From Streptomyces sp. R44 (lineage in GTDB: Bacteria > Actinomycetota > Actinomycetes > Streptomycetales > Streptomycetaceae), in NCBI RefSeq assembly GCF_041053105.1, contig NZ_CP163444.1, positions 806,001 through 870,000 of the forward strand: a stretch of 64,000 nt of DNA, given 5' to 3'. Position 1 is the first letter of the stretch. The number at the start of each line of letters is the position of its first letter. Both the position numbers and the translations under genes were made by a program. Shown piece after piece: positions 1 to 64,000 of this stretch. The notes under the pieces were generated by a model. It saw only the letters and a list, made by a program, of their open reading frames with translations, was not told where the DNA came from and did no database searches.

Positions 1-1068
1 TGGCGCCAGGAGGACCTGTTCTTCGCGGGCCTCTTCGGCGGCGACCCCTCGGGCGAGCCGGTGAAGCGGCCCGAGGAGCTGGCGGAGCGGGTCGCGGCCG
101 GCGGCGCCGGCATCACCTTCTTCCCCGCGCCGCCGCTGATGCACGGGACGTCCACCCTCACCGCGTTCATCGCCCTCAACTACGGGCAGCGGGTGGTGCT
201 GCACCGCAAGTACGTGCCCGAGGAGGTGCTGCGCACCCTGGAGAAGGAGAAGGTCTCCAGCATCTCCCTGGTGGGGGACGCGATGCTGCGCCCGCTCGTC
301 GACGCGCTGCGCGGACCGCTCAGGGGCACCGACCTCTCGGCGCTCTTCAGCCTCTCCTCGTCCGGCGCGATCATGTCGGAGACGGTACGGGCCCAGCTCC
401 AGGAGCTGATGCCGAACGTCCTGCTGCTCAACAACTTCGGCTCCACCGAGTCCGGTTCCAACGGGCGCGCCACCGACGACTCCGGCCCGGCCAAGGGCTT
501 CCGGCTGCACGTCAACGAACGCACCCAGGTCGTCGACCCGGCCACCCGGATCCCCGTCGCACCGGGCGGGACCGGCCGCCTCGCCCAGCGCGGCCACGTC
601 CCGCTCGGCTACTACAACGACCCGGCCAAGACCGCCGAGACCTTCTTCGAGCGGGACGGGGTGCGGTGGGTACTGCTCGGCGACATGGCGACCGTGGACG
701 AGCAGGGCGTCGTGACCGTCCTGGGCCGCGGCTCGCAGTGCATCAACACGGGCGGCGAGAAGGTCTACCCGGAAGAGGTGGAACAGGCCCTGAAGTCCCA
801 CCCCGACGTGTACGACGCCCTGGTCGCCGGTGTGCCGGACGCGAAGTGGGGCAACCACGTGGCCGCCGTCGTCCAGCTCCGGACCGGGGCCGGGCCACTG
901 GACCTGGAGGCCCTCCAGACCCACTGCCGCCAACAGCTGGCGGGCTACAAGGTCCCCCGCCAGCTGGTCCTCACCGACCGCATCCAGCGCTCGCCCAGCG
1001 GCAAGGCGGACTACCGCTGGGCCCGCGCGGTGGCGGTGGAGGCGGACGCGGATCGCCGCCCGAGGTGA
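1..1068 (+). CDS. AMP-forming acyl-CoA synthetase, C-terminal part (5' end outside window)
   Basis: The reading frame is open from base 1, so the N-terminus lies upstream; 355 residues are visible. This is the C-terminal two thirds of an ANL-superfamily adenylating enzyme, which activates a carboxylic acid with ATP and transfers it to CoA in the cytoplasm. Visible motifs are the A5-type FGSTESG, the GD..TVDEQG hinge region, INTGGEKVYPEEVEQ, and the C-terminal SPSGKADY, whose lysine is the usual catalytic one. The substrate cannot be read from the sequence; the style resembles FadD-type fatty or steroid acid ligases. The stop codon lies inside a three-unit 15-bp tandem repeat. The gene converges on the tandem hydrolase gene. 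Confidence 0.9.
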   Translation, partial: WRQEDLFFAGLFGGDPSGEPVKRPEELAERVAAGGAGITFFPAPPLMHGTSTLTAFIALNYGQRVVLHRKYVPEEVLRTLEKEKVSSISLVGDAMLRPLVDALRGPLRGTDLSALFSLSSSGAIMSETVRAQLQELMPNVLLLNNFGSTESGSNGRATDDSGPAKGFRLHVNERTQVVDPATRIPVAPGGTGRLAQRGHVPLGYYNDPAKTAETFFERDGVRWVLLGDMATVDEQGVVTVLGRGSQCINTGGEKVYPEEVEQALKSHPDVYDALVAGVPDAKWGNHVAAVVQLRTGAGPLDLEALQTHCRQQLAGYKVPRQLVLTDRIQRSPSGKADYRWARAVAVEADADRRPR

Positions 1069-1100
1069 CACCGCCCGAGGTGACACCGCCCGAGGTTTCA
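1056..1100 (+). repeat. Three tandem 15-bp units across the stop codon
   Basis: Two identical copies of CCGCCCGAGGTGACA are followed by a third ending in TTTCA. The first copy contains the TGA stop of the acyl-CoA synthetase, so the other two copies are non-coding. The unit is five codons long, so the duplication would not shift frame. It looks like replication slippage; no function is evident. Confidence 0.85.
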
Positions 1101-1104
1101 CCGA

Positions 1105-2625
1105 CTAGAGCCCGAACTCCCGGATCGCGGCCAGGAATTCGGCCGGGCGGGCGTTGTGGATGAGGTGGCCCGTCTCGATCGTGACGAGGCGGGCGTCGGG
1201 GATGGCGGCGGCGAGGACGGAGAGCTGGTCCTGGGGGACGTGGCTGGTCGGACCGCCGGCGAGGACGAGGGTGGGGGCCGTGATCGCGGAGAGTTCTTCG
1301 CGCCAGGCCGGGTCCGGGGCGTTGAGCTCGGCGTCGGTGGTCGTGACGATGCCCCAGTCGAAGGGCAGGGGCCCCTCGGGGCGCTCGGCCACCGGGCGCG
1401 GCGGGTCGAGGGGGACGAAGGCCGGAGCCTCCTCAAGGACGAGGCGGCCGACGAGCCCGGGGGCGCGCTGGGCGAGGAGGTACGCGGCGGCGGCGCCCAT
1501 CGAGTGGGCGACGACGGTGGCACCGGTGAGGCCGAGCGCCTTGAGGAAGCCGCCGAGTTCGTCGCGGAAGTCCTCGAAGCCGTAGGCGCCGGGGCGGTCG
1601 CTGAGTCCGTGGCCGCGCAGGTCCACCGCGTACACCCGGTGGTCGGCGGCCAGGTCCGCGCCGATCTCCGTCCAGGTCGTGCTGTCGTTGCCGCGGCCGT
1701 GGACCAGGACGACGGGCCGGGCGTCCTCGGGTCCGGCGACCCGGTAGGCGATCCGTACGCCGTCCACGGTGACCGTGGAGACGTCGGGGTCGAGGAAGGC
1801 GGCGAGCGGGCGGACGAAGGCGTCGGCGTCGTCGACCCAGGGGAAGTGTCCGGCGCCCGGCTGGACGACGAGCTCCGCGTGCGGGAAGAGGGCCGCGGCC
1901 TCGGCCGCCTTGGCGGGCGTCGGGCTCGCGTCGTACTCGCCCGCCAGGATCAGGACGGGTGCGGTGAGCGCGCCGAGCGCTCGGCGGGTCGGCTCCGGGT
2001 CGTAGGCGCCCTCGCCGTGGTAGGCGGAGGCGGCGTCCCAGTTGGTCTCGCGCCCGTTGGCCGCCGCGTGCTCCTGGGCGGCTGCGTCCCAGCGGCCGTA
2101 CGCGAAGGGGGCGGCGATCTCGTGGACGCGCCGCAGCGGGGTGTCAGGGCCGATCGTGTCCAGCGCGGCCCTGGCCTCCGGGTACCAGGGCCGGTCGGCG
2201 AAGACCTCGACGGCCTTGTCCCATTCCTCGTCGGTGGTCCCGACGCCGAGGGCGCGCCCGAGGGAGGTGACGAGGACGAGGGAACGGATCCGCTCGGGGT
2301 GGGCGGCGGCGTAGAGGACGGCGAGGTTTCCGCCCGCCGAGTGGCCGAGGAGGTCGATCCGCTCCAGGCCGAGATGGACGCGGAGCGCCTCGACGTCGCC
2401 GACCTGGCGGTCGCAGCGGTACGTGCCGGGGTCGGCGGGTTCCGCGCTCGCGCCGGTGCCGCGGGCGTCGAGGAGGACGAGGGAGCGGTGGGCGGCGAGC
2501 CCGCCGAGGTCCCCGAGGTAACCGGCGTCACGCATCGGTCCGCCGGCCAGGCAGATCAGCGGTTCCCCCTCCCCCTGGACGCGGTAGGCGAGTTCGGTCC
2601 CGTCATATGTGGTGATCGTCGGCAT
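1105..2625 (-). CDS. Tandem two-domain alpha/beta-hydrolase
   Basis: A 506-residue protein made of two complete alpha/beta-hydrolase domains joined end to end. Domain 1 (about residues 1-270) has the nucleophile elbow GHSAGG, an acid candidate in GEYDASPT and a histidine in GAGHFPW. Domain 2 (about 285-506) has AHSMGA and a histidine in ETGHLIHN, but GGPTSHVPQ where an acid after strand 7 is often found, so its acid may sit elsewhere. Single-domain relatives are about 260-300 residues. ATG at 2625 was preferred to GTG at 2640 because GAGG lies 9 nt upstream of it. Substrate unknown; likely a cytoplasmic esterase, lactonase or epoxide-hydrolase-like enzyme. Confidence 0.85.
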   Translation of the reverse strand: MPTITTYDGTELAYRVQGEGEPLICLAGGPMRDAGYLGDLGGLAAHRSLVLLDARGTGASAEPADPGTYRCDRQVGDVEALRVHLGLERIDLLGHSAGGNLAVLYAAAHPERIRSLVLVTSLGRALGVGTTDEEWDKAVEVFADRPWYPEARAALDTIGPDTPLRRVHEIAAPFAYGRWDAAAQEHAAANGRETNWDAASAYHGEGAYDPEPTRRALGALTAPVLILAGEYDASPTPAKAAEAAALFPHAELVVQPGAGHFPWVDDADAFVRPLAAFLDPDVSTVTVDGVRIAYRVAGPEDARPVVLVHGRGNDSTTWTEIGADLAADHRVYAVDLRGHGLSDRPGAYGFEDFRDELGGFLKALGLTGATVVAHSMGAAAAYLLAQRAPGLVGRLVLEEAPAFVPLDPPRPVAERPEGPLPFDWGIVTTTDAELNAPDPAWREELSAITAPTLVLAGGPTSHVPQDQLSVLAAAIPDARLVTIETGHLIHNARPAEFLAAIREFGL

Positions 2626-2756
2626 GCCGCCGATCCTCACGGGTCCCGGTGGATCACCGCAATCGGTTTCGCCGTGAGCGCCATGGCGGGGAGCGGCGGG
2701 ACGGCGGCGCGATACGGTGGAGGACCGTCCCCGAACTGCGAAGGAACCGTTCCACC

Positions 2757-3572
2757 GTGCCCGAGATCCGGGATTCCGCCCTGCGGGGCGACTGCGCGAA
2801 CTGCTTCGGTCTGTGCTGCGTGGCGCTGCCCTTCGCCAAGTCGGCGGACTTCGCCGTGAACAAGTCGTCGGCCGAGCCCTGCCGGAACCTCCAGGAGGAC
2901 TTCCGCTGCGGCATCCACACCCGGCTGCGGCCGAGCGGTTTCCAGGGCTGCACGGTGTACGACTGCTTCGGCGCCGGCCAGCAGGTCTCCCAGGTGACCT
3001 TCGGCGGCGTGTCCTGGCGCGAGGCGCCGGAGACGGCCCGGCAGATGTACGAGGTCTTCCCGGTGGTGCGCCAGCTGCACGAGCTACTGCGCTACCTCAC
3101 GGAGGCCCTGGCGCTGCGGACGGCCCGCCCGGTCCACGGCGAGCTGCGGGCGGCGCTGGCCCGTGTCGAGGAGCTCACCGGGGCCACGCCGGACGCCCTG
3201 GAGAAGCTGGACGTGGCCGCGGTCCGCGCCGAGGTCAACCCGCTGCTCCTGCGGACGAGCGAGCTGGTCCGCGCCACGGCCGGCGGCCGTCCGAAGAGCC
3301 GGCGCGGGGCGGACCTGATCGGCAAGCGGCTGCGCGGGGCGAAGCTGCGGGGCACGGACCTGCGCGGGGCGCTGCTGATCGCCGCCGACCTGACGGGGGC
3401 GGACCTGTCGCTCGCGGACCTGATCGGCGCCGACCTGCGCGACGCCGATCTGTCGGGCGCGGACCTCACCGGCGCGCTCTTCCTGACGCAGCCCCAGCTG
3501 AACTCGGCGCGCGGGAACGCCGCGACGCGTCTCCCGGAGGGCTTCGACCGCCCCGCGCACTGGACGGCCTGA
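2757..3572 (+). CDS. Cys-rich pentapeptide-repeat protein
   Basis: A 271-residue protein. The first 70 residues hold a cysteine cluster (GDCANCFGLCC, then CGIH, then GCTVYDCF), which suggests a metal or Fe-S site. A helical middle section follows, and the last 80 residues carry pentapeptide repeats of the A(D/N)LxG type (ADLTGADLSLADLIGADL). Pentapeptide repeats fold as a right-handed quadrilateral beta-helix, and some relatives protect DNA gyrase; whether this one does is unknown. GTG at 2757 is chosen because AAGGA lies 9 nt upstream; longer in-frame starts give a low-complexity basic leader. The gene converges on the quinone oxidoreductase gene with 3 nt between stops. Confidence 0.8.
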   Translation: MPEIRDSALRGDCANCFGLCCVALPFAKSADFAVNKSSAEPCRNLQEDFRCGIHTRLRPSGFQGCTVYDCFGAGQQVSQVTFGGVSWREAPETARQMYEVFPVVRQLHELLRYLTEALALRTARPVHGELRAALARVEELTGATPDALEKLDVAAVRAEVNPLLLRTSELVRATAGGRPKSRRGADLIGKRLRGAKLRGTDLRGALLIAADLTGADLSLADLIGADLRDADLSGADLTGALFLTQPQLNSARGNAATRLPEGFDRPAHWTA

Positions 3573-3575
3573 CAC

Positions 3576-4580
3576 CTACCGGGGCACGGTCACGACGATC
3601 TTGCCCACCTGGTGGCCGGCCTCCATGGCCTGGTGCGCGGCGACGATGTCGTCGAGCGCGAAGGTCCGGTCGACGGCCGCTTCGACGTACCCGGTGCGCA
3701 GCCCGGACTCGACGAAGGCGCGGGCCCGGCGCAGCCGCTCCGGGTCCCTCGTCGTCTCCGGCATCGTGTAGGTGCGGAGGGAGACGGCGGGCATTCCGAG
3801 CTCGAAGCCGGGGTACGGGGTGGGCAGCCCGCTCACGGCTCCGTAGACCAGCACGGTGCCGCCGGGGGCGACGGCGCTGACGAGGCCGGTGAGACCGGGT
3901 CCCGCGACGCCGTCGAAGGCGAGGTCGGCGCCGCGCCCGCCGGTGAGGTCCCGGACGCGCTCGGCGACGTCCTCCTCGTCGGTGACGATCACCTCGGCCG
4001 CCCCGGCCTTGAGCAGGGCGTCCTTCTTGGCCCGGGTGCGGGTGGTGGCGACGGGTGTGGCGCCGATGCGGTGCGCGGTCCTGATCGCGGCCAGTCCGAC
4101 GCTGCTGGAGGCCCCGGTGAGGACGACGGTGTCGCCCGCGCGCATCCCGCCGACCTCGACGAGGCCGCCGTACGCCGTGACGTACGGCATCCACACGGCG
4201 GCACCCTCGACGGGGCCGAGCCCCTCGGGGCGGGGGACGAGGGAGGACGCGGGGACGATCGCGCGCTCGGCGTAGACGCCGTGGTCGTTCATGGAGAAGG
4301 AGGGCACGACGCTGACCGACTGCCCGGCCGTGAACCCGACCACGCCCTCTCCGACGGCTTCGACGACTCCGGCGGCCTCGAGTCCGATGCGGGCGGGGAA
4401 GCTTCGGGCGGGCTCGATGTAGGTGCCCGACCGGAAGAGCGCCTCGGCACGGTTGAGGCCGATGGCCTCCACGCGCAGCAGAACCTCACCGGGGCCCGGG
4501 TCGCCCACCTCCAGGTCCTCGATCCGGAGCACCTCCGGACCGCCGTACTCGTGGAACCGCACCGTCCTGGCCTTGCTCAT
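3576..4580 (-). CDS. Zinc-independent NADPH:quinone oxidoreductase-like protein (MDR family)
   Basis: A 334-residue medium-chain dehydrogenase/reductase. The N-terminal GroES-like domain (1-130) has GPGEVLLRVEAIGLNRAE but lacks the zinc-binding cysteines, typical of quinone reductases and enoyl reductases. The Rossmann domain has TGASSSVGLAAI for NADPH. It probably reduces quinones or enones in the cytoplasm. A GGGGAGGGG ribosome site precedes the ATG. It is divergent from an ArsR-type regulator and the gap carries an inverted repeat, so redox- or electrophile-responsive control is likely. Confidence 0.88.
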   Translation of the reverse strand: MSKARTVRFHEYGGPEVLRIEDLEVGDPGPGEVLLRVEAIGLNRAEALFRSGTYIEPARSFPARIGLEAAGVVEAVGEGVVGFTAGQSVSVVPSFSMNDHGVYAERAIVPASSLVPRPEGLGPVEGAAVWMPYVTAYGGLVEVGGMRAGDTVVLTGASSSVGLAAIRTAHRIGATPVATTRTRAKKDALLKAGAAEVIVTDEEDVAERVRDLTGGRGADLAFDGVAGPGLTGLVSAVAPGGTVLVYGAVSGLPTPYPGFELGMPAVSLRTYTMPETTRDPERLRRARAFVESGLRTGYVEAAVDRTFALDDIVAAHQAMEAGHQVGKIVVTVPR

Positions 4581-4663
4581 CGGGCTTCCCCTCCCCGCTC
4601 GGTGACGGCGGCGGGCGGACCGCTCCGCCGCCGTGCCCCAGCCAAGCGCAAGGTTCGACCGCT

Positions 4664-4693
4664 GTCAAACTTCGACGGTCATGGAACTTTGAC
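4664..4693. promoter_or_regulatory. Candidate ArsR operator between divergent genes
   Basis: An imperfect 30-bp inverted repeat with outer arms GTCAAA and TTTGAC and inner TTC/GAA matches; 11 of 15 positions are symmetric. A second TTCGAC copy lies just upstream as a direct repeat. It sits between the quinone oxidoreductase and ArsR starts, the expected place for autoregulation. Confidence 0.55.
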
Positions 4694-4728
4694 GCCTGTC
4701 GTACGATGCTCCCGGAGGCGACACGACG

Positions 4729-5070
4729 ATGAGAGCAGAGACAGGCACCGGCCGACGGGACCGCGTCCCACCCCACCCCGACCTGGGCGAGATCGGCCTG
4801 CAGCAGGTCCTGGAGGCGCTGGTCGACCCGGTCAGGCGACGGATCGTCGCCGAGCTGTACGCGGCGGGCGAGGAGCTGGCCTGCGGGACCATCGAGCTCC
4901 CGGTCGGCAAGTCCACGGCCACCCACCACTTCCACGTCCTGCGCGAAGCCGGCCTCATCCGCCAGCACTACGCCGGCACCTCACGCATGAACTCCCTGCG
5001 CCACGAGGAGTTCGAGGAGCGCTTCCCGGGACTCCTGCGGGCCGTGGTGACCGCTCACGACCAGGGGTAG
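4729..5070 (+). CDS. ArsR-family winged-helix transcriptional regulator
   Basis: A 113-residue protein with an ArsR-type winged helix over most of its length. LVDPVRRRIVAEL is the characteristic second helix and KSTATHHFHVLREAGL the recognition region. There are no metal-site cysteines beyond a single one, so the ligand is probably not a thiophilic metal. GGAGG lies 9 nt before the ATG. It is divergently transcribed from the quinone oxidoreductase, which it most likely represses through the inverted repeat at 4664-4693. Confidence 0.9.
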   Translation: MRAETGTGRRDRVPPHPDLGEIGLQQVLEALVDPVRRRIVAELYAAGEELACGTIELPVGKSTATHHFHVLREAGLIRQHYAGTSRMNSLRHEEFEERFPGLLRAVVTAHDQG

Positions 5071-5075
5071 GCGAC

Positions 5076-5855
5076 TCAGACCTCGTACACGTACGGCGTC
5101 GTGGTCGTCAGCGTCAGGAAGCCGAGGCGGTGGAGGATGGGGCGGCTGGTGTCCGCCGCGTCGACCTGGACGTAGCGGAAGCCCCGGGCGGCCGCGATCC
5201 GGGCGCGGTGGGCGACCAGGGCGCGGTAGAGGCCCCGGCCGCGCCAGCCCTCGACGGTGCCGCCGCCCCAGAGGCCCGCGAAGTCCGTGCCCGGGTACAG
5301 CTCCAGGCGGGCGGCGCTGACGGGCTCCCCGGCGGCGAGGGCGACGACGGCGGTGACCGTGTCGGGGTCGGCCGCGAGCCGGTCCAGAAGCTGGCGGCCG
5401 ATGTCGGAGCTGTCGGTGCCGAAGGCGCGCTCGTGGACCTCGACCACCTGGCGGACCCCGGCCTCGTCGGTGACGGCGCGCAGCTCGACGCCCTCGGGGA
5501 GCGGGACCTCCCCGGGCAGGGCGGTGGCCGCCTCGGCGGCCATCAGGGTCTCGGGCTCCTCGGGGGTGAAGCCCGCCGCGCGGAGCCGGTCGCCGAGGTC
5601 GGCGGGGGTGTCGTGCCCGTACAGCTTCCACTCGAAGGACAGCCCGGCGGCGCCGTAGTGCCGGATCTGTCCGGCGATGGCGCGGTCGGCGTCCTCGGTG
5701 TCGACGCCGGACCAGAGGACGCCGTTCCACGCGTGCGCGGGGCCGGTCTGCCGGACGACGGCGCCGTCGCGCTCGACGCGGCAGCCGGGGCCGTCGGGGC
5801 GGGCCTCCTGCCGGAGCTGGAGGTCGTACAGGTCACGCAGGTGCTGGGGTTCCAT
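5076..5855 (-). CDS. GNAT-family N-acetyltransferase
   Basis: A 259-residue protein with a C-terminal GNAT fold. The acetyl-CoA loop is GGGTVEGWRGRGLYRALV (about 200-218), followed by YVQVDAADTSRPILHRLGF, the usual final strand-helix. The N-terminal 120 residues are not recognisable and may be a degenerate second GNAT domain. ATG at 5855 is chosen because upstream the frame becomes a low-complexity shadow of the encapsulin gene. It follows the encapsulin gene on the same strand, but a very strong hairpin lies 19 nt upstream of the start, so co-transcription is doubtful. Substrate unknown. Confidence 0.85.
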   Translation of the reverse strand: MEPQHLRDLYDLQLRQEARPDGPGCRVERDGAVVRQTGPAHAWNGVLWSGVDTEDADRAIAGQIRHYGAAGLSFEWKLYGHDTPADLGDRLRAAGFTPEEPETLMAAEAATALPGEVPLPEGVELRAVTDEAGVRQVVEVHERAFGTDSSDIGRQLLDRLAADPDTVTAVVALAAGEPVSAARLELYPGTDFAGLWGGGTVEGWRGRGLYRALVAHRARIAAARGFRYVQVDAADTSRPILHRLGFLTLTTTTPYVYEV

Positions 5856-5873
5856 GCCGGCCACTCCAGCATC

Positions 5874-5917
5874 GGTGTCCGGCGCCGGGCAACGGGTTTT
5901 GCCCGGCGCCGGACACC
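5874..5917 (-). terminator. Perfect 19-bp stem hairpin after the encapsulin gene
   Basis: Arms GGTGTCCGGCGCCGGGCAA and its exact reverse complement are separated by a 6-nt loop (CGGGTT). It begins 5 nt beyond the encapsulin stop and ends 19 nt before the GNAT start on the same strand. There is no U-tract, as is common for streptomycete terminators. It should end the encapsulin transcript or limit read-through into the GNAT gene. Confidence 0.8.
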
Positions 5918-5922
5918 GGCCG

Positions 5923-7344
5923 TCATGCGCGCGGACGCACCTCGACGTTCTCGAGGATTCCGACCGCGTCGGGCACGAGGATGGCGGCCGAGTAGTAGGC
6001 GGAGACCAGGTAGGAGATGATCGCCTTCTCGTCGATGCCCATGAAACGGCAGTTGAGGCCGGGCTCGACCTCGTCGGGCAGACCGGTCTGGTGGAGGCCG
6101 ATGACGCCCTCGTTGTTCTCGCCGGTGCGGACGGCGATGATCGAGGAGCTCTGCCGGTCGGTGACCGGGATCTTCCCGCAGGGCAGGAGGGGAACCCCGC
6201 GCCAGGCCGGCAGGTCACGTCCCTCGACGTCGACGGTGCCGAGCGTGAGGCCCCGCTTGTTGCACTCCTTGCCGAAGGCGGCGATGGCCCGGGGGTGGGC
6301 GAAGAAGTAGTCGGTGTCGCGGCGCATGCTGAGCAGGTCGTCGAGGTCGTCCGGGGTCGGCGGGCCCGAGTGGGTCTGGATGCGCTGGTCGAAGTCGGTG
6401 TTGTGCAGCAGCCCGAACTCGGGGTTGTTGACGAGCTCGTGCTCCTGGCGCTCACGGAGCTCCTGGATCGTCAGACGCAACTGCTGCTCGGTCTGGTTCA
6501 TCGGCTGGTTGTAGAGGTCCGCGACGCGGGTGTGCACCTTCAAGACGGTCTGGGCGACGCTGAGTTCGTACTCGCGCGGCTTGAGCTCGTAGTCCGCGTA
6601 CGCGCCGGGCAGGGCGGCCTCGCCGACGTGGCCGGCACTGAGCTCGATGGCGGCCTCGCCGGCCCGGTTGACGGGGCGGGGGTGGCCGTTCGAGCCGGCG
6701 TTCAGCACATGGTCGCGGAGGTTCCCGTGCTGCTCGGCGACGGCCAGGTAGGCGGTGCGGGGCAGTGCGAGGAGGGTGACGGCGGTGACGGCCTTGGCGG
6801 TGAAGTCCCAGGCCCCGTCCCCGGCGAGCACCTGTCCGCCGAAGGTGTCGCCGTCGCCGAGCCGCCCGAGGACGGTCTCGTCGCCGTACTGCCCGGTGCC
6901 GAGCTTCTCGATCTTGCCGTGGGCGATGAGGTAGACCTGGTCGGCCGGCCGGCCGGCGTGCACGACGACCTGGCCGGGCTCGAACTCCTGCTGGACGAAG
7001 CGGTCGGCGAGGGCGCCGAGCGCGGTCGGATCGTCGAAGCCGCGGAGCAGCGGGAGTTCGGCCAGCTCGGCGGGGATGACCTCGACCCGGGAGCCGCTCT
7101 TGACGAAGGTGACGCGGCCGTCGCCGACCACGTACGAGAGGCGTCGGTTGACCCGGTAGACACCGCCGGGGGTGTGGACCCAGGGGAGCTTGCGGAGCAG
7201 CCAGCGGGAGCTGATGCCCTGCATCTGGGGTTCGGACTTGGTGGTGGTGGCGAGGTTGCGGGCGGCCTTGGTGCTGAGGCTGAGCTGGACCTGGCGGATC
7301 TCGACGGCGGGCGGGGTGGCCGCGGGCTCGGTGTCGACCGACAT
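5923..7344 (-). CDS. Family 2B encapsulin nanocompartment shell protein (HK97 fold with cyclic-nucleotide-binding insertion)
   Basis: A 473-residue protein. The N-terminal arm (15-75) contains [27 protein letters not shown] and YRVNRRL, which I recognise from streptomycete family 2 encapsulins. Residues about 98-212 form a Crp/Fnr-type cyclic-nucleotide-binding domain ([29 protein letters not shown]) inserted in the E-loop region, which defines family 2B. The rest (230-473) is the HK97-like shell portion ending [11 protein letters not shown]. Family 2B shells are known to assemble into capsids around terpene cyclases or polyprenyl transferases carrying disordered loading peptides. No such cargo gene is in this window. 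ATG at 7344 is chosen because the frame upstream is low-complexity; GGAAAG lies upstream of it. Confidence 0.92.
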
Positions 7345-7646
7345 GGGGGACTCGCTTTCCGGGGGGCTTGCGGACTCGCGTACGTGACTCTCCGCGTCCA
7401 GATGTAACGCACAGTGGTGTACGTCATCCGGGTGCGGCGCGGGCGGGCGGGAGCGCCGGACGGCGATGGCCGCCCCGCGAGCGCCCCGCGCGCTCCGCCG
7501 TCCGGGCGGCCGCACGGACGGGAAAAGTTCGCCCGCCCCCTTGCCAAGCCCCGGGTACCTCCGGTTTTACTGACCCGGAACGGATCAACCGAATGATCGG
7601 TAGTCCGTTTTACGACGGCATTGACGACGGCGGAGGTGCGGCGCGC
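7345..7646. other. Divergent 302-bp promoter region between encapsulin and phenylacetate-CoA ligase
   Basis: This gap must hold both promoters. On the encapsulin side I see no convincing -35/-10 pair. On the ligase side an inverted repeat lies at 7579-7609 and GGAGG precedes the ATG by 10 nt. No open frame here looks like a gene. Confidence 0.6.
7579..7609 (+). promoter_or_regulatory. TetR/PaaR-like operator upstream of the phenylacetate-CoA ligase
   Basis: The core ACCGA-ATGA-TCGGT (7588-7601) is a perfect inverted repeat of 5-bp arms. It is flanked by outer arms AACGG and CCGTT, with spacers differing by 1 nt. The core fits the ACCG-N6-CGGT layout that I recall for actinobacterial PaaR sites. 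No paaR-type gene is adjacent, so the regulator must be encoded elsewhere. Confidence 0.55.
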
Positions 7647-8933
7647 ATGACGGAACTGCTGGACAGCGGCGAACGGCTCGGACGCGAGGAGCTGGCGGCC
7701 CTCCAGCTGGAGCGGCTGCGCGCCACCCTGCGTCACGCGTACGAGAACGTGGACTTCTACCGGCGTTCCTTCGACGCGGCCGGACTGACCCCGGACGACT
7801 GCCGTACGCTCGCGGACCTGGCCCGCTTCCCGTTCACCGCCAAGTCGGACCTGCGCGAGCACTACCCCTTCGGCATGTTCGCCGTCGACCAGTCCAGGAT
7901 CCGGCGGATCCACGCCTCCAGCGGCACCACCGGCCGGCCGACCGTCGTCGGCTACACCGAGGCCGACCTGGACATGTGGGCCGACGTGGTGGCCCGCTCC
8001 CTGCGCGCCGCCGGGGCGCGCCCCGGACACAAGGTCCATGTGGCGTACGGATACGGCCTGTTCACCGGGGGCCTGGGCGCGCACTACGGGGCGGAGCGCC
8101 TGGGGTGCACGGTGATCCCGGCCTCCGGCGGCATGACGGCCCGCCAGGTGCAGCTCATCCAGGACTTCCGGCCCGAGATCATCATGGTGACCCCCTCGTA
8201 CATGCTGACGCTGCTCGACGAGTTCGAGCGGCAGGGCGTGGACCCCCGCTCGACCTCGCTGAAGGTGGGCGTCTTCGGCGCGGAGCCGTGGACGGAGGAG
8301 ATGCGCAAGGAGATCGAGGAGCGGTTCGCGATCGACGCGGTCGACATCTACGGCCTGTCGGAGGTCATCGGCCCGGGCGTGGCGCAGGAGTGCGTGGAGA
8401 CCAAGGACGGCCTGCACATCTGGGAGGATCATTTCTACCCGGAGATCGTGGACCCCTTCACCGGCGAGGTGCTGCCCGACGGCGAGGAGGGCGAGCTGGT
8501 CTTCACCTCGCTCACCAAGGAGGCCATGCCGGTGATCCGCTACCGGACCCGTGACCTCACCCGGCTCCTGCCGGGGACCGCGCGGGTGTTCCGCCGGATG
8601 GAGAAGGTCACCGGGCGCAGCGACGACATGATCATCCTGCGTGGGGTGAACCTCTTCCCCACCCAGATCGAGGAGATCGTGCTGCGCACCCCGGGCGTGG
8701 CCCCGCACTTCCAGCTGCGGCTGACCCGGGAGGGCCGGCTCGACCGGCTGACGGTGCGGGCCGAGGCCCGTCCGGACGCGACGCCCGAGGAGCGCGCGGA
8801 GGCGGCCCGGGCGGTCGCGGCGGCGGTGAAGGACGGGGTCGGGGTCTCGGTGGGCGTGGAGGTGGTCGACCCGGAGACGCTGGAGCGCTCGGTGGGCAAG
8901 ATCAAGCGGATCGTGGACCTGCGCGAGGGCTGA
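7647..8933 (+). CDS. paaK: Phenylacetate-CoA ligase
   Basis: A 428-residue member of the PaaK branch of adenylating enzymes, of normal length. It converts phenylacetate, ATP and CoA to phenylacetyl-CoA. Motifs are HASSGTTGRPTVVGY (phosphate loop), DIYGLSEVIGPGVAQEC (adenine pocket), and GRSDDMIILRGVNLFPTQIEE in the C-terminal domain. ATG at 7647 follows GGAGG. The rest of the paa catabolic operon is not in the window, so it works either with unlinked genes or on another aryl acid. The gene symbol is by family resemblance. Confidence 0.9.
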   Translation: MTELLDSGERLGREELAALQLERLRATLRHAYENVDFYRRSFDAAGLTPDDCRTLADLARFPFTAKSDLREHYPFGMFAVDQSRIRRIHASSGTTGRPTVVGYTEADLDMWADVVARSLRAAGARPGHKVHVAYGYGLFTGGLGAHYGAERLGCTVIPASGGMTARQVQLIQDFRPEIIMVTPSYMLTLLDEFERQGVDPRSTSLKVGVFGAEPWTEEMRKEIEERFAIDAVDIYGLSEVIGPGVAQECVETKDGLHIWEDHFYPEIVDPFTGEVLPDGEEGELVFTSLTKEAMPVIRYRTRDLTRLLPGTARVFRRMEKVTGRSDDMIILRGVNLFPTQIEEIVLRTPGVAPHFQLRLTREGRLDRLTVRAEARPDATPEERAEAARAVAAAVKDGVGVSVGVEVVDPETLERSVGKIKRIVDLREG

Positions 8934-8986
8934 GAGGGAGCGCCGGGCCCGGCCGCTGCGTAGCCTGGAGGGAGGAGGTGGTAGCG

Positions 8987-9370
8987 ATGCTGTCGGACTC
9001 CCCCATAGCCGCGATCATTCCGGTCAAGGACTTGGCCCGGGCCAAGCAGTTCTACTCGGAGACCCTCGGACTTCCGCTCGTGAAGGAGACCCCCGAGGAC
9101 ACCAGGTACGAGTGCGGTGGCACGACGATCGGCCTGTACGAGACCCCGCTGGGCGGCGAGGCCGGCCACACGCTGGCGAGCTGGAAGGTCGACGACCTCG
9201 ACGGCGAGATGAAGGAGCTGCGCGACAAGGGCGTCACCTTCGAGGACTACGACCTGCCCGGCATCAAGACGGTCGACGGCGTGGCCGAGACGGAGACCCT
9301 GCGCGGCGCCTGGTTCAAGGACACTGACGGCAACATCCTCTGCGTGGTGGAGGAGAAGGCTCAGGGCTGA
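8987..9370 (+). CDS. VOC-family (glyoxalase/bleomycin-resistance) protein
   Basis: A 127-residue single VOC domain made of two beta-alpha-beta-beta-beta modules. It begins AAIIPVKDLARAKQFYSE and ends WFKDTDGNILCVVEE, which supplies a metal-ligand glutamate in many relatives. ATG at 8987 sits 8 nt after AGGAGG; an in-frame GTG at 8978 overlaps that site and is rejected. The reaction is unknown. Its stop overlaps the stop of the convergent acyl-CoA synthetase gene by 10 nt. Confidence 0.88.
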   Translation: MLSDSPIAAIIPVKDLARAKQFYSETLGLPLVKETPEDTRYECGGTTIGLYETPLGGEAGHTLASWKVDDLDGEMKELRDKGVTFEDYDLPGIKTVDGVAETETLRGAWFKDTDGNILCVVEEKAQG

Positions 9371-10872
9371 GGGGCGAAGCGGTCCCTCAGGTCGCGCTTG
9401 AGGATCTTTCCGCTGGCGTTGCGGGGAAGCGCGTCCACCAGGAAGACGCGCTTCGGCGCCTTGAAGTGGGCGAGCTTCTCGCGTGCGTGGTCGAGGAGTT
9501 CGGCCTCGGTGACCTCGCCGCGCGGGACGACGACGGCTGTGACCGCCTCGATCCACCGGTCGTCGGGGAGGCCGATGACGGCCACCTCGGCGACCCCGGG
9601 GTGGGTGTAGAGCGCGTCCTCGACCTGGCGCGAGGCGACGAGCACACCACCGGAGTTGATGACGTCCTTCACCCGGTCGACGATCGTGAGATAGCCCTCG
9701 GCGTCGCGGACGGCGAGGTCGCCGGAGTGGAACCAGCCGCCCCGGAACGCCTCCTTCGTCTCGTCGGGCTTGCGCCAGTAGCCCTCGCAGAGCTGCGGGG
9801 AGCGGTAGACGATCTCCCCCGGGGTGCCGTCGGGGACGTCCTCGCCGTCCTCGCCGACGACGCGCGCCTCGACGTGGCGGACGGGGCGGCCGCAGGAGTC
9901 CATGCGGCCCTCGTGCTCGTCCGGGCCGAGGACGGTGGCGAGCGGGCCGATCTCCGACTGGCCGAAGCAGTTGTAGAAGGCGAGCTCGGGCAGCCGGGCG
10001 CGCAGCCGCTCCAGGACGGGTACGGGCATGATCGAGGCGCCGTAGTAGGCCTTGCGCAGGGCGGAGAGGTCGCGGGAAGCGAACTCGGGGTGGTTGGCGA
10101 GGGCGATCCACACGGTCGGCGGGGCGAAGAGGCTGTCGGCGCGGCCCGCCTCGACGAGGTCGAACAGGACGGCCGGGTCGGGTCCGTCGACGATGGTGTT
10201 CTCGGCGCCGACGGCGAGGTAGGGCAGCAGGAAGACGTGCATCTGCGCCGAGTGGTAGAGCGGCAGCGCGTGCACCGGGCGGTCGTCCTCGCTCAGGTCG
10301 AGGGCCTCGATCGCGCTGGCGTACTCGTGGGCGAGGGCGAGGTGGGTCATCACCGCGCCCTTGGGGAGTGCGGTGGTGCCCGAGGTGTAGAGCAGCTGGG
10401 CGACGTCGCGAGCATCGCGGTCGGTGAGGTACTCGTCCGGCTCGGCGAGGGCGTCGAGCAGTGAACCGGGCGCGTCCCGCAGCGCCTTGACCGCGAATCC
10501 CCCGGGGATCCGGTCGGCGAGGGCGGGGTCGGCGAGCACGAGGGAACTGTCCGACTGCTCCAGGAGGTACGCCAGGTCCTCGCCGGTCAGATGGTGGTTC
10601 ACGGGTACGTGGATCAGGCCGGCCCGGGCGCAGGCGAGGAACGCGATGAGGTAGGCGTCCGAGTTGTGGCCGTACGTGGCGACCCGGGCGTACTCCGGCA
10701 GGGCGATCCCGTGCTCCGGCTCGCGCAGGACGGCGGCGGCCGTGGAGACGGCGGCGTCCAGCTCCGCGTACGTCCAGGTCCGGTCGGCGTAGCGGAGGGC
10801 GATCCGGTCGGGCACGCGCCGGGCGCTCGCGCGCAGGAAGCCGTCGACGGTGCGGCTCAGGAGTCGGTCCAT
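9361..10872 (-). CDS. AMP-forming acyl-CoA synthetase (FadD-like)
   Basis: A 503-residue full-length ANL enzyme. Motifs are LLYTSGTTALPKGAV (A3), NCFGQSEIGPL (A5), FHSGDLAVRDAEGYLTIVDR (A7) and NASGKILKRDLRDRF with the C-terminal catalytic lysine. It activates a fatty, aryl or steroid-type acid to its CoA thioester; the substrate cannot be assigned. ATG at 10872 is chosen because homology begins there; the frame runs on upstream only as a shadow of the acylase gene. It is a single gene, divergent from the secreted acylase. Confidence 0.9.
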   Translation of the reverse strand: MDRLLSRTVDGFLRASARRVPDRIALRYADRTWTYAELDAAVSTAAAVLREPEHGIALPEYARVATYGHNSDAYLIAFLACARAGLIHVPVNHHLTGEDLAYLLEQSDSSLVLADPALADRIPGGFAVKALRDAPGSLLDALAEPDEYLTDRDARDVAQLLYTSGTTALPKGAVMTHLALAHEYASAIEALDLSEDDRPVHALPLYHSAQMHVFLLPYLAVGAENTIVDGPDPAVLFDLVEAGRADSLFAPPTVWIALANHPEFASRDLSALRKAYYGASIMPVPVLERLRARLPELAFYNCFGQSEIGPLATVLGPDEHEGRMDSCGRPVRHVEARVVGEDGEDVPDGTPGEIVYRSPQLCEGYWRKPDETKEAFRGGWFHSGDLAVRDAEGYLTIVDRVKDVINSGGVLVASRQVEDALYTHPGVAEVAVIGLPDDRWIEAVTAVVVPRGEVTEAELLDHAREKLAHFKAPKRVFLVDALPRNASGKILKRDLRDRFAPQP

Positions 10873-11028
10873 GCGGTGATCCTCGGCGCGGAGCGGGCGG
10901 CAGGTCAAGTACCGCGCGGCGCGCCGTACATACCCGGACCTCGGATACCGAACGGGATGTTGACAAGGGGCCGTGCAACTGCGTGCATGGTCCAACCCGT
11001 CGTGCTCATCCGTCCGTTGGGAGGCATC

Positions 11029-13437
11029 TTGCACCTCCGTACCCGTCTGAAACACCTCGCGCTCACCGGCGCGGCCCTCGCCGTCGTCACGGCCTCGCTG
11101 CCCGGCGCGGCGGCCGCCGACTCCGGGGACCGGGACCGTCATCCGTCCGACCGGGGCCTGTCGGCCGTCATCCGCTACACCGAGTACGGCATCCCGCACA
11201 TCGTCGCGAAGGACTACGCGAACCTGGGGTTCGGCACGGGCTGGGCCCAGGCCGCCGACCAGGTCTGTGTGCTCGCCGACGGCTTCCTGACCGTGAACGG
11301 TGAACGCTCCCGGTACTTCGGCCCGGGCGCCGCCCCGGACGGCTCCCTCTCCTCCGCCACGACGAACCTCTCCAGTGATCTCTACTTCCGTGGCGTGAAG
11401 GACGCGGGCACGGTCGAGGAGCTCCTCGAAACCCCGGCGCCGACCGGTCCGAGCCGGGAACTGAAGGAGCTGATGCGGGGCTGGGCGGCCGGCTACAACG
11501 CCTGGCTGCGGAAGAACCGGATCACCGATCCGGCCTGCGCGGACGCCGACTGGGTCCGTCCCGTGACCGCGCTCGACGTGGCCCGGCGCGGCTTCGCCGT
11601 CTCGGTGCTCGGCGGCCAGGGCAGGGCCGTGGACGGCATCACGGCCGCCGCGCCGCCGGCCGCCGCGCCCACCTCGGCCGCCCGCTCGGGCGGCACCGGT
11701 CCGGAGGGCCCCGACCCCGCCCGTACGGCCGAGGCGGCGCGCGAGCTGTTCGCTCCCGAGAACGCCACCATGGGCTCCAACGCCGTCGCGTTCTCGGGGG
11801 CCACGACGGCGAACGGGCGCGGGCTGCTCCTGGGGAACCCGCACTACCCGTGGCAGGGCGGCCGCCGGTTCTGGCAGTCGCAGCAGACCATCCCGGGCGA
11901 GCTGAACGTCTCCGGCGCCTCGCTCCTCGGCACGACCGTCGTCAACATCGGCTTCAACGACAAGGTCGCCTGGAGCCACACCGTCGCCACCGGGGTGCCG
12001 CTCAACCTGCACCAGCTGACGCTCGCCCCCGGCGACCCGACGTCCTACCTGGTGGACGGCCGGCCGGAGCGGATGACCGCGCGCGAGGTGACCGTGGCGG
12101 TCAAGGACGGCGCCCCCGTCACCCGTATCCAGTGGTGGACCCGGTACGGCCCCGTCGTCGGCGGCCTCGGCGCGCAGCTGCCGCTGCCCTGGACCGCGAC
12201 CACGGCGTACGCGCTGAACGACCCCAACGCCGCCAACCTGCGCGGCTCCGACACCGCGCTCGGCTTCGGGAAGGCCCGGTCCGCGCAGGACATCGCCGAC
12301 ACGCTGGCGCGCACCCAGGGGCTGCCCTGGGTCAACACGATCGCGGCGGACTCCGCGGGGCACTCCCTCTTCACCCAGTCCCAGGTGCTCCCCCGGATCA
12401 CCGACGAGCTCGCCGCGCGCTGCTCCACCCCGCTCGGCCGGGCCACCTACCCGGCCTCGGGCGTCGCCGTGCTCGACGGCTCGCGGTCGGACTGCGCGCT
12501 CGGCTCCGACCCGGACGCGGTGCAGCCGGGGGTCTTCGGCCCGGCGCGGATGCCCGTCCTGCGGGACACCCCGTACGTGGAGAACTCCAACGACAGCGCC
12601 TGGCTGGCCAACGCCGACCGGCCGCTGACCGGTTACGAGCGGATCTTCGGCACGATCGCCGTCCCGCGCTCGCTGCGCACCCGGGGCGGGATCGAGGACG
12701 TGTCGGCGATGGCGGACCGGGGCGCGCTCACGGTGGCCGACCTCCAGCGCCAGCAGTTCGCGAACCGGGCGACCGCCGGTGACCTCGCGGCGGGCGACGC
12801 GGCGAAGGCCTGCGCGTCGGTGCTGCCGGAGGACCCGGAGGTCTGCCGGGTGATCGGGGACTGGGACCGGACGGTGAACACCGACAGCCGGGGCGCGCTG
12901 CTCTTCGACCGCTTCTGGCGGAAGTTCACCGCCACGGTGCCGCCGGCCGACCAGTGGAGGGTGCCGTTCTCCGCGGCCGACCCGGTCCGCACCCCGCACA
13001 CCCTCGACACGGGGGCGCCCGGCTTCGCGCAGGCCCTCAAGGCCGCGGCGGCGGACCTGCGGGCGGCGGGCATCGCCCTGGACGCACCGCTCGGCGCCCA
13101 CCAGTTCGTCGTACGGAACGGGGAGCGGATCCCGGTGAGCGGCGGGACCGAGTCGCTGGGCGTCTGGAACAAGACCGAGCCCGTGTGGAACGCGGCGGGC
13201 GGCGGCTATGTGGAGGTCGCGCACGGGACGAGCCATGTGCAGGCGGTCGGCTGGGACGGGAGCCGGTGCCCGGTGGCCCGCACCCTGCTCTCGTACTCCC
13301 AGTCCTCGAACCCGGCTTCGCCGCACTTCAGTGACCAGACCCGGCTGTTCGCGGGCGAGCGCTGGGTGACCTCCCGCTTCTGCGAGAAGGACATCCTGCG
13401 CTCGCCCGGCCTGAAGGTGGTCGTGGTCAGGGGCTGA
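11029..13437 (+). CDS. Secreted penicillin-acylase-family Ntn hydrolase (AHL/aculeacin acylase-like)
   Basis: An approximately 802-residue precursor. A Sec signal peptide (KHLALTGAALAVVTASLPGAAAADS) is followed by the alpha chain, a spacer, and a beta chain that should begin at the nucleophile Ser250 in ATMG-SNAVAFSG. VENSNDSAWLANADRPLTG is typical of the AhlM, aculeacin and PvdQ branch, which cleaves long-chain amides (acyl-homoserine lactones, lipopeptides, penicillin V). TTG at 11029 has GGGAGG 4 nt upstream, rather close; ATG at 10987 is the alternative and adds 14 residues before the signal peptide. It overlaps the convergent antiporter by 11 nt at its 3' end. Confidence 0.88.
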   Translation: MHLRTRLKHLALTGAALAVVTASLPGAAAADSGDRDRHPSDRGLSAVIRYTEYGIPHIVAKDYANLGFGTGWAQAADQVCVLADGFLTVNGERSRYFGPGAAPDGSLSSATTNLSSDLYFRGVKDAGTVEELLETPAPTGPSRELKELMRGWAAGYNAWLRKNRITDPACADADWVRPVTALDVARRGFAVSVLGGQGRAVDGITAAAPPAAAPTSAARSGGTGPEGPDPARTAEAARELFAPENATMGSNAVAFSGATTANGRGLLLGNPHYPWQGGRRFWQSQQTIPGELNVSGASLLGTTVVNIGFNDKVAWSHTVATGVPLNLHQLTLAPGDPTSYLVDGRPERMTAREVTVAVKDGAPVTRIQWWTRYGPVVGGLGAQLPLPWTATTAYALNDPNAANLRGSDTALGFGKARSAQDIADTLARTQGLPWVNTIAADSAGHSLFTQSQVLPRITDELAARCSTPLGRATYPASGVAVLDGSRSDCALGSDPDAVQPGVFGPARMPVLRDTPYVENSNDSAWLANADRPLTGYERIFGTIAVPRSLRTRGGIEDVSAMADRGALTVADLQRQQFANRATAGDLAAGDAAKACASVLPEDPEVCRVIGDWDRTVNTDSRGALLFDRFWRKFTATVPPADQWRVPFSAADPVRTPHTLDTGAPGFAQALKAAAADLRAAGIALDAPLGAHQFVVRNGERIPVSGGTESLGVWNKTEPVWNAAGGGYVEVAHGTSHVQAVGWDGSRCPVARTLLSYSQSSNPASPHFSDQTRLFAGERWVTSRFCEKDILRSPGLKVVVVRG

Positions 13438-14542
13438 ACGACAGGAACACGAAGGCGGCGAAGATCGAGAGGTGGACGCTGCCCTGAAGGAGGGTGGCCC
13501 GTCCCGGCACCACCGTCAGGGCGCCCACCACGGCCGTGAGCACGAGCAGCACCATGTGGAGGGGCCCCAGGCCGAGGATCAGGGGCCCGTCCAGCCAGAT
13601 CGAGGCGAGCGCGATCGAGGGGATCGTCAGGCCGATGCTGGCGATGGCCGAGCCGTAGGCCAGGTTCATGCTGGTCTGCATGCGGTCCCGGCTCGCCGCG
13701 CGCACGGCGGCGAGCGTCTCGGGAAGCAGCACCATCAGGGCGATGACGACACCGACGACCGCCTTGGGCAGGCCCGCGGAGGCGACGGCGTCCTCGATGG
13801 TGGGCGAGACGAGCTTGGCGTTGCCGACGACGGCGACGAGCGCGACCACGAGCAGGCCGAGGCTGAACCAGGCGTCGCGGGCGGTGGGCGGCGCGGCGTG
13901 CTCGTCCTCCGACTCCGGGATCCCCCGGTCCGGCCGTGGCACGGGCAGGAAGTAGTCGCGGTGCCGGACGGTCTGCACGGCGACGAACACCCCGTAGAGG
14001 ATGAGCGAGGAGACCGCGGCGAAGGCGAGCTGTGCGGCGGAGAACTCGGGGCCGGGGTGGCTCGTCGTGAAGGTCGGCAGGACGAGCGTCATGGTCGCGA
14101 GGGTGCAGACGACGGCGAGCTCGCCTCCGGAACCCTCCGCGTTGAAGACCGCGACCCGGTTCCGCAGGGCGCCGACGAGCAGGGAGAGGCCGACGATGCC
14201 GTTGCAGGTGATCATGACGGCGGCGAAGACCGTGTCGCGGGCGTAGCTCGTCGCCTTGTCCCCGCCTCCGATCATCAGCATGACGATCAGTCCGACCTCG
14301 ATGACGGTCACGGCCACGGCGAGGACGAGGGAGCCGAAGGGTTCGCCGATGCGGTGGGCGATGACCTCGGCGTGATGCACGGCCGAGAGCACCCCGGCGA
14401 ACAGGCAGACGACGACGATCGCCACCGCGAAGCCCGGGAGCTCACGCCCCCAGGCGAGGGCGAGCACAAGCGCCGCCACCACCGGCCCCCAGGTGGTCCA
14501 CTGCCGTGCCCTTGCCGTCACCGTCGAACTCATGATCCGCAT
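13427..14542 (-). CDS. chaA: ChaA-type Ca2+/H+ (cation) antiporter
   Basis: A 371-residue membrane protein with about 11 transmembrane segments in two halves, as in the CaCA superfamily. Acidic alpha-repeat motifs are AHRIGEPFGSLVLAVAVTVIE in the first half and VVIALMVLLPETLAAVRA in the second. An acidic cytoplasmic loop (PESEDEHAAP) separates the halves. It would export Ca2+ or Na+ in exchange for protons across the cytoplasmic membrane. ATG at 14533 is an equally possible start and neither has a clear ribosome site. Confidence 0.88.
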   Translation of the reverse strand: MRIMSSTVTARARQWTTWGPVVAALVLALAWGRELPGFAVAIVVVCLFAGVLSAVHHAEVIAHRIGEPFGSLVLAVAVTVIEVGLIVMLMIGGGDKATSYARDTVFAAVMITCNGIVGLSLLVGALRNRVAVFNAEGSGGELAVVCTLATMTLVLPTFTTSHPGPEFSAAQLAFAAVSSLILYGVFVAVQTVRHRDYFLPVPRPDRGIPESEDEHAAPPTARDAWFSLGLLVVALVAVVGNAKLVSPTIEDAVASAGLPKAVVGVVIALMVLLPETLAAVRAASRDRMQTSMNLAYGSAIASIGLTIPSIALASIWLDGPLILGLGPLHMVLLVLTAVVGALTVVPGRATLLQGSVHLSIFAAFVFLSFSP

Positions 14543-14575
14543 ATTGCCACAAGAGGGCCTTTACGCCCGATTCGC

Positions 14576-15058
14576 TCAGCCCTCGGGATCGGCAAGGCCG
14601 TTCTCGTACGCGGCGAGGGTCTCGACGAACATCCGCCGTTCGGCCGGGCCGAGGGGTGCGAGGGCCGCGCGCCAGGCGCCGGCGCTGCGGCCCAGCCAGC
14701 CGTCGATGGCGGGGCGGTGCGCCTCGGCGATGGAGACGATCTTCCGCCGGCGGTCGGCGGGGTCCTCGGTCCGCTCCAGGACGCCCTTCTTTGCGAGGTC
14801 GCCGACCATCAGGCTCACGGTGGTCGGGGCGACCTCCAGACGGGCGGCGAGCTCGTTGACGCCGAGCGGCCCGTCGAAGAGGAGGTAGGCAAGGAGGGAG
14901 AGGTGACGGGGCGCCAGGGTGAGGGACTGCAGCTCGTCGGGGATCCTGATGCGCTTGACCCGTCCGACCATCCGGGGCATGAGCAGCAGCAGCGTACGGA
15001 CGGCGTCGTCGACGTCCGGCCCGTCGGCGCTCCGGTCGCCGTGGTCCGCGATTGACAC
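14576..15058 (-). CDS. MarR-family transcriptional regulator
   Basis: A 160-residue MarR protein. The winged helix occupies about residues 50-130 (GVNELAARLEVAPTTVSLMVGDLAKKGVLERTEDPADRRR), with the DRR wing motif. It is divergent from the nitroreductase/hemerythrin fusion. A perfect 17-bp palindrome lies between them and is the obvious operator for autoregulation and control of the neighbour. The ligand is unknown; a redox or phenolic signal would fit. Confidence 0.92.
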   Translation of the reverse strand: MSIADHGDRSADGPDVDDAVRTLLLLMPRMVGRVKRIRIPDELQSLTLAPRHLSLLAYLLFDGPLGVNELAARLEVAPTTVSLMVGDLAKKGVLERTEDPADRRRKIVSIAEAHRPAIDGWLGRSAGAWRAALAPLGPAERRMFVETLAAYENGLADPEG

Positions 15059-15078
15059 CCTGCACCCTCCGATTTAGC

Positions 15079-15095
15079 TTTGCTTTCAAAGCAAA
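15079..15095. promoter_or_regulatory. Perfect MarR-type palindrome
   Basis: TTTGCTTT-C-AAAGCAAA has 8-bp arms around a single base. It is the most A+T-rich patch of this gap and lies 21 nt from the MarR start and 39 nt from the fusion-protein start. Size and symmetry match typical MarR operators. Confidence 0.75.
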
Positions 15096-15133
15096 TAGAT
15101 CTGCCGTGATCGATGCTACCGAAGGGCACCGTC

Positions 15134-15967
15134 ATGTCCGAGTTCAATCAGCGGGTCATCTTGGAGTTCCGCGCCAACGGCGGCCGCGTGGGCGGGATGT
15201 TCGAAGGCGCCTCCTTACTCCTCCTCACCACGACCGGCGCCCGCAGCGGACGGCCCCACACCAACCCCGCCGTGTACGTACGCGACGGGGCCCGGCTCCT
15301 CGTCTTCGCGTCGAACGCCGGCGGACCGAAGCACCCGGCCTGGTTCCACAACCTCCGCGCCGACGCGCACGTCACCGTCGAACTCGGCACACCCGACGGG
15401 ACCGTCGAGCGCTTCGCGGCGAGGGCGGTGGTGACGGAGGGCGAGGAACGGGACCGGCTGTACGCGCAGCAGGCCGCGCGCGATCCCGCGTTCGCCGGCT
15501 ACCAGGCCGGCACGGACCGGGTCATCCCCGTCGTCGCCCTGCACCGCGTCGACCTCACCGACCCCGCGCGGCACCGGGCGATCGCCGCCCACCTCGTCGA
15601 GGTCCACGACGAACTCCGGGCCGAACTCGCCGCGCTCCGCGAGGGCCTGGGCGCCCCGGCGCCCACGCTCGGCAGGCAGCTCGCCCGGCACTGCCTCGGC
15701 CTCTGCGGCGCACTCCACGCCCACCACCACAACGAGGACGGCGTCTTCGACCTCCTGGAGCGCCAGTTCCCGGACCTCGCCGACTCCCTGGACCGGATGC
15801 GCCGGGAGCACCGGGTGGTCGCCCGCACGGTCGACGAGCTGGAGGCCCTGCTGGCCTCCGACGCCGACCCGGCGACCCTGCGCACCGAGGTCGACCGCCT
15901 GGCGACGAGCCTGGAGGAGCACTTCGCCTACGAGGAGTCCCAGCTGCTTCCGGCCCTGGCGCCGTAG
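15134..15967 (+). CDS. F420-dependent nitroreductase (DDN-like) fused to a hemerythrin domain
   Basis: A 277-residue two-domain protein. Residues 1-125 are a split-barrel deazaflavin-dependent nitroreductase domain (LLLLTTTGARSGRPHTNPAVY, GGPKHPAWFHNLRADAHVTVE). Residues about 130-277 are a hemerythrin-type four-helix bundle (ALHAHHHNEDGVFDLLE, EEHFAYEESQLLPAL) that should bind a di-iron centre. This pairs F420H2 chemistry with an O2- or NO-sensing module. ATG at 15134 has GAAGGG upstream. Codon 28 is TTA, so translation should depend on the bldA tRNA. Likely controlled by the divergent MarR. Confidence 0.88.
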   Translation: MSEFNQRVILEFRANGGRVGGMFEGASLLLLTTTGARSGRPHTNPAVYVRDGARLLVFASNAGGPKHPAWFHNLRADAHVTVELGTPDGTVERFAARAVVTEGEERDRLYAQQAARDPAFAGYQAGTDRVIPVVALHRVDLTDPARHRAIAAHLVEVHDELRAELAALREGLGAPAPTLGRQLARHCLGLCGALHAHHHNEDGVFDLLERQFPDLADSLDRMRREHRVVARTVDELEALLASDADPATLRTEVDRLATSLEEHFAYEESQLLPALAP

Positions 15968-15973
15968 CACCGG

Positions 15974-16642
15974 TCAGACGCGCCAGTCCTCGCAGTACTG
16001 GAGGTGCAGGGCGCCCGGCACGTTCCGGCGGGTCCGGGGCCGGGTCCAGGGGCCGGAGCCGAACTCCACGCAGAAGTGTCCGGCGCCCGGATGGCGGTAC
16101 CGGTGGGACGGGGCCTCGTCGAGGAGCCCGCGCAGCACGGTCCCGTGCTCGCGGAACGCGGTGGCGCTGCCCACGACGAAGAGCGTGTGCGCCGCGATGT
16201 CGAAGCCGAGGTGGTCCCGGTACGTGGCGTGGTGCCGGCGCTCGTGGTCGATGGCGCCCTCGTCCGGGAAGTCACGCTCCGGGGTGGCGGCGGTGTGCGG
16301 CCGGCCGGTTCCGAGCCGGGCCCGGACCCGCTTCCACGCGGCGGTGGGGAACTGCAGACTGTGGTGGACCAGGACCAGGTCGAGCGCCACCGGTTCGCCC
16401 TCCCCCATGACGCCGTCGGGGGCGGGGTTGGCCCGGAGCGGGAGGTGGACCAGGGAGCGCGCGGAGCGGGCGGCCAGTGCCCACAGCGCGGTGAGCCGCT
16501 CGGCGCCGTCCCGGTCCGCGTACATCGACAGCCAGTGGCCGTCGTCGCGCAGGGCGAGCCGCGCCGGGGCGGGGTCCGGTCTGACGACCCTGACCTCGTC
16601 GCCGCCCAGCCGCACCTTGTGCACCCGCACCCGCTGTTCCAC
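15974..16642 (-). CDS. Conserved hypothetical protein
   Basis: A 222-residue soluble protein I cannot assign. It starts at GTG (EQRVRVHKVRLGGDEVRV) and ends with GALHLQYCEDWRV. It contains many His and Trp residues (HHATYRDHLGFDIAAHTLF) and no membrane segment or signal peptide. Codon usage matches its neighbours. It converges on the fusion protein and is divergent from the AlkD-like gene, so it is probably monocistronic. Confidence 0.7.
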   Translation of the reverse strand: MEQRVRVHKVRLGGDEVRVVRPDPAPARLALRDDGHWLSMYADRDGAERLTALWALAARSARSLVHLPLRANPAPDGVMGEGEPVALDLVLVHHSLQFPTAAWKRVRARLGTGRPHTAATPERDFPDEGAIDHERRHHATYRDHLGFDIAAHTLFVVGSATAFREHGTVLRGLLDEAPSHRYRHPGAGHFCVEFGSGPWTRPRTRRNVPGALHLQYCEDWRV

Positions 16643-16731
16643 ACGCCCCCCGCATCGTCGATCCGCCGCACCCTAACCCGGCGCGTGTCCGGCATAGGCT
16701 GCATTTCACAGGCGACGGACAGGAGGACGAG

Positions 16732-17406
16732 GTGGCGGAGACGGCGTTGGCCGGGGTGATGGCCGAGCTGGCGGAGCTCGACGACCCGAAGGCACGCGAG
16801 GTCAACGAGCGGCACGGCGACGACCACGGCGTGAACCTCGGCAAGCTGCGCGCGCTCGCGAAGCGGCTGAAGACACAGCAGGAGCTCGCGGTCCGGCTCT
16901 GGGAGACGGACGACACCGCCGCCCGGCTCCTCTCCCTCCTGGTCTGCCGCCCGAAGGCGTTCGAGCGGGACGCCCTCGACCGCATGGTGCGCGAGGCCCG
17001 CGCCCCCAAGGTGCACGACTGGCTCGTGAACTACGTGGTGAAGAAGAACCCGCACGCCGAGGAGCTGCGCCTCGCCTGGCTCACCGATTCCGATCCGGTG
17101 GTCGCGAGCGCCGGCTGGGCACTGACCACCGCGCGCGTGGCGAAGCAGCCCGAGGGCCTCGACCTCCCCGGGCTGCTCGACGTCGTCGAGGCGGAGATGA
17201 AGGACGCGCCCGACCGCCTGCAGTGGGCGATGAACCACTGCCTGGCCCAGATCGGGATCGAGCACCCCGAGTACCGCGCCCGCGCCGTGGACATCGGTGA
17301 GCGGCTCCAGGTGCTCAAGGACTACCCGACCTCCCCCGGCTGCACGTCCCCGTACGCCCCCGTCTGGATCGGCGAGATGGTGCGCCGCAAGGAACAGGGG
17401 AACTAG
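16732..17406 (+). CDS. AlkD-like DNA alkylation repair protein (HEAT-like)
   Basis: A 224-residue all-helical protein of the DNA-alkylation-repair family, which uses HEAT-like repeats to wrap around damaged DNA. Recognisable parts are NERHGDDHGVNLGKLRALAKRL at the N-terminus, LWETDDTAARLLSLLVC, and WLTDSDPVVASAGWAL. AlkD excises positively charged alkylpurines; whether catalytic residues are kept here was not checked position by position. GTG at 16732 follows AGGAGG. It overlaps the convergent acyl-CoA synthetase by 4 nt at the stop. Confidence 0.72.
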   Translation: MAETALAGVMAELAELDDPKAREVNERHGDDHGVNLGKLRALAKRLKTQQELAVRLWETDDTAARLLSLLVCRPKAFERDALDRMVREARAPKVHDWLVNYVVKKNPHAEELRLAWLTDSDPVVASAGWALTTARVAKQPEGLDLPGLLDVVEAEMKDAPDRLQWAMNHCLAQIGIEHPEYRARAVDIGERLQVLKDYPTSPGCTSPYAPVWIGEMVRRKEQGN

Positions 17407-18953
17407 AGCGGGCGCTCCCTGCCCTCCCAGTACGGGTCGCGGAGGCGGCGCTTGTACAGCTTGCCGTTCGGGTCCCGGGGCATGGCCGCGACGAAGTCGA
17501 CCGACTTCGGGCGCTTGAAGCCGGCGAGGCGGTCCCCGCAGTGGGCCAGGATCTCGGCGGCGAGCGCGGGCCCCGGCTCGTACCCCTCGGCCGCCTCGAC
17601 GACCGCCTTCACCTCCTCGCCCCAGTCGGCGTGCGGGATGCCGAAGGCGGCGGCGTCCGCGACGGCGGGGTGGGCGAGCAGCGCCGCCTCGATCTCGGCG
17701 GGGTAGATGTTGACCCCGCCGGAGATGATCATGTCGATCTTGCGGTCGCGGAGGAAGAGGTAGCCGTCCTCGTCGAGGATGCCGAGGTCGCCGACGGTGA
17801 AGAAGTCGCCGATGCGGTTCTTCGCGGTCTTCGCCTCGTCCTTGTGGTACTGGAAGCCGCCGGTGTTCATCTTGAGGTAGACGGTGCCGAGTTCACCCGG
17901 CGGCAGCCGCTTGCCGTCGTCGTCGAAGACCGCGAGTTCGCTGATGGGCCAGGCCCGGCCGACCGTCCCGGGCCGCTTGAGCCACTCCTCGGCGGTGGCG
18001 AAGGCGCCGCCGCCCTCGCTGGCCGCGTAGTACTCCTCGACGCACCGGCCCCACCAGTCGATCATCGCCCGCTTGACGTGCTCGGGGCAGGGGGCGGCGC
18101 CGTGGATGGCGTGGCGCATGGAGGAGACGTCGTACCGCTCCCGTACCTCGGCGGGGAGGGCGAGCAGGCGGTGGAACTGGGTGGGGACCATGTGGGTGTG
18201 GGTGCAGGCGTACCGGTCGATGAGGCGGAGCATCTCCTCGGGCGTCCACCGGTCCATGAGGACCAGCGGGTGGCCGATGTGGAGGGCGGCGGCCGCGAAC
18301 TGGAGCACGGCGGTGTGGTAGAGCGGCGAGCAGACGAGATGGACGTTGCCGTCGGCCGGCCGGATGCCGAAGATGCCGAGGAAGCCGCCGAGATGGGTCT
18401 CCTCGGGGAGCTTGCCGGGGAGCGGGCGGCGGATGCCCCGGGGCCGGCCGGTGGTGCCGGAGGTGTAGTTCATGACCCAGCCGAGGGTGCGGTCGGCGGG
18501 CGCGGATCCGTCCTGTCTGTCGAGGAGTTCGGCGTACGGGCGGAAGCCGGGGACCGTGCCGACCGCGTACCGGTGGGTGGGCGCGAGTCCGGCCTCGTCG
18601 GCGGCGAGGGTCACGGCCTCGGCGAACCGCTCGTGGGCGACGAGGACCTTGGCGCCGGAGTCGGCGACGATCCAGGCGATCTCGGGGCCGACGAAGTGGT
18701 GGTTGACGGGTACGAGGTAGAACCCGGCCTGGGTGGCGGCGAGATGGGCGGTGAAGAACTCGGGGCCGTTGGGCAGGACGACGGCGAACGCGTCGCCGCG
18801 TTCGAGGCCGGCGGCGCGCAGGCCGCGGACGAGCCGGTTGGCCTCGGCGTGCAGCCGGCCGGCGGACCACTCCTCGCCGTCGGGTGCGACGAGGACGGTG
18901 CGGCCGGGTTCGGCGGCTGCCTGGGCCCAGAATCCGGTGGGTCCTTGTGTCAC
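17403..18953 (-). CDS. AMP-forming acyl-CoA synthetase (FadD-like), second gene of an operon
   Basis: A 516-residue ANL enzyme. Motifs are MNYTSGTTGRPRGIRRP, EEYYAASEGGGAF, FTVGDLGILDEDGYLFLRDR, ISGGVNIYPAEIEAALL and DPNGKLYKRRLRD. A GTG start overlaps the TGA of the upstream nitronate monooxygenase gene in GTGA, which indicates translational coupling. Pairing an acyl-CoA ligase with an NMO-type flavoprotein is common in actinobacterial lipid or steroid catabolism. Substrate not determinable. Confidence 0.9.
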   Translation of the reverse strand: MTQGPTGFWAQAAAEPGRTVLVAPDGEEWSAGRLHAEANRLVRGLRAAGLERGDAFAVVLPNGPEFFTAHLAATQAGFYLVPVNHHFVGPEIAWIVADSGAKVLVAHERFAEAVTLAADEAGLAPTHRYAVGTVPGFRPYAELLDRQDGSAPADRTLGWVMNYTSGTTGRPRGIRRPLPGKLPEETHLGGFLGIFGIRPADGNVHLVCSPLYHTAVLQFAAAALHIGHPLVLMDRWTPEEMLRLIDRYACTHTHMVPTQFHRLLALPAEVRERYDVSSMRHAIHGAAPCPEHVKRAMIDWWGRCVEEYYAASEGGGAFATAEEWLKRPGTVGRAWPISELAVFDDDGKRLPPGELGTVYLKMNTGGFQYHKDEAKTAKNRIGDFFTVGDLGILDEDGYLFLRDRKIDMIISGGVNIYPAEIEAALLAHPAVADAAAFGIPHADWGEEVKAVVEAAEGYEPGPALAAEILAHCGDRLAGFKRPKSVDFVAAMPRDPNGKLYKRRLRDPYWEGRERPL

Positions 18954-20062
18954 TGGGTGCTCCGTCCGGCGATGCGGTTGATGCGGTCGACGGCCTTCTC
19001 GAAGCCGCGGGTGAGCTCGTCGACGACCTGCTGGACGCTGCGCTCGGAGTTCATCCGGCCGACGATCTGCCCGACGGGGGTGCCGAGCAGCGGCTCGACC
19101 TCGTACTTCTGGATACGGGAGACGGCCTCGGCGACCAGGAGTCCCTGGAGCGGCATGGGGAGCGGTCCCGGCCCCGCCGGGTCGTCCCAGGCGTCGGTCC
19201 ATTCGGTACGGAGCTGGCGGGCGGGCTTGCCGGTGAGGGCGCGCGAGCGGACCGTGTCGCCGGAGCCCGCCGCGAGGAGCTTGGCGGTGAGGGCGCGGGA
19301 GTGCAGTTCCGCCTCGGTGGTGGTGAGCCAGATCGAGCCGAGCCAGACGCCCTGGGCGCCGAGGGCGAGTCCGGCGGCGATCTGCTCGCCGCTGCCGATG
19401 CCGCCGGCGGCGAGCACGGGCAGCGGGGAGACGGCGTCGACGACCTCGGGGGTCAGGACCATGGAGGCGATCTCGCCGGTGTGGCCGCCCGCCTCGTACC
19501 CCTGGGCGACGACGATGTCGATGCCGGCGTCTGCGTGGTGGCGGGCGTGGCGGGCGCTGCCGGCGAGGGCGGCGACGAGGACGCCGTGGTCGTGGGCGCG
19601 GGCGACGACGTCGGGCGGTGGTGAGCCGAGGGCGTTGGCGAGGAGTCTGATCGGGTAGTCGAAGGCCACGTCGAGCTGGCTGCGGGCGACCTGCTCCATC
19701 CAGCCGGTGATCCGCCAGCCGGAGGCCTCGCCCTCGGCCAGTTCCGGGACCCCGTGCTTGGCGAGGGTGGCGCGGACGAACGCCCGGTGCTCCTCGGGGA
19801 TCATCGCCTCGATCTCGGCCTCGCCGATCCCGTCGACCGCCTTCTTCGCGGGCATCACGACGTCGAGGCCGTAGGGCAGGCCGTCGGTGTGCTCCTGCAT
19901 CCAGTCGAGGTCGCGGGCGAGGTCCTCGGGCGCGGTGTAGCGGACCGCGCCGAGGACGCCGAAGCCGCCGGCTCTGGTGAGTGCGGCGGCCACCGCGGGG
20001 AAGGGCGTGAAGCCGAAGATGGCGTGCTCGATCCCCAGTGTGCGACTCAGCTCCGTCTCCAT
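18950..20062 (-). CDS. Nitronate monooxygenase-family flavoprotein
   Basis: A 370-residue TIM-barrel FMN enzyme. Motifs are VVAQGYEAGGHTGE (conserved His) and PVLAAGGIGSGEQIAAGLALGAQGVWLGS (FMN phosphate site). Members oxidise nitronates, but several actinobacterial paralogues act on CoA thioesters in steroid breakdown, so the substrate is open. It starts the two-gene operon with the acyl-CoA ligase. The ATG has no clear ribosome site. A palindrome 44 nt upstream probably controls the operon. Confidence 0.88.
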   Translation of the reverse strand: METELSRTLGIEHAIFGFTPFPAVAAALTRAGGFGVLGAVRYTAPEDLARDLDWMQEHTDGLPYGLDVVMPAKKAVDGIGEAEIEAMIPEEHRAFVRATLAKHGVPELAEGEASGWRITGWMEQVARSQLDVAFDYPIRLLANALGSPPPDVVARAHDHGVLVAALAGSARHARHHADAGIDIVVAQGYEAGGHTGEIASMVLTPEVVDAVSPLPVLAAGGIGSGEQIAAGLALGAQGVWLGSIWLTTTEAELHSRALTAKLLAAGSGDTVRSRALTGKPARQLRTEWTDAWDDPAGPGPLPMPLQGLLVAEAVSRIQKYEVEPLLGTPVGQIVGRMNSERSVQQVVDELTRGFEKAVDRINRIAGRSTQ

Positions 20063-20105
20063 GGGCGGCAGGATGCCGCAGCGGCGCGGCGGAGGGAAGA
20101 GGTTT

Positions 20106-20122
20106 TCTGACGCAACGTCAGA
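20106..20122. promoter_or_regulatory. TetR-type palindrome in front of the nitronate monooxygenase operon
   Basis: TCTGACG-CAA-CGTCAGA has perfect 7-bp arms and a 3-nt spacer, in an A+T-richer patch. It lies between the divergent nitronate monooxygenase and serine hydrolase genes. No TetR gene is adjacent. Confidence 0.6.
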
Positions 20123-20179
20123 TTCTTTGGGGCCGGTGCGTCTGCGTTTCGCCGCCGCGCCCGGTGGGAGAGGGTGGGC

Positions 20180-21979
20180 ATGACGGAGCGAGCGAAACGA
20201 GACGGAAGGCCGAGCCGCCGCGCGTTCGGCGGCGGGGTGCTGGTCCTGGGAGGGGCGCTGATGACCGGTGCGGTGCCGGGGGCGGCGGCCGCGGAGGGCC
20301 CGCGGCCCGGGGCGGGGCCGGGAGCCGCGGACGGTGCGTCGTCCGCCGCGCGGCGGACCACACTGCGGCGCGGGTCCGCGGAGCGGGCCGGGCTGCTCGC
20401 GCCGCACCTGGACGGACTCGTGGCGGAGGCCGAACGCTTCCTCGGGCCTTCCCCCACGCACCCCTGGTACGCGGGCGCCGTCCTGCTCGCCGGGCGGGGC
20501 GGGACCGTCGCCCTGCACCGGGCGATCGGCTCGGCCGTGCGGTACGCGGCGTACGACGAGAAGACCGACACCGGTGTCGAGCTGCCGCCGGAGCGGCAGA
20601 TCCCGATGACCGAGGACACGGTCTTCGACCTGGCCTCGGTCTCCAAGCTGTTCACCTCGATCCTGGCGGTGCAGCAGATCGAGCGCGGGGCCCTTGAGCT
20701 GGAGGCGAAGGTCACCGCGTACCTGCCGGAGTTCGGCGGGGGCGGGAAGCAGGACGTCACCGTGCGGCAGCTGCTCACCCACACCTCCGGCTTCCGGTCG
20801 TGGATCCCGCTCTACCGGGAGCCGACGCGGGAGGGGAAGCTGCGGCTGCTGTGGGCCGAGACCCCGGCGAACCCGCCGGGGACCGCGTACCTCTACTCCG
20901 ACCTCAACCTGATCTCGCTCCAGCTGATCCTGGAGGAGATCACCGGTCTCGGTCTGGACATCCTGCTCCACGACGAGATCACCGCTCCGCTCGGGATGCA
21001 CCGCACACGGTTCAATCCCCCGCCCTCCTGGCGACCGGAGATCGCCGCCACCGAGGACGCCCGGAAGCCCTGGTCCGGCCTCGACCGGGGCATGGTGTGG
21101 GGCGAGGTCCACGACGAGAACGCCTACGGCCTCGGCGGCGTCGCCGGCCACGCCGGGATCTTCTCCCGTGCCTGGGACCTCGCGATCCTCGCCCGCACGC
21201 TGCTCAACGGCGGGGCGTACGGCCGGGCCCGGATCCTCTCCCCCGCGTCGGTGGAGCTGATGTTCAGCGACTTCAACACCGCCTTCCCCGGCGACGAGCA
21301 CGGACTCGGCTTCGAGCTCCACCAGCACTGGTACATGGGCGCGATGGCCACCCCGCGGACGGCGGGGCACACCGGCTTCACCGGCACCAGCCTCGTCCTC
21401 GACCCGACGACCGACTCGTTCCTGATCGTGCTCGGCAACTCCGTGCACCCGGTGCGGTCCTGGCGCTCCGGCTCCGCGCCGCGCGTCGCCACGGCGGACC
21501 GGCTGGCCAGGGCCGTGCCCGTGCGCCCGGTCCGTGGCCGCACGTCCTGGTTCTCCGGCATGGCGAGCGCCACGACCGTCACCCTGACGCTCCCTCATGT
21601 GCCGGGCGCCGCAGTCCTGGAGTGCGCGCTGTGGTGGGACACCGAGCCGGGCGCCGACCGGGTCTCCCTGGAGGCCTCGACCGACGGCGGCACGACCTGG
21701 CGGCCGGTGCCCTTCACCACCGACGGGCGCACCGAGCACCCGACGGGCACGGTCGGCGGCTGGTCCGGCCGCGTCTGGCACACCGTGTCCGCGGCGCTGC
21801 CGGAACCGAACGCCCTGCTGCGCTGGCGGTACGCCACGGATCAGCGGTACGTGGGGCGGGGCGTGTACGTCGACGGGCTGCGGCTTCTCGACGGGTCCGG
21901 GCTGCCGCTGTTCGACGAGGCGCGACCGGCGGACGGAGCGCGGATCGAGGCGAACGGCTGGGCCAGGTCCGCCGATTGA
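20180..21979 (+). CDS. Tat-exported serine hydrolase (class C beta-lactamase/esterase fold) with C-terminal beta domain
   Basis: A 599-residue secreted protein. SRRAFGGG near residue 12 and the following hydrophobic stretch form a twin-arginine signal. The catalytic domain (about 75-440) has SVSK at 153-156 (nucleophile Ser and base Lys), YSD in YLYSDLNL as the second motif, and HTGFTGT as the third. It is family S12 or beta-lactamase-like, so esterase, DD-peptidase or beta-lactamase activity is possible. The last 140 residues (STDGGTTWRPVPF, VGRGVYVDGLRLL) resemble an extracellular beta-sandwich seen at protease C-termini. ATG at 20180 follows GGGAGAGGG; the GTG at 20174 is too close to it. 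Confidence 0.85.
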   Translation: MTERAKRDGRPSRRAFGGGVLVLGGALMTGAVPGAAAAEGPRPGAGPGAADGASSAARRTTLRRGSAERAGLLAPHLDGLVAEAERFLGPSPTHPWYAGAVLLAGRGGTVALHRAIGSAVRYAAYDEKTDTGVELPPERQIPMTEDTVFDLASVSKLFTSILAVQQIERGALELEAKVTAYLPEFGGGGKQDVTVRQLLTHTSGFRSWIPLYREPTREGKLRLLWAETPANPPGTAYLYSDLNLISLQLILEEITGLGLDILLHDEITAPLGMHRTRFNPPPSWRPEIAATEDARKPWSGLDRGMVWGEVHDENAYGLGGVAGHAGIFSRAWDLAILARTLLNGGAYGRARILSPASVELMFSDFNTAFPGDEHGLGFELHQHWYMGAMATPRTAGHTGFTGTSLVLDPTTDSFLIVLGNSVHPVRSWRSGSAPRVATADRLARAVPVRPVRGRTSWFSGMASATTVTLTLPHVPGAAVLECALWWDTEPGADRVSLEASTDGGTTWRPVPFTTDGRTEHPTGTVGGWSGRVWHTVSAALPEPNALLRWRYATDQRYVGRGVYVDGLRLLDGSGLPLFDEARPADGARIEANGWARSAD

Positions 21980-22122
21980 GCCCGAGCCGACGAACCGCCC
22001 GAGACGGAGCTGCGCCGCCCGCGCACCTCCGACACGCGCGTCAGTGCTCCCGGCGAGGCAGGCAACCACGCGATCATCCACGGCGGAGCGCAGCTGGGAA
22101 CCTGTCCGGTCGCGACGCACGG

Positions 22123-22154
22123 GACGGCCGGTACCCGGGCGGGCACCGGCCGTC
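22123..22154. terminator. Hairpin 1 of a bidirectional terminator
   Basis: Arms GACGGCCGGT and ACCGGCCGTC are perfect 10-bp complements around a 12-nt loop. It lies between the convergent serine hydrolase and SSI genes. Confidence 0.7.
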
Positions 22155-22156
22155 CT

Positions 22157-22194
22157 CCCGGAGCCGCGCCGCCGGGGGACGGCACGGCTCCGGG
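22157..22194. terminator. Hairpin 2 of a bidirectional terminator
   Basis: Arms CCCGGAGCCGCGCC and GGCACGGCTCCGGG pair over 14 bp with one mismatch around a 10-nt loop. It follows hairpin 1 by 2 nt and lies 11 nt beyond the SSI stop, so it should serve that gene in particular. Confidence 0.75.
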
Positions 22195-22204
22195 CCCCGC
22201 GCCG

Positions 22205-22645
22205 TCAGAAGGCGAGGGCCGCCACCGACGCCGTGCGGGCGTGCTGCTCACAGGCGTTGCCGTACGTCTCCGACCAGGAGATCCGCCGCCCCTGCCAGAC
22301 GCCGTCGCCGGTGATCGTCACCGGCGCCCACTCGCGCGTGCAGGGCCGGTCGCCCGACCGGACCGTCAGGGCGCCCAGGTCACCGCCGGACGCGGCCAGT
22401 TCGGCGCACGCGGACGCGGGGCTGGGGTGCGTGCCGCCGGGCGTGGGGGCGCAGCTCAGGGTGACGGCGCGGACGATCCGGGCCGTCTCGGGGCTGTCCC
22501 CCTGCCCGAGAGTGAGGACGAGCGCCGACGGCGGGTAGAGGCGTTCGGGGGCGGCCTGGGCGGTGCCGATGAGGGCCGTGCCGATGAGGGCGAGGCCGGC
22601 GGCGGTGGCGAGCGCGGTGGCGCCGAGGGTACGGACGTGACGCAC
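22205..22645 (-). CDS. SSI-family secreted subtilisin/trypsin-type protease inhibitor
   Basis: A 146-residue precursor with a signal peptide to about residue 31 (LATAAGLALIGTALIGTAQAA) and a mature inhibitor of about 115 residues. Four cysteines (65, 80, 102, 132) match the two disulfides of Streptomyces subtilisin inhibitor. Family motifs are GGTHPSPASACAELAASGGD and DGVWQGRRISW. Aligning CTREWAPV with CPMVYDPV of SSI puts P1 at Arg104, which predicts inhibition of trypsin-like proteases. GTG at 22645 has GAAGGG upstream. Such inhibitors are abundant extracellular proteins tied to development. Confidence 0.93.
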   Translation of the reverse strand: MRHVRTLGATALATAAGLALIGTALIGTAQAAPERLYPPSALVLTLGQGDSPETARIVRAVTLSCAPTPGGTHPSPASACAELAASGGDLGALTVRSGDRPCTREWAPVTITGDGVWQGRRISWSETYGNACEQHARTASVAALAF

Positions 22646-22943
22646 GGGGGTGTCCCTTCGCGTGGTTTCAGGAGTGCGAGCCGATCGACTGCGGAGGGGA
22701 GTCTCGTCGACGCGCAGAGTGATCGCACATCTGTCCGCACTTTCCGGCCGTCGCCGCGCAGCGGACCCGACCGATTGGTCGTTCGGGAAGCTGAGAGGGG
22801 GTGCGGGCCGTCTCCCGGCGGCCCTTCGGAGGCTGCCACCGGAGGGTCGTACAAGCTTGCACAACGCTTCCACCTGCGGCGATCCAAGACATGTTCGAGA
22901 GTGAACCACCTGAAAAGGAGCTTGATCGTCCGGAACTCTGCCG
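22646..22943. other. 298-bp gap upstream of the SSI gene
   Basis: This should hold the SSI promoter, read leftwards. The palindrome CAAGCTTG near 22852 lies in a less G+C-rich patch. I find no convincing -10/-35 pair and no credible open frame. Confidence 0.4.
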
Positions 22944-23852
22944 TCAGGCCCGGGGTCCGGCCGCGGCGCCGAGCGCCCCGAGGACGGGGCTGATGAGGGG
23001 GTGGTCCTCCGCTCCGCGCCGGACGGCGGCGAAGACCCGGCGGGTCGGGGCGACGCCCTCGATCGGGCGGACCTCCACGCCCGTGAGTTCCATCCCGCGC
23101 AGGGCCGAGCGCGGCACGAGCGCCACGCCGGCGGACGCCGCCGCCAGGGCGACGACGGCGCGGAAGTCGTCGGAGGAGTGCTCCGGGTTCAGGGTGAACC
23201 CGGCGTACTCGCAGGCCAGGACGGTCACGTCATGGCAGGGGTTCCCCTCGGACTGGCCGATCCAGGTGTCCTTGGCGAGGTCGGCGAGCGCGACCCGTGC
23301 GTCGCCGGCGAGGGGGTGACCGGGCGGCAGGACCGCGTCGAACGGCTCGGCGTACAGCGGGACACGGGTGAGCCGGGCGTCGTCCTCGCCCGGCGCGCCC
23401 CGGTACTCGACCGCGACGGCCACGTCGACCTGCCGATCCAGGACCATGAGCAGGCTCTCGTCGCCCTCCGCGTCGCGGACCCGGACCCGGATGCCGGGCG
23501 CGGTGCGGGCGAGCGCCGTGATGGCGGGGGCCACGACGAGCCCGATGCCGGTGGCGAACGCGGCGACCGTGACCGTACCGGCGTCTCCGGAGCCGTAGGC
23601 GGCGAGCTCGGCCTCGGCGCGCTCCAGCTGGGCGAGCACGGCGTTGGCGTGGCTCAGCAGGATCTCGCCGGCCGGGGTGAGGCGCGCGCCGCGCGCGCTG
23701 CGGTCCACCAGGCGGTGGCCGGTCTCCTGCTCCAGGGCGGCCAGCTGCTGGGAGACGGCGGAGGGGGTGAGATAGAGCGCGGCGGCCGCCGCCGTGACCG
23801 TGCGGTGGTCGGCCACCGCACGGAGGATGTGCAACCGCCGCGCTTCGATCAT
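22944..23852 (-). CDS. LysR-family transcriptional regulator
   Basis: A 302-residue LysR protein. The N-terminal helix-turn-helix (RRLHILRAVADHRTVTAAAAALYLTPSAVSQQLAALEQ) is followed by a linker helix and a periplasmic-binding-like effector domain (90-290). It lies 26 nt downstream of kbl on the same strand, so it may be the last gene of a tdh-kbl-lysR operon or have its own promoter. It is a plausible regulator of threonine catabolism, but that is context only. Confidence 0.9.
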   Translation of the reverse strand: MIEARRLHILRAVADHRTVTAAAAALYLTPSAVSQQLAALEQETGHRLVDRSARGARLTPAGEILLSHANAVLAQLERAEAELAAYGSGDAGTVTVAAFATGIGLVVAPAITALARTAPGIRVRVRDAEGDESLLMVLDRQVDVAVAVEYRGAPGEDDARLTRVPLYAEPFDAVLPPGHPLAGDARVALADLAKDTWIGQSEGNPCHDVTVLACEYAGFTLNPEHSSDDFRAVVALAAASAGVALVPRSALRGMELTGVEVRPIEGVAPTRRVFAAVRRGAEDHPLISPVLGALGAAAGPRA

Positions 23853-23878
23853 TCCCCTAGTGTCTCAGCCTGCGGACA

Positions 23879-25078
<1,200 letters not shown>

Positions 25079-25081
25079 GGG

Positions 25082-26116
25082 TCAGGCTCCCGTGGTCCAG
25101 TCGAGGATGATCTTGCCGCTCTTGCCGGAGGCCGCGTCGTCGAAGGCGGCTTCGAAGTCGGTGTAGTCGTAGCGGCCGGTGATGACCGGGCTGAGGTCGA
25201 GCCCGCCCTCCAGGAGCACCGACATCGCGTACCAGGTCTCGAACATCTCGCGGCCGTAGATGCCCTTGATGGTGATCATGGAGGTGACGATCTTCGCCCA
25301 GTCGACGGCGAAGTCCTCGGCGGGCAGGCCCAGCATGGCGATCTTTCCGCCGTGGGTCATGTTGGCGATCATGTCGCGCATCGCGTGCGGGTTGCCGGAC
25401 ATCTCCAGGCCGACGTCGAAGCCCTCCTTGAGCCCGAGGGTGCGCTGGCCGTCGGCGATGGTCTGCTCGGCGACGTTGAGGGCGAGCGAGACGCCGGTCT
25501 TGCGGGCCAGGGCGAGGCGCTCCTCGCTGACGTCGGTGATGACGACGTTGCGGGCGCCGGCGTGCTTGGCGACGGCGGCGGCCATGATGCCGATGGGGCC
25601 GGCGCCGGTGACGAGGACGTCCTCGCCGACGAGCGGGAAGGACAGGGCCGTGTGCACGGCGTTGCCGAACGGGTCGAAGATCGCGGCGACGTCGAGGTCG
25701 ACGGGGACGCGGTGGACCCACACGTTGGAGGCGGGCAGCGCGACGTACTCGGCGAAGGCGCCGTCGCGGCCGACGCCGAGGCCGATGGTGGAGCGGCAGA
25801 GGTGGCGGCGGCCGGCCAGGCAGTTGCGGCACTTGCCGCAGACCAGGTGGCCCTCGCCGCTGACCAGGTCGCCGACGTTGATGTCGGCGACGTCACGGCC
25901 GACGGAGACGACCTCGCCGACGAACTCGTGGCCGATCGTCAGCGGCGTGGCGATCGTCTTCTGCGCCCAGCCGTCCCAGGAGCGGATGTGCAGGTCGGTC
26001 CCGCAGATACCGGTCCGCTTGACCTTGATGAGGACGTCCCCGGGACCCGTCTCCGGCTCGGGCACGTCCGTGAGCCAGAGTCCCGGCTCCGCGTTCAGCT
26101 TGACCAGCGCCTTCAA
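25082..26116 (-). CDS. tdh: L-threonine 3-dehydrogenase
   Basis: A 344-residue zinc alcohol-dehydrogenase-type enzyme that oxidises L-threonine to 2-amino-3-oxobutanoate with NAD+. The catalytic zinc motif is GICGTDLHI then GHEFVGEV. The structural zinc cysteines are in [18 protein letters not shown]. The Rossmann loop is TGAGPIGIM. The start is TTG at 26116, where KALVKL homology begins, with GGAG 8 nt upstream. It is first in the tdh-kbl operon. Two inverted repeats lie upstream. Confidence 0.95.
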
Positions 26117-26158
26117 TGCAACGGCTCCCGACGTGCGTGTCCTGTGATGTGGGGGCGC

Positions 26159-26200
26159 GGGCACGACTGAGTGCCCAAGATCCCTGGAAGAGAATCTTCC
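26159..26200 (-). promoter_or_regulatory. Two inverted repeats in the tdh promoter region
   Basis: GGGCAC-GACTGA-GTGCCC (26159-26176) and GGAAGA-GAA-TCTTCC (26186-26200) are both perfect 6-bp-arm repeats. They lie 43 and 70 nt upstream of the tdh start, a suitable position for operators. The binding protein is unknown; the LysR protein encoded after kbl is one candidate. Confidence 0.45.
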
Positions 26201-26327
26201 GTACGCGAGGCTTGCGGTCCATCGAGGATTTCTTAAGCGCGCTCGCAGATCAGCTTCACACCCCAGGCGGGAAGGCGGCGACGTCAACGGGGCCGAACGG
26301 AGATACGGCCCCGTCGACGTCGGGTCA

Positions 26328-27911
26328 CTACCGCCCCAGGGCCGCCATCGCCGCGTTGTGGCCCGGGATGCCGCTCACTCCGCCGCCGCGGACCGCGCCC
26401 GCTCCGCACAGGAGGACGTTGGCGTGCGAGGTCTCGACGCCCCAGCGGCCGGTGTTCTCGTCCCCGTACGGGAAGGAGAGGTCGCGGTGGAAGATGTGGC
26501 CGCCGGGGAGCCGGAGTTCGCGTTCGAGGTCGAGGGGGGTCTTCGCCTCGATGCAGGGGCGGCCCTCCGCGTCGAGGGCGAGGCAGTCGGCGATCGGCTC
26601 GTCCAGGTGGGCGTCCAGCTGGGCGAGGGTCGCCGCGAGGAGCTTCGCGCGCGTGCCCTCGTTGTCGGCGGCGAACAGCCGGGCGGGGGTGTGCAGGCCG
26701 AAGAGCGTGAGGGTCTGGTGGCCCGTCGCGGCCAGTTCCGGGCCCAGGATCGTCGGATCGGTCAGGGAGTGGCAGTAGATCTCGGACGGTGGGGCGGAGG
26801 GCAGCCGCCCGGCGGCGGCCTCGGCGTGGGCGGTGGCCAGCTGTCCGTACCCCTCGGCGATGTGGAAGGTGCCGGCGAAGGCCTCGCGCGGGTCGACGGA
26901 GCGGTCGCGGAGCCTCGGCAGCCGGGTCAGCAGCATGTTGACCTTGAGCTGGGCGCCCTCCGCGGCGGGCGGGGGCGTCTCGCCGAGCAGGGCGGCGAGC
27001 TCCTGCGGGGAGGCGTTGACGAGGACCTGCCCCGCCTCGACGGTGCCTTCGCCGTCGGCGGTCCGGTAGGTGATCGCCGCGTGCTGCCCGTCGGTCTCGA
27101 TCCGAAGGGCCTCGTGCCCGGTGGCGATGCGGGCTCCGGCCGCGCGGGCGGCCGCGGCGAGGGCGTCGGTGAGCGCGCCCATGCCGCCGACGGGCACGTC
27201 CCAGTCGCCGGTGCCGCCGCCGATGACGTGGTAGAGGAAGCAGCGGTTCTGGAGGAGCGTGGGATCGTGCGCGTCGGCGAACGTGCCGATGAGGGCGTCG
27301 GTGAGGACCACGCCCCGGACCAGGTCGTCGGCGAAGGTCTTCTCGACCGTGACGCCGAGGGGCTCCTCGAAGAGCATGCGCCAGGTCTCGGCGTCGTCCA
27401 CGCGGGCGCGCAGCTCGGCGCGGGTGGGCAGGGGCTCCGTCAGGGTGGGGAAGAGGCGGCGGGCGGCCTCGCCGGTGCGTCCGTAGAAGGCCTGCCAGGC
27501 CTCGTACGCCCGGTCGGAGCCCGTGAGCGCCGCGAACGAGGCCCGGGTACGCCCGGGTCCGCCGCCGACCAGGAGGCCGCCGTCGCCCTTCGGGGTGTAC
27601 GAGGAGATGGACCGTTTCCGCACGGCGAACCGCAGCCCGAGCTCCCGCACGATCTTCTCCGGGAGGAGCGAGACCAGGTACGAGTACCGGGAGAGCCGGG
27701 CGTCGACCCCGGCGAACGGCCGCGTCGACACGGCCGCCCCGCCGGTGGAGGCGAGGCGCTCCAGGACGAGGACGCTGCGTCCGGCACGGGCCAGATAGGC
27801 GGCGGCGACGAGCCCGTTGTGCCCGCCTCCGACGACGACGGCGTCGTACTGGGCGTCCCCTGGGGGGAGGGCGGTGGCCGGGGCCTCGGGGAGGGGATCA
27901 CGGGCGCTCAT
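26328..27911 (-). CDS. PYROXD2/phytoene-dehydrogenase-like FAD oxidoreductase
   Basis: A 527-residue flavoprotein. The N-terminal FAD motif is [22 protein letters not shown]. The C-terminal FAD-contact motif is [24 protein letters not shown], typical of the phytoene desaturase/PYROXD2 group. There is no carotenoid gene nearby, so it is probably not a desaturase of a crt cluster and the substrate is unknown. It is divergent from the VanX-like gene, 62 nt away, and follows tdh on the same strand after a 210-nt gap. Confidence 0.85.
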
Positions 27912-27973
27912 GGCTCATGCTCACACGCGCCCGCGTGCCGGGGGAAGACCGCCGCATGCGTCATGATCACCAC

Positions 27974-28636
27974 ATGAATGAGATCGTTCTGATGTCGGAT
28001 CCGAGGGTCGCCGCGATACCCGTGGCGGAGTGCGGCGAGGGCCTCGTCGACGTCCGCGGCGTCGGCTCCCTGCTCGTCGACACCCGCAAGCAGGACCCCG
28101 CGGACGCCTTCGCACACCTGCGGGAGGGCGTCGTCGAGCGCCTCCTCGCGGCGCAGGAGCAGCTGCCGGAAGGTCTGCGGCTGCTGTTCGTCGAGGGGTA
28201 CCGGCCGCCGTCGCTCCAGCGAGCGTACTTCGAGGAGTACGCCGACAGCCTCCGCGCACTGCACCCCGAGTGGCCCGAGGAGCGGATCCGTACGGCGACG
28301 AGCCGGTACGTGTCCCCGCCCGAGATCGCCCCGCACAGCGCCGGCGCGGCCGTCGACCTCACCCTGGCCGCGGCCGACGGGCGGGAACTGGACCTGGGGA
28401 CCCGGATGAACGCGGACCCCGAGGAGAGCGGCGGCGCCTGCTACACCCACGCCGAGAACATCGGCGAGGAGGCCCGCGCCCACCGGGAGCTGCTCGGCTC
28501 CGTGCTCACCGCGGCGGGCCTGGTGAACTACCCGACGGAGTGGTGGCACTGGTCCTTCGGCGACCGCTACTGGGCCCTGGCGACCGGCGCGGCGGCGGCC
28601 CCGTACGGCCCCAAGGAGCTCGCGCCGGCCCACTGA
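27974..28636 (+). CDS. VanX-like D-alanyl-D-alanine dipeptidase (peptidase M15D)
   Basis: A 220-residue zinc peptidase. The motif HSAGAAVD (H-x6-D) gives two zinc ligands, EWWH gives the catalytic Glu and the third ligand His, and the Arg in EGYRPPS matches the transition-state arginine of VanX. It hydrolyses D-Ala-D-Ala or related dipeptides in the cytoplasm. No vanH, vanA or vanRS genes are adjacent, so a housekeeping or recycling role is more likely than glycopeptide resistance. ATG at 27974 lacks a clear ribosome site; 27992 is an alternative. Confidence 0.87.
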   Translation: MNEIVLMSDPRVAAIPVAECGEGLVDVRGVGSLLVDTRKQDPADAFAHLREGVVERLLAAQEQLPEGLRLLFVEGYRPPSLQRAYFEEYADSLRALHPEWPEERIRTATSRYVSPPEIAPHSAGAAVDLTLAAADGRELDLGTRMNADPEESGGACYTHAENIGEEARAHRELLGSVLTAAGLVNYPTEWWHWSFGDRYWALATGAAAAPYGPKELAPAH

Positions 28637-28657
28637 GCGACATGCCTCCGCGGGCCG

Positions 28658-30895
28658 TCACGCCCCCGGCGCCGAGGCCGCCTTGATGAGGAGCTCGGCC
28701 GCTTCGGCGTGGCGGCCGAGGCGCTCCAGGCTCTGGGCCTCGTCGTCGAGGGCGGCGAGGGTGTCGGGGTGCGCGGGACCGAGCAGGCGCGTGCGGGCCG
28801 TGGCGATCGCGCGGTGGCACTCCAGCGCCTCCTCCCAGCGGTCGAGCCGGCCGAGGGCGACGGCCGTCTCCCACCGGCTGAGGAGCGTGTCCGGATGGTC
28901 GGCGCCGAGTACCCGCGCGCGATCGGCGTGCACGCCCTCGGACTCGGCGAGCGCCTCCGTCCAGCGGCCGAGCCGGCCGAGGTTGACGGCGAGGGCCTGT
29001 CGGGCGCGCAGCGTCTCGGGACCGTCGGGGCCCTGGGCGCGGGTCCGGGCGGCGACGAGGTCGCGGCAGACGGCGAGGGCGTCGGCGGCCTGGCCGAGCC
29101 GGCCGAGACAGACCCCGGTCTCGTAGCGGGCGGCGAGGGTGTCCGGATGGTCGGCGCCGAGGGCGGCGGCGCGCGCGTCGGCGACCGCCCGGTACTGGAC
29201 GAGCGCCTCCTGTCCGCGTCCGAGCCGGGTGAGGGTGAACGCGACCTCGTGGCGGGTCAGGAGGGTGTCGGGGTGGTCCTCGCCGAGCAGCCGGGCCCGG
29301 GACTCCGCGACCTCGTGCGCCGTGCGGTACGACTCCTCCAGGCGGCCGAGGCTGCCGAGGGTGAAGGCGAGGTTGTGGCGGCAGCGCAGGGTGTCGGGGT
29401 GGTCGGCGCCGACGGTGCGCTCGCGGGCGGCGAGGACCTCGGCGTACACCTCGTACGCCTCGGGGTGCCTGCCGAGGCGGCCCAGGGCGTAGGCCCGCTC
29501 CTGACGTGCCGCCAGGGTGTCGGGGTGGTCGTCGCCGAGCACGCGGGCGCGGGCCTCGGCGACCTCGCCGAAGACGTGCAGGGCGTCGGCGGGGCGGTCG
29601 AGGCGGGCGAGGGCGAAGCCGACCTCGTAGCGGCTGGTGAGGGTGTCGGGGTGGTCCTCGCCGAGGGTCCGCGCGCGGTCCCGGGCGACGGACCGGTGCA
29701 CGGACTCGGCCTCGTCCCAGCGGCCGAGGCGGCCGAGGCCCATCCCCGCCCGGAACCGGCCGGCGAGCACCGCGATGAGCTCCGCCGGAGGCGCGGCGGC
29801 GGGTGACGGGGGGCTGTCGGGGGCCGAGGTGGTCCACTCGGTGGTGAGGACGGCCGCGGCGGGATCGTGGGCGGCCGGGCGCGGCCCGGTGAGGGCCGCC
29901 GGGCGGTGCCCGCCGCTCATCCCCCGGACCCACGCGGGCGCGGGGGCGCTCTCACCTGCCGGGGGCTCGGGCGGGGGTACGGGCATGGGCACCGTGACCG
30001 GCAGCGCGGGCGTCTCGGCGGGCGGCGGGAACGCGGGCGCGCCGAAGCGGCCCGAGACGATGCGGCGGCGCAGGTCACCGGCGTCGGCCGGCCGCTCCTC
30101 GGGCACCTTCGCGAGCAGGTCGACGACGATCCGGTCGAAGTAGTCGGGCAGCTCGGCGCGGAGCGCGCGCGGCGGGCTCGGCACCGTGTCCCGGTGGCCG
30201 ATGAGGATGGCCCAGGAGTCGCCGAGGTCGAAGGGCGGGGCGCCGGTGGCCAGCTCGTACAGCACGCACCCCAGCGAGTAGAGGTCGCTGCGGTGGTCGA
30301 TCTCCCCGCCGCCGCCGATCTGCTCGGGGGACATGTAGTGCGGCGTCCCCATCGCGATGCCGGTCCCGGTGAGCTTGGAGGTGAAGCCCATGTCGGTGCC
30401 GAGTCGCGCTATCCCGAAGTCGCAGATCTTCACCGTGCCGTCCCGCAGCCGCATGATGTTCGCGGGCTTGAGGTCGCGGTGGACGATCCCCTGCCGGTGG
30501 GTGTACGCGAGGGCGTCGGCGACCTGGTCGGCGATCTCGACGACGTCCTCGACGGGCAGCGGCTGCTGGTCGTTGGAGACGAGCAGCTGACTGAGGTTGC
30601 GCCCCTCCAGGAGCTCCATGACGAGGAACAGCACGCCCTCGTACTCGCCGAAGTCGTGCACGACGGTGATGCCGCGGTGCTGGAGCGCCGCCGCCACCCG
30701 GGCCTCGCGGCGGAAGCGCTCGCGCACCACGGTGAGGACCTGCGGGTCCTGCTGCGGTCCGAGCGGTTTGAGGCACTTCACGGCGACACCGCGCCCGAGC
30801 GCCTCGTCGGTGGCGCGCCACACCTCGCCCATGCCCCCGCGACCGATGACCTCGTGCAGGCGGTACCGGCCCTGGATCAGTCTGGAGTCCCCCAT
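28658..30895 (-). CDS. Ser/Thr protein kinase with C-terminal tetratricopeptide repeats
   Basis: A 745-residue protein. The Hanks-type kinase domain (about 9-275) is intact: GRGGMGEVW glycine loop, AVKCLK lysine, HRDLKPANI catalytic loop, DFGIA and MSPEQ. A Pro/Ala-rich linker (290-390) has no transmembrane segment. The C-terminal half has about nine TPR units of 42 residues joined by eight near-identical linkers of the type GEDHPDTL. The whole protein is therefore cytoplasmic, with the TPR array likely docking substrates. Its 5' end overlaps the MpaB-family gene by 19 nt, so the two are co-transcribed. Confidence 0.92.
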   Translation of the reverse strand: MGDSRLIQGRYRLHEVIGRGGMGEVWRATDEALGRGVAVKCLKPLGPQQDPQVLTVVRERFRREARVAAALQHRGITVVHDFGEYEGVLFLVMELLEGRNLSQLLVSNDQQPLPVEDVVEIADQVADALAYTHRQGIVHRDLKPANIMRLRDGTVKICDFGIARLGTDMGFTSKLTGTGIAMGTPHYMSPEQIGGGGEIDHRSDLYSLGCVLYELATGAPPFDLGDSWAILIGHRDTVPSPPRALRAELPDYFDRIVVDLLAKVPEERPADAGDLRRRIVSGRFGAPAFPPPAETPALPVTVPMPVPPPEPPAGESAPAPAWVRGMSGGHRPAALTGPRPAAHDPAAAVLTTEWTTSAPDSPPSPAAAPPAELIAVLAGRFRAGMGLGRLGRWDEAESVHRSVARDRARTLGEDHPDTLTSRYEVGFALARLDRPADALHVFGEVAEARARVLGDDHPDTLAARQERAYALGRLGRHPEAYEVYAEVLAARERTVGADHPDTLRCRHNLAFTLGSLGRLEESYRTAHEVAESRARLLGEDHPDTLLTRHEVAFTLTRLGRGQEALVQYRAVADARAAALGADHPDTLAARYETGVCLGRLGQAADALAVCRDLVAARTRAQGPDGPETLRARQALAVNLGRLGRWTEALAESEGVHADRARVLGADHPDTLLSRWETAVALGRLDRWEEALECHRAIATARTRLLGPAHPDTLAALDDEAQSLERLGRHAEAAELLIKAASAPGA

Positions 30896-31791
30896 CGTGT
30901 GCTGCCGCCCCCGTCGATTCCGTACTGCCTCCTCGGCTCCTCCAGTATGGCCGCCGGGTCGGACAGTGAATACGGGGCGGGGTACGCGTACGGGTCGGGG
31001 CGGGTCTCCGGGCCGAGCCGGTCCATGGCGCGCAGGATGTGCCGGGGCGGCAGCCGCCAGCGCAGGCGTGCGGGGACGCAGCGCAGGAGGTTGGCCGTCG
31101 CGACGAGCCGGCGGGTGACGGTCTCCGGAGGCGGGGCGGGGCGGCCGTAGAGGGCATGGGCGTACGGGGGCAGGGTGTCGTAGGCGAGTGCGCTGACGCG
31201 CCGCCAGATCACCTCGCGCGCCGGGACGAGGACGGGTTTCACGGGCGGGCGGCGCAGGAAGTCCGCGACGGCCCGGGCGTCCGGTCCGGCGGCGAGGCCG
31301 GGGCGCACCGCGTCGAAGTAGGCGGCGAGCTCGGCCGTGGACGCCGGGACGGTGTCCGGGTCGAGGCCGACGAGCCGGGCGGAGGTGCGGTGCTCGTCGA
31401 CGTACCGGTCGGCCTGGGCGTCGGTGAGCGGGATCCCGGAGCGGCGCGCGACCGAGAGGTACGAGTCGGTCTCGGCGCAGTGGACCCAGAGCAGCAGTTC
31501 CGGGTCGTCCACGGCGAGCAGCCGGTGGATGCGCCGGACGCGGGCGCCGGCCGCCTCGGCGGCCTCGCCGGTCCCGTAGCTGAGGGTCCCGACGAAGTTC
31601 GCGGTCCGCATCAGCCGGCCCCAGGGGTCCTCCCGGAAGCTGCTGTTGATCATGACGCCGCGGACGGCGACGGGGTGCAGCGCCTGCAGCCAGAGGGCAC
31701 GGACTCCGGCGATCCACATCACCGGATCGCTGTGCACCTGCCAGGTGACGGAGCGGGGACCGAAGAGCCCGGGGTCGGCGTCCTGCCTCAT
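30877..31791 (-). CDS. MpaB-family (DUF2236) oxygenase/oxidoreductase
   Basis: A 304-residue protein of the DUF2236 family, which includes fungal MpaB and the haem-dependent latex-clearing protein. Typical segments are VTWQVHSDPVMWIAGVRAL, LQALHPVAVRGV, NFVGTLSYGTGE and LLWVHCAETDSYL, where the His residues are haem-ligand candidates. It has no signal peptide. It overlaps the downstream kinase/TPR gene, hinting at co-regulation. The substrate is unknown. Confidence 0.87.
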   Translation of the reverse strand: MRQDADPGLFGPRSVTWQVHSDPVMWIAGVRALWLQALHPVAVRGVMINSSFREDPWGRLMRTANFVGTLSYGTGEAAEAAGARVRRIHRLLAVDDPELLLWVHCAETDSYLSVARRSGIPLTDAQADRYVDEHRTSARLVGLDPDTVPASTAELAAYFDAVRPGLAAGPDARAVADFLRRPPVKPVLVPAREVIWRRVSALAYDTLPPYAHALYGRPAPPPETVTRRLVATANLLRCVPARLRWRLPPRHILRAMDRLGPETRPDPYAYPAPYSLSDPAAILEEPRRQYGIDGGGSTRWGTPD

Positions 31792-31856
31792 GGCGCTCAG
31801 GCTACGCCGGAACCGTCCCCTCGGAACCGGTCGGGAGGCGTCGTCTTCGGCGCCGG

Positions 31857-32195
31857 CTCCCCGCCCGCGGCGCGCTCGGCCTCGCCGCCGAGGCCGCGGT
31901 CGACGAGGGCCACGCCGACGCCGTCACCGGCTTCCGTACGGAGGCGTCGAGCGCACGGACGCGGACGCGGGCGCGGACACCGGCGCGGACACCGGCGCAG
32001 GCGCAGCAGCGGAGGTGGACGCGGCCAAGGACGCGGGCGCCGGCGATCGCCGGCGACCACGAGTCCGCCGAGCGCGTCGAGCTCGTGCTCCCCGAGACCG
32101 GGGTCTGCGGCGGCGCCGGCCTCTTCGACCGGCCGCCGTCCCCGTGCGGGGCGGCGCCCGGCCGCGCATGCTCGAAGCATGTCCTGCAAGCGTGA
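31857..32195 (+). pseudogene. Internally deleted remnant of an ArsO-like FAD/NAD(P)-binding monooxygenase
   Basis: One frame reads LPARGALGLAAEAAVDEGHADAVTGFRTEAS, then about 27 residues of low-complexity Arg/Thr/Pro, then AGDHESAERVELVLPETGVCGGAGLF to a TGA. From memory, both outer segments match the middle and the extreme C-terminus of the flavin monooxygenases found with arsenic-resistance genes, proteins of about 450 residues. The N-terminal half and roughly 120 internal residues are missing and there is no start codon with a ribosome site. It fills most of the 446-bp gap before the channel gene. The identification needs a database comparison. Confidence 0.6.
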
Positions 32196-32237
32196 CGACC
32201 GGTCCGCACGGACGGGCGCGGGACGGGCGGTGCCGGG

Positions 32238-33146
32238 ATGACGTGGCCGCTCGTCCTCGCCGGAGCGGCCCTGATCCTGTTCATCCTGCGGGACGTCTTC
32301 CACACCATCTGGCACCCCACCCGGCACGGCGGGCTGAGCAGGCTGGTGATGCGTCGCGTGTGGCGCCTCTCGGCCCATCGAGGGGCGCGGTGGCGGCCCG
32401 TCGGTCTGGCGGGGCCGGTGGGCATGATGACGGTCGTCACCATCTGGGCGTTCGTCATCGCCGTCGGCTGGGGGCTCATCTACTGGCCGCACATGCCGGA
32501 CGACTTCTCGTACTCCACCGGGCTCACCCCCTCCGAGCACGCGGGCCCCGTCGACGCGCTGTACGTCTCGCTCGTCACCCTGGCCACCCTCGGTCTAGGC
32601 GACATCGCGCCGGCCTCGGGGTGGCTGCGCATGCTCGCGCCGATCGAGGCCCTGGTGGGCTTCGCCCTGCTCTCGGCGACCGTCGCCTGGGTCCTCGGCG
32701 TCTACCCGGCCCTCGCCCGCCGCCGGGCGCTCGCCCTGCGCCTGTCCCATCTGAGCCGCAGCGACGGCACGACCGAGGCCCTCGACTCCGCCGGGGGTGC
32801 CGCGATCCTGGACGGGGTCGCCTCGGCGCTCTCGACCGTCACCGTCGACTTCCTGCAGTACGCCGAGTCGTACTACTTCTACGACGGGGACGAGAACATC
32901 TCCCTGGCCGGACGGCTCGAATTCGCCGTCGTCCTGGCGGACCGGGCGGAGCGCGCCCGCCATCCGGACGTCCGGCTCTCGGCCTCGGTCCTGCGCACCG
33001 CACTGGAGGACCTGGCCACCGTCCTCGACGAGCGCTTCCTGCGGAAGGGAGGGACTCCGCGGCAGGTGTTCAGGGTGTATGCGGCGGACCACGGACGTCC
33101 CTGGAACGGCGCGGGTGGCGACGAGGACGATATCCCCTCGACATGA
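32238..33146 (+). CDS. Two-TM potassium-channel-like protein
   Basis: A 302-residue membrane protein. There is an N-terminal hydrophobic segment (LVLAGAALILFILRDVF) and a second one near residue 65-85, then a pore helix and selectivity filter SLVTLATLGLGDIAP, followed by an inner helix (IEALVGFALLSATVAWVLGVYP). TLGLGD resembles the K+ filter TxGxGD. The remaining 140 residues are cytoplasmic and helical with no RCK domain. It probably forms a tetrameric cation channel in the cytoplasmic membrane. The double-YCII gene follows after 27 nt. Confidence 0.82.
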   Translation: MTWPLVLAGAALILFILRDVFHTIWHPTRHGGLSRLVMRRVWRLSAHRGARWRPVGLAGPVGMMTVVTIWAFVIAVGWGLIYWPHMPDDFSYSTGLTPSEHAGPVDALYVSLVTLATLGLGDIAPASGWLRMLAPIEALVGFALLSATVAWVLGVYPALARRRALALRLSHLSRSDGTTEALDSAGGAAILDGVASALSTVTVDFLQYAESYYFYDGDENISLAGRLEFAVVLADRAERARHPDVRLSASVLRTALEDLATVLDERFLRKGGTPRQVFRVYAADHGRPWNGAGGDEDDIPST

Positions 33147-33173
33147 TCACTCCGGCGGCACATCCTGAGCCCC

Positions 33174-33743
33174 ATGGAATTCCTCTGTTACCACCGTGAC
33201 CGGTCCGGGTCCATGCCCCTGCGGCAGGCCCTCCTGGAGGCGCACTGGGCGTACATGGACGGCTTCGCGAAGCAGCTGATCGCGCGCGGGCCGACCTTCG
33301 ACGCGGCGGGCGAGACGTGCACCGGGAGCGTGCACATCGTGGACCTGCCCGATGCCGCCGCGGCCCGGGCGTTCGCCTTCGACGAGCCCAACTACCAGGC
33401 CGGGGTGTACCGGGACGTCCTGCTGCGGCGGTGGCGCAACACGCTGGGCCGGACGATGTGGGAGTTCCCCGGCGGCCGCGAGGGCGGCAACCGGTACCTG
33501 GTCCTGGGCCTCGGGGAGGGCGAGCCCGTCGACCTCACCCCGCCGGCCGGCCCCGCGGACGGGGACGACCTGATCGCCTACGGCCCCCTGCTGTCGGACG
33601 ACGGCACCACCTGGGTGGGCACGGCGGCCCTGGTGCGCGCCCCGGACGCGGCGACGGCGGCGGCCGTCCTGCGGACCCCCGGCCGGTACGCCGACATCGA
33701 GGTCCACGACTGGTCCTTCGGCGGCCGCCCGCCGACGAGCTGA
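33174..33743 (+). CDS. Protein with two YCII-type domains
   Basis: A 189-residue protein. The first half ([45 protein letters not shown]) is a clear YCII-related ferredoxin-like domain. The second half repeats the same plan ([40 protein letters not shown]) and ends [17 protein letters not shown] proteins are small dimeric putative enzymes with His-Asp sites; function is unknown. The internal duplication would give a built-in dimer. Confidence 0.83.
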
Positions 33744-33779
33744 CCAGCGCCGACCCGGTCCCGTCCAGCACGTGAGACC

Positions 33780-33795
33780 GGCCGTGGAGACGGCC
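33780..33795 (+). terminator. Short hairpin after the YCII gene
   Basis: GGCCGT-GGAG-ACGGCC is a perfect 6-bp stem with a tetraloop, 37 nt beyond the YCII stop and 88 nt before ppnP. A weak terminator is likely. Confidence 0.4.
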
Positions 33796-33882
33796 CGCAC
33801 CGCGGCTAAGGTGCCCCTGCCCGTGGCCGGTGCACGAGGTCCGGGCCACCCCTTCCGCTCGATCTCCACGAGGACGACGCCC

Positions 33883-34164
33883 ATGTTTACGGTCAACGAG
33901 TACTTCGACGGCGCGGTCAAGTCGATCGCGTTCACCCAGGAGCAAGGCCCGGCGACCATCGGCGTCATGGCTCCGGGTGAGTACGAGTTCGGCACGGCCG
34001 CTCCGGAGGTCATGCACGTGGTCAGCGGCGCCCTGACGGTCCTGCTGCCGGGCGCCGCCGAGTGGGCGACCTTCGCCGCCGGGGAACAGTTCGAGGTCCC
34101 CGGGGAGAGCAGGTTCCAGCTCAAGGTGGCGGTGGACACCGCCTACCTGTGCGAGTACCGCTGA
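33883..34164 (+). CDS. ppnP: Pyrimidine/purine nucleoside phosphorylase (PpnP/DUF1255 family)
   Basis: A 93-residue small cupin-like protein of the usual length. The sequence starts [16 protein letters not shown] and contains [20 protein letters not shown] and CEYR at the end, matching the UPF0345 family. The E. coli member phosphorolyses many nucleosides to base plus ribose-1-phosphate. ATG at 33883 follows GAGGA; longer in-frame starts lack homology. Confidence 0.9.
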
Positions 34165-34325
34165 CCGTCCGGGGACCCTGACCACCGAACGCAGCCGTCC
34201 TGCCACTAGATTCGACCATGACGGCTGAACGGGAGTCCCGGAGAAGGCCCGGCGGAACGGCCGGAACCACGAGGGAAGGGCCCGCCACCGCCGTACCCAT
34301 CGATCGGCGGAGGAGCGAACCTGCC

Positions 34326-35801
34326 ATGCGCACTACTACGCACACCGAGATAGTCGTCGTCGGAGGCGGGCCGGTCGGCATGCTGATCGCCGCCGAGCTG
34401 GGGGCGTACGGGATCGACGTCGTGGTGCTGGAGGAGAAGCGGGCGACGCCCGATCAGCCCAAGGCCGGGACCGTCCACGCCAGGGCCGTGCAGGCGCTGG
34501 CCCGGCGGGGCTACCTCGGGCTGCCGCGGTTCTCGGACGCTCCGGTGACCGAGCAGTTCCACTTCGCCGGAATGCCCGGGCTGACGATCACGGTTCCCGC
34601 GGCCGAGCCGGAGCCCGTCCTCAAGCGCGCACAGGCCGATCTGGAGCGGGAGTTCGAGGAACGGGCCCGGGATCGCGGGGTGACCGTGCTCCGCGACCAC
34701 CGGGTGACCGCGCTGCGCCAGGGGCCCGACGGGGTCGAAGTGGTGGCCGAAGGGCCCGGGGGCGAGCACACGTACAACGCCGGCTTCCTGGTCGGGGCCG
34801 ACGGCGCGCGCAGCACCGTGCGCCGGGAGGCCGGCTTCACCGAGGACACCCACCCCGCGACGGTCTCGGCGATGATGGGCCTGGTCCGGCTGATCGAGCC
34901 CGACAAGGCGCCGCGGGGCTGGTGCCGTACCGAGCGGGGCTGGGTCGTCGCGAAGCCCGTTCCCGACGGGCACTCGCTCGTACGCACGCTCGACTGCGAC
35001 GGGCCCCATCCTCACCGGCGCACACAGGCGACCGTGCAGGAACTGCAGGCCGAGGTGTCCCGGATCGCCGGATACGACATCCCGATGGAGGATGCGCTCT
35101 CCGTGACGCGGTTCAGCGACTTCACCCGGCTGGTGCGCCACTACCGCAAGGACCGCGTGTTCCTGGCGGGGGACGCCGCGCACGTGCACTTCCCGATCGG
35201 GGGGCAGGGGTTGAGCACCGGACTGGTCGACGCGCTCAACCTGGCCTGGAAGCTGGCCCACGCCGTGCGCGGAACGGCGGGCGAGGGGCTGCTCGACACG
35301 TACGACGACGAGCGCAGACCCGCCGCGCAGCGGGTCATCGACAACACCCGCGTCCAGCTGACCCTGATGCGTCCCGCCCCCGAATTCGACCCGCTCCGCG
35401 CGATGGTCTCCGAGCTGCTGACGCTGGAGCAGACCCAACGGCACATGGGCGACTTGATCAGCGCGCAGGAGACGGTGTACCCGGCTCGCTCGGGCTTCGC
35501 CTCCCGGTGGGAGGGGCGGTTCCTGGAGAACGTCACGGTGACGGACGGCGCGGAGCCGCAGGACGTCACGGGGCTGCTGTCCGGCAGCCGGCCCCTGCTT
35601 CTCCTGTCCGGCGAGCAGGCTGCGGCGTACGGCGAGTCGGCCCGGGGCTGGGCCCATGTCCTGAACACCGTCACCGCCTCACCGGATGCCGCCCTCCCGT
35701 GCGACGCGGTGCTGGTGCGTCCTGACGGCCATATCGCCTGGGCACCGGACGCGGGTGACCTCACCGACGCGCTGCGCCGGTGGTTCGGCGAGCCCCGGTA
35801 G
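34326..35801 (+). CDS. FAD-dependent aromatic-type monooxygenase (group A, PHBH fold)
   Basis: A 491-residue flavoprotein hydroxylase. Motifs are VVVGGGPVGMLIAAEL (FAD ADP site), FLVGADGARSTVRREAG (DG motif) and DRVFLAGDAAHVHFPIGGQGLSTGLVDALNLAWKL (GD motif). The C-terminal 110 residues are the thioredoxin-like domain of polyketide hydroxylases such as PgaE and RdmE. ATG at 34326 follows GGAGGAG. It lies 163 nt upstream of the AfsA homologue on the same strand, so a role in tailoring an autoregulator or polyketide is possible but unproven. Confidence 0.9.
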   Translation: MRTTTHTEIVVVGGGPVGMLIAAELGAYGIDVVVLEEKRATPDQPKAGTVHARAVQALARRGYLGLPRFSDAPVTEQFHFAGMPGLTITVPAAEPEPVLKRAQADLEREFEERARDRGVTVLRDHRVTALRQGPDGVEVVAEGPGGEHTYNAGFLVGADGARSTVRREAGFTEDTHPATVSAMMGLVRLIEPDKAPRGWCRTERGWVVAKPVPDGHSLVRTLDCDGPHPHRRTQATVQELQAEVSRIAGYDIPMEDALSVTRFSDFTRLVRHYRKDRVFLAGDAAHVHFPIGGQGLSTGLVDALNLAWKLAHAVRGTAGEGLLDTYDDERRPAAQRVIDNTRVQLTLMRPAPEFDPLRAMVSELLTLEQTQRHMGDLISAQETVYPARSGFASRWEGRFLENVTVTDGAEPQDVTGLLSGSRPLLLLSGEQAAAYGESARGWAHVLNTVTASPDAALPCDAVLVRPDGHIAWAPDAGDLTDALRRWFGEPR

Positions 35802-35964
35802 GCGCCGGCGGGCGGCAACCCGTCTGCGGATCGAGCCCCGGTCGCCCGTGACGTGGATCTCCTCGTCGAGCAACGACATGATCGACACAGGAGATCACCG
35901 TCTGGTTGGATCTTGTTCCGGGCGCGGTTCGCCTGTCGCCGCGCCGGAAACCACGGGGGATTTC

Positions 35965-36897
35965 ATGAACACGACGACGATCGACGAGGGAAGCCTCCGG
36001 TCGCCCAGCGGGCCGTTTCCCGCGTCACTGGCTCAGGTGCATCGCGCCAGGGAGGCCGACGCCTTCCCGGTCAGCTGGACGCGGACGGGGGACGACCACT
36101 ACTCGGTCATCGCCCACTGGCCCGCTGAACACCCTTACTTCATACCGGCACACGGGCACCGCTACGATCCGCTGCTCGTCACCGAGACCATGCGCCAGGC
36201 CACCCTGCTCGTGTTACACGCCGGGTACGGCGTCCCGGTGGGACACCACTTCCTCCTGGAGGAACTGCAGTTCACCTGCCGCATGGACGAGCTCGCCATC
36301 GACGACGGGCCCGGGGAGGTGGAGGTGCGGGTGGTCTGCTCCGATGTGAAGCGGGCCCGTGGGCACGTCTCCCGGCTCAGGGTCGACATGGTCGTGCGCC
36401 GCGCGGGATCGGTCGCGTCCACGGGCGTCATCCTGGGGCGGATCATCGGCCCGGAGGCCTACCGGCGCATACGGGGCGACCGTGCCGTCCCGGGATTCGA
36501 GGTCCCGCGGACACCTCCGGTGACGGCCTCGCTCGTCGGCCGGTCGTACGCGGAGGACGTCCTGCTCTCGCCCACGCCGCAGGACCGGATGTGGCGGCTG
36601 CGGGTCGACACCAGGCACCCGATCCTGTTCCAGGGCGAGAAGGACCACGTGCCCGGGATGCTGCTCCTCGAAGCAGCCAGGCAGGCGGCCGAACTGGGGA
36701 CGCCGTCCCAGCCGTTCGTCCCGTCCTCGGGACGTATAAGCTTCCAGCGCTACGCGGAGTTCGGTACCCCCTGCTGGATACGGGCCCAGGCCCTGCCCCC
36801 ATCGAGCGCCGGAACGACCGGCGTCACCATCACGGGGAGCCAGGACGACGGCGCGGTGTTCCTCGCCGAGCTCTCCTCCTCCCTTCCCGCCTGCTGA
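35965..36897 (+). CDS. AfsA-family autoregulator (gamma-butyrolactone-type) biosynthesis protein
   Basis: A 310-residue protein, the usual AfsA length, with two A-factor hot-dog domains. The first has HPYFIPAHGHRYDPLLVTETMRQA and the second HPILFQGEKDHVPGMLLLEAARQA. AfsA-type enzymes esterify a beta-ketoacyl group to a C3 acceptor such as dihydroxyacetone phosphate, the first step of gamma-butyrolactone signal synthesis. ATG at 35965 has GGGGGA 5 nt upstream. Codon 84 is TTA, so expression should need the bldA tRNA. An NmrA-type reductase gene follows after 17 nt. No ArpA-type receptor gene is in the window. Confidence 0.92.
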   Translation: MNTTTIDEGSLRSPSGPFPASLAQVHRAREADAFPVSWTRTGDDHYSVIAHWPAEHPYFIPAHGHRYDPLLVTETMRQATLLVLHAGYGVPVGHHFLLEELQFTCRMDELAIDDGPGEVEVRVVCSDVKRARGHVSRLRVDMVVRRAGSVASTGVILGRIIGPEAYRRIRGDRAVPGFEVPRTPPVTASLVGRSYAEDVLLSPTPQDRMWRLRVDTRHPILFQGEKDHVPGMLLLEAARQAAELGTPSQPFVPSSGRISFQRYAEFGTPCWIRAQALPPSSAGTTGVTITGSQDDGAVFLAELSSSLPAC

Positions 36898-36914
36898 CGG
36901 ACGGTAACGCAGAC

Positions 36915-37757
36915 ATGATCCTTGTCACCGGAGCAACCGGCACGGTGGGGCGCGAGGTCGCCCGCCTGCTCGCCCCCAGCCGACCGCTGCGCATCCTCAC
37001 GAGGCGGCCCGAACTCGCCGGCTTCCAAGGGCCCGACGTCACCGTGGTCCGCGGCGGCTTCACGGACCCCGAAAGCCTCCACCGGGCGCTCACGGGAGTC
37101 CACGCCGCCTTCCTGGTCACCAACCGGGTGGCGGAGGAGGACGACGCGCGGTTCATCGACGCGGCCCGGGCCTGCGGCGTACGGCACCTGGTCAAGCTCT
37201 CCGCGGCAGCCGTGGAGGATCCGGAGGCGGACGACCTCATCACCCGCTGGCAGCGCGACAACGAGCGGGCCGTGCGGGAATCGGGACTGGCGTGGACCTT
37301 GCTGCGCCCCCGGTCCTTCATGTCCAACACGCTGTCGTGGGCGCCGGCCATCCGTTCCGAGGGCGTCGTCCGCGCGCTCCACGGGGAGTCCGCCAACACC
37401 TGCGTGGACCCGCGCGACATCGCCGAGGTGGCGGTGCACGCGCTGACCCAGGACGGGCACGAGGGCCGCGTGCACACGCTGTCCGGTCCGGAGGCGGTCA
37501 CCGCGCTCGAACAGACCGCGGTGCTCTCGAAGGTCCTGGGGCGACCGCTGCGCTTCGAGGAACTCGGTCCGGAGCAGGCCCGCTCCGCCCTGCTGCGCCG
37601 CTATCCCGAGGCGATCGCCGAAGCGCTCCTGCACAGCGCCGAGCGCCAGCGGGCCGGCGCGAAGACACGGGTGGAGTCCGCGGTGCCCGCGGTACTGGGA
37701 CGCCCCGCACGGACCTTCGCCGCCTGGGCGGCGGACCACGCGCAGGCGTTCGCCTGA
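36915..37757 (+). CDS. NmrA-type NAD(P)-binding reductase
   Basis: A 280-residue atypical short-chain dehydrogenase. The N-terminal nucleotide motif is MILVTGATGTVGREVARLL. VKLSAAAVEDP and WTLLRPRSFMSNTLSW are typical of NmrA/QOR2-like proteins. It starts 17 nt after the AfsA homologue and is surely co-transcribed. In known gamma-butyrolactone clusters a reductase reduces the AfsA product, so this is a candidate for that step, though relatives include quinone reductases and redox sensors. Confidence 0.85.
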   Translation: MILVTGATGTVGREVARLLAPSRPLRILTRRPELAGFQGPDVTVVRGGFTDPESLHRALTGVHAAFLVTNRVAEEDDARFIDAARACGVRHLVKLSAAAVEDPEADDLITRWQRDNERAVRESGLAWTLLRPRSFMSNTLSWAPAIRSEGVVRALHGESANTCVDPRDIAEVAVHALTQDGHEGRVHTLSGPEAVTALEQTAVLSKVLGRPLRFEELGPEQARSALLRRYPEAIAEALLHSAERQRAGAKTRVESAVPAVLGRPARTFAAWAADHAQAFA

Positions 37758-37970
37758 CCGGTCCGCCCCCGCCACGACGGTACGGGCCGGCCGCACTCCT
37801 CGACGGAGCGGCGCGAGCACCCGCGGGGAGGACCGGCCCGCGCATCCCACGCCCCAATCGAGTGCGGCACACGCGGAGTGTCCGGGGCCGTCGCTCTCCC
37901 CCTCGCTGTGAGGATGGTGCCGTCGGCCCGGGGACCTCTTCGCCCCGCCCTGTCCTCTCCCCCTCCCGCT

Positions 37971-38784
37971 GTGCGAGTCGCCGTGATCGCTCTCCTCGTC
38001 CTCCTGACTCTGCTGTTCCTGTGGACCGTCGTGTCCGACCGGCTGGCGCGGTGGAGCATCACCGCCCCGATCGCCTTCGCCCTGGCCGGGATCCTCCTCA
38101 GCGGTCAGGACCACCCGGTCGTACCGCTCGACATGGACACCCACACCTTCCAGCGGACCATCGAACTCGTCCTTGCGGTGATGCTCTTCACCGACGCCAC
38201 GGAGGCCCGGGACTACGCCCGCCTGCGGGGCCCGGTCGGCGAGGGAAGACTCCTCGGAATCGCCCTGCCTGCCTCGGTCGTGCTCGCGACACTGGCGGGT
38301 GCCCTCGTCTTTCCCGGCAGGAGCTGGTGGCTGCTGGCCGTCGCGGCCCTCGTCGTCATGCCCATGGACCTCGCCCCGGTCCTGATGATCCTGCGTGACG
38401 AGCGCGTGCCGCTGCGGGTGTGGGCCGCGCTCAACATCGAGGGCGGGTTCAACGACGGTCTGATCTCCCCGCTCTTCGTCTTCTGCGTCGCCAACCTGGT
38501 CTCCGCCGGGGGCGAGACCTTTGGCGACCTCCTCCTCAACGCCCTCAAGGGCGCGGTGTACGCGGCGATCATCGGCAGCGTCCTCGGGTATCTGGCCTGT
38601 CTTCGCGGTCCTCGCGTACCTCCAGCTCCCCAAGGAGGAAGCGGACTTCGTGGTGAACGTGACCGCCGCGACGGTCCTGCTCAGCGTGATCCTGCACGGC
38701 GTCTCGGCGGAACCGCTCGCCCGCTGGTTCGCACGGCATCCGCAGCCCGAGGAGCCGGCGGCTCCGACTGTCCCCGGCCGATGA
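37971..38784 (+). pseudogene. Cation/proton antiporter gene disrupted by internal deletion and frameshift
   Basis: From 37971 one frame encodes about seven CPA1-type membrane segments (LLVLLTLLFLWTVVSDRL, TIELVLAVMLFTDATEA, NIEGGFNDGLISPLFVF). Near 38595-38600 it stops matching. The family C-terminus then continues in another frame (VFAVLAYLQLPKEEADFVV, VTAATVLLSVILHGVSAEPL) to a TGA at 38784. In intact relatives about 150 residues lie between these blocks, so a deletion removed several helices and shifted the frame. GTG at 37971 or 37983 would be the start; neither has a good ribosome site. Not expected to transport. Confidence 0.8.
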
Positions 38785-38828
38785 GGATCCTGGAGGCATC
38801 AAGCAGCCCATGATCAGCCCGGCTGCGG

Positions 38829-39707
38829 TCATCCCGCCTCGGATCGAGCCGGGGTGGTCTGTGGACGGGTGACCTGGGCACGGTTGCGGGCCCGGACAGC
38901 CCGGCGCTCCCCGGCCTCGGCGAGCATCGCCGCTCTGGCTTCCTCTCCGGCGTCGAACGCCGCCGGAGAGAAGCGGTCGTCGGCTCTGACGTGCCGTTCC
39001 CATGCGTCCTGCCAGAACTCCACCGTCCAGCCCGGCCACACCTCTGGTACTCGGTAAGCCTGTGGCGAGGAGTAGAGGGACCACCAGCCCAGGTGGCGGC
39101 GTTCCGGGTCGAGGTGGATGCCGGAGTTGACGTGCAGGTGGCAGCCTCCGTGCCCGGGGGCGTCGGCCAGACGGTCGAGCAGGGCGGCACCCTCGTGGAC
39201 AGGGTGGTCGAAGGCGTCAGAGGCGACGTGGCAGCGGCCGGTGCTGACCGTGATCACCACACCGCCTGGGTCGGGCCCGGCCAAGTCCTCGTCGTCGGGG
39301 GCGAGGAACGGGGCCGAAGAAGGGTCCGAATCGCGGCAGCGGACGTGCTCCGGGTCCAGTCCGACGTACTCACGCAGTTCGGCCGGGCCGTCGTACAGCC
39401 AGCGGACCTCCCAGCCCGGCCACGCGGCTCGGATCAGCTCGAACATGGCCGCGCGGTGGCCGAGCTCAGTGCTGGGCCCCTCCCAGGCGAAGAACAGGAG
39501 CGCCTTCCGGCCGAGGTCGAGCAGTATCCCGCCCTGGGCCATGGTGTCGTCCAACCACCAGCCGTCCTGGCGGAGTCCGGGAAGCATGGCGAGAAACGGC
39601 GTCGGCCCTTCCAGCAGGTCGAGGTCGATTCCGACCGCCCAGCCGGTCCGGTACAGCTCATGTGTGCCGTCCTCGCGGACCACGATGACGTTGGCTCTGT
39701 CTCCCAT
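38829..39707 (-). CDS. Conserved hypothetical protein (MGDRAN-type N-terminus)
   Basis: A 292-residue soluble protein. It begins MGDRANVIVVREDGTHELYRTGWAVG, an N-terminus I recall in a streptomycete family of unknown function, often single genes. It is rich in Trp and acidic residues (WPGWEVRWLYDGPAELREYVG, WPGWTVEFWQDAWERH). There is no signal or membrane segment. ATG at 39707 is chosen for the family N-terminus; ATG at 39743 would add 12 residues. Confidence 0.72.
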   Translation of the reverse strand: MGDRANVIVVREDGTHELYRTGWAVGIDLDLLEGPTPFLAMLPGLRQDGWWLDDTMAQGGILLDLGRKALLFFAWEGPSTELGHRAAMFELIRAAWPGWEVRWLYDGPAELREYVGLDPEHVRCRDSDPSSAPFLAPDDEDLAGPDPGGVVITVSTGRCHVASDAFDHPVHEGAALLDRLADAPGHGGCHLHVNSGIHLDPERRHLGWWSLYSSPQAYRVPEVWPGWTVEFWQDAWERHVRADDRFSPAAFDAGEEARAAMLAEAGERRAVRARNRAQVTRPQTTPARSEAG

Positions 39708-39843
39708 CGGGTCAGGATGACCGGGCGGAAGGATGTCGGCCATCCGTTTTCTGCCGGTGCCGGCCAGCAGCGCAGGTCGCCCCACACGAGCACGATCGGA
39801 CCCATCTGACTTGGCATCGCGCGCCAACTCGGCCGCTCGGCTC

Positions 39844-40368
39844 TCAGGGCACCAGGTTGCAGCGTCGCGCGATTGCCTTGAGGCGTTCGAGTTCGCGTCG
39901 CGCTGCCGTCGGGTGGGCGAGATCAAGGGCCATCCCGGCGCGGGCCGAGATGTAGAGGATGTCCTGGCGCGTGGCGGCGTCGAGGCCGGGGGCGGCCTGG
40001 AGGCGGCGGCCCGCGACAAGCAGGTAGATCGCGATGCTGTCGAGATCCTCGCGCAGCTGCACGGGAAGCACGTGCCGCAGTTCGTCCTTGGCGTAGTCGC
40101 GCGCCTGCGAGTCCGCCGTGCAGGGTCCGGGCTGCACGGGAGCCCAGTGAAGGCCGGCGTCCCGGGCGTCGTCGTACATCTCCGTCACCAAGGCGCGTGC
40201 AGACGCGAGATCGCCCTCGGCGGCTGCCTCGCGAGCCGACTGCAACGTGGAGCACAGTCGCGCACGGACCTGGGGATCCTCGCCGGTCCGGGCGTTCAGA
40301 TAGCCGGACCACACGTCGAACGCCTTACTCAACTCGGCATCCAGCATGATCTTGTACACGTCCGGCAC
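39844..40368 (-). CDS. Hypothetical helical protein
   Basis: A 174-residue protein, predominantly helical (SKAFDVWSGYLNARTGEDPQ, ARDYAKDELRHVLPVQLRED, TAARRELERLKAIARR). No known domain recognised. GTG at 40368 has GAAGGGG about 7 nt upstream; ATG at 40401 is an alternative. Base composition is slightly less biased than its neighbours, which may hint at more recent arrival. Confidence 0.6.
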   Translation of the reverse strand: MPDVYKIMLDAELSKAFDVWSGYLNARTGEDPQVRARLCSTLQSAREAAAEGDLASARALVTEMYDDARDAGLHWAPVQPGPCTADSQARDYAKDELRHVLPVQLREDLDSIAIYLLVAGRRLQAAPGLDAATRQDILYISARAGMALDLAHPTAARRELERLKAIARRCNLVP

Positions 40369-40550
40369 TCGGCCGCCCCTTCGTCGAGCCCGTCCCGGCA
40401 TGGACGGCAGCGGAAAGGATAGGACGACCGCCGGACGGGATGCCTGGAATTTACCCAGTGCAGCGTGCAGGAGCCCCCGTGCCGACCGAAATGCGTACTG
40501 CTGCCGAGCCACGTGCGTAGCTGCCGACCAAGCAGCTCAGTCTCATCGGG

Positions 40551-41729
40551 TTAGCGGCGGACGCGGGGCATGCCCAGGCCGATCCAGGAGATGATCTCGC
40601 GCTGGATCTCGTTGTTGCCGCCGCCGAAGGTGAAGATGACGGCCGAGCGGTAGCCGCGCTCCAGTTCGCCGTGGAGGACCGCGCCCGCCGAGCCCTCCTT
40701 CAGGGCGCCCGCCGAGCCGACGACCTCCATGAGGGCGGCGTAGGCGTCGCGGCGGGCCTCGGAGCCGTACACCTTGACGGCGGAGGCGTCCTGCGGGGTG
40801 AGGGTGCCGTGCTGGACGGCGTTCACCATCTGCCAGTTGAGGAGCTTCATCGCGTCGAGGCGGGCGTGGGTGCGGGCCAGGGAGCGGCGGACCCACGGGA
40901 GGTCGATGACGCGGCGGCCGTCGGAGAGCGGGGTGCCGGCGGCCCAGCGCTGGACGTCGTGGAGGGCGCGGATCGCCATCGTGCCGTGGGCGGCGAGGGT
41001 CACGCGCTCGTGGTTGAGCTGGTTGGTGATGAGCCGCCAGCCCTTGTTCTCCTCGCCGACGCGGCGGGAGACGGGGACGCGGACGTCGTCGTAGTAGCTC
41101 GCGGTGGTGTCGTGCGAGGCGAGCGTGTTGATGATCGTGCAGGAGTAGCCCGGGGCGCTCGTCGGCACGAGGAGCATGGTGATGCCCTTGTGGGGCGGGG
41201 CGTCGGGGTCCGTGCGGACGGCGAGCCAGACCCAGTCGGCGGTGTCGCCGTTCGTCGTCCAGATCTTCTGGCCGTTGACGACGTACGTGTCGCCCTCGCG
41301 CACCGCGCGGGTCTTGAGGGCCGCCAGGTCGGTGCCCGCGTCGGGCTCGCTGTAGCCGATCGCGAAGTCGATCTCGCCGGAGAGGATCCGGGGCAGGAAG
41401 TACGTCTTCTGCTCGTCCGTGCCGTACCGCATGATCGTCGGGCCGACGGTGTTCAGCGCCATCAGCGGCAGCGGTACGCCGGCCTGCGCGGCCTCGTCGA
41501 AGAAGATGAACTGCTCCATCGGGGTCAGCCCGCGGCCGCCGTACTCGGTGGGCCAGCCGACCCCGAGCCAGCCGTCGGAGCCGAGGCGTCGCACGGTCTC
41601 GCGGTAGAAGCGCTTCTGGGCGGCCGGGTCCTCGTAGCGGGTGTGGACGTCGTCCGGGACCAGCTCGGCGAAGTACGCCCGCAGCTCGGCGCGGAGGCTG
41701 TTCTGTGCGGGCGTGTACTCGAGGTGCAT
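40551..41729 (-). CDS. Acyl-CoA dehydrogenase (FadE-like)
   Basis: A 392-residue flavoenzyme of normal length that forms an alpha,beta double bond in an acyl-CoA. Motifs are FAIGYSEPDAGTDLAALKTRA (FAD/substrate loop), YVVNGQKIWTTNGDTADW, and GGGNNEIQREIISWIGLGMPR near the C-terminus. The overall style resembles the mycobacterial FadE enzymes of steroid side-chain and ring catabolism. ATG at 41729 follows GGGAGG. A KstR-type 14-mer lies 71 nt upstream. Confidence 0.92.
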   Translation of the reverse strand: MHLEYTPAQNSLRAELRAYFAELVPDDVHTRYEDPAAQKRFYRETVRRLGSDGWLGVGWPTEYGGRGLTPMEQFIFFDEAAQAGVPLPLMALNTVGPTIMRYGTDEQKTYFLPRILSGEIDFAIGYSEPDAGTDLAALKTRAVREGDTYVVNGQKIWTTNGDTADWVWLAVRTDPDAPPHKGITMLLVPTSAPGYSCTIINTLASHDTTASYYDDVRVPVSRRVGEENKGWRLITNQLNHERVTLAAHGTMAIRALHDVQRWAAGTPLSDGRRVIDLPWVRRSLARTHARLDAMKLLNWQMVNAVQHGTLTPQDASAVKVYGSEARRDAYAALMEVVGSAGALKEGSAGAVLHGELERGYRSAVIFTFGGGNNEIQREIISWIGLGMPRVRR

Positions 41730-41800
41730 GGCGTCCTCCCGTGGCGGCGTCCTGCGGCGGCCGCGGCGTCCTCGTCCGCGACGCGCGACGGCGCACACGG

Positions 41801-41814
41801 TAGAACGTGTTCCA
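41801..41814 (-). promoter_or_regulatory. KstR-type operator
   Basis: TAGAACGTGTTCCA fits TnnAACnnGTTnnA, the motif known for the mycobacterial and rhodococcal steroid-catabolism repressor KstR, at every fixed position. It lies 72 nt upstream of the acyl-CoA dehydrogenase start, a normal promoter position. Only eight bases are fixed in this motif, so chance matches occur. Confidence 0.55.
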
Positions 41815-41904
41815 CAAATGCGGAAGGCTCGCGACTCCGCCGGAACGCCCGCGACCCCGGTTCGGAACGACCGATCCGGGGCCCACGAGAGGATGGCGTG
41901 CGTC

Positions 41905-42105
41905 CTACGGCAGGAGCTCGTCCATGCAGGCACGTCCCTTCTCGGCCATGCGGCGTTCCGCCCAGGCGAGATTCTTCGGATTCAGGTCACGGCCGGAGGC
42001 GAGGACCACGTCCTCCGGACCGTATTCGCCCTCCGACCCGGTGTGCAGCAGCCGGTCGGGCGTCGGGATGTCCCCCGGGGACGTCTTGTCGGGCTCAGCG
42101 TTCAT
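41905..42105 (-). CDS. Small conserved hypothetical protein (66 aa)
   Basis: A 66-residue acidic protein (GSEGEYGPEDVVLASGRDL, NPKNLAWAERRMAEKGRA) ending CMDELLP. GTAGGAGG lies 4-5 nt before the ATG, and the codon bias is right. It resembles small streptomycete proteins of unknown role. It is divergent from the siderophore-interacting protein gene. Confidence 0.75.
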   Translation of the reverse strand: MNAEPDKTSPGDIPTPDRLLHTGSEGEYGPEDVVLASGRDLNPKNLAWAERRMAEKGRACMDELLP

Positions 42106-42264
42106 GCCGCCTCCTACGTGTTCGTCCGGCACTCGCCATTCTCGTGTCCGGTCCCCGTGAGCGCATCCGGGGCCGCCGTCGCCCCCTGTCGACGCGGTGT
42201 CGGTGGCGTGTCGACCGGGACGGGGACGGTAGGACCCGGCCCCGCCGTCCCCGAGGAGTACCCG

Positions 42265-43110
42265 ATGCCCCAGCCCCTCCCCCTGCACCGCCTCCACGTC
42301 ACCGCCGTCCGCCCGGTGACCCCGCGCATGCGCCGGGTCACCCTCGGCGGCCCGAGCCTCGACGGCCTCGTCCTGGCGGGCCCCGACCAGCAGGTGAAGC
42401 TGTTCTTCCCCCGGCCGGACCAGGCCGAGCCGGTCCTGCCGGTGCCCGGGCCCGACGGTGACGCGATGCGCTGGTACGGGGCCTACGCGGCGCTCCCCGA
42501 GGAGGAACGGCCGTGGATGCGGAGCTACACCCTCCGGGCGCACGACCCGGGCGCCGGGACGGTCGACATCGACTTCTTCCTCCACGGGGACGCCGAGGAC
42601 GCGGGTCCCGCGACCCGCTGGGCGCGGTCGGCGCGGCCCGGGGACGTCCTGGGCATGTTCGGTCCTTCGGCGGAGTTCGCGGTCCCCGTCGATCCGGGCG
42701 CGGGCGACTGGACGCTGCTGTACGCCGACGCCTGCGCGCTCCCCGCGCTCGCCACGGTCGTCGCCGCACTGCCTCCGGGGCAGCGGGCCCTGGCGTACGT
42801 CCAGCTGCCCGACGCGGCCGAGGAGCAGCCGCTGCCGACGGCCGGGGACCTGACCGTGCGCCACCTTCGTGACGGCGCCGCGCCGGCCGAGGCCGTACGG
42901 GCGGACACCCTGCCCGCCGGCCGGCCGTACGTCTGGCTCGCGGGCGAGGCCTCGGCCGTGCGGGGGCTGCGGCGGCACCTCGTCGAGGAGCGGGGTGTCG
43001 ACCGGCGCTCGGTGCACTTCACCGGGTACTGGCGCCGCCGCCTCACCCAGGACGACGCGCCGACCCCGGAGGACCTGGCCGAGGCACGCGAGCGCCTGTC
43101 GCTCGGCTAG
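42265..43110 (+). CDS. Siderophore-interacting protein (FAD-dependent ferric-siderophore reductase)
   Basis: A 281-residue SIP-family protein. RSYTLRAHDPGAGTVDIDFFLHG and GPATRWA form the FAD-binding region, and PYVWLAGEASAVRGLRRHLVEERG with TGYWRR is the C-terminal family signature. These enzymes reduce ferric siderophores in the cytoplasm to release iron. The usual GDETALP motif reads ADACALP here, a deviation near the NAD(P) site. GAGGAG precedes the ATG. I found no IdeR/DmdR iron box upstream and no siderophore genes nearby. Confidence 0.9.
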   Translation: MPQPLPLHRLHVTAVRPVTPRMRRVTLGGPSLDGLVLAGPDQQVKLFFPRPDQAEPVLPVPGPDGDAMRWYGAYAALPEEERPWMRSYTLRAHDPGAGTVDIDFFLHGDAEDAGPATRWARSARPGDVLGMFGPSAEFAVPVDPGAGDWTLLYADACALPALATVVAALPPGQRALAYVQLPDAAEEQPLPTAGDLTVRHLRDGAAPAEAVRADTLPAGRPYVWLAGEASAVRGLRRHLVEERGVDRRSVHFTGYWRRRLTQDDAPTPEDLAEARERLSLG

Positions 43111-43125
43111 GGGGCGTCCTGTCGA

Positions 43126-46100
43126 TCAGGCCGGATCGGGGTCGGCCAGGCCCTGGCCGCGGACGAGGGTGGCGGCTTCCCTGAGGGAGAGCCCGGCGCC
43201 CTCCTCGTACCGGCGGGTGTACGTCTCCGCCGGCAGGGCCCGGCGGAGCACCTCCTCGGCGCGGGCCCGGATCGCGGCCTCGGTCTGCGGGGTGAAGGGG
43301 CGGAAGCCGCCGCCCGTGTCGGAGCCGACGTGGGCGTCGTACCCGCCGAGGAGCCGCGCTCCCGTCTCGGCGTCGTCCGGTCCGCCGAGGCCGCCACGGG
43401 CCCAGGCGGCGGTCGCGAACTGGGCGACGACCAGGTGCGGGGCGACCAGGTGGGCGAGGGTCTCCACGTCCGCGACGGCCCGGGCGAGCCGCTTCAGCGC
43501 CCGGTCGTAGGCGCCGTCGAGGCAGTCGAGCCACGCCCAGGTACCGCCGACGAGACCCCAGAAGAGCGCCGGGGTGACCTCCCCGAACTCTCCCTCCAGG
43601 AGGGAGAGCTGCGCGCGTGCGAGGCGGGTGCGCCCGGTGTGGCCGTAGTGCTGGGCGAGCAGCAGCCGGCCGGCGCCGGCGGACTCGGCGCCCCACTGCC
43701 CGGCCTCGTCGGCGGCCTCGGCCAGCAGGCGTTCGGCCTCCGGGTCTCCCGCCGGGGCGAGCCGGAGCCGTACGGCCGCGAGGCGGGCCGTGAAGACGGG
43801 CACCTGGGAGCGCGCGCCGACGCGGGCTGCGGCGTCGGTGGCCCGCTCGAAGTCGGCGGCGGCCTCGGCGAGCCGGCCCGCGCGCTCGTTGGCCTCGCCG
43901 CGCGCGGCGAGGGACTCCGCGATCCCCCAGGAGTCCCCGGCCGCCTCGAAGAGGGCGAGCGCCTCGGCCGCGTCGCCGCCGTGGCCGGCGAGCTTGGCCC
44001 GCATGAGGAGCGCGAAGCCCAGGTCCCAGCCGGGGCCGTGCGCGCGGCAGGCGTCGACGATCAGGGTCAGGGTCTCGTCGAGACCGGTGAGCTCCCCGGT
44101 CATCAGCCGGGCGAAGTACCACATCGTGCCCGGCTGGCGGCAGGTCTGCGGGAGGCCGGGGCGGTACGCGGCGACGAGGGCGGTGAGGCGGGTGCGGGTC
44201 TCGGGCCGTTCGAGGGCGGTGGCGCCGCCGTCGCCGCCCTCGGTCGCGAGCGCGTACAGACGGCCGCCGCGCCGGGCCTCCCACAGCCGCTCGCCGGTCC
44301 ACGGCGGGGGCACGTCCACGCACCGGCCGTCCAGCGGCTCGGCGGGGCGCACGGGCTCCTCGAACGGGTCGGGGCCGAGGCGGCCGGTCTCGGCGGCCCA
44401 GGTGCGGGCGTCGACCTGGTGGTTGCGGAGCTGCCAGAACCAGCTCAGCACATGGACGAGGCAGAGCAGCTCCTGCTCGTCGCCGAGCGCCACGGCGGTC
44501 CGGAGGGCGCCGCGCAGATTGCCGTGCTCCCGCTCGAAGCGGGCGATGGCGGCGATCTGACCGGGACCGCGCAGCTCCGGATCGGTCCGGCGGGCGAACT
44601 CCCGGTAGTACGTGAGGTGCCGGCGCGCGACGGCCACGCGCTCCCCGGCCTCGTCGAGCCGCTCCCCCGCGTACTCAGCGACGGTCTCCAGCAGCCGGAA
44701 ACGCATCCCGCCGTCGTCCGGGGCGGTCACCACGAGCGACTTGTCGACCAGGGCGCCGAGGACGTCGAGGACGTCGGCACCGGATACGCCGAGTCCGTCG
44801 GCCCCGGACACGCCGGGACCGTCGGCACCGTGCCACGGCGGCGCACCGGCGCCGGGCCCACCCGGCACGCCGCCGCCCGGCTCGCCCGGCTCGCCCGGGG
44901 CAGCGGCGTCCGGCGTCGTCCCGGCCCCGCACACCGTCTCCGCCGCCGTCAGGTCGCAGCCGCCCGTGAAGACCGCCAGGCGCCGCAGTACCGCCCGCTC
45001 GGGCTCGTCGAGGAGGTCCCAGGACCAGTCGACCACCGCGCGCAGGGTCTGCTGGCGCGGCAGTACCGTGCGGGCGCCCGAGGTCAGCAGGCGGAAGCGG
45101 TCGTCGAGGCGGTCCGCGATCTGGCGGGCCGACATCATCCGCAGCCGCGCCGCCGCCAGTTCGACGGCCAGCGGCAGCCCGTCGAGCCGGCGGCAGATCT
45201 CCTCCGCCGCCTCCGGGTCCTGCGCCACGTCGAAGCCCGGGCGCGCGGCCGCGCCCCGTTCCCCGAGGAGCCGGAGCGCCATGTCCACCGGCAGCGGGCC
45301 CAGGGGCCGCACCTCCTCCCCCGGCACCCCCAGCGGCTCCCGGCTGGTGGCGAGGACGGTCACGCCCGGGCAGCGGGTGAGGAGCGCCTGCGCGAGTTCC
45401 GCCGCCTCGGCGACGACGTGTTCGCAGTTGTCGAGGACGAGCAGCATCCGGCGCCCGGCGCAGTGCTCGACGAGACCCGCGAAGCGGTCCTTCGGTCCGG
45501 CCGGGGCGACGGCCGGGGTCGGCCAGAGCTGGGTCTCACGGGCGCCGAGTGCGGTGAGGACGGCGGCGGCGACCGTGGACTCCTCGCGTACGGAGGCGAG
45601 TTCGGCGAGATGGACGGGGCCGTCGTACGTCCCGGCCGCCTCCAGGGCGAGCCGGGTCTTGCCCACGCCGCCCGGACCGGTGAGGGTGACGAGCCGGCGT
45701 CCTTCCCAGGCGGCGGCGAGCGAACCGAGTTCCTCGGCCCGGCCGATGAACGACGTCAGGCGGGCGGGAAGGGTCCGGGGCGGGGCGGGTACGGGCCCGT
45801 CCTCCGCGAGCAGTTCGGCGTGCAGGGAGCGCAGTTCAGGCCCCGGGTCCGTGCCGAGCCGCTCGGCGAGGGCCTCGCGCACCTCCTCGTACGCCGCGAG
45901 GGCCTCGGCGGGCCGCCCCGCCGCGCGCAGGGCGCGGATGCGCAGGGCCTGGAGGGGTTCGTCGAGGGGCTGTCCGGCGGCGAGCGCGGCGAGGGGCGCG
46001 AGGACGTCGGCGGCCCGCCCGAGGGCCAGGTCGGCGGCGAGCCGGTCGCGGCGGGCCTGGGCGTGCCGCTGTTCGACCCGTACGACCAGGGGGTCGGTGT

Positions 46101-46542
46101 CCCGGCCGGGCAGGTCCGCGAGCGCCGGCCCGCGCCAGAGCCCGAGGGCCTCGTCGAGGAGCGCGGCCGCCCGCTCGGCGTGGCCGTCGGCGAGCGCGGC
46201 GGCGCCTCCGGCGGCGAGCCGTTCGAAGACGTGCAGGTCGACGGCGTCCGGCCCGGCGGCGAGCCGGTAGCCGCCGGGCTCCGAGACGACGGCTTCGCGG
46301 CCGAGGGCGCGGCGCAGGCGGCCGACGAGGGCCTGGAGCGCCGCCGTACGGTCCTGGTCGTCGGCCGGGTCGCCGTCGGCCCAGACCTGGTCGATCAGCG
46401 CGCCGGGTCCCACCGCGCGTCCGCCGGCGGCGGCGAGGGCGGTGAGGAGGGCCCGGAGCCTGGCACCGCTCAGGGCGACCTCCGTCCCGTCGTCGGTACG
46501 GAAGGCCTGGCACGGACCGAGAACACGGTAGGGCGGCTGCAC
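43126..46542 (-). CDS. BTAD/NB-ARC/TPR transcriptional regulator (AfsR/SARP-like)
   Basis: A 1138-residue regulator. Residues 1-95 are an OmpR-like winged helix (LRALLTALAAAGGRAVGPGAL, RTAALQALVGRLRRALG). Residues 95-245 are the bacterial transcriptional activation domain (LDEALGLWRGPALADLPG, LAAYEEVREALAERLGTDPGPEL). An NB-ARC ATPase follows, with Walker A GPGGVGKTR at 289-297 and the Walker B-like LLVLDNCEHV. The C-terminal 450 residues are TPR-like. Relatives activate secondary metabolism. A Gly/Pro/Ala-rich insert near residue 540 (GEPGEPGGGVPGGPG) is unusual. The GTG start lacks a clear ribosome site; a repeat array lies just upstream. Confidence 0.9.
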   Translation of the reverse strand: MQPPYRVLGPCQAFRTDDGTEVALSGARLRALLTALAAAGGRAVGPGALIDQVWADGDPADDQDRTAALQALVGRLRRALGREAVVSEPGGYRLAAGPDAVDLHVFERLAAGGAAALADGHAERAAALLDEALGLWRGPALADLPGRDTDPLVVRVEQRHAQARRDRLAADLALGRAADVLAPLAALAAGQPLDEPLQALRIRALRAAGRPAEALAAYEEVREALAERLGTDPGPELRSLHAELLAEDGPVPAPPRTLPARLTSFIGRAEELGSLAAAWEGRRLVTLTGPGGVGKTRLALEAAGTYDGPVHLAELASVREESTVAAAVLTALGARETQLWPTPAVAPAGPKDRFAGLVEHCAGRRMLLVLDNCEHVVAEAAELAQALLTRCPGVTVLATSREPLGVPGEEVRPLGPLPVDMALRLLGERGAAARPGFDVAQDPEAAEEICRRLDGLPLAVELAAARLRMMSARQIADRLDDRFRLLTSGARTVLPRQQTLRAVVDWSWDLLDEPERAVLRRLAVFTGGCDLTAAETVCGAGTTPDAAAPGEPGEPGGGVPGGPGAGAPPWHGADGPGVSGADGLGVSGADVLDVLGALVDKSLVVTAPDDGGMRFRLLETVAEYAGERLDEAGERVAVARRHLTYYREFARRTDPELRGPGQIAAIARFEREHGNLRGALRTAVALGDEQELLCLVHVLSWFWQLRNHQVDARTWAAETGRLGPDPFEEPVRPAEPLDGRCVDVPPPWTGERLWEARRGGRLYALATEGGDGGATALERPETRTRLTALVAAYRPGLPQTCRQPGTMWYFARLMTGELTGLDETLTLIVDACRAHGPGWDLGFALLMRAKLAGHGGDAAEALALFEAAGDSWGIAESLAARGEANERAGRLAEAAADFERATDAAARVGARSQVPVFTARLAAVRLRLAPAGDPEAERLLAEAADEAGQWGAESAGAGRLLLAQHYGHTGRTRLARAQLSLLEGEFGEVTPALFWGLVGGTWAWLDCLDGAYDRALKRLARAVADVETLAHLVAPHLVVAQFATAAWARGGLGGPDDAETGARLLGGYDAHVGSDTGGGFRPFTPQTEAAIRARAEEVLRRALPAETYTRRYEEGAGLSLREAATLVRGQGLADPDPA

Positions 46543-46572
46543 CGGCCCATTCTGCCCCGGCACGGCGGCCGT

Positions 46573-46686
46573 GGTCCCACGGGTCCGGGCACCGGGGTCT
46601 CCTGGGTCCGGCACCCTGGTCCCCCGGGTCCGGCACCCTGGTCCCCCGGGTCCGACACCGCGGTCCCCCGGGTCCGGGCACCCGCT
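46573..46686. repeat. Five tandem 22-23 bp repeats upstream of the SARP-like gene
   Basis: Five head-to-tail units begin at 46573, 46596, 46618, 46640 and 46662, each starting GGTCCCCCGGGTCCGG or a close variant and followed by (G)CACC. Units 2-4 are exactly 22 bp apart. Because 22 is not a multiple of 3, the array is unlikely to be coding. It lies 31-144 nt upstream of the regulator start. SARP-type activators are known to bind direct repeats spaced by whole helical turns (11 or 22 bp), so this may be a regulatory array; slippage of a G+C-rich motif is the alternative. Confidence 0.8.
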
Positions 46687-46850
46687 GGAGACGGGCCGGC
46701 CGGGGGGAGGCCCGCCCCGCAGCGTCCGCGCCGAGTCCGGGAAGGGCCCGCGCGGCCGGCTGCCGGTGGTCGTCTCCGAAGCCGCCCGTCGCGGCGAACT
46801 CGCGCCACGCCGTGTCACCGCCATGGCGTCCGCGGGGTGCGGGTTCGACA

Positions 46851-48944
46851 ATGGGGAGGATGACCGATGACGACCGGCGTACGCGCAGTGGCGAGATCGG
46901 GCCCGCCGAGTGGCTCGCCATGAACCGGACCGGCAGCTTCGACTGGGATCTCGACACGGGCACCATCGATGTCGACGAGTCCGGGCTGCTGATCTTCGGC
47001 GTGTCCCCGGACGCCTACGACGGGCGACCGGGGTCGATCGTGACGCGGCTGGCCCCCGATGAGCGGGAGAAGCTGGACGGCGTCGTACGGCAGGCCGTCA
47101 AGAGCGGCGCGGCCTCGTACACGACCCACTTCCCCATCCCGCAGGCCGACGGCTCACCCCACTGGACGCATGTGCAGGCGCGGATCCTGCGCTCGCCAGA
47201 CGGCCGGGCCCGGCGGATCGTCGGCGTCGTGCGGGACACGACGGCCGAGGTCGCCCACTTCGCCTTCGTGCAGGAGCTGGAGAAGCGGCGCGAGGTCCAG
47301 ACGAGCATCGTCGAGCGGACGACGAACGCGCTGTCGCGCGCGGTGACCGTGGACGACGTGACGGCCGCCCTGACCGGCCCGGGCGGTCTCGCCCGGCTGG
47401 GCGCGGACGGTCTCGCGCTCGGTCTCGTCGAGAACGGCTCGCTCAACATCATCGCGCTGAGCGGTGAATCCCTCGACGTGCTCAACGACTTCCGCAGCCG
47501 CCGCCTCGACCGGAAGCTGCCGCTGGCCGAGACCGTGCTGAGCGGGCGGCCCCGGTTCGTGTCCTCGTTCCCGTCCCTGGGGCGGGACTTCCCCGAACTC
47601 GCCCCTTATCTGTCCCGCCTCGAGTTCCGGGCCGCCTGCTACCTGCCGCTGGTCGCGCAGGCGCGTTCGCTCGGCGGGATGGCCCTCTTCTACCGGGGCC
47701 GCACCTCGTTCAACGCCGACGAGCGCAACCTCGCCCTCGGTCTCGCCGCGATCGTCGCCCAGTCGCTCCAGCGGGCGATCCTCTTCGACGAGGAGCGGGA
47801 GCTGGCGACCGGACTCCAGGCGACGATGCTGCCGCGCCGGATCCCGCAGTTCACCGGCGGCGAGATCGCCGTCCGCTACCACGCGGCGTGGAGCGGACGA
47901 CAGGTCGGCGGCGACTGGTACGACGTGATCCCGCTGCCCCGCGGCCGGGTCGGGATCGTCGTCGGCGACGTCCAGGGCCACGACACGCACGCCGCCGCCA
48001 TCATGGGGCAGCTGCGGATCGCCCTGCGCGCGTACGCCGGAGAGGGCCACGCCCCGTCGACCGTCCTCGCCCGCGCCTCCCGCTTCCTCGCCGAGCTGGA
48101 CACCAACCGCTTCGCGACCTGCACGTACGCGCAGGTGGACCTGGCGAGCGGCACCCTGCGCGCCGTACGGGCCGGGCATCTGGGTCCGCTGATCCGGCAC
48201 ACCGACGGCCGGGTCGGACAGCCCAAGCTGCGGGGCGGGCTCCCGCTCGGTCTGGCGACCGTGTTCGGGGACGAGGAGTTCCCGGAGACGCGGCTCGACC
48301 TCGTGCCCGGCGAGACCCTGGTGCTCTGCACGGACGGGCTCGTCGAGCAGCCCGGCTCGGACATCGAGTCCGGTCTCGCCGCCCTGTCGGGCGCCATCAG
48401 CAGCGGCCCGCCGCAGGCGGAGGCGCTCGCCGACCACCTCTCCGAGCGGCTCTGGGAGCGGTGGGGCTCGGGCGACGACGTGGCGCTGCTCGTACTGCGG
48501 CGCAGCCCTGACCCGGGCACGCCCAGGGCGCCGCGGATCCACCAGTACATCCACCAGGCCGACCCGCAGGGCCTCTCGGACGCGCGCGCGGCCGTCGGGC
48601 TGGCGCTCCGCGACTGGGGCATGCCGGAACTCGTCGACGACGCCGAGCTGTTGACGGGCGAGCTGCTCGTGAACGTACTGCTGCACACCGAGGGCGGAGC
48701 GGTCCTGACTCTGGAGGTGCTGCCGGAGCCGGTGCGGCGGGTACGGCTCTCGGTGCAGGACCGGTCGAGCGCCTGGCCCCGGCGGCGTACTCCCGGCGAG
48801 GCCGCGACATCGGGCCGGGGGCTGCTCCTGATCGACGCGCTGGCGTCCCGGTGGGGGGTGGAGCCGCGCGGCGAGGGCAAGGCGGTGTGGTGCGAGATCG
48901 GGCCGGAGCCGGTGGCGGCCGAATCCGCCTCCGGCGGTGGGTGA
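46851..48944 (+). CDS. PAS-GAF-PP2C phosphatase with C-terminal RsbW-like ATPase domain
   Basis: A 697-residue signalling protein. Residues about 25-125 are a PAS domain (WDLDTGTIDVDESGLLIFGV), 135-290 a GAF domain, and 300-515 a SpoIIE/RsbU-type PP2C phosphatase (QVGGDWYDVIPLPRGRVGIVVGDVQGHD, LVLCTDGLVEQ). The last 150 residues are a HATPase_c domain (LLTGELLVNVLLHTEGG, GRGLLLIDALASRWG). It probably acts in an anti-sigma/anti-anti-sigma switch, with the two catalytic activities in one chain. The start is uncertain: 46851 and 46860 are both ATG, and GGGGAGG lies between them. Confidence 0.9.
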   Translation: MGRMTDDDRRTRSGEIGPAEWLAMNRTGSFDWDLDTGTIDVDESGLLIFGVSPDAYDGRPGSIVTRLAPDEREKLDGVVRQAVKSGAASYTTHFPIPQADGSPHWTHVQARILRSPDGRARRIVGVVRDTTAEVAHFAFVQELEKRREVQTSIVERTTNALSRAVTVDDVTAALTGPGGLARLGADGLALGLVENGSLNIIALSGESLDVLNDFRSRRLDRKLPLAETVLSGRPRFVSSFPSLGRDFPELAPYLSRLEFRAACYLPLVAQARSLGGMALFYRGRTSFNADERNLALGLAAIVAQSLQRAILFDEERELATGLQATMLPRRIPQFTGGEIAVRYHAAWSGRQVGGDWYDVIPLPRGRVGIVVGDVQGHDTHAAAIMGQLRIALRAYAGEGHAPSTVLARASRFLAELDTNRFATCTYAQVDLASGTLRAVRAGHLGPLIRHTDGRVGQPKLRGGLPLGLATVFGDEEFPETRLDLVPGETLVLCTDGLVEQPGSDIESGLAALSGAISSGPPQAEALADHLSERLWERWGSGDDVALLVLRRSPDPGTPRAPRIHQYIHQADPQGLSDARAAVGLALRDWGMPELVDDAELLTGELLVNVLLHTEGGAVLTLEVLPEPVRRVRLSVQDRSSAWPRRRTPGEAATSGRGLLLIDALASRWGVEPRGEGKAVWCEIGPEPVAAESASGGG

Positions 48945-48954
48945 GGAGGGCGTC

Positions 48955-49983
48955 GTGGACCCCGTGGCCGCCCTGAACCGCATCGCGTTCCTCCTTGAGC
49001 GCGGCCAGGCGCCCGGCTACCGGGCGCGCGCCTTCCGCACGGCGGCTTCCGCCGTCGCGGCCCTGCCGGAGGGCGAGGCGGCCCGGCGTGCGGCGGCGGG
49101 CACCCTGGAGTCCCTGAAGGGCGTCGGACCGAAGACGGCGGCGGTGGTGCGCGAGGCCCTGGAGGGGCGGGTTCCGGAGTATCTGGCACATCTGGAGGAG
49201 GAGTTGGAGGCCTCGCTGGGCCCGGGAGAGTCGGACGGCCACCTCGGCGAGGAGCTGCGGGCGGCGCTGCGCGGCGACTGCCACCTGCACTCGGACTGGT
49301 CGGACGGCGGCGCCACGATCGAGGCCATGGGGCGTACGGCCGCGGCGCTCGGGCACGAGTGGGCGGTGCTCACCGACCATTCGCCCCGGCTGACGGTGGC
49401 GCGGGGCCTGTCCCCCGAGCGGCTGCGGGAGCAACTGGACCTGGTGGCACGGCTGAACGAGGAGTGGGCGCCCTTCCGGCTGCTCACGGGAATCGAGTGC
49501 GACATCCTGGAGGACGGCTCGCTCGACCAGGAACCGGAGCTGCTCGACCGGCTCGACCTGGTGGTCGGTTCGGTCCACTCGAAGCTGCGGATGGACGCCC
49601 GGTCGATGACCCGCCGGCTCGAACGGGCCGTGCGCGATCCGCTGATGGACGTGCTCGGGCACTGCACGGGACGTCTGGTGGCGGGCGGGCGGCTGCGGCC
49701 GGAGTCCGAGTTCGACGCGGAGCGCGTCTTCGCCGCGTGCGCCGAGTCGGGTACGGCGGTGGAGATCAACAGCCGTCCGGAGCGCCTCGATCCGCCGCGC
49801 CGGCTGCTGCGGCAGGCCGTCGCCGCGGGCGCCTACTTCGCCGTCGACACGGACGCCCACGCGCCCGGCCAGCTGGAGTGGCAGATCCTGGGCTGCGCGC
49901 GGGCCGAGGAGTGCGGGGTTCCGCCGGACCGGGTGATCAACACCTGGCCGGCGGAACGGCTGTTGGAGTGGACGGCGGGCTGA
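48955..49983 (+). CDS. HhH-PHP protein (PolX-type phosphoesterase without polymerase palm)
   Basis: A 342-residue protein. Residues 1-90 form a DNA-polymerase-beta-like 8-kDa/helix-hairpin-helix region (LKGVGPKTAAVVREAL). Residues 105-342 are a PHP metal-dependent phosphoesterase domain (GDCHLHSDWSDGG, LTDHSP, GIECDIL, GSVHSK, HCTGR, DTDAHAPGQL) with all usual metal-ligand motifs. It looks like a family X polymerase that lost its nucleotidyltransferase palm but kept the DNA-binding and 3'-5' exonuclease or phosphatase parts. GTG at 48955 follows GAGGAGG. It starts 10 nt after the PP2C gene, so co-transcription is likely. Confidence 0.88.
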   Translation: MDPVAALNRIAFLLERGQAPGYRARAFRTAASAVAALPEGEAARRAAAGTLESLKGVGPKTAAVVREALEGRVPEYLAHLEEELEASLGPGESDGHLGEELRAALRGDCHLHSDWSDGGATIEAMGRTAAALGHEWAVLTDHSPRLTVARGLSPERLREQLDLVARLNEEWAPFRLLTGIECDILEDGSLDQEPELLDRLDLVVGSVHSKLRMDARSMTRRLERAVRDPLMDVLGHCTGRLVAGGRLRPESEFDAERVFAACAESGTAVEINSRPERLDPPRRLLRQAVAAGAYFAVDTDAHAPGQLEWQILGCARAEECGVPPDRVINTWPAERLLEWTAG

Positions 49984-49995
49984 GCCCCCGATGGG

Positions 49996-51393
49996 TCAGG
50001 CCCGCTGCCAGACCGTCGTCGCGTTGCAGAACTCGCGGATGCCGTGGCCGGAGAGCTCGCGCCCGTACCCCGAGCGCTTGACCCCGCCGAAGGGGAGCGC
50101 CGGGTGCGAGGCCGTCATGCCGTTGACGAAGACACCGCCGGCCTCCAGGTCGCGGACGAAGAACGCCACGTCCTCCTGGGAGCGCGTCCAGACGTTGGAA
50201 CTGAGTCCGAACGGCGAGTCGTTGGCGACCGCCACGGCCTCCTCGATGTCGCTGACCGGGTAGACCGTGGCGACCGGGCCGAAGGCCTCCTCCTGGTGGA
50301 TCCGCATCTCCGGGGTGATGCCGGTGAGGACCGTGGGCCGGTAGTACCAGCCGTTCCGGAGCGCCGGATCCTCGGGACGGTGTCCGCCGCACAGGACGGT
50401 GGCGCCCCGCCCCACGGCGTCGTCGACGAGCACCTCCAGGTCGGCCCGGCCCTGCTCGGTGGCGAGGGGGCCGACGTCGGTGGACTCGTCGAGGGGGTCG
50501 CCGACGGTGAGGGCGTTCATGGCGGCGGTGAAGCGCTCCGAGAAGTCGTCGTACACGTCCTGGTGGACGATGAACCGCTTGGCGGCGATGCAGGACTGCC
50601 CGTTGTTCTGCACGCGCGCGGTGACGGCGGTCTTCACGGCCCCGACGACGTCGGCGGAGGGCATGACGATGTACGGGTCGCTGCCGCCGAGCTCCAGGAC
50701 GGTCTTCTTCACCTCGTCGCCCGCGACGGCGGCGACGGACCGGCCGGCCGGCTCGCTGCCCGTGAGGGTGGCGGCCACCACCCGGGGGTCCCGGAGCACG
50801 CCCTCGACCTCGCGGGAGCCGATGAGGAGGGTCTGGAAGCAGCCGTCGGGATATCCGGCGCGGCGGAAGAGGTCGCCCAGGTAGAGCGCGGTCCTCGGCA
50901 CGTTGGAGGCGTGTTTGAGGAGGCCGGTGTTGCCCGCCATGAGCGCGGGCGCGGCGAAGCGGATCACCTGCCAGAGCGGGAAGTTCCACGGCATGACGGC
51001 GAGGACCGGGCCGAGGGGCCGGTAGTGGACCCGGGCCATGTCGGCCCCGGAGTCCTGGACGTCGCTCTCGGCCGGGTGCTCGTCGGCGAGCAGCTCCTCG
51101 GCGTGCTTGGCGTACCAGCGCATGGCCTTGGCGCACTTGCCGGCCTCCGCGCGGGAGGCGGCGATCGGCTTGCCCATCTCGATGGTCATGGTGCGGGCGA
51201 TGTCCTCGGTGTCCTCGTCGAGGAGGGTCGCGGCGGCGCGCAGGAGCCGGGAGCGTTCGGCGAAGGAGGTCGTGCGGTACTGCCGGTACGCCTCGTGGGC
51301 GGCGGCGATGCGCCGCTCGACCTCCTCGGGCCCGTGGGCCTCGTACGTACGCAGCGTCTCGCCGGTCGCGGGGTTCACGGTGGCGATGCCCAT
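49996..51393 (-). CDS. NAD(P)+-dependent aldehyde dehydrogenase (succinate-semialdehyde type)
   Basis: A 465-residue aldehyde dehydrogenase. The catalytic Cys is in NNGQSCIAAKRF, the Glu in LELGGSDPYIV, and the oxyanion Asn region is MPWNFPLWQ. Overall similarity is to GabD1-type succinate-semialdehyde dehydrogenases (ATVNPATGETLRTYEAHGPEEV). AGGAGG precedes the ATG. No gabT is adjacent, so the aldehyde substrate is inferred only from the subfamily. It converges on the HhH-PHP gene. Confidence 0.92.
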   Translation of the reverse strand: MGIATVNPATGETLRTYEAHGPEEVERRIAAAHEAYRQYRTTSFAERSRLLRAAATLLDEDTEDIARTMTIEMGKPIAASRAEAGKCAKAMRWYAKHAEELLADEHPAESDVQDSGADMARVHYRPLGPVLAVMPWNFPLWQVIRFAAPALMAGNTGLLKHASNVPRTALYLGDLFRRAGYPDGCFQTLLIGSREVEGVLRDPRVVAATLTGSEPAGRSVAAVAGDEVKKTVLELGGSDPYIVMPSADVVGAVKTAVTARVQNNGQSCIAAKRFIVHQDVYDDFSERFTAAMNALTVGDPLDESTDVGPLATEQGRADLEVLVDDAVGRGATVLCGGHRPEDPALRNGWYYRPTVLTGITPEMRIHQEEAFGPVATVYPVSDIEEAVAVANDSPFGLSSNVWTRSQEDVAFFVRDLEAGGVFVNGMTASHPALPFGGVKRSGYGRELSGHGIREFCNATTVWQRA

Positions 51394-51521
51394 GACGTGC
51401 CTCCTCCTGCCATCGGCCCCCGTCTTCCTGCTGTCGGCCCCCGTCCGTAACCTTCCGCTCTCCCGGGGGCGGGGCGCAACAGGGGTGACGCGGTGGGGTG
51501 ACCCGGCCACCACCGGTCCGC

Positions 51522-52688
51522 TCAGGTCCCCTCGGCAACCGGCATCGTGACGAGGACCTTGCGGTGCACCTGTTCCAGTACGAGGACGAGCACGACGAGG
51601 ATCGCGTCCAGGATGAGCACGGAAACCAGCGGCGGCAGCCACCGCGCCGCGACTCCGCCGATGGCGCAGGCCAGGCAGGCGAGCAGCCGGGTGCCCCAGG
51701 CCTGTCCGGTGGAGGTGTAGTACCACCAGGCCTGGGTGATCACGTACAGGATCGGCCCGCCGAACAGGAGGAGGCCGACTGCGGTGCTGCCGTGGCCGGT
51801 GGGGTGGCTGATGGCGAGTTCGGCGCCGACGGCGAGGGCGACGAGCCCGGCCAGGGTGGAGTACTGGCCGCTGACGGCGTGGCGGACCGGCAGCAGAGGA
51901 TCGGCCGTGGTCGCGACGTGCCGCGCCAGGATGTCCTCACCGCCCCTGAAGTAGCTGCCGCACAGGCACACCAGCGCGACGAACACGCCGAGGCCGGCGG
52001 TCACGGTGGCGGCGTCGACCGGGGCGGCGGAGATCGCCGTGCCGATGGTCAGGACGGTCTCGCCGAGCTGCAGGATGATGAACAGCCGGATCCGTTCCAC
52101 CATGTGCTCGGCGTCGAAGACGAGGTTCCGGGAGGACAGGACGTCCCGGGGCAGGGGGTGCGCCAGCCACACGCCGGTCATGTCGACGGCCGCGGCGGCG
52201 GCCCACCAGGTGAGCCTCGGCCCGTGGTCCGCGGCGGCCCCGAACAGCCACAGTGGGACCGAGACGGCCGCCCACACCGTCACACGGCGGTAGTGGTGAC
52301 GCAGGAAAGGCGTCGGGGCGGTCACGGCGGCGGTGATGTCGGTCAGGAGGAGGATGGCGACCAGCGGCACCACGAAGGCCCACGGCCGGTCCGCGAAGGC
52401 GTGCGGGATCTGGGCGTTCATGAAGAGTCCCAGACCCATCACCAGCAGGACGAGCCGCCGGGTGAGGGGCCGCTCGACGTCCAGGAAGGTGGCGTCGAAG
52501 CTGGTCAGCGCCCAGGTGCTGAGCACCGCCACCAGCATCACCGTGGTCTCCGCGGCGCCGCGCCAGGAGAGTTCGGCGTGCAGGTGCTCCGCCAGCTGGC
52601 CGACGGCGAAGACGAAGACCAGGTCGAAGAACAGCTCCAGCGGGGAGACGGCCCGGCGCAGGCGGGACGGCGGCGCGGTGCTCGACAT
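51522..52688 (-). CDS. Low-temperature-requirement A (LtrA) family membrane protein
   Basis: A 388-residue protein with about 11 membrane segments. The diagnostic N-terminus is SPLELFFDLVFVFAVGQLAEHL, and other family segments are ERIRLFIILQLGETVLTIGTA and WWYYTSTGQAWG. The molecular role is unknown; the name comes from a Listeria cold-growth phenotype. Last of three same-strand genes with the aldo/keto reductase and SRPBCC genes. Confidence 0.9.
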   Translation of the reverse strand: MSSTAPPSRLRRAVSPLELFFDLVFVFAVGQLAEHLHAELSWRGAAETTVMLVAVLSTWALTSFDATFLDVERPLTRRLVLLVMGLGLFMNAQIPHAFADRPWAFVVPLVAILLLTDITAAVTAPTPFLRHHYRRVTVWAAVSVPLWLFGAAADHGPRLTWWAAAAAVDMTGVWLAHPLPRDVLSSRNLVFDAEHMVERIRLFIILQLGETVLTIGTAISAAPVDAATVTAGLGVFVALVCLCGSYFRGGEDILARHVATTADPLLPVRHAVSGQYSTLAGLVALAVGAELAISHPTGHGSTAVGLLLFGGPILYVITQAWWYYTSTGQAWGTRLLACLACAIGGVAARWLPPLVSVLILDAILVVLVLVLEQVHRKVLVTMPVAEGT

Positions 52689-52812
52689 GCGTTCACGATC
52701 CGGCCGCGGGACGGGGTGCGCAATCGGGGGCCACGCACGAGGACCCACGACACGCCCGACGGCCGGCCGGAGGCGCGTGGGGCGCGCCCGGGCCGGCGGT
52801 CGTGAGGGGGTG

Positions 52813-53232
52813 TCAGGCGGAGAGGGCCTGGTGGAGGGCTTCGAGGCCGTCACGGTAGATGCCGGCGAACAGCTCCTCGGCCTCGGCGTCGGTCACGGTG
52901 TCCGGGTTGAAGCGGCCGGACCACTGGACCTCGGAGACGTCCTCGCGGCCGGGGACGGCGTGGACGCGGAGGGTGGAGACGTAGCCGGTGACGGGGAACG
53001 GCGCTTCGAGGATGGCGTAGCTGTAGCGGCGCTCGGTCTCGTTGAAGTCGACGAGGCGCTCGATGATGACGTCGCCGTCGGGGTTGGTCAGGCGGCGGAC
53101 ACGGCCGCCTTTGAGCGCGGTGCTCTGCGGGATGTAGGGAAGCCAGTCGGGCAAGGCGTCGAAGCCGCCGATGAGGTCCCAGACCTTCTGTGGCGTTGCG
53201 GGGACGACGCGGCTGACGGACGTGGAGGCCAT
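52813..53232 (-). CDS. SRPBCC-family (START-like) protein
   Basis: A 139-residue helix-grip fold protein of the polyketide cyclase/Bet v1-like class (SRVVPATPQKVWDLIGGFDALPDW at the N-terminus, NETERRYSYAILEAPFPVTGYVSTLRV in the sheet). Such proteins bind hydrophobic ligands or catalyse cyclisations. AGGAGAAG precedes the ATG. It lies 67 nt downstream of the aldo/keto reductase, probably in the same operon. Confidence 0.87.
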   Translation of the reverse strand: MASTSVSRVVPATPQKVWDLIGGFDALPDWLPYIPQSTALKGGRVRRLTNPDGDVIIERLVDFNETERRYSYAILEAPFPVTGYVSTLRVHAVPGREDVSEVQWSGRFNPDTVTDAEAEELFAGIYRDGLEALHQALSA

Positions 53233-53299
53233 GGTTCTTCTCCTGCTGTGGTGTGGGGGGATGCGCTGTGGGGGATGCGCGGCGTGGGGGTGGTACGGG

Positions 53300-54310
53300 T
53301 CAGGCGTTGTTCGGGAGCAGGGCGGCCGGGCTGACCAGGCCGGCGGCGCGGAGGTCCGTCCAGAACGCGGCCGGGACGGCCTCGTTCAGGGCGGCGGTGT
53401 CCTCGGCGATGCGGCTGGGCCGGGTGGCACCGGGGATGACGGCGGCGGAGGCCGGATGGGCCAGGGAGAACTGCAGGGCGGCGGCCTTGATGGAGACGCC
53501 GTGCTTCTCGGCCAGGGCCTTCAGCTTCCCGACGCGCTCGATGATCTCGGCCGGGGCCTGCTGGTACTCGAAGTGGGTGCCGCCGGCGAGGATGCCGGAG
53601 CTGTACGGGCCGCCGACGACCATGTCGACGCCCTGCGCCTGGGCCATGGGGAGCAGCCGGGTCAGGGCGTGCTCGTGGTCGAGGAGCGTGTAGCGGCCGG
53701 CGAGGAGGAAGCCGTCGGGCTGCGGCTCGTCGAGGCCGAGGGTGAGCTCGATCGGCTCGGTCTTGTTGACGCCGAGGCCCCAGGCCTTGATGACGCCCTC
53801 GTCCCGCAGCCGGGACAGGACACGGAAGGCGCCGGTGCGGGCCTCCTCGAACTTGCCGAGCCAGGCGTCGCCGTGGAAGTCCTGCGCGATGTCGTGGACC
53901 CAGACGATGTCGAGACGGTCGGTGCCGAGGCGCTTGAGGCTGTCCTCGATGGAGCGCTCGGTGGCCTCGGCGGTCCACTCGTGGAGCATCTTGTTCGGGT
54001 TGCCGTGCTCGAACAGGCCGCCCTTCTCACCGAGGTCGCGGGCGGCGCTCTCGTGCTCGTCGAGGATCACGCGGCCGACCTTGGTCGACAGGACGTAGGA
54101 GTCGCGGGGCTTGGTGGCGAGGACCTCGCCGAGACGTGTCTCGGCCAGGCCGGCGCCGTAGAAGGGGGCGGTGTCGTAGAAGCGGATCCCGTGGTCCCAG
54201 GCGGCCTCGACGGTGTCGCGGGCCTCCTCGTCGGGGATCGCGCGGAACATGTTGCCGAGGGGGGCGGTGCCGAAGCCGAGACGGCCGGGAAGGATGTTCT
54301 TGAGCGACAT
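53300..54310 (-). CDS. Aldo/keto reductase
   Basis: A 336-residue (beta/alpha)8 NADPH oxidoreductase. The catalytic region is RFYDTAPFYGAGLAETRLG (Asp and Tyr), with Lys in STKVGR and His in VWVHDIAQ. It resembles D-threo-aldose 1-dehydrogenase and pyridoxal 4-dehydrogenase. It is divergent from a decayed AraC-type regulator gene, with a palindrome in the gap, so it has probably lost its dedicated regulator. Confidence 0.9.
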   Translation of the reverse strand: MSLKNILPGRLGFGTAPLGNMFRAIPDEEARDTVEAAWDHGIRFYDTAPFYGAGLAETRLGEVLATKPRDSYVLSTKVGRVILDEHESAARDLGEKGGLFEHGNPNKMLHEWTAEATERSIEDSLKRLGTDRLDIVWVHDIAQDFHGDAWLGKFEEARTGAFRVLSRLRDEGVIKAWGLGVNKTEPIELTLGLDEPQPDGFLLAGRYTLLDHEHALTRLLPMAQAQGVDMVVGGPYSSGILAGGTHFEYQQAPAEIIERVGKLKALAEKHGVSIKAAALQFSLAHPASAAVIPGATRPSRIAEDTAALNEAVPAAFWTDLRAAGLVSPAALLPNNA

Positions 54311-54414
54311 GACAGTGCCTTTACGGGGGATGACCGGCGGAAAGGGACCACCGGTTGCGCGAGCGCCGCACCCGAACCATCTAGATGCAAGCGCGCCTTA
54401 CTTCCATAGACAAT

Positions 54415-54440
54415 ATTTGCATGCGCGGGCTAATGCAAAT
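54415..54440. promoter_or_regulatory. AraC-type operator: ATTTGCAT/ATGCAAAT inverted repeat
   Basis: Perfect 8-bp arms ATTTGCAT (54415-54422) and ATGCAAAT (54433-54440) are separated by 10 nt. A further ATGCAA lies at 54385-54390. The site is A+T-rich in a G+C-rich context and lies between the aldo/keto reductase and the AraC remnant, overlapping the latter's first codons. Likely the relic binding site of that regulator, or of a paralogue. Confidence 0.6.
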
Positions 54441-54905
54441 GCCTCCGCTCAGGACCCCTCCCGGACGCAGCGCGCTTCTCGTCGGGGGCCGGTTCTCCTC
54501 CGGGTACCGCGTGCGGGAACTACTGCCCGACCGACCGCCCCCGGTCATCCACATCCCGGCCGACTCGCCGCACGCGGAGACGGTGCGGTGGGCGCTCGCC
54601 GCGATCGAGCGGGAGCTCGCCTGCCGGGCCCCGGGTCGTCGGCTGCTGGGCCGTCGACCGGCCCAGGACCTGCGGCCTCGTCACCGAACAGCGCGCCGTC
54701 GTCATGCTCGTCCACGTCCCGCGCCTGCACCTCGCCCGCGAGCCGCAGGCCGTGACGGGGTGGCTCGCCGGCCTCGCCGACCCGGTGACGGCCACGGCCC
54801 TGACGGCTCTGCACCGGGCCCCGGCGCGGGCATGGACCATCGAAAGCGCGCCGAGCGTCGCCTTCGAGCGCGTCATGGGCGCACCCCCCGGGCGACTACC
54901 GAAGG
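54421..54905 (+). pseudogene. Degraded AraC-family regulator gene
   Basis: One frame encodes the middle of a cupin-type AraC protein (SALLVGGRFSSGYRVRELL, VHIPAD-like and VRWALAAIERELACRAPG). After about 54640 a second frame continues with VVMLVHVPRLHLAREPQ and GWLAGLADPVTATALTAL, then APARAWTIES fused directly to SVAFERVMGAPPGR. The latter is the family C-terminus; the two helix-turn-helix motifs that should lie between are gone. The cupin N-terminus is also absent. A frameshift plus at least two deletions make it non-functional. Its tail overlaps the thuA-like gene. Confidence 0.75.
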
Positions 54906-55588
54906 CGTCCGTTGCCGTCGTGATCGGCCGTCAGCCAGGTCAGGGCTCCCCTGAGGTGGGCCCGGAGGACGGGAGTGCCGTACGCCTCCGGCGCGTGACC
55001 CAGGGCGGTGAAGAAGACGCGGCCCCGGTCGATCCCCCGGCACCAGACCAGCGGGTGGTCGGCGCCGTGCGTGCCGCCCCGGTAGGTGGTCTCGTCGGCC
55101 CGGGCGAGGACCCGTACGGAACCGCCCGAATCCCGGGGGTGCGAGGTGAAGTTGTACCACTCGTCCGTCCAGAGCCAGCGCTCCGGGAGCGGCGCGGTCG
55201 CCGGGTGGTCCCGGTCGTCCACGAGCACCGCGCCCGGCTGGACCTCCGGGTGGCCGTCGAACCGGGTGCCGAGCAGTTCGCCGTAGAAGGGCCAGTCGGG
55301 TTCGGCGTTGGCGGCGGCGTGCACGGCGAGGAGCGAGCCGCCGCCCCGGAGGTAGGCCTCGAAGGCGGTGCGCCCCTCGGGCGTCAGGACGTTCCCGGTG
55401 GTGGACAGCAGGACGACGGCGGCGCACCGGCCGAGCCGCTCGGGGGTGAAGACGGCCGGGTCCTCGGTGATCTCGGCCGCCCTCCCGAGCTCCTGGGCGA
55501 GCTCCGTGAGGGCGGTGGCGCCGGCGGGGATGGAGTCGTGGCGGTATCCCGCCGTGCGGGTGTAGATCAGGACGTCGGCGGTGGGCAC
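54896..55588 (-). CDS. ThuA-domain protein (trehalose-utilisation family, glutamine-amidotransferase fold)
   Basis: A 230-residue single ThuA domain (ADVLIYTRTAGYRHDSIPAG, LLAVHAAANAEPDWPFYGELLGTRFDGHP, WYNFTSHPRDS, FFTALGHAPEAY). These class I amidotransferase-like proteins are linked to carbohydrate metabolism; the reaction is not firmly known. GTG at 55588 has GGAG upstream. An 18-bp perfect palindrome typical of LacI/GalR operators lies 51 nt upstream, which agrees with sugar control. Confidence 0.88.
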   Translation of the reverse strand: MPTADVLIYTRTAGYRHDSIPAGATALTELAQELGRAAEITEDPAVFTPERLGRCAAVVLLSTTGNVLTPEGRTAFEAYLRGGGSLLAVHAAANAEPDWPFYGELLGTRFDGHPEVQPGAVLVDDRDHPATAPLPERWLWTDEWYNFTSHPRDSGGSVRVLARADETTYRGGTHGADHPLVWCRGIDRGRVFFTALGHAPEAYGTPVLRAHLRGALTWLTADHDGNGRLR

Positions 55589-55638
55589 GCGGTGGACTCC
55601 AGGGGCGGTACGGGACGGGCCGGGCGGCGGGACAGCAG

Positions 55639-55656
55639 GGAGAAAGCGCTTTCTCC
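55639..55656. promoter_or_regulatory. LacI/GalR-type 18-bp perfect palindrome
   Basis: GGAGAAAGCGCTTTCTCC is fully symmetric, with the central CG of LacI-family operators (core GAAAGCGCTTTC). It lies 51 nt upstream of the ThuA start and 67 nt upstream of the divergent DUF3626 gene. No LacI gene is nearby. Confidence 0.75.
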
Positions 55657-55722
55657 ACCACCTCGACCGTAGCCACCGAAAACCCCGGGCCGCAACCCCC
55701 GCCGCTCCGGCACACTGCCCCG

Positions 55723-56538
55723 ATGACACCCCTTCATGATCACGCCCTGAGGGCCCTCGCCCATGTGACCGACCGCTCCACGGGGGAGCCGCTCGCCCCG
55801 GACCTGCGGGTCACCCTCAACTTCCACCCGCATTTCCTGCCCCGGCTCGCGGACGAGGGGGTCTACCGCTCCCAGTTCGCCACCGGCACCAGCAACGGCG
55901 GCCTCACCGCCCGTCCCGGTGGGGACCGCTGGCGGTGGGAGAGCCGCATCTTCGGCGGGGCGTACGACGCGGCCCCGGCGGAGACGCGCCCGGTGTACGG
56001 CGCCCTCGACTTCCGCCGCCGCCCCTTCGGTGCCGCTCCCCGCTTCGGCTCGGCCCATCTGCGGCTCACGGCGACCGCCCTGCACCGGGCGACCTTCTGC
56101 TACCCGGACAGCTTCCTGGAGCCGGAGGACTTCGGCGTCGCCACCCGGATGCGGCTGATCGCGCTCGCCGAGGCCGACGCGAAGGATCCGCTCGACGACT
56201 ACATCGAGGCCCAGGTTCACGGCCCGGTCGTGATCGGGCGGGACGTGGAGGCGCTGGTCCTGGACCCGAGCCACCGGGGCACGGAGGTGGAGGAGGCGGC
56301 GCGGCGGCTGCCGTGCCCCGTGGAGTGGCACGGCGGTTTCCGCGTCTCCGTCGACGAGCTGTGGCGGTACCCCGAATTCCGGGGACCGGAGTACGTGGAG
56401 CTCGCGGCCCGGATCGCGGTCGACGGCCTCCTGGACGCCCGGATCGTGCAGGAGGCGGACCTGTCGGGGCGGTACGACCGGCAGGACGTGAAGAAGGTCT
56501 GGCACTACCTGGCCCGCTTCGGAGCGCCCACCGTCTGA
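55723..56538 (+). CDS. DUF3626-family protein
   Basis: A 271-residue protein matching a family of unknown function (RVTLNFHPHFLP, VYRSQFATGTSNGGLTARPGGDRWRWESRIFGGAYD). Conserved His, Arg and Trp residues suggest an enzyme or nucleotidyl-type active site, but none is established. ATG at 55723 gives homology from the first residues. It converges on the winged-helix gene. Confidence 0.8.
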   Translation: MTPLHDHALRALAHVTDRSTGEPLAPDLRVTLNFHPHFLPRLADEGVYRSQFATGTSNGGLTARPGGDRWRWESRIFGGAYDAAPAETRPVYGALDFRRRPFGAAPRFGSAHLRLTATALHRATFCYPDSFLEPEDFGVATRMRLIALAEADAKDPLDDYIEAQVHGPVVIGRDVEALVLDPSHRGTEVEEAARRLPCPVEWHGGFRVSVDELWRYPEFRGPEYVELAARIAVDGLLDARIVQEADLSGRYDRQDVKKVWHYLARFGAPTV

Positions 56539-56552
56539 CCCCCGTCCTCCGC

Positions 56553-56909
56553 TCAGGACTCGGGGGCGGATCCCCCGTGTTCGATCCGGTGGATGAGTCG
56601 CTTGAGCTGGGTGACCTCGTCCTGGAGGGCGCGACCGCCGGCGGGGGTGAGGGAGAGCCAGGTGCGGGGGCGTCTGCCCTCGTACCCCTTCTCGATCTCG
56701 ACGAGTCCGGCCTGCTCCAGGACGGCAAGGTGCCGGCTGAGGTTTCCCGCGGTGAGGCCGAGGGCCGTGCGCAGGAAGCCGAACTCGACGCGGCGCGCCT
56801 GGTGGGCGACGGTGAGGATGCCGAGGCGGACGCGCTGATGGACGACGTCGTCCAGGCCGATGGCGGGGTGCTGGTCGGCCGGTCCGGCCGTTTCGTTCTC
56901 GTGGTTCAC
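56553..56909 (-). CDS. Winged-helix transcriptional regulator (HTH_34/MarR-like)
   Basis: A 118-residue regulator (VVHQRVRLGILTVAHQARRVEFGFLRTALGLTAGNLSRHLAVLEQAGLVEIEKGYEGRRPR in outline, with the wing ending in a TWLSLT strand). The GTG start overlaps the TGA of the upstream membrane-protein gene in GTGA, so the two are translationally coupled. It probably autoregulates the pair through the TTTGC/GCAAA repeat at 57663. Confidence 0.88.
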   Translation of the reverse strand: MNHENETAGPADQHPAIGLDDVVHQRVRLGILTVAHQARRVEFGFLRTALGLTAGNLSRHLAVLEQAGLVEIEKGYEGRRPRTWLSLTPAGGRALQDEVTQLKRLIHRIEHGGSAPES

Positions 56910-57658
56910 GGGCGGGTGCCCCTGTCGGACCGCTCGGCCAGGCGGAAACCGAGGGCGCCGAGCAGGAGCAGCACGCCGGGCACGCCGAGGGCGGGCAGCG
57001 CGGACCACGGCGAGGAGGCGGCGATCCCCGACCAGCCGCTCGTGAGCGGCACCAGCTCGATGGCCAGGTACGCGACGGCGAGCAGCAGCAGGGCCCGGCT
57101 GCGTTCCACCCAGGACAGCACGAGCAGCGGCAGGCCCACGGCGGTCGCCGGGCCGACCATCCGTGTGAGGAAGGCCGTCACCCCGGAGGCGGGGTCGAGG
57201 CGCAGACCCCACAGGTCGACCGTCTCGCCGGGCTGCGGCGTCCCCTGGCGGAGGGTCCAGAGGGTGGTGGCGGCCCCCAGGCCGACCAGGGCGATCCCGG
57301 TGAGGACGTACGGCCCGACCGGTGTGCCGACGCCGCGCTTGCGGGAGCGGCGGATGTAGAAGAAGGCCGTCGCGGCGTAGGCGAGGGCGAGACCGAGCGT
57401 CCAGTAGACGGGTGAGCCCTGACTCGTCAGGGTGCATCCGTCGGCCGCGGCGGCGCGGCCCGGCGGGCAGGGCACGGTCTCGACCCGGAAGGTGAGGCGG
57501 CCGACCAGGATGCCGCCCATCGTGAGTGCGCCGAGGAGCAGGAGCGGGAACCAGGTGCCGCGCTGGGCGGCGCGGACCCGGCGGGTCAGTTCACCGAGGC
57601 CGGCGAGGACTTCCTGGGGCGTGCCCGGCGAGGGCACCGATGCGTTTGCCATGCGCAT
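56906..57658 (-). CDS. Six-TM membrane protein coupled to a winged-helix regulator
   Basis: A 250-residue membrane protein with about six hydrophobic segments (WFPLLLLGALTMGGILVG, VYWTLGLALAYAATAFFYI, YVLTGIALVGLGAATTLW and others) and an extracytoplasmic loop with two cysteines (PCPPGRAAAADGC) that could form a disulfide. No known family beyond the frequent pairing with HTH_34 regulators. ATG at 57658 or 57652. Confidence 0.78.
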   Translation of the reverse strand: MRMANASVPSPGTPQEVLAGLGELTRRVRAAQRGTWFPLLLLGALTMGGILVGRLTFRVETVPCPPGRAAAADGCTLTSQGSPVYWTLGLALAYAATAFFYIRRSRKRGVGTPVGPYVLTGIALVGLGAATTLWTLRQGTPQPGETVDLWGLRLDPASGVTAFLTRMVGPATAVGLPLLVLSWVERSRALLLLAVAYLAIELVPLTSGWSGIAASSPWSALPALGVPGVLLLLGALGFRLAERSDRGTRP

Positions 57659-57662
57659 CAGC

Positions 57663-57675
57663 TTTGCATCGCAAA
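57663..57675 (-). promoter_or_regulatory. TTTGC-N3-GCAAA inverted repeat at the membrane-protein start
   Basis: TTTGC-ATC-GCAAA ends 4 nt upstream of the ATG, where a ribosome site would be. A bound repressor could block transcription or initiation. A likely autoregulatory operator of the coupled winged-helix protein. Confidence 0.45.
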
Positions 57676-57727
57676 CCAGTTGGGGCAAGAGACTCCGCGA
57701 AGGCGGTTCGGATCCGTTGTCGCATCG

Positions 57728-57743
57728 GATACATCTCTGTATC
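57728..57743. promoter_or_regulatory. TetR-type palindrome upstream of the aldolase gene
   Basis: GATACA-TCTC-TGTATC has perfect 6-bp arms in an A+T-richer patch, 91 nt upstream of the class II aldolase. The TetR gene that converges on the aldolase is the natural candidate to bind it. Confidence 0.6.
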
Positions 57744-57834
57744 TTTTGGCGCGCCGTACGCGTCCGCCCGTACGCGTCCGCCCGTGCCCGCCCGCCGTGC
57801 GCGCCCGCCCGCAGAAGCCCATCGAGGAGCCGTC

Positions 57835-58641
57835 ATGAGCACCGTGCCGCCCGCCATCGCCGCCGCCGTCGGGCCGCTGCCCGAAGGCGCGATCGTGCCG
57901 CTGCCGCCCACCTTCGATTCGGTCGAGGAGGAGCGCCGCCACCGCAAGGAGCAGCTCGCCGCCGGGTTCCGGATCTTCGGGAGGTTCGGCTTCTCGGAGG
58001 GCGTCGCCGGGCACATCACCGTGCGCGATCCCGGCGACCCGAACGCGTTCTGGGTCAACCCGTTCGGCATGAGCTTCACCCAGATCAAGGCCTCGGACCT
58101 GATCCTGGTGGACCACGAGGGGAACGTCCTGGAAGGGCGCCGGCCGGTGAACCGCGCGGCGTTCGTCATCCACTCGCGCGTGCACGCGGCCCGCCCCGAC
58201 GCGGTCGCCGCCGCGCACTCGCACTCCCTGCACGGGAAGGCCTTCTCCAGCCTCGGCGTCCCGCTCGACCCGATCACCCAGGACGCCTGCGCGTTCTTCG
58301 AGGACCACGGGATCTACGACGACTACCGGGGCGTCGTGAACGAGACCGAGGAGGGCGAGCGGGTCGCCAAGGCCCTCGGCGACTTCAAGGCCGTCATCCT
58401 GAAGAACCACGGGCTGCTCACGGTCGGCCACTCCGTCGCCGAGGCCGTGTGGTGGTTCGTCACCATGGAGCGTTCCTGCCAGGCGCAGCTCCTGGCGATG
58501 GCGGCGGGCACCCCGCAGCTCATCGACCGCGAGACGGCCCTGCTCACCCGGGGGCAGATCGGCGGGCACCTGGCCGGCTGGTTCCAGGCACGCCCGCTGT
58601 GGGATCAGATCACCGCGTCGGACCCCGACCTGTTCGACTGA
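57835..58641 (+). CDS. Class II aldolase/adducin-family protein
   Basis: A 268-residue protein. Zinc-ligand motifs are AAHSHSLHGKAF and LKNHGLLTVG, and the substrate loop is EGVAGHITVRDP. Relatives are fuculose- or ribulose-phosphate aldolases, but actinobacterial members of this length, often annotated only by domain, may act on non-sugar substrates. GAGGAG precedes the ATG. It overlaps the convergent TetR gene by 37 nt at the 3' end. Confidence 0.87.
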   Translation: MSTVPPAIAAAVGPLPEGAIVPLPPTFDSVEEERRHRKEQLAAGFRIFGRFGFSEGVAGHITVRDPGDPNAFWVNPFGMSFTQIKASDLILVDHEGNVLEGRRPVNRAAFVIHSRVHAARPDAVAAAHSHSLHGKAFSSLGVPLDPITQDACAFFEDHGIYDDYRGVVNETEEGERVAKALGDFKAVILKNHGLLTVGHSVAEAVWWFVTMERSCQAQLLAMAAGTPQLIDRETALLTRGQIGGHLAGWFQARPLWDQITASDPDLFD

Positions 58642-59267
58642 GCCGCGGGCCCCCGGCCGGGGATCTCGCGCGTCGTCGCCTCCAGGAGCGGAGCGAGGAA
58701 CTGCCGCTCCAGGGTGCCGGGCGGCAGCTCGTCCGGCTCCACGTAGCTCTGCGCGAGTCCGCCCTCGCGCAGGGCGATGAGGAGGCGTGCGAACCGGTCG
58801 GCCTCCACGGTCAGCTCGCGTCCGGCCCGGCGCAGGACGAGGGTGAGGCCGCGGGCGATCTCGGCCCGCAGCCGCTCGTCGTGGCGCGCGAGCACCCAGG
58901 CGGCCTGGGGGTCGCGGATGGCGTGCAGGGTGAACTCGGTGGTGACGAGGTACCACTCCCGCTCGTCCGGTTCGACGCGGGCGGCGAGCTCCGCGAGCCG
59001 GGTCAGGGTGTACTCCTCGGGGGTGAGCGCGTCGATGGACTCGGCGAGGCGCCGTACGGTCCGCTCGCTGTGCTCGTCGAAGAGGGCGAGGAAGAGCTCT
59101 TCCTTGCTCGCGAAGTTCGAGTAGTACGCGCCCCGCGTGTAGCCGGCGCGCTCGCAGATCTGCTCGATCGTCGTCGCGTGGAAGCCGTGCTCGGCGAAGG
59201 TCTCCAGGGCTGCCTTCAGGAGCGCCGCGCGGGTGCGGGGCCGTCGCCTGGTGACACCTTTCGGCAC
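58605..59267 (-). CDS. TetR-family transcriptional regulator
   Basis: A 220-residue TetR protein. The helix-turn-helix is RAALLKAALETFAEHGFHATTIEQICERAGYTRGAYYSNFASKEEL in outline, at residues about 10-55; the rest is a helical ligand domain. GTG at 59267 follows AGGAGG. It converges on the aldolase, and the palindrome at 57728 suggests control of that gene from a distance. It is divergent from the FHA-ABC gene. Confidence 0.92.
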   Translation of the reverse strand: MPKGVTRRRPRTRAALLKAALETFAEHGFHATTIEQICERAGYTRGAYYSNFASKEELFLALFDEHSERTVRRLAESIDALTPEEYTLTRLAELAARVEPDEREWYLVTTEFTLHAIRDPQAAWVLARHDERLRAEIARGLTLVLRRAGRELTVEADRFARLLIALREGGLAQSYVEPDELPPGTLERQFLAPLLEATTREIPGRGPAAQSNRSGSDAVI

Positions 59268-59354
59268 GGGTGCGTCCTCCTCGTTCGGGCCGCTCGCGCG
59301 GCGGACGCCCACCTTACCGGCGTCCTCTTCCCGGGCGGCGATCAGCACCGGCGG

Positions 59355-59361
59355 ATAAAAT
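59355..59361 (+). promoter_or_regulatory. Possible -10 box directing a leaderless transcript
   Basis: ATAAAAT ends 7 nt before the ATG of the FHA-ABC gene, and no ribosome site is present. A -10 hexamer at this distance would start transcription at or next to the A of the ATG. No clear -35 was found. Confidence 0.35.
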
Positions 59362-59368
59362 TCGACGC

Positions 59369-62110
59369 ATGGCAGAGCGGCCCTTCGTGCCCGCGGCGCC
59401 CGATCTGGTCCTCGAGATCGACGGGGACGCGACGCTCATGAACCCGAGCCGCGTCTATCGCATCGGGCGCGACCCCACCAGCGACATCGTGCTCGCGGAC
59501 GCCCGGGCGTCCTGGCACCACGCGGTGCTGAGCGCCGCCGGCGGCCACTGGACACTTGCGGACGAGGGCAGTACGAACGGCACCTTCGCGGACGGTCTGC
59601 GGGTGGCCCGGCCGCGGGAGGTCGGTCCCGGCACGGTCGTACGGTTCGGGCATCCGGTCGACGGGCCGCGCGCGGTCCTCCTGACCGGCGCCCCGGCAAA
59701 GCCCCGTGCCGTACCGGAGGTCCCTCCCGAGTTCCCGCCGGAGCCCGTACCGGAACCCTGGCCCGTGCCGGAGCCGGAGGCCCCGCCCCTGCTGCCTCCG
59801 CCACCACCCCCGGAGGCCGTACGGGACCTGCCGCCCTCGCCACCCCCGGAGGCCGTACAGGACCTGCCGTCCTCGCCGCCGCCGGAGGCCGTACAGAACA
59901 CTCCGCCGCCACCGCCCCCGGAGGCCGTACAGGAACTTCCGCCTTCGCCCGACGCCGTACCCGACCTGCCGCCGGAAGCCGCGTTCGCGCCCCTCCGGGA
60001 GCCCGCGCCCGAGGCCCCGCCGCCGCTGCCCCTGCCGGAGCCTCCCGGGACGGGTCCCGGCCGCCCCGTGACGCCGCGGCCGCCCTCCGTGGAGCATCCG
60101 GCCGCGACCGGCACCTTCCGGCAGCCGACCGCCGTGCGGCCGCTGCCCACCCACAGCATCCGGATCGGGCGCGCCCCCGACAACGACGTGGTCGTCGCCG
60201 ACCTGGTCGTCTCCCGGCGGCACGCCGAGCTCCGCGCCCACCCCGACGGCACGTACTGGATCCACGACCTCGGCAGCCACAACGGCACGTTCCTCAACGG
60301 CGCCCCCGTCGTGGACGCCCGGGTGACGACGGAGGACATCGTCGGCATCGGCCGGGCCGCGTTCTGTCTGATCGGCGGGCAGCTCGTCGAGTTCACCGAC
60401 ACCGGCGAGGTGTCCCTCGACGTCCGCTCGCTCGCGGTGACCGTCGACCACGGGCGCAAGACCCTCCTCGACGAGGTGTCGTTCCCGGTGGGCCAGAAGT
60501 GCCTGCTCGCGGTCGTCGGCCCGTCCGGCGCCGGGAAGTCGACCCTCCTGGGCGCGCTCACCGGTCAGCGCCCGGCCGACCGGGGCACGGTGCTCTACGA
60601 CGGCCGTGACCTCTACCGGGACTACGCCGAGCTGCGCCAGCGCATCGGGCTGGTCCCCCAGGACGACATCCTGCACCTCCAGCTCACCGTCCGCCGGGCC
60701 CTCGGCTACGCGGCCGAACTCCGCTTCCCCGAGGACACCGTGGCGGCCGAACGGCGGGCCCGGGTCGACGAGGTGATCCGGGAGCTGGGGCTCGTGGAGC
60801 GCGCCGAGCAGCCGATCCACAGCCTCTCCGGCGGTCAGCGCAAGCGGGTGAGCGTCGCCCTCGAACTGCTCACCAAGCCGTCCCTGCTCTTCCTCGACGA
60901 GCCGACCTCGGGTCTCGATCCGGGCATGGACCGCTCCGTGATGCACATGCTGCGCGGGCTCGCGGACGACGGCCGCACGGTCGTCGTGGTCACGCACAGC
61001 GTGCTCAGCCTCGACGTGTGCGACCGGCTGCTCGTGCTCGCTCCGGGCGGCCGGGTCGCGTACTACGGCCCGCCCGCCGACACCCTCGGCTTCTTCGGCT
61101 TCGAGCAGTGGCCGGAGGCCTTCGAGGCCTTCGAGAACGACAAGGACCGCGACTGGGCCGAGCAGTACCGGACCTCCCGCTTCCACCGCCGGTACATCGC
61201 CGACCCCATGGCCCACCCCGACGTCCCCGCGCCCGCCGGCGCCCCCGTGCGCGCCGCCGGACGGCCCGCCGTGGAGCCCGCACCGCCGCCGAAGGCGCAG
61301 AGCTGGGGCTCCCAGCTGCGGACGCTCGTACGCCGGTACGCGGCGGCGCTCTCCGCCGACCGGACCTTCCTCGCCATCATGATCGCCCTGCCGTTCGTGA
61401 TGGGCGCGATGGCCCGGGCCCTGTCCGAGGGCAGCCTCAACCCCGAGTCGACGCTGAACGTGCTGCTGATCCTCTGCGTCGGCGGTGTCCTCACCGGCGC
61501 GGCGAACGCCGTGCGCGAGCTGGTCAAGGAGCGCACGATCTACCGGCGCGAGAGAGCCGTCGGCCTGTCCCGCTCCGCCTACCTCGCCTCCAAGGTGGTG
61601 GTGCTCGGTCTGATCACGGTCGTGCAGGCGGTGGTCCTCACCCTGGTGGCCCTGATCGGCGTGCCGCTGAACGTGCCCGGCGGCAAGGGTGTCCTGATGC
61701 CGCCGCTGGTGGAGATCACCCTCGCGGTGGCGCTCCTCGCGTTCACGGCGATGATGCTCGGCCTGCTGGTCTCGGCGCTCGTCCGCAAGGAGGAGGTGAC
61801 GATGCCGCTGCTCGTCCTCCTCGCGATCGTGCAGGTGGTGTTCTGCGGGGCGCTGCTCAAGGTGCGCGGCACGCCCGTCCTGGAGCAGCTGGCCTGGCTG
61901 GTGCCCTCGCGGTGGGCGTTCGCGGCGATGGGCGCGACGATCGACATCGGGAAGATCGCGCCGAGCGAGAAGACCGCCGATCCGCTGATGCGGCACACGG
62001 CGGAGGCCTGGCTGTTCGACATGGGCATGATGGTGGTGCTCTGTCTCGTCCTCGGCCTGATGGTGGCGCGGCTGCTGCGCCGCCACGAGCCGGTCGTCAT
62101 GCGGAGGTAG
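59369..62110 (+). CDS. Double-FHA ABC transporter (ATPase plus ABC-2 membrane domain)
   Basis: A 913-residue full exporter half. FHA1 (about 10-95) has IGRDPTSD but WHHA in place of the usual RxHA. A Pro-rich linker (115-245) has four degenerate PPPEAVQ repeats. FHA2 (255-345) is canonical (IGRAPDND, VSRRHAEL, HNGTFLN). The ABC domain (350-600) has Walker A GPSGAGKS at 384, LSGGQRKRVS and LLFLDEPTSGLD. The C-terminal part has six ABC-2 helices. Architecture equals mycobacterial Rv1747, a substrate of the kinase PknF. A kinase gene lies two genes downstream. Confidence 0.93.
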   Translation: MAERPFVPAAPDLVLEIDGDATLMNPSRVYRIGRDPTSDIVLADARASWHHAVLSAAGGHWTLADEGSTNGTFADGLRVARPREVGPGTVVRFGHPVDGPRAVLLTGAPAKPRAVPEVPPEFPPEPVPEPWPVPEPEAPPLLPPPPPPEAVRDLPPSPPPEAVQDLPSSPPPEAVQNTPPPPPPEAVQELPPSPDAVPDLPPEAAFAPLREPAPEAPPPLPLPEPPGTGPGRPVTPRPPSVEHPAATGTFRQPTAVRPLPTHSIRIGRAPDNDVVVADLVVSRRHAELRAHPDGTYWIHDLGSHNGTFLNGAPVVDARVTTEDIVGIGRAAFCLIGGQLVEFTDTGEVSLDVRSLAVTVDHGRKTLLDEVSFPVGQKCLLAVVGPSGAGKSTLLGALTGQRPADRGTVLYDGRDLYRDYAELRQRIGLVPQDDILHLQLTVRRALGYAAELRFPEDTVAAERRARVDEVIRELGLVERAEQPIHSLSGGQRKRVSVALELLTKPSLLFLDEPTSGLDPGMDRSVMHMLRGLADDGRTVVVVTHSVLSLDVCDRLLVLAPGGRVAYYGPPADTLGFFGFEQWPEAFEAFENDKDRDWAEQYRTSRFHRRYIADPMAHPDVPAPAGAPVRAAGRPAVEPAPPPKAQSWGSQLRTLVRRYAAALSADRTFLAIMIALPFVMGAMARALSEGSLNPESTLNVLLILCVGGVLTGAANAVRELVKERTIYRRERAVGLSRSAYLASKVVVLGLITVVQAVVLTLVALIGVPLNVPGGKGVLMPPLVEITLAVALLAFTAMMLGLLVSALVRKEEVTMPLLVLLAIVQVVFCGALLKVRGTPVLEQLAWLVPSRWAFAAMGATIDIGKIAPSEKTADPLMRHTAEAWLFDMGMMVVLCLVLGLMVARLLRRHEPVVMRR

Positions 62111-62187
62111 GCCGGTGAGCGTTCCCGAGGCGGAGGTGAAGCCGGTGAGCGTCCCCGTGGTGGAGGTGAGGCCGTGAGCGTTCCCGT
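62103..62187 (+). repeat. Triplicated ribosome-site/start-codon unit (29-30 bp)
   Basis: Three consecutive copies contain GGAGGT, then a GTG, then AGCGTTCCCG or AGCGTCCCCG. Their GTG codons are at 62115, 62145 and 62174. The spacing is 30 then 29 nt because the third copy lacks one G before the GTG. The array duplicates the translation start of the SH3-like gene. Confidence 0.85.
62115..62177 (+). CDS. Possible 20-residue leader peptide
   Basis: GTG at 62115, with GGAGG upstream, opens a 20-codon frame (VSVPEAEVKPVSVP and on). Its TGA overlaps the GTG of the next gene in GTGA. It is the product of the start-region duplication and a 1-nt loss. It may couple translation of the exporter gene to that of the SH3-like gene, or be irrelevant if ribosomes use 62174 directly. 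Confidence 0.35.
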   Translation: MSVPEAEVKPVSVPVVEVRP

Positions 62188-62830
62188 GCCCGAGTACGTG
62201 CCGGACTTCCGGCCCACCCATGTGGTGCCGCGTTCCGGGCTGCCCGCCTGGGAGGCGCCCGATCCGGAGCTGCCCACGGTGCCCCTCGACGCCTTCCTGC
62301 CCGTACGTCTTGAGGAGCGGACCGGCGACTGGGGCCGGGTGCTGTGCTCCAACGGCTGGACGGCGTGGGTCGACGCGCGCCTGCTGGTGAGCGTGCCGGA
62401 AGACCCTCCGGCGGCGGGCCGGCCGCTCACCAGGACCGCCGATCCCCGGCCGCTCATCGCCCGCGCCGAGGACGCGCTGGGCCGCTACCGGCGGGCGGCG
62501 GAGGAGCTGGGCGCGGGCCGGCTCGACGGCGAGGGCTTCCGGCTGCGGACGCGGGGGCTGCGGGTCGGCATGGTCGTCGACGGCGAGTCGGTGTGGCTGT
62601 ACGACGCGGAGCACGAGCGCTGGGTGTACTGCGACGGGGTCGGGCTCAGTACGTACGCGGCGTCGGCGGCGCCCTCCCCCGAAGCCGACCGGACGGCCGA
62701 GGAGCCCGCGGCGGCGCCTCCCGGCTACGAGCCGACGCAGGTCGTGCCCCAGGTGGACCCGGCGGGTTCGGCCGGGCCGCCGCCGACGCAGGTCGTGGGG
62801 CCGTCGGGACCGGCGGGTGACGAGCGATGA
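62174..62830 (+). CDS. SH3-like protein with P-T-x-V-V motifs
   Basis: A 218-residue cytoplasmic protein. An SH3-like segment (LPVRLEERTGDWGRVLCSNGWTAWVDARLL, about 45-75) is followed by a helix and a small beta domain (VGMVVDGESVWLYDAEHERWVY). It has three short motifs: RPTHVVP near residue 14, EPTQVVP and PPTQVVG near the C-terminus. Each would put Val at position +3 from a Thr, a known FHA preference when the Thr is phosphorylated. The stop overlaps the kinase ATG (ATGA). It could be an adaptor between kinase and exporter. Confidence 0.8.
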   Translation: MSVPVPEYVPDFRPTHVVPRSGLPAWEAPDPELPTVPLDAFLPVRLEERTGDWGRVLCSNGWTAWVDARLLVSVPEDPPAAGRPLTRTADPRPLIARAEDALGRYRRAAEELGAGRLDGEGFRLRTRGLRVGMVVDGESVWLYDAEHERWVYCDGVGLSTYAASAAPSPEADRTAEEPAAAPPGYEPTQVVPQVDPAGSAGPPPTQVVGPSGPAGDER

Positions 62831-63819
62831 CCACCGGTGGGGCGCACGGGGACCCGGAGATCCCGGCGGGCCGGCCCTCGGGGCTGCTCGGCAAGGAGAT
62901 CGCGGGCTACCGCGTGGAGAGCGAGATCGGTCGCGGCGGCATGGCCGTCGTGTACCGGGCGCGGGACCTGCGCCTCGACCGGACGGTGGCGCTGAAACTC
63001 CTCGCGCCCGAGCTGGCCCGCAACGACACCTTCCGCAAGCGCTTCGCGCACGAGTCGCGGGTCGCCGCCTCGATCGACCACCCGCACATCGTGCCGGTCT
63101 TCGACGCGGGCGAGACGGAGGGCGTCCTGTACATCGCGATGCGGTACGTGGCGGGGCAGGACCTGGTGGCCCTGCTCGACCGCGAGGGGCCGCTTCCGCC
63201 GGTGAAGGCGGGGCGGATCGCGGTGCAGGTGGCCTCGGCCCTGGACGCGGCGCACGCGCACGACCTGGTGCACCGGGACGTGAAGCCCGGGAACATCCTG
63301 GTCGCGGAGGGCACCGACGGCGACCACCCGGAGCATGTGTACCTGACCGACTTCGGGCTGACGAAGAAGTCGCTGTCCCTGACGGGTTTCACGACGGTGG
63401 GCGAGTTCGTCGGGACGCTCGACTACGTGGCGCCCGAGCAGATCTCCGGCAAGCCGGTGGACGGCCGGTGCGATGTCTACAGCCTGGCGTGCGTGGTCTT
63501 CGAGACCCTGGTGGGGGTGCCGCCGTTCCGCCGCGACACGGACTGGGCGGTGCTGTGGGCGCAGCAGTATGATCCGCCGCCCCCGCTGTCCGAGGTGCGG
63601 CCGGGGCTGCCGGCGGCGGCGGACGCGGTGTTCGCCAAGGCGCTGGCGAAGACGCCCGAGGAGCGGTACGGGACGTGCCTGGAGTTCGTCGCCGCGCTGC
63701 GCGCCGTCCTGGCCGACGCGGGCGGCGGCGGTCCGGTGGTGCCTCGGGGGCCGCGGCGGCTCGGCGCGCCGCCCGCCCCGCCCGCCTGGGCGCGGCCGGT
63801 CTTCCGGGAACTGGACTAG
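62827..63819 (+). CDS. Ser/Thr protein kinase (soluble, PknF-like context)
   Basis: A 330-residue protein, almost only a Hanks-type kinase domain (about 25-290): IGRGGMAVVYRA, VALKLL, LVHRDVKPGNIL, DFGLTKK and GTLDYVAPEQ. The activation segment has several Ser/Thr residues (SLSLTGFTTVGE). It lacks the membrane segment and external sensor usual in PknB/PknF, so it must be cytoplasmic or rely on partners. It is coupled to the SH3-like gene by ATGA and lies downstream of the double-FHA exporter. Confidence 0.93.
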   Translation: MTTGGAHGDPEIPAGRPSGLLGKEIAGYRVESEIGRGGMAVVYRARDLRLDRTVALKLLAPELARNDTFRKRFAHESRVAASIDHPHIVPVFDAGETEGVLYIAMRYVAGQDLVALLDREGPLPPVKAGRIAVQVASALDAAHAHDLVHRDVKPGNILVAEGTDGDHPEHVYLTDFGLTKKSLSLTGFTTVGEFVGTLDYVAPEQISGKPVDGRCDVYSLACVVFETLVGVPPFRRDTDWAVLWAQQYDPPPPLSEVRPGLPAAADAVFAKALAKTPEERYGTCLEFVAALRAVLADAGGGGPVVPRGPRRLGAPPAPPAWARPVFRELD

Positions 63820-63916
63820 CACGTCTCGCGGGGCTGTCGGTGGCGTGTGCGAGGGTGATCGTCGAGGGCGTCGTTCCACACGCCCGGAAGGCCCGTACGT
63901 CCAGGGGGAGCAGCAC

Positions 63917-64000
63917 ATGGCCAGTCGTCGCGCGCGTTCGGACCTCGCCGGGGTCAAGGCGTGGTGGCGGACGCTCGGCGCAGACGGGTTCGTGGTCCTT
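63917..64000 (+). CDS. Start of an unidentified gene (truncated by window end)
   Basis: ATG at 63917 follows GGGGGAG at 8 nt, and the frame stays open for the remaining 28 codons (MASRRARSDLAGVKAWW and on). Too short to assign. Confidence 0.6.
   Translation, partial: MASRRARSDLAGVKAWWRTLGADGFVVL

Follow-up and report, generated by a model that had tools for sequence, protein, structure and literature searches.

A lone Family 2B encapsulin shell gene in Streptomyces, very probably the last member of a terpenoid cluster that lost its cargo genes in place

What does an encapsulin shell do when no enzyme is encoded beside it? The question is raised by a gene in a 64,000-nucleotide stretch of the Streptomyces sp. 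R44 genome (hereafter the window; G000:C1:806001-870000), which carries the locus label L053 and whose product had been described in an initial annotation as a Family 2B shell with a cyclic-nucleotide-type insert. This description and its coordinates hold. The open reading frame, with its stop codon at 5923-5925 and its ATG at 7342-7344, encodes a protein that scores 741.2 bits against the Family 2B equivalog of NCBIfam (encap_f2b, NF041163; cut-off 400) and 345 against the 2A shell model, under the cut-off of 380, and both Pfam scores listed in Table 1 far exceed their cut-offs. The HK97-type, SrpI-like domain is furthermore present as judged by PF19307 and by the solved 2B chain 9bhu_A, which matches residues 19-469 with 644 bits, while two other solved 2B shells, 9bje and 9bix, match above 619 bits; the fold comparison proposed as a test of the annotation is thus in agreement with it at the level of sequence. 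An AlphaFold model based on 19 sequences was too poor for use (mean pLDDT 53), the inserted domain being predicted best. By these matches the gene is a member of an already described family, the 2B encapsulins, in an instructive evolutionary state, and all of its 27 nearest named relatives are from Streptomyces.

Table 1. Features of the shell locus, in positions of the window
Feature	Position	Strand	Remarks
GNAT acetyltransferase, flanking gene, not shell partner	5076..5855	-	
Perfect hairpin, 20 bp, 6-nt loop	5873..5918	-	starts 4 nt past the shell stop codon
Family 2B encapsulin shell gene, orphan copy (own cargo very probably lost)	5923..7344	-	473 aa plus stop
HK97-type shell domain, SrpI-like	5935..6678	-	residues 223-470; Pfam PF19307, 449.9 bits
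cNMP-binding-like domain, insert in shell protein	6727..6990	-	residues 119-206; Pfam PF00027, 61.5 bits
Conserved upstream element GTTACATCTGGACGCGGAGAGTCAC	7384..7408	-	probable promoter or operator of the shell gene
PaaK, phenylacetate-CoA-ligase-type enzyme; divergent flanking gene, not shell partner	7647..8933	+	

The statement that neither a terpene cyclase nor a polyprenyl transferase occurs in the window is confirmed by searches that covered these two types and GPP methyltransferases. Whole-genome searches with Terpene_syn_C_2 (PF19086) and polyprenyl_synt (PF00348) gave no match between 806001 and 870000, no GPP-methyltransferase-like gene (GPPMT) was matched in the same interval at E <= 1e-30, and at the site itself no remnants of a cyclase or methyltransferase were detected at E 1e-4. 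The genome, a single contig of 8.89 Mb, holds three PF19307 matches, at 0.81, 5.72 and 7.33 Mb, and among these three shells the window copy alone is without an adjoining partner. Behind the shell at 7.33 Mb (L004; 63% identical to the window shell) come a cyclase (NF041167, 484 bits) and a GPP methyltransferase (NF041943, 481 bits), which is the 2-MIB arrangement, and behind that at 5.72 Mb comes a polyprenyl synthase of the encapsulin-cargo family (NF041169, 483 bits, cut-off 450). There is likewise no second shell gene within 10 kb of the window shell, such as a two-component 2B operon would have. In the survey of PMC8346489, linked cargo is described as having been sought within 20 ORFs of 2B shells; here a geosmin-synthase-type cyclase is encoded 12.3 kb from the shell, outside the window. 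The suggestion to look genome-wide for prenyltransferases with long disordered N-termini did not bear fruit, since no unlinked PF00348 gene stood out by eye. The genome has five such genes, one of them shell-linked with its Pfam match starting at residue 74, and of the others L173 and L174 have an N-terminal extension of roughly 30-50 residues and L171 and L175 have little, again by eye and with our own start calls.

A more telling record is found in the relatives. Orthologues of the shell (E <= 1e-213, 70-100% identity) occur in 33 of 392 genomes of the genus, and 30 of their neighbourhoods were covered, including that of the window itself and leaving out G146, G275 and G289. By tblastn, 15 of these hold a cyclase and a methyltransferase, one a degenerate cyclase and a methyltransferase, five a methyltransferase only and nine neither, the last being the window copy and four same-site relatives, L043 and L091 as a second lineage, L045 and L084. 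Twelve of the 15 intact cyclases match an L083-type query best and three the 2-MIB-type query. The order PaaK - shell - GNAT is found in the window genome, in G317, G291, G224 and G004 and in S. nymphaeiformis (L180), and the shell is alone at this site in L053, L074, L075, L076, L037 and L180. In L077 (G384) and L038 (G098) a methyltransferase lies between the shell and GNAT and the cyclase is absent, and in Streptomyces sp. ISL-36 (L181) the same interval from PaaK to GNAT is occupied by a shell, a cyclase, a GPP methyltransferase, a P450 and a cupin. The ISL-36 shell is 84% identical to the window shell. Its cyclase, of 434 aa, has a Pro/Ala-rich N-terminus with GPTGLGTSAVR and GPTGLGTSAAR and is recognised as encapsulin cargo by NF041167 (520 bits, cut-off 400), its GPPMT scores 530 bits (cut-off 400) and is 95% identical to the methyltransferase of L077, and its GNAT, 73% identical, is cut by the end of the examined stretch.

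Other loci of the collection show further arrangements. In Streptomyces sp. TRM64462 (G331, L088) the cyclase lacks about 30 inner residues and, at 347 bits, stays under the cargo cut-off of 400, and this cargo gene (6066-6875) is apparently decaying beside a shell orthologue and an intact methyltransferase. In L039, L078 and L079 (G006, G210, G251) a GPP methyltransferase directly follows the shell and there is no cyclase, which may represent a loss intermediate or a shell/methyltransferase pair. In the 11.4 kb of NRRL S-87 (L179; shell 82% identical) no cyclase, methyltransferase, GNAT or PaaK accompanies the shell, which is an orphan at a different site. In Streptomyces sp. B-S-A12 (L195, 6462-8602) the order is shell - methyltransferase - 2-MIB-type cyclase, the reverse of the other cluster-bearing loci examined. 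L049 and L052 (G018, G035) are two-shell operons without a cyclase match that are followed on the same strand by a conserved protein of 1,124-1,129 aa. In ISL-36 the P450 and the cupin (L181, 8925-10701) make the cluster a candidate for the synthesis of a methylated, oxidised terpenoid.

In a shell tree of 41 rows, from which L045, L084 and the more distant L046 were left out, the orphan shells are nested among cargo-linked ones. The window shell groups with L074, L075, L176, L076 and L180 (100/97) and next with L037 and L177 (94/94). A 12-row set (100/97) takes in this group together with L038, L077, L179 and ISL-36, the cluster-bearing L178 is added in a 13-row set (99/97), and all of these lie within a 22-row set (100/99). 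Since L077 pairs with ISL-36 (97/93), the cyclase was lost separately in L077 unless ISL-36 regained it, and it was probably lost more than once inside the 12-row set, the branching order of which has weak support. For the label 'cyclase and methyltransferase' the tree requires six changes, which are not all losses, since outgroup rows of other types are counted as well. Within the clade the cyclase was lost or decayed, with retention of the shell, at least three to four times (the L088/L039/L078/L079 group, L077, the L038-window group and L043/L197). From the loci of the relatives and the tree we can conclude that the shell very probably stems from an ancestral cluster between PaaK and GNAT. 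This would have consisted of the shell, a cyclase with a Pro/Ala-rich N-terminus and GPTGLGTSA(A/V)R tags and a GPP 2-C-methyltransferase (with a P450 and a cupin), and would have lost first the cyclase and next the methyltransferase, both in place, with the shell staying behind. The initial annotation had left a choice between unlinked cargo and a new pairing, and this best-supported answer, a cognate cargo once present at the same site, was not among its options. As far as titles and the beginnings of abstracts in the full-text literature go, most subscription papers being outside that search, no description of in-place cargo loss was found for encapsulins.

The element upstream of the shell gene differs from the 25-base consensus at two positions in the window copy and recurs with 0-3 mismatches in L074, L075, L076, L180, L037, L077 and L181 (ISL-36), and in more diverged form in L088 (4 mismatches), L038 (5) and L179 (6), but was not found (11-12 mismatches) in L178, L078, L079 or L043. 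It is common to the cluster-bearing ISL-36 and to orphan shells and probably serves the shell gene as promoter or operator. The hairpin on the other side is a probable transcription terminator that would separate the shell from GNAT; the 86 nt around it fold with -63.8 kcal/mol (z -6.2), and related hairpins, mostly shorter, are found 3' of the shell in L074, L075 and L076 and further downstream in L037. With the upstream element kept and the terminator-like hairpin in place, the gene is probably still expressed as a single gene.

What then would be the present role of the shell? The closest genes are indeed a GNAT acetyltransferase and a PaaK-type ligase, as annotated, and by their nearness either could be taken for a new cargo in a new shell/cargo pair, the more so as acetyltransferases are described in PMC8346489 as enriched in polyprenyl-transferase 2B operons. 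However, in 10 of 10 relatives chosen for a close GNAT without an orthologous shell (GNAT identity 83-88% in eight, 79% in two) PaaK and GNAT adjoin without a shell, in the same divergent arrangement and 0.2-3.5 kb apart, and they are therefore not shell partners. Furthermore, GNAT is present in 284 of the 392 genomes (E <= 1e-80) against 33 for the shell orthologue, the strong hairpin lies between shell and GNAT, PaaK is divergent, and by eye neither protein has a tag or a Pro/Ala-rich extension. On the shell-free neighbourhoods and the distribution both were rejected as cargo, such a pairing being extremely improbable, and of the two options of the initial annotation it is unlinked cargo that survives as a candidate explanation of what the shell does at present. 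No trace of a shell, cyclase or methyltransferase is seen at the ten shell-free sites at E 1e-8, and the cluster was either inserted between PaaK and GNAT or lost in those relatives. The same ten sites, together with the stepwise loss of the neighbours, might rather suggest a relic in early decay, with the cargo gone and the shell next. In agreement with this, dN/dS (w; Nei-Gojobori counting, which is crude at this base composition) is 0.62 (dS 0.05), 0.40 and 0.40 (dS 0.10-0.11) for the pairs among L074, L075 and L076, which could be slackening selection; all ten orphan pairs span 0.22-0.62 with the high values at small dS. Against decay, each of the six orphan copies at the site has retained an open frame, the upstream element is kept, and the window shell gives w of 0.22, 0.24, 0.29 and 0.22 against the four other orphan shells compared, or 0.13, 0.11, 0.22 and 0.15 for the HK97 domain alone, with 0.17 for the second orphan pair, L043/L091. 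Eight cargo-linked shell pairs lie at 0.17-0.34, four methyltransferase-only pairs at 0.15-0.24, and the neighbour genes at 0.10-0.15 (PaaK) and 0.24-0.41 (GNAT). These ratios support that the shell gene is still under purifying selection, and decay is an improbable account of it.

Two further explanations draw on other shells. The window shell might be the second component of mixed shells formed in trans with the 2-MIB-type or the polyprenyl-synthase shell of the genome. Co-assembly of S. lydicus Enc1 and Enc2 into mixed shells is described in PMC12407261, and both potential partners are 2B shells encoded singly, the one beside a 2-MIB-type cyclase and GPPMT and the other beside a polyprenyl synthase, but the genes are megabases apart, the other shells are just 63-64% identical to the window copy, the upstream element was not found (11-12 mismatches) before either of them, and the tag of the 2-MIB-type cyclase, GPRGLGTAGL, is another one, all of which makes this quite unlikely. 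A job independent of cargo, as reported for EshA, a multimer on which normal ppGpp levels, antibiotic production and development are said to depend, is also unlikely, though it keeps some plausibility because EshA is linked to ppGpp and antibiotic production in PMC6627660 and PMC5839063. According to the latter, eshA is SCO7699 and adjoins the 2-MIB genes SCO7700 and SCO7701, which is the arrangement of the L004 shell; according to the former, EshA is needed for adequate (p)ppGpp, and the title of a cited work has it forming large multimers. Retention of shells after cargo loss in several lineages of the tree would likewise fit a cargo-independent role. The phenotypes belong to other shells, however, none of them ties the window copy to ppGpp, and the 2-MIB-adjacent shell of this genome is to the window copy a paralogue, not a counterpart.

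The explanation we favour, and consider reasonably probable on the sequence evidence, is that the shell is the last member of a terpenoid cluster, still selected, probably expressed and assembling, and loading a tagged cyclase in trans. The protein most likely still assembles as an HK97-type shell, and this would most likely take up a tagged terpene cyclase from elsewhere in the genome, which is our first guess as to the nature of its cargo. The first candidate is the geosmin-synthase-type cyclase, as it ends in GPTGLGTSAAR, the tag of the relatives of the lost cargo.

This two-domain enzyme (G000:C1:797395-799593, 732 aa) is encoded 6.4 kb beyond the left end of the window, and its C-terminus ends in RGPTGLGTSAARVAELLGSAAR, a copy of the tag between the two domains being degenerate. 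Both GPTGLGT and GPTGLGTSAAR are put forward in PMC8346489 as possible targeting sequences of 2B cyclases. Exact GPTGLGT has two matches in the genome, and the geosmin synthase is the sole one in sense; the second, at 3996983, runs antisense to a gene and was taken as chance. The looser pattern GPxGLGT is uninformative beyond the two cyclases already known, since it gives 6 matches in the genome and its reversed control 12. Geosmin-synthase loci are found in 28 of 30 genomes, with the C-terminal GPTGLGTSAAR exact in 14, variant in 7, absent in 5 and unreadable in 2. The tag is nevertheless present in 8 of 8 relatives without a shell at the site (exact in five, with one change in three). Linkage of the gene to the PaaK/GNAT region is likewise seen whether or not a relative has the shell, and the window shell is thus not singled out by either tag or nearness, both being kept where the site is without one. 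Against the GS-like encapsulin cargo model NF041168 the geosmin synthase of the window genome scores 1135.4 bits over its full length, below the cut-off of 1200, and of four shell-clustered geosmin-synthase-type genes (1218, 1214, 1202 and 1194) three pass. A 2B shell adjoins such a gene in L050, L051 and L201, and in L042, an orthologue of the window shell, the two are clustered with a 2-MIB-type cyclase and a methyltransferase between them. Across the 392 genomes (shell at E 1e-60, geosmin synthase at E 1e-150), 7 of 8 shell-less genomes have no geosmin synthase, against 10 of 384 shell-bearing ones (Fisher 5.7e-10), and a single one of the 375 genomes with geosmin synthase is without a 2B-like shell. 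The control gene GNAT is missing in 7 of 8 and 101 of 384, respectively (6e-4), a weaker bias in the same direction, and shared ancestry or reduced genomes may for this reason explain much of the co-occurrence. Because the score is under the cut-off, tag and linkage are independent of the shell and the control is biased as well, the geosmin synthase is a doubtful candidate for the cargo now loaded by the window shell. That 2B shells outlive their cargo as shared compartments, with the window shell rewired to geosmin synthase by way of GPTGLGTSAAR and geosmin of Streptomyces made inside shells, is rather unlikely.

The canonical phosphate-binding cassette of cyclic-nucleotide-binding domains reads FGE and contains a Glu and an Arg. 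Compared with this motif, the window copy has FGG in place of FGE and no Arg at the usual place, and the intact cassette, with both Glu and Arg, that would be taken to indicate gating by cyclic nucleotides is thus absent from it. FGG is also found in the aligned orthologues, cargo-linked ones included, whereas the other two shells of the genome read FGE, and the Arg is by eye absent from all three. The proposal of ligand-gated pores is weakened as far as cyclic nucleotides are concerned by the FGG, the missing Arg and a statement in PMC12407261 that the 2B insert does not bind cyclic nucleotides, and canonical cAMP gating of the window shell is unlikely. The same source places the insert above the two-fold pore, where it is situated in solved relatives, and by analogy it may tune this pore, but not via ordinary cyclic-nucleotide binding; a ligand of another kind might conceivably act as the gate. 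Elsewhere in the protein, ten positions are peculiar to orphan shells and none is readable as a cargo site without a structure. Motif 1 of the window shell, with residues 343 and 345, has the form RRDTD; the first of these two is Asp also in L043 and L091, and Gly, Lys or Ser in the cargo-linked shells of the clade.

Shells that have no obvious cargo are usually footnotes of surveys, but here one site shows a series from the full cluster to a shell that stands alone and is still selected, and a direct experiment on a 2B shell without a dedicated enzyme is therefore possible. Should tags prove to be shared, terpene cyclases and shells may be interchangeable, and the neighbours alone would not reveal the cargo of a shell. 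The orphan shell of the window is thus a good case for asking what purpose an empty-looking bacterial compartment serves.

Among known systems the 2-MIB encapsulin or EshA type (SCO7699-7701; L004) resembles the window locus in having a 2B shell with a cNMP-like insert, and the putative ancestral order of shell, tagged cyclase and GPP methyltransferase is likewise the same, but the window shell is only 63% identical to that of L004 and its own cyclase and methyltransferase are gone. The relatives of the window shell are of the cyclase type, as in the 2B operons with terpene cyclase cargo described in PMC8346489. The Family 2A shells (SrpI; 6x8m) share the HK97-type domain, at 274 bits, yet are without the insert, and the window shell falls under the 2A cut-off of NCBIfam. 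By the motif sequences quoted in PMC12407261, 9bje and 9bix are Sl-Enc1 and Sl-Enc2 of S. lydicus, to which the window shell is alike in fold and insert by sequence, with the matches above 619 bits; unlike these, it is a single gene without a second shell within 10 kb, and it has its own versions of two diagnostic motifs, one of them being MRRD. Two-component 2B operons without obvious cargo are already set apart as a category ('Other') in the same source; in the present case the loss can be traced at one chromosomal site through its intermediates.
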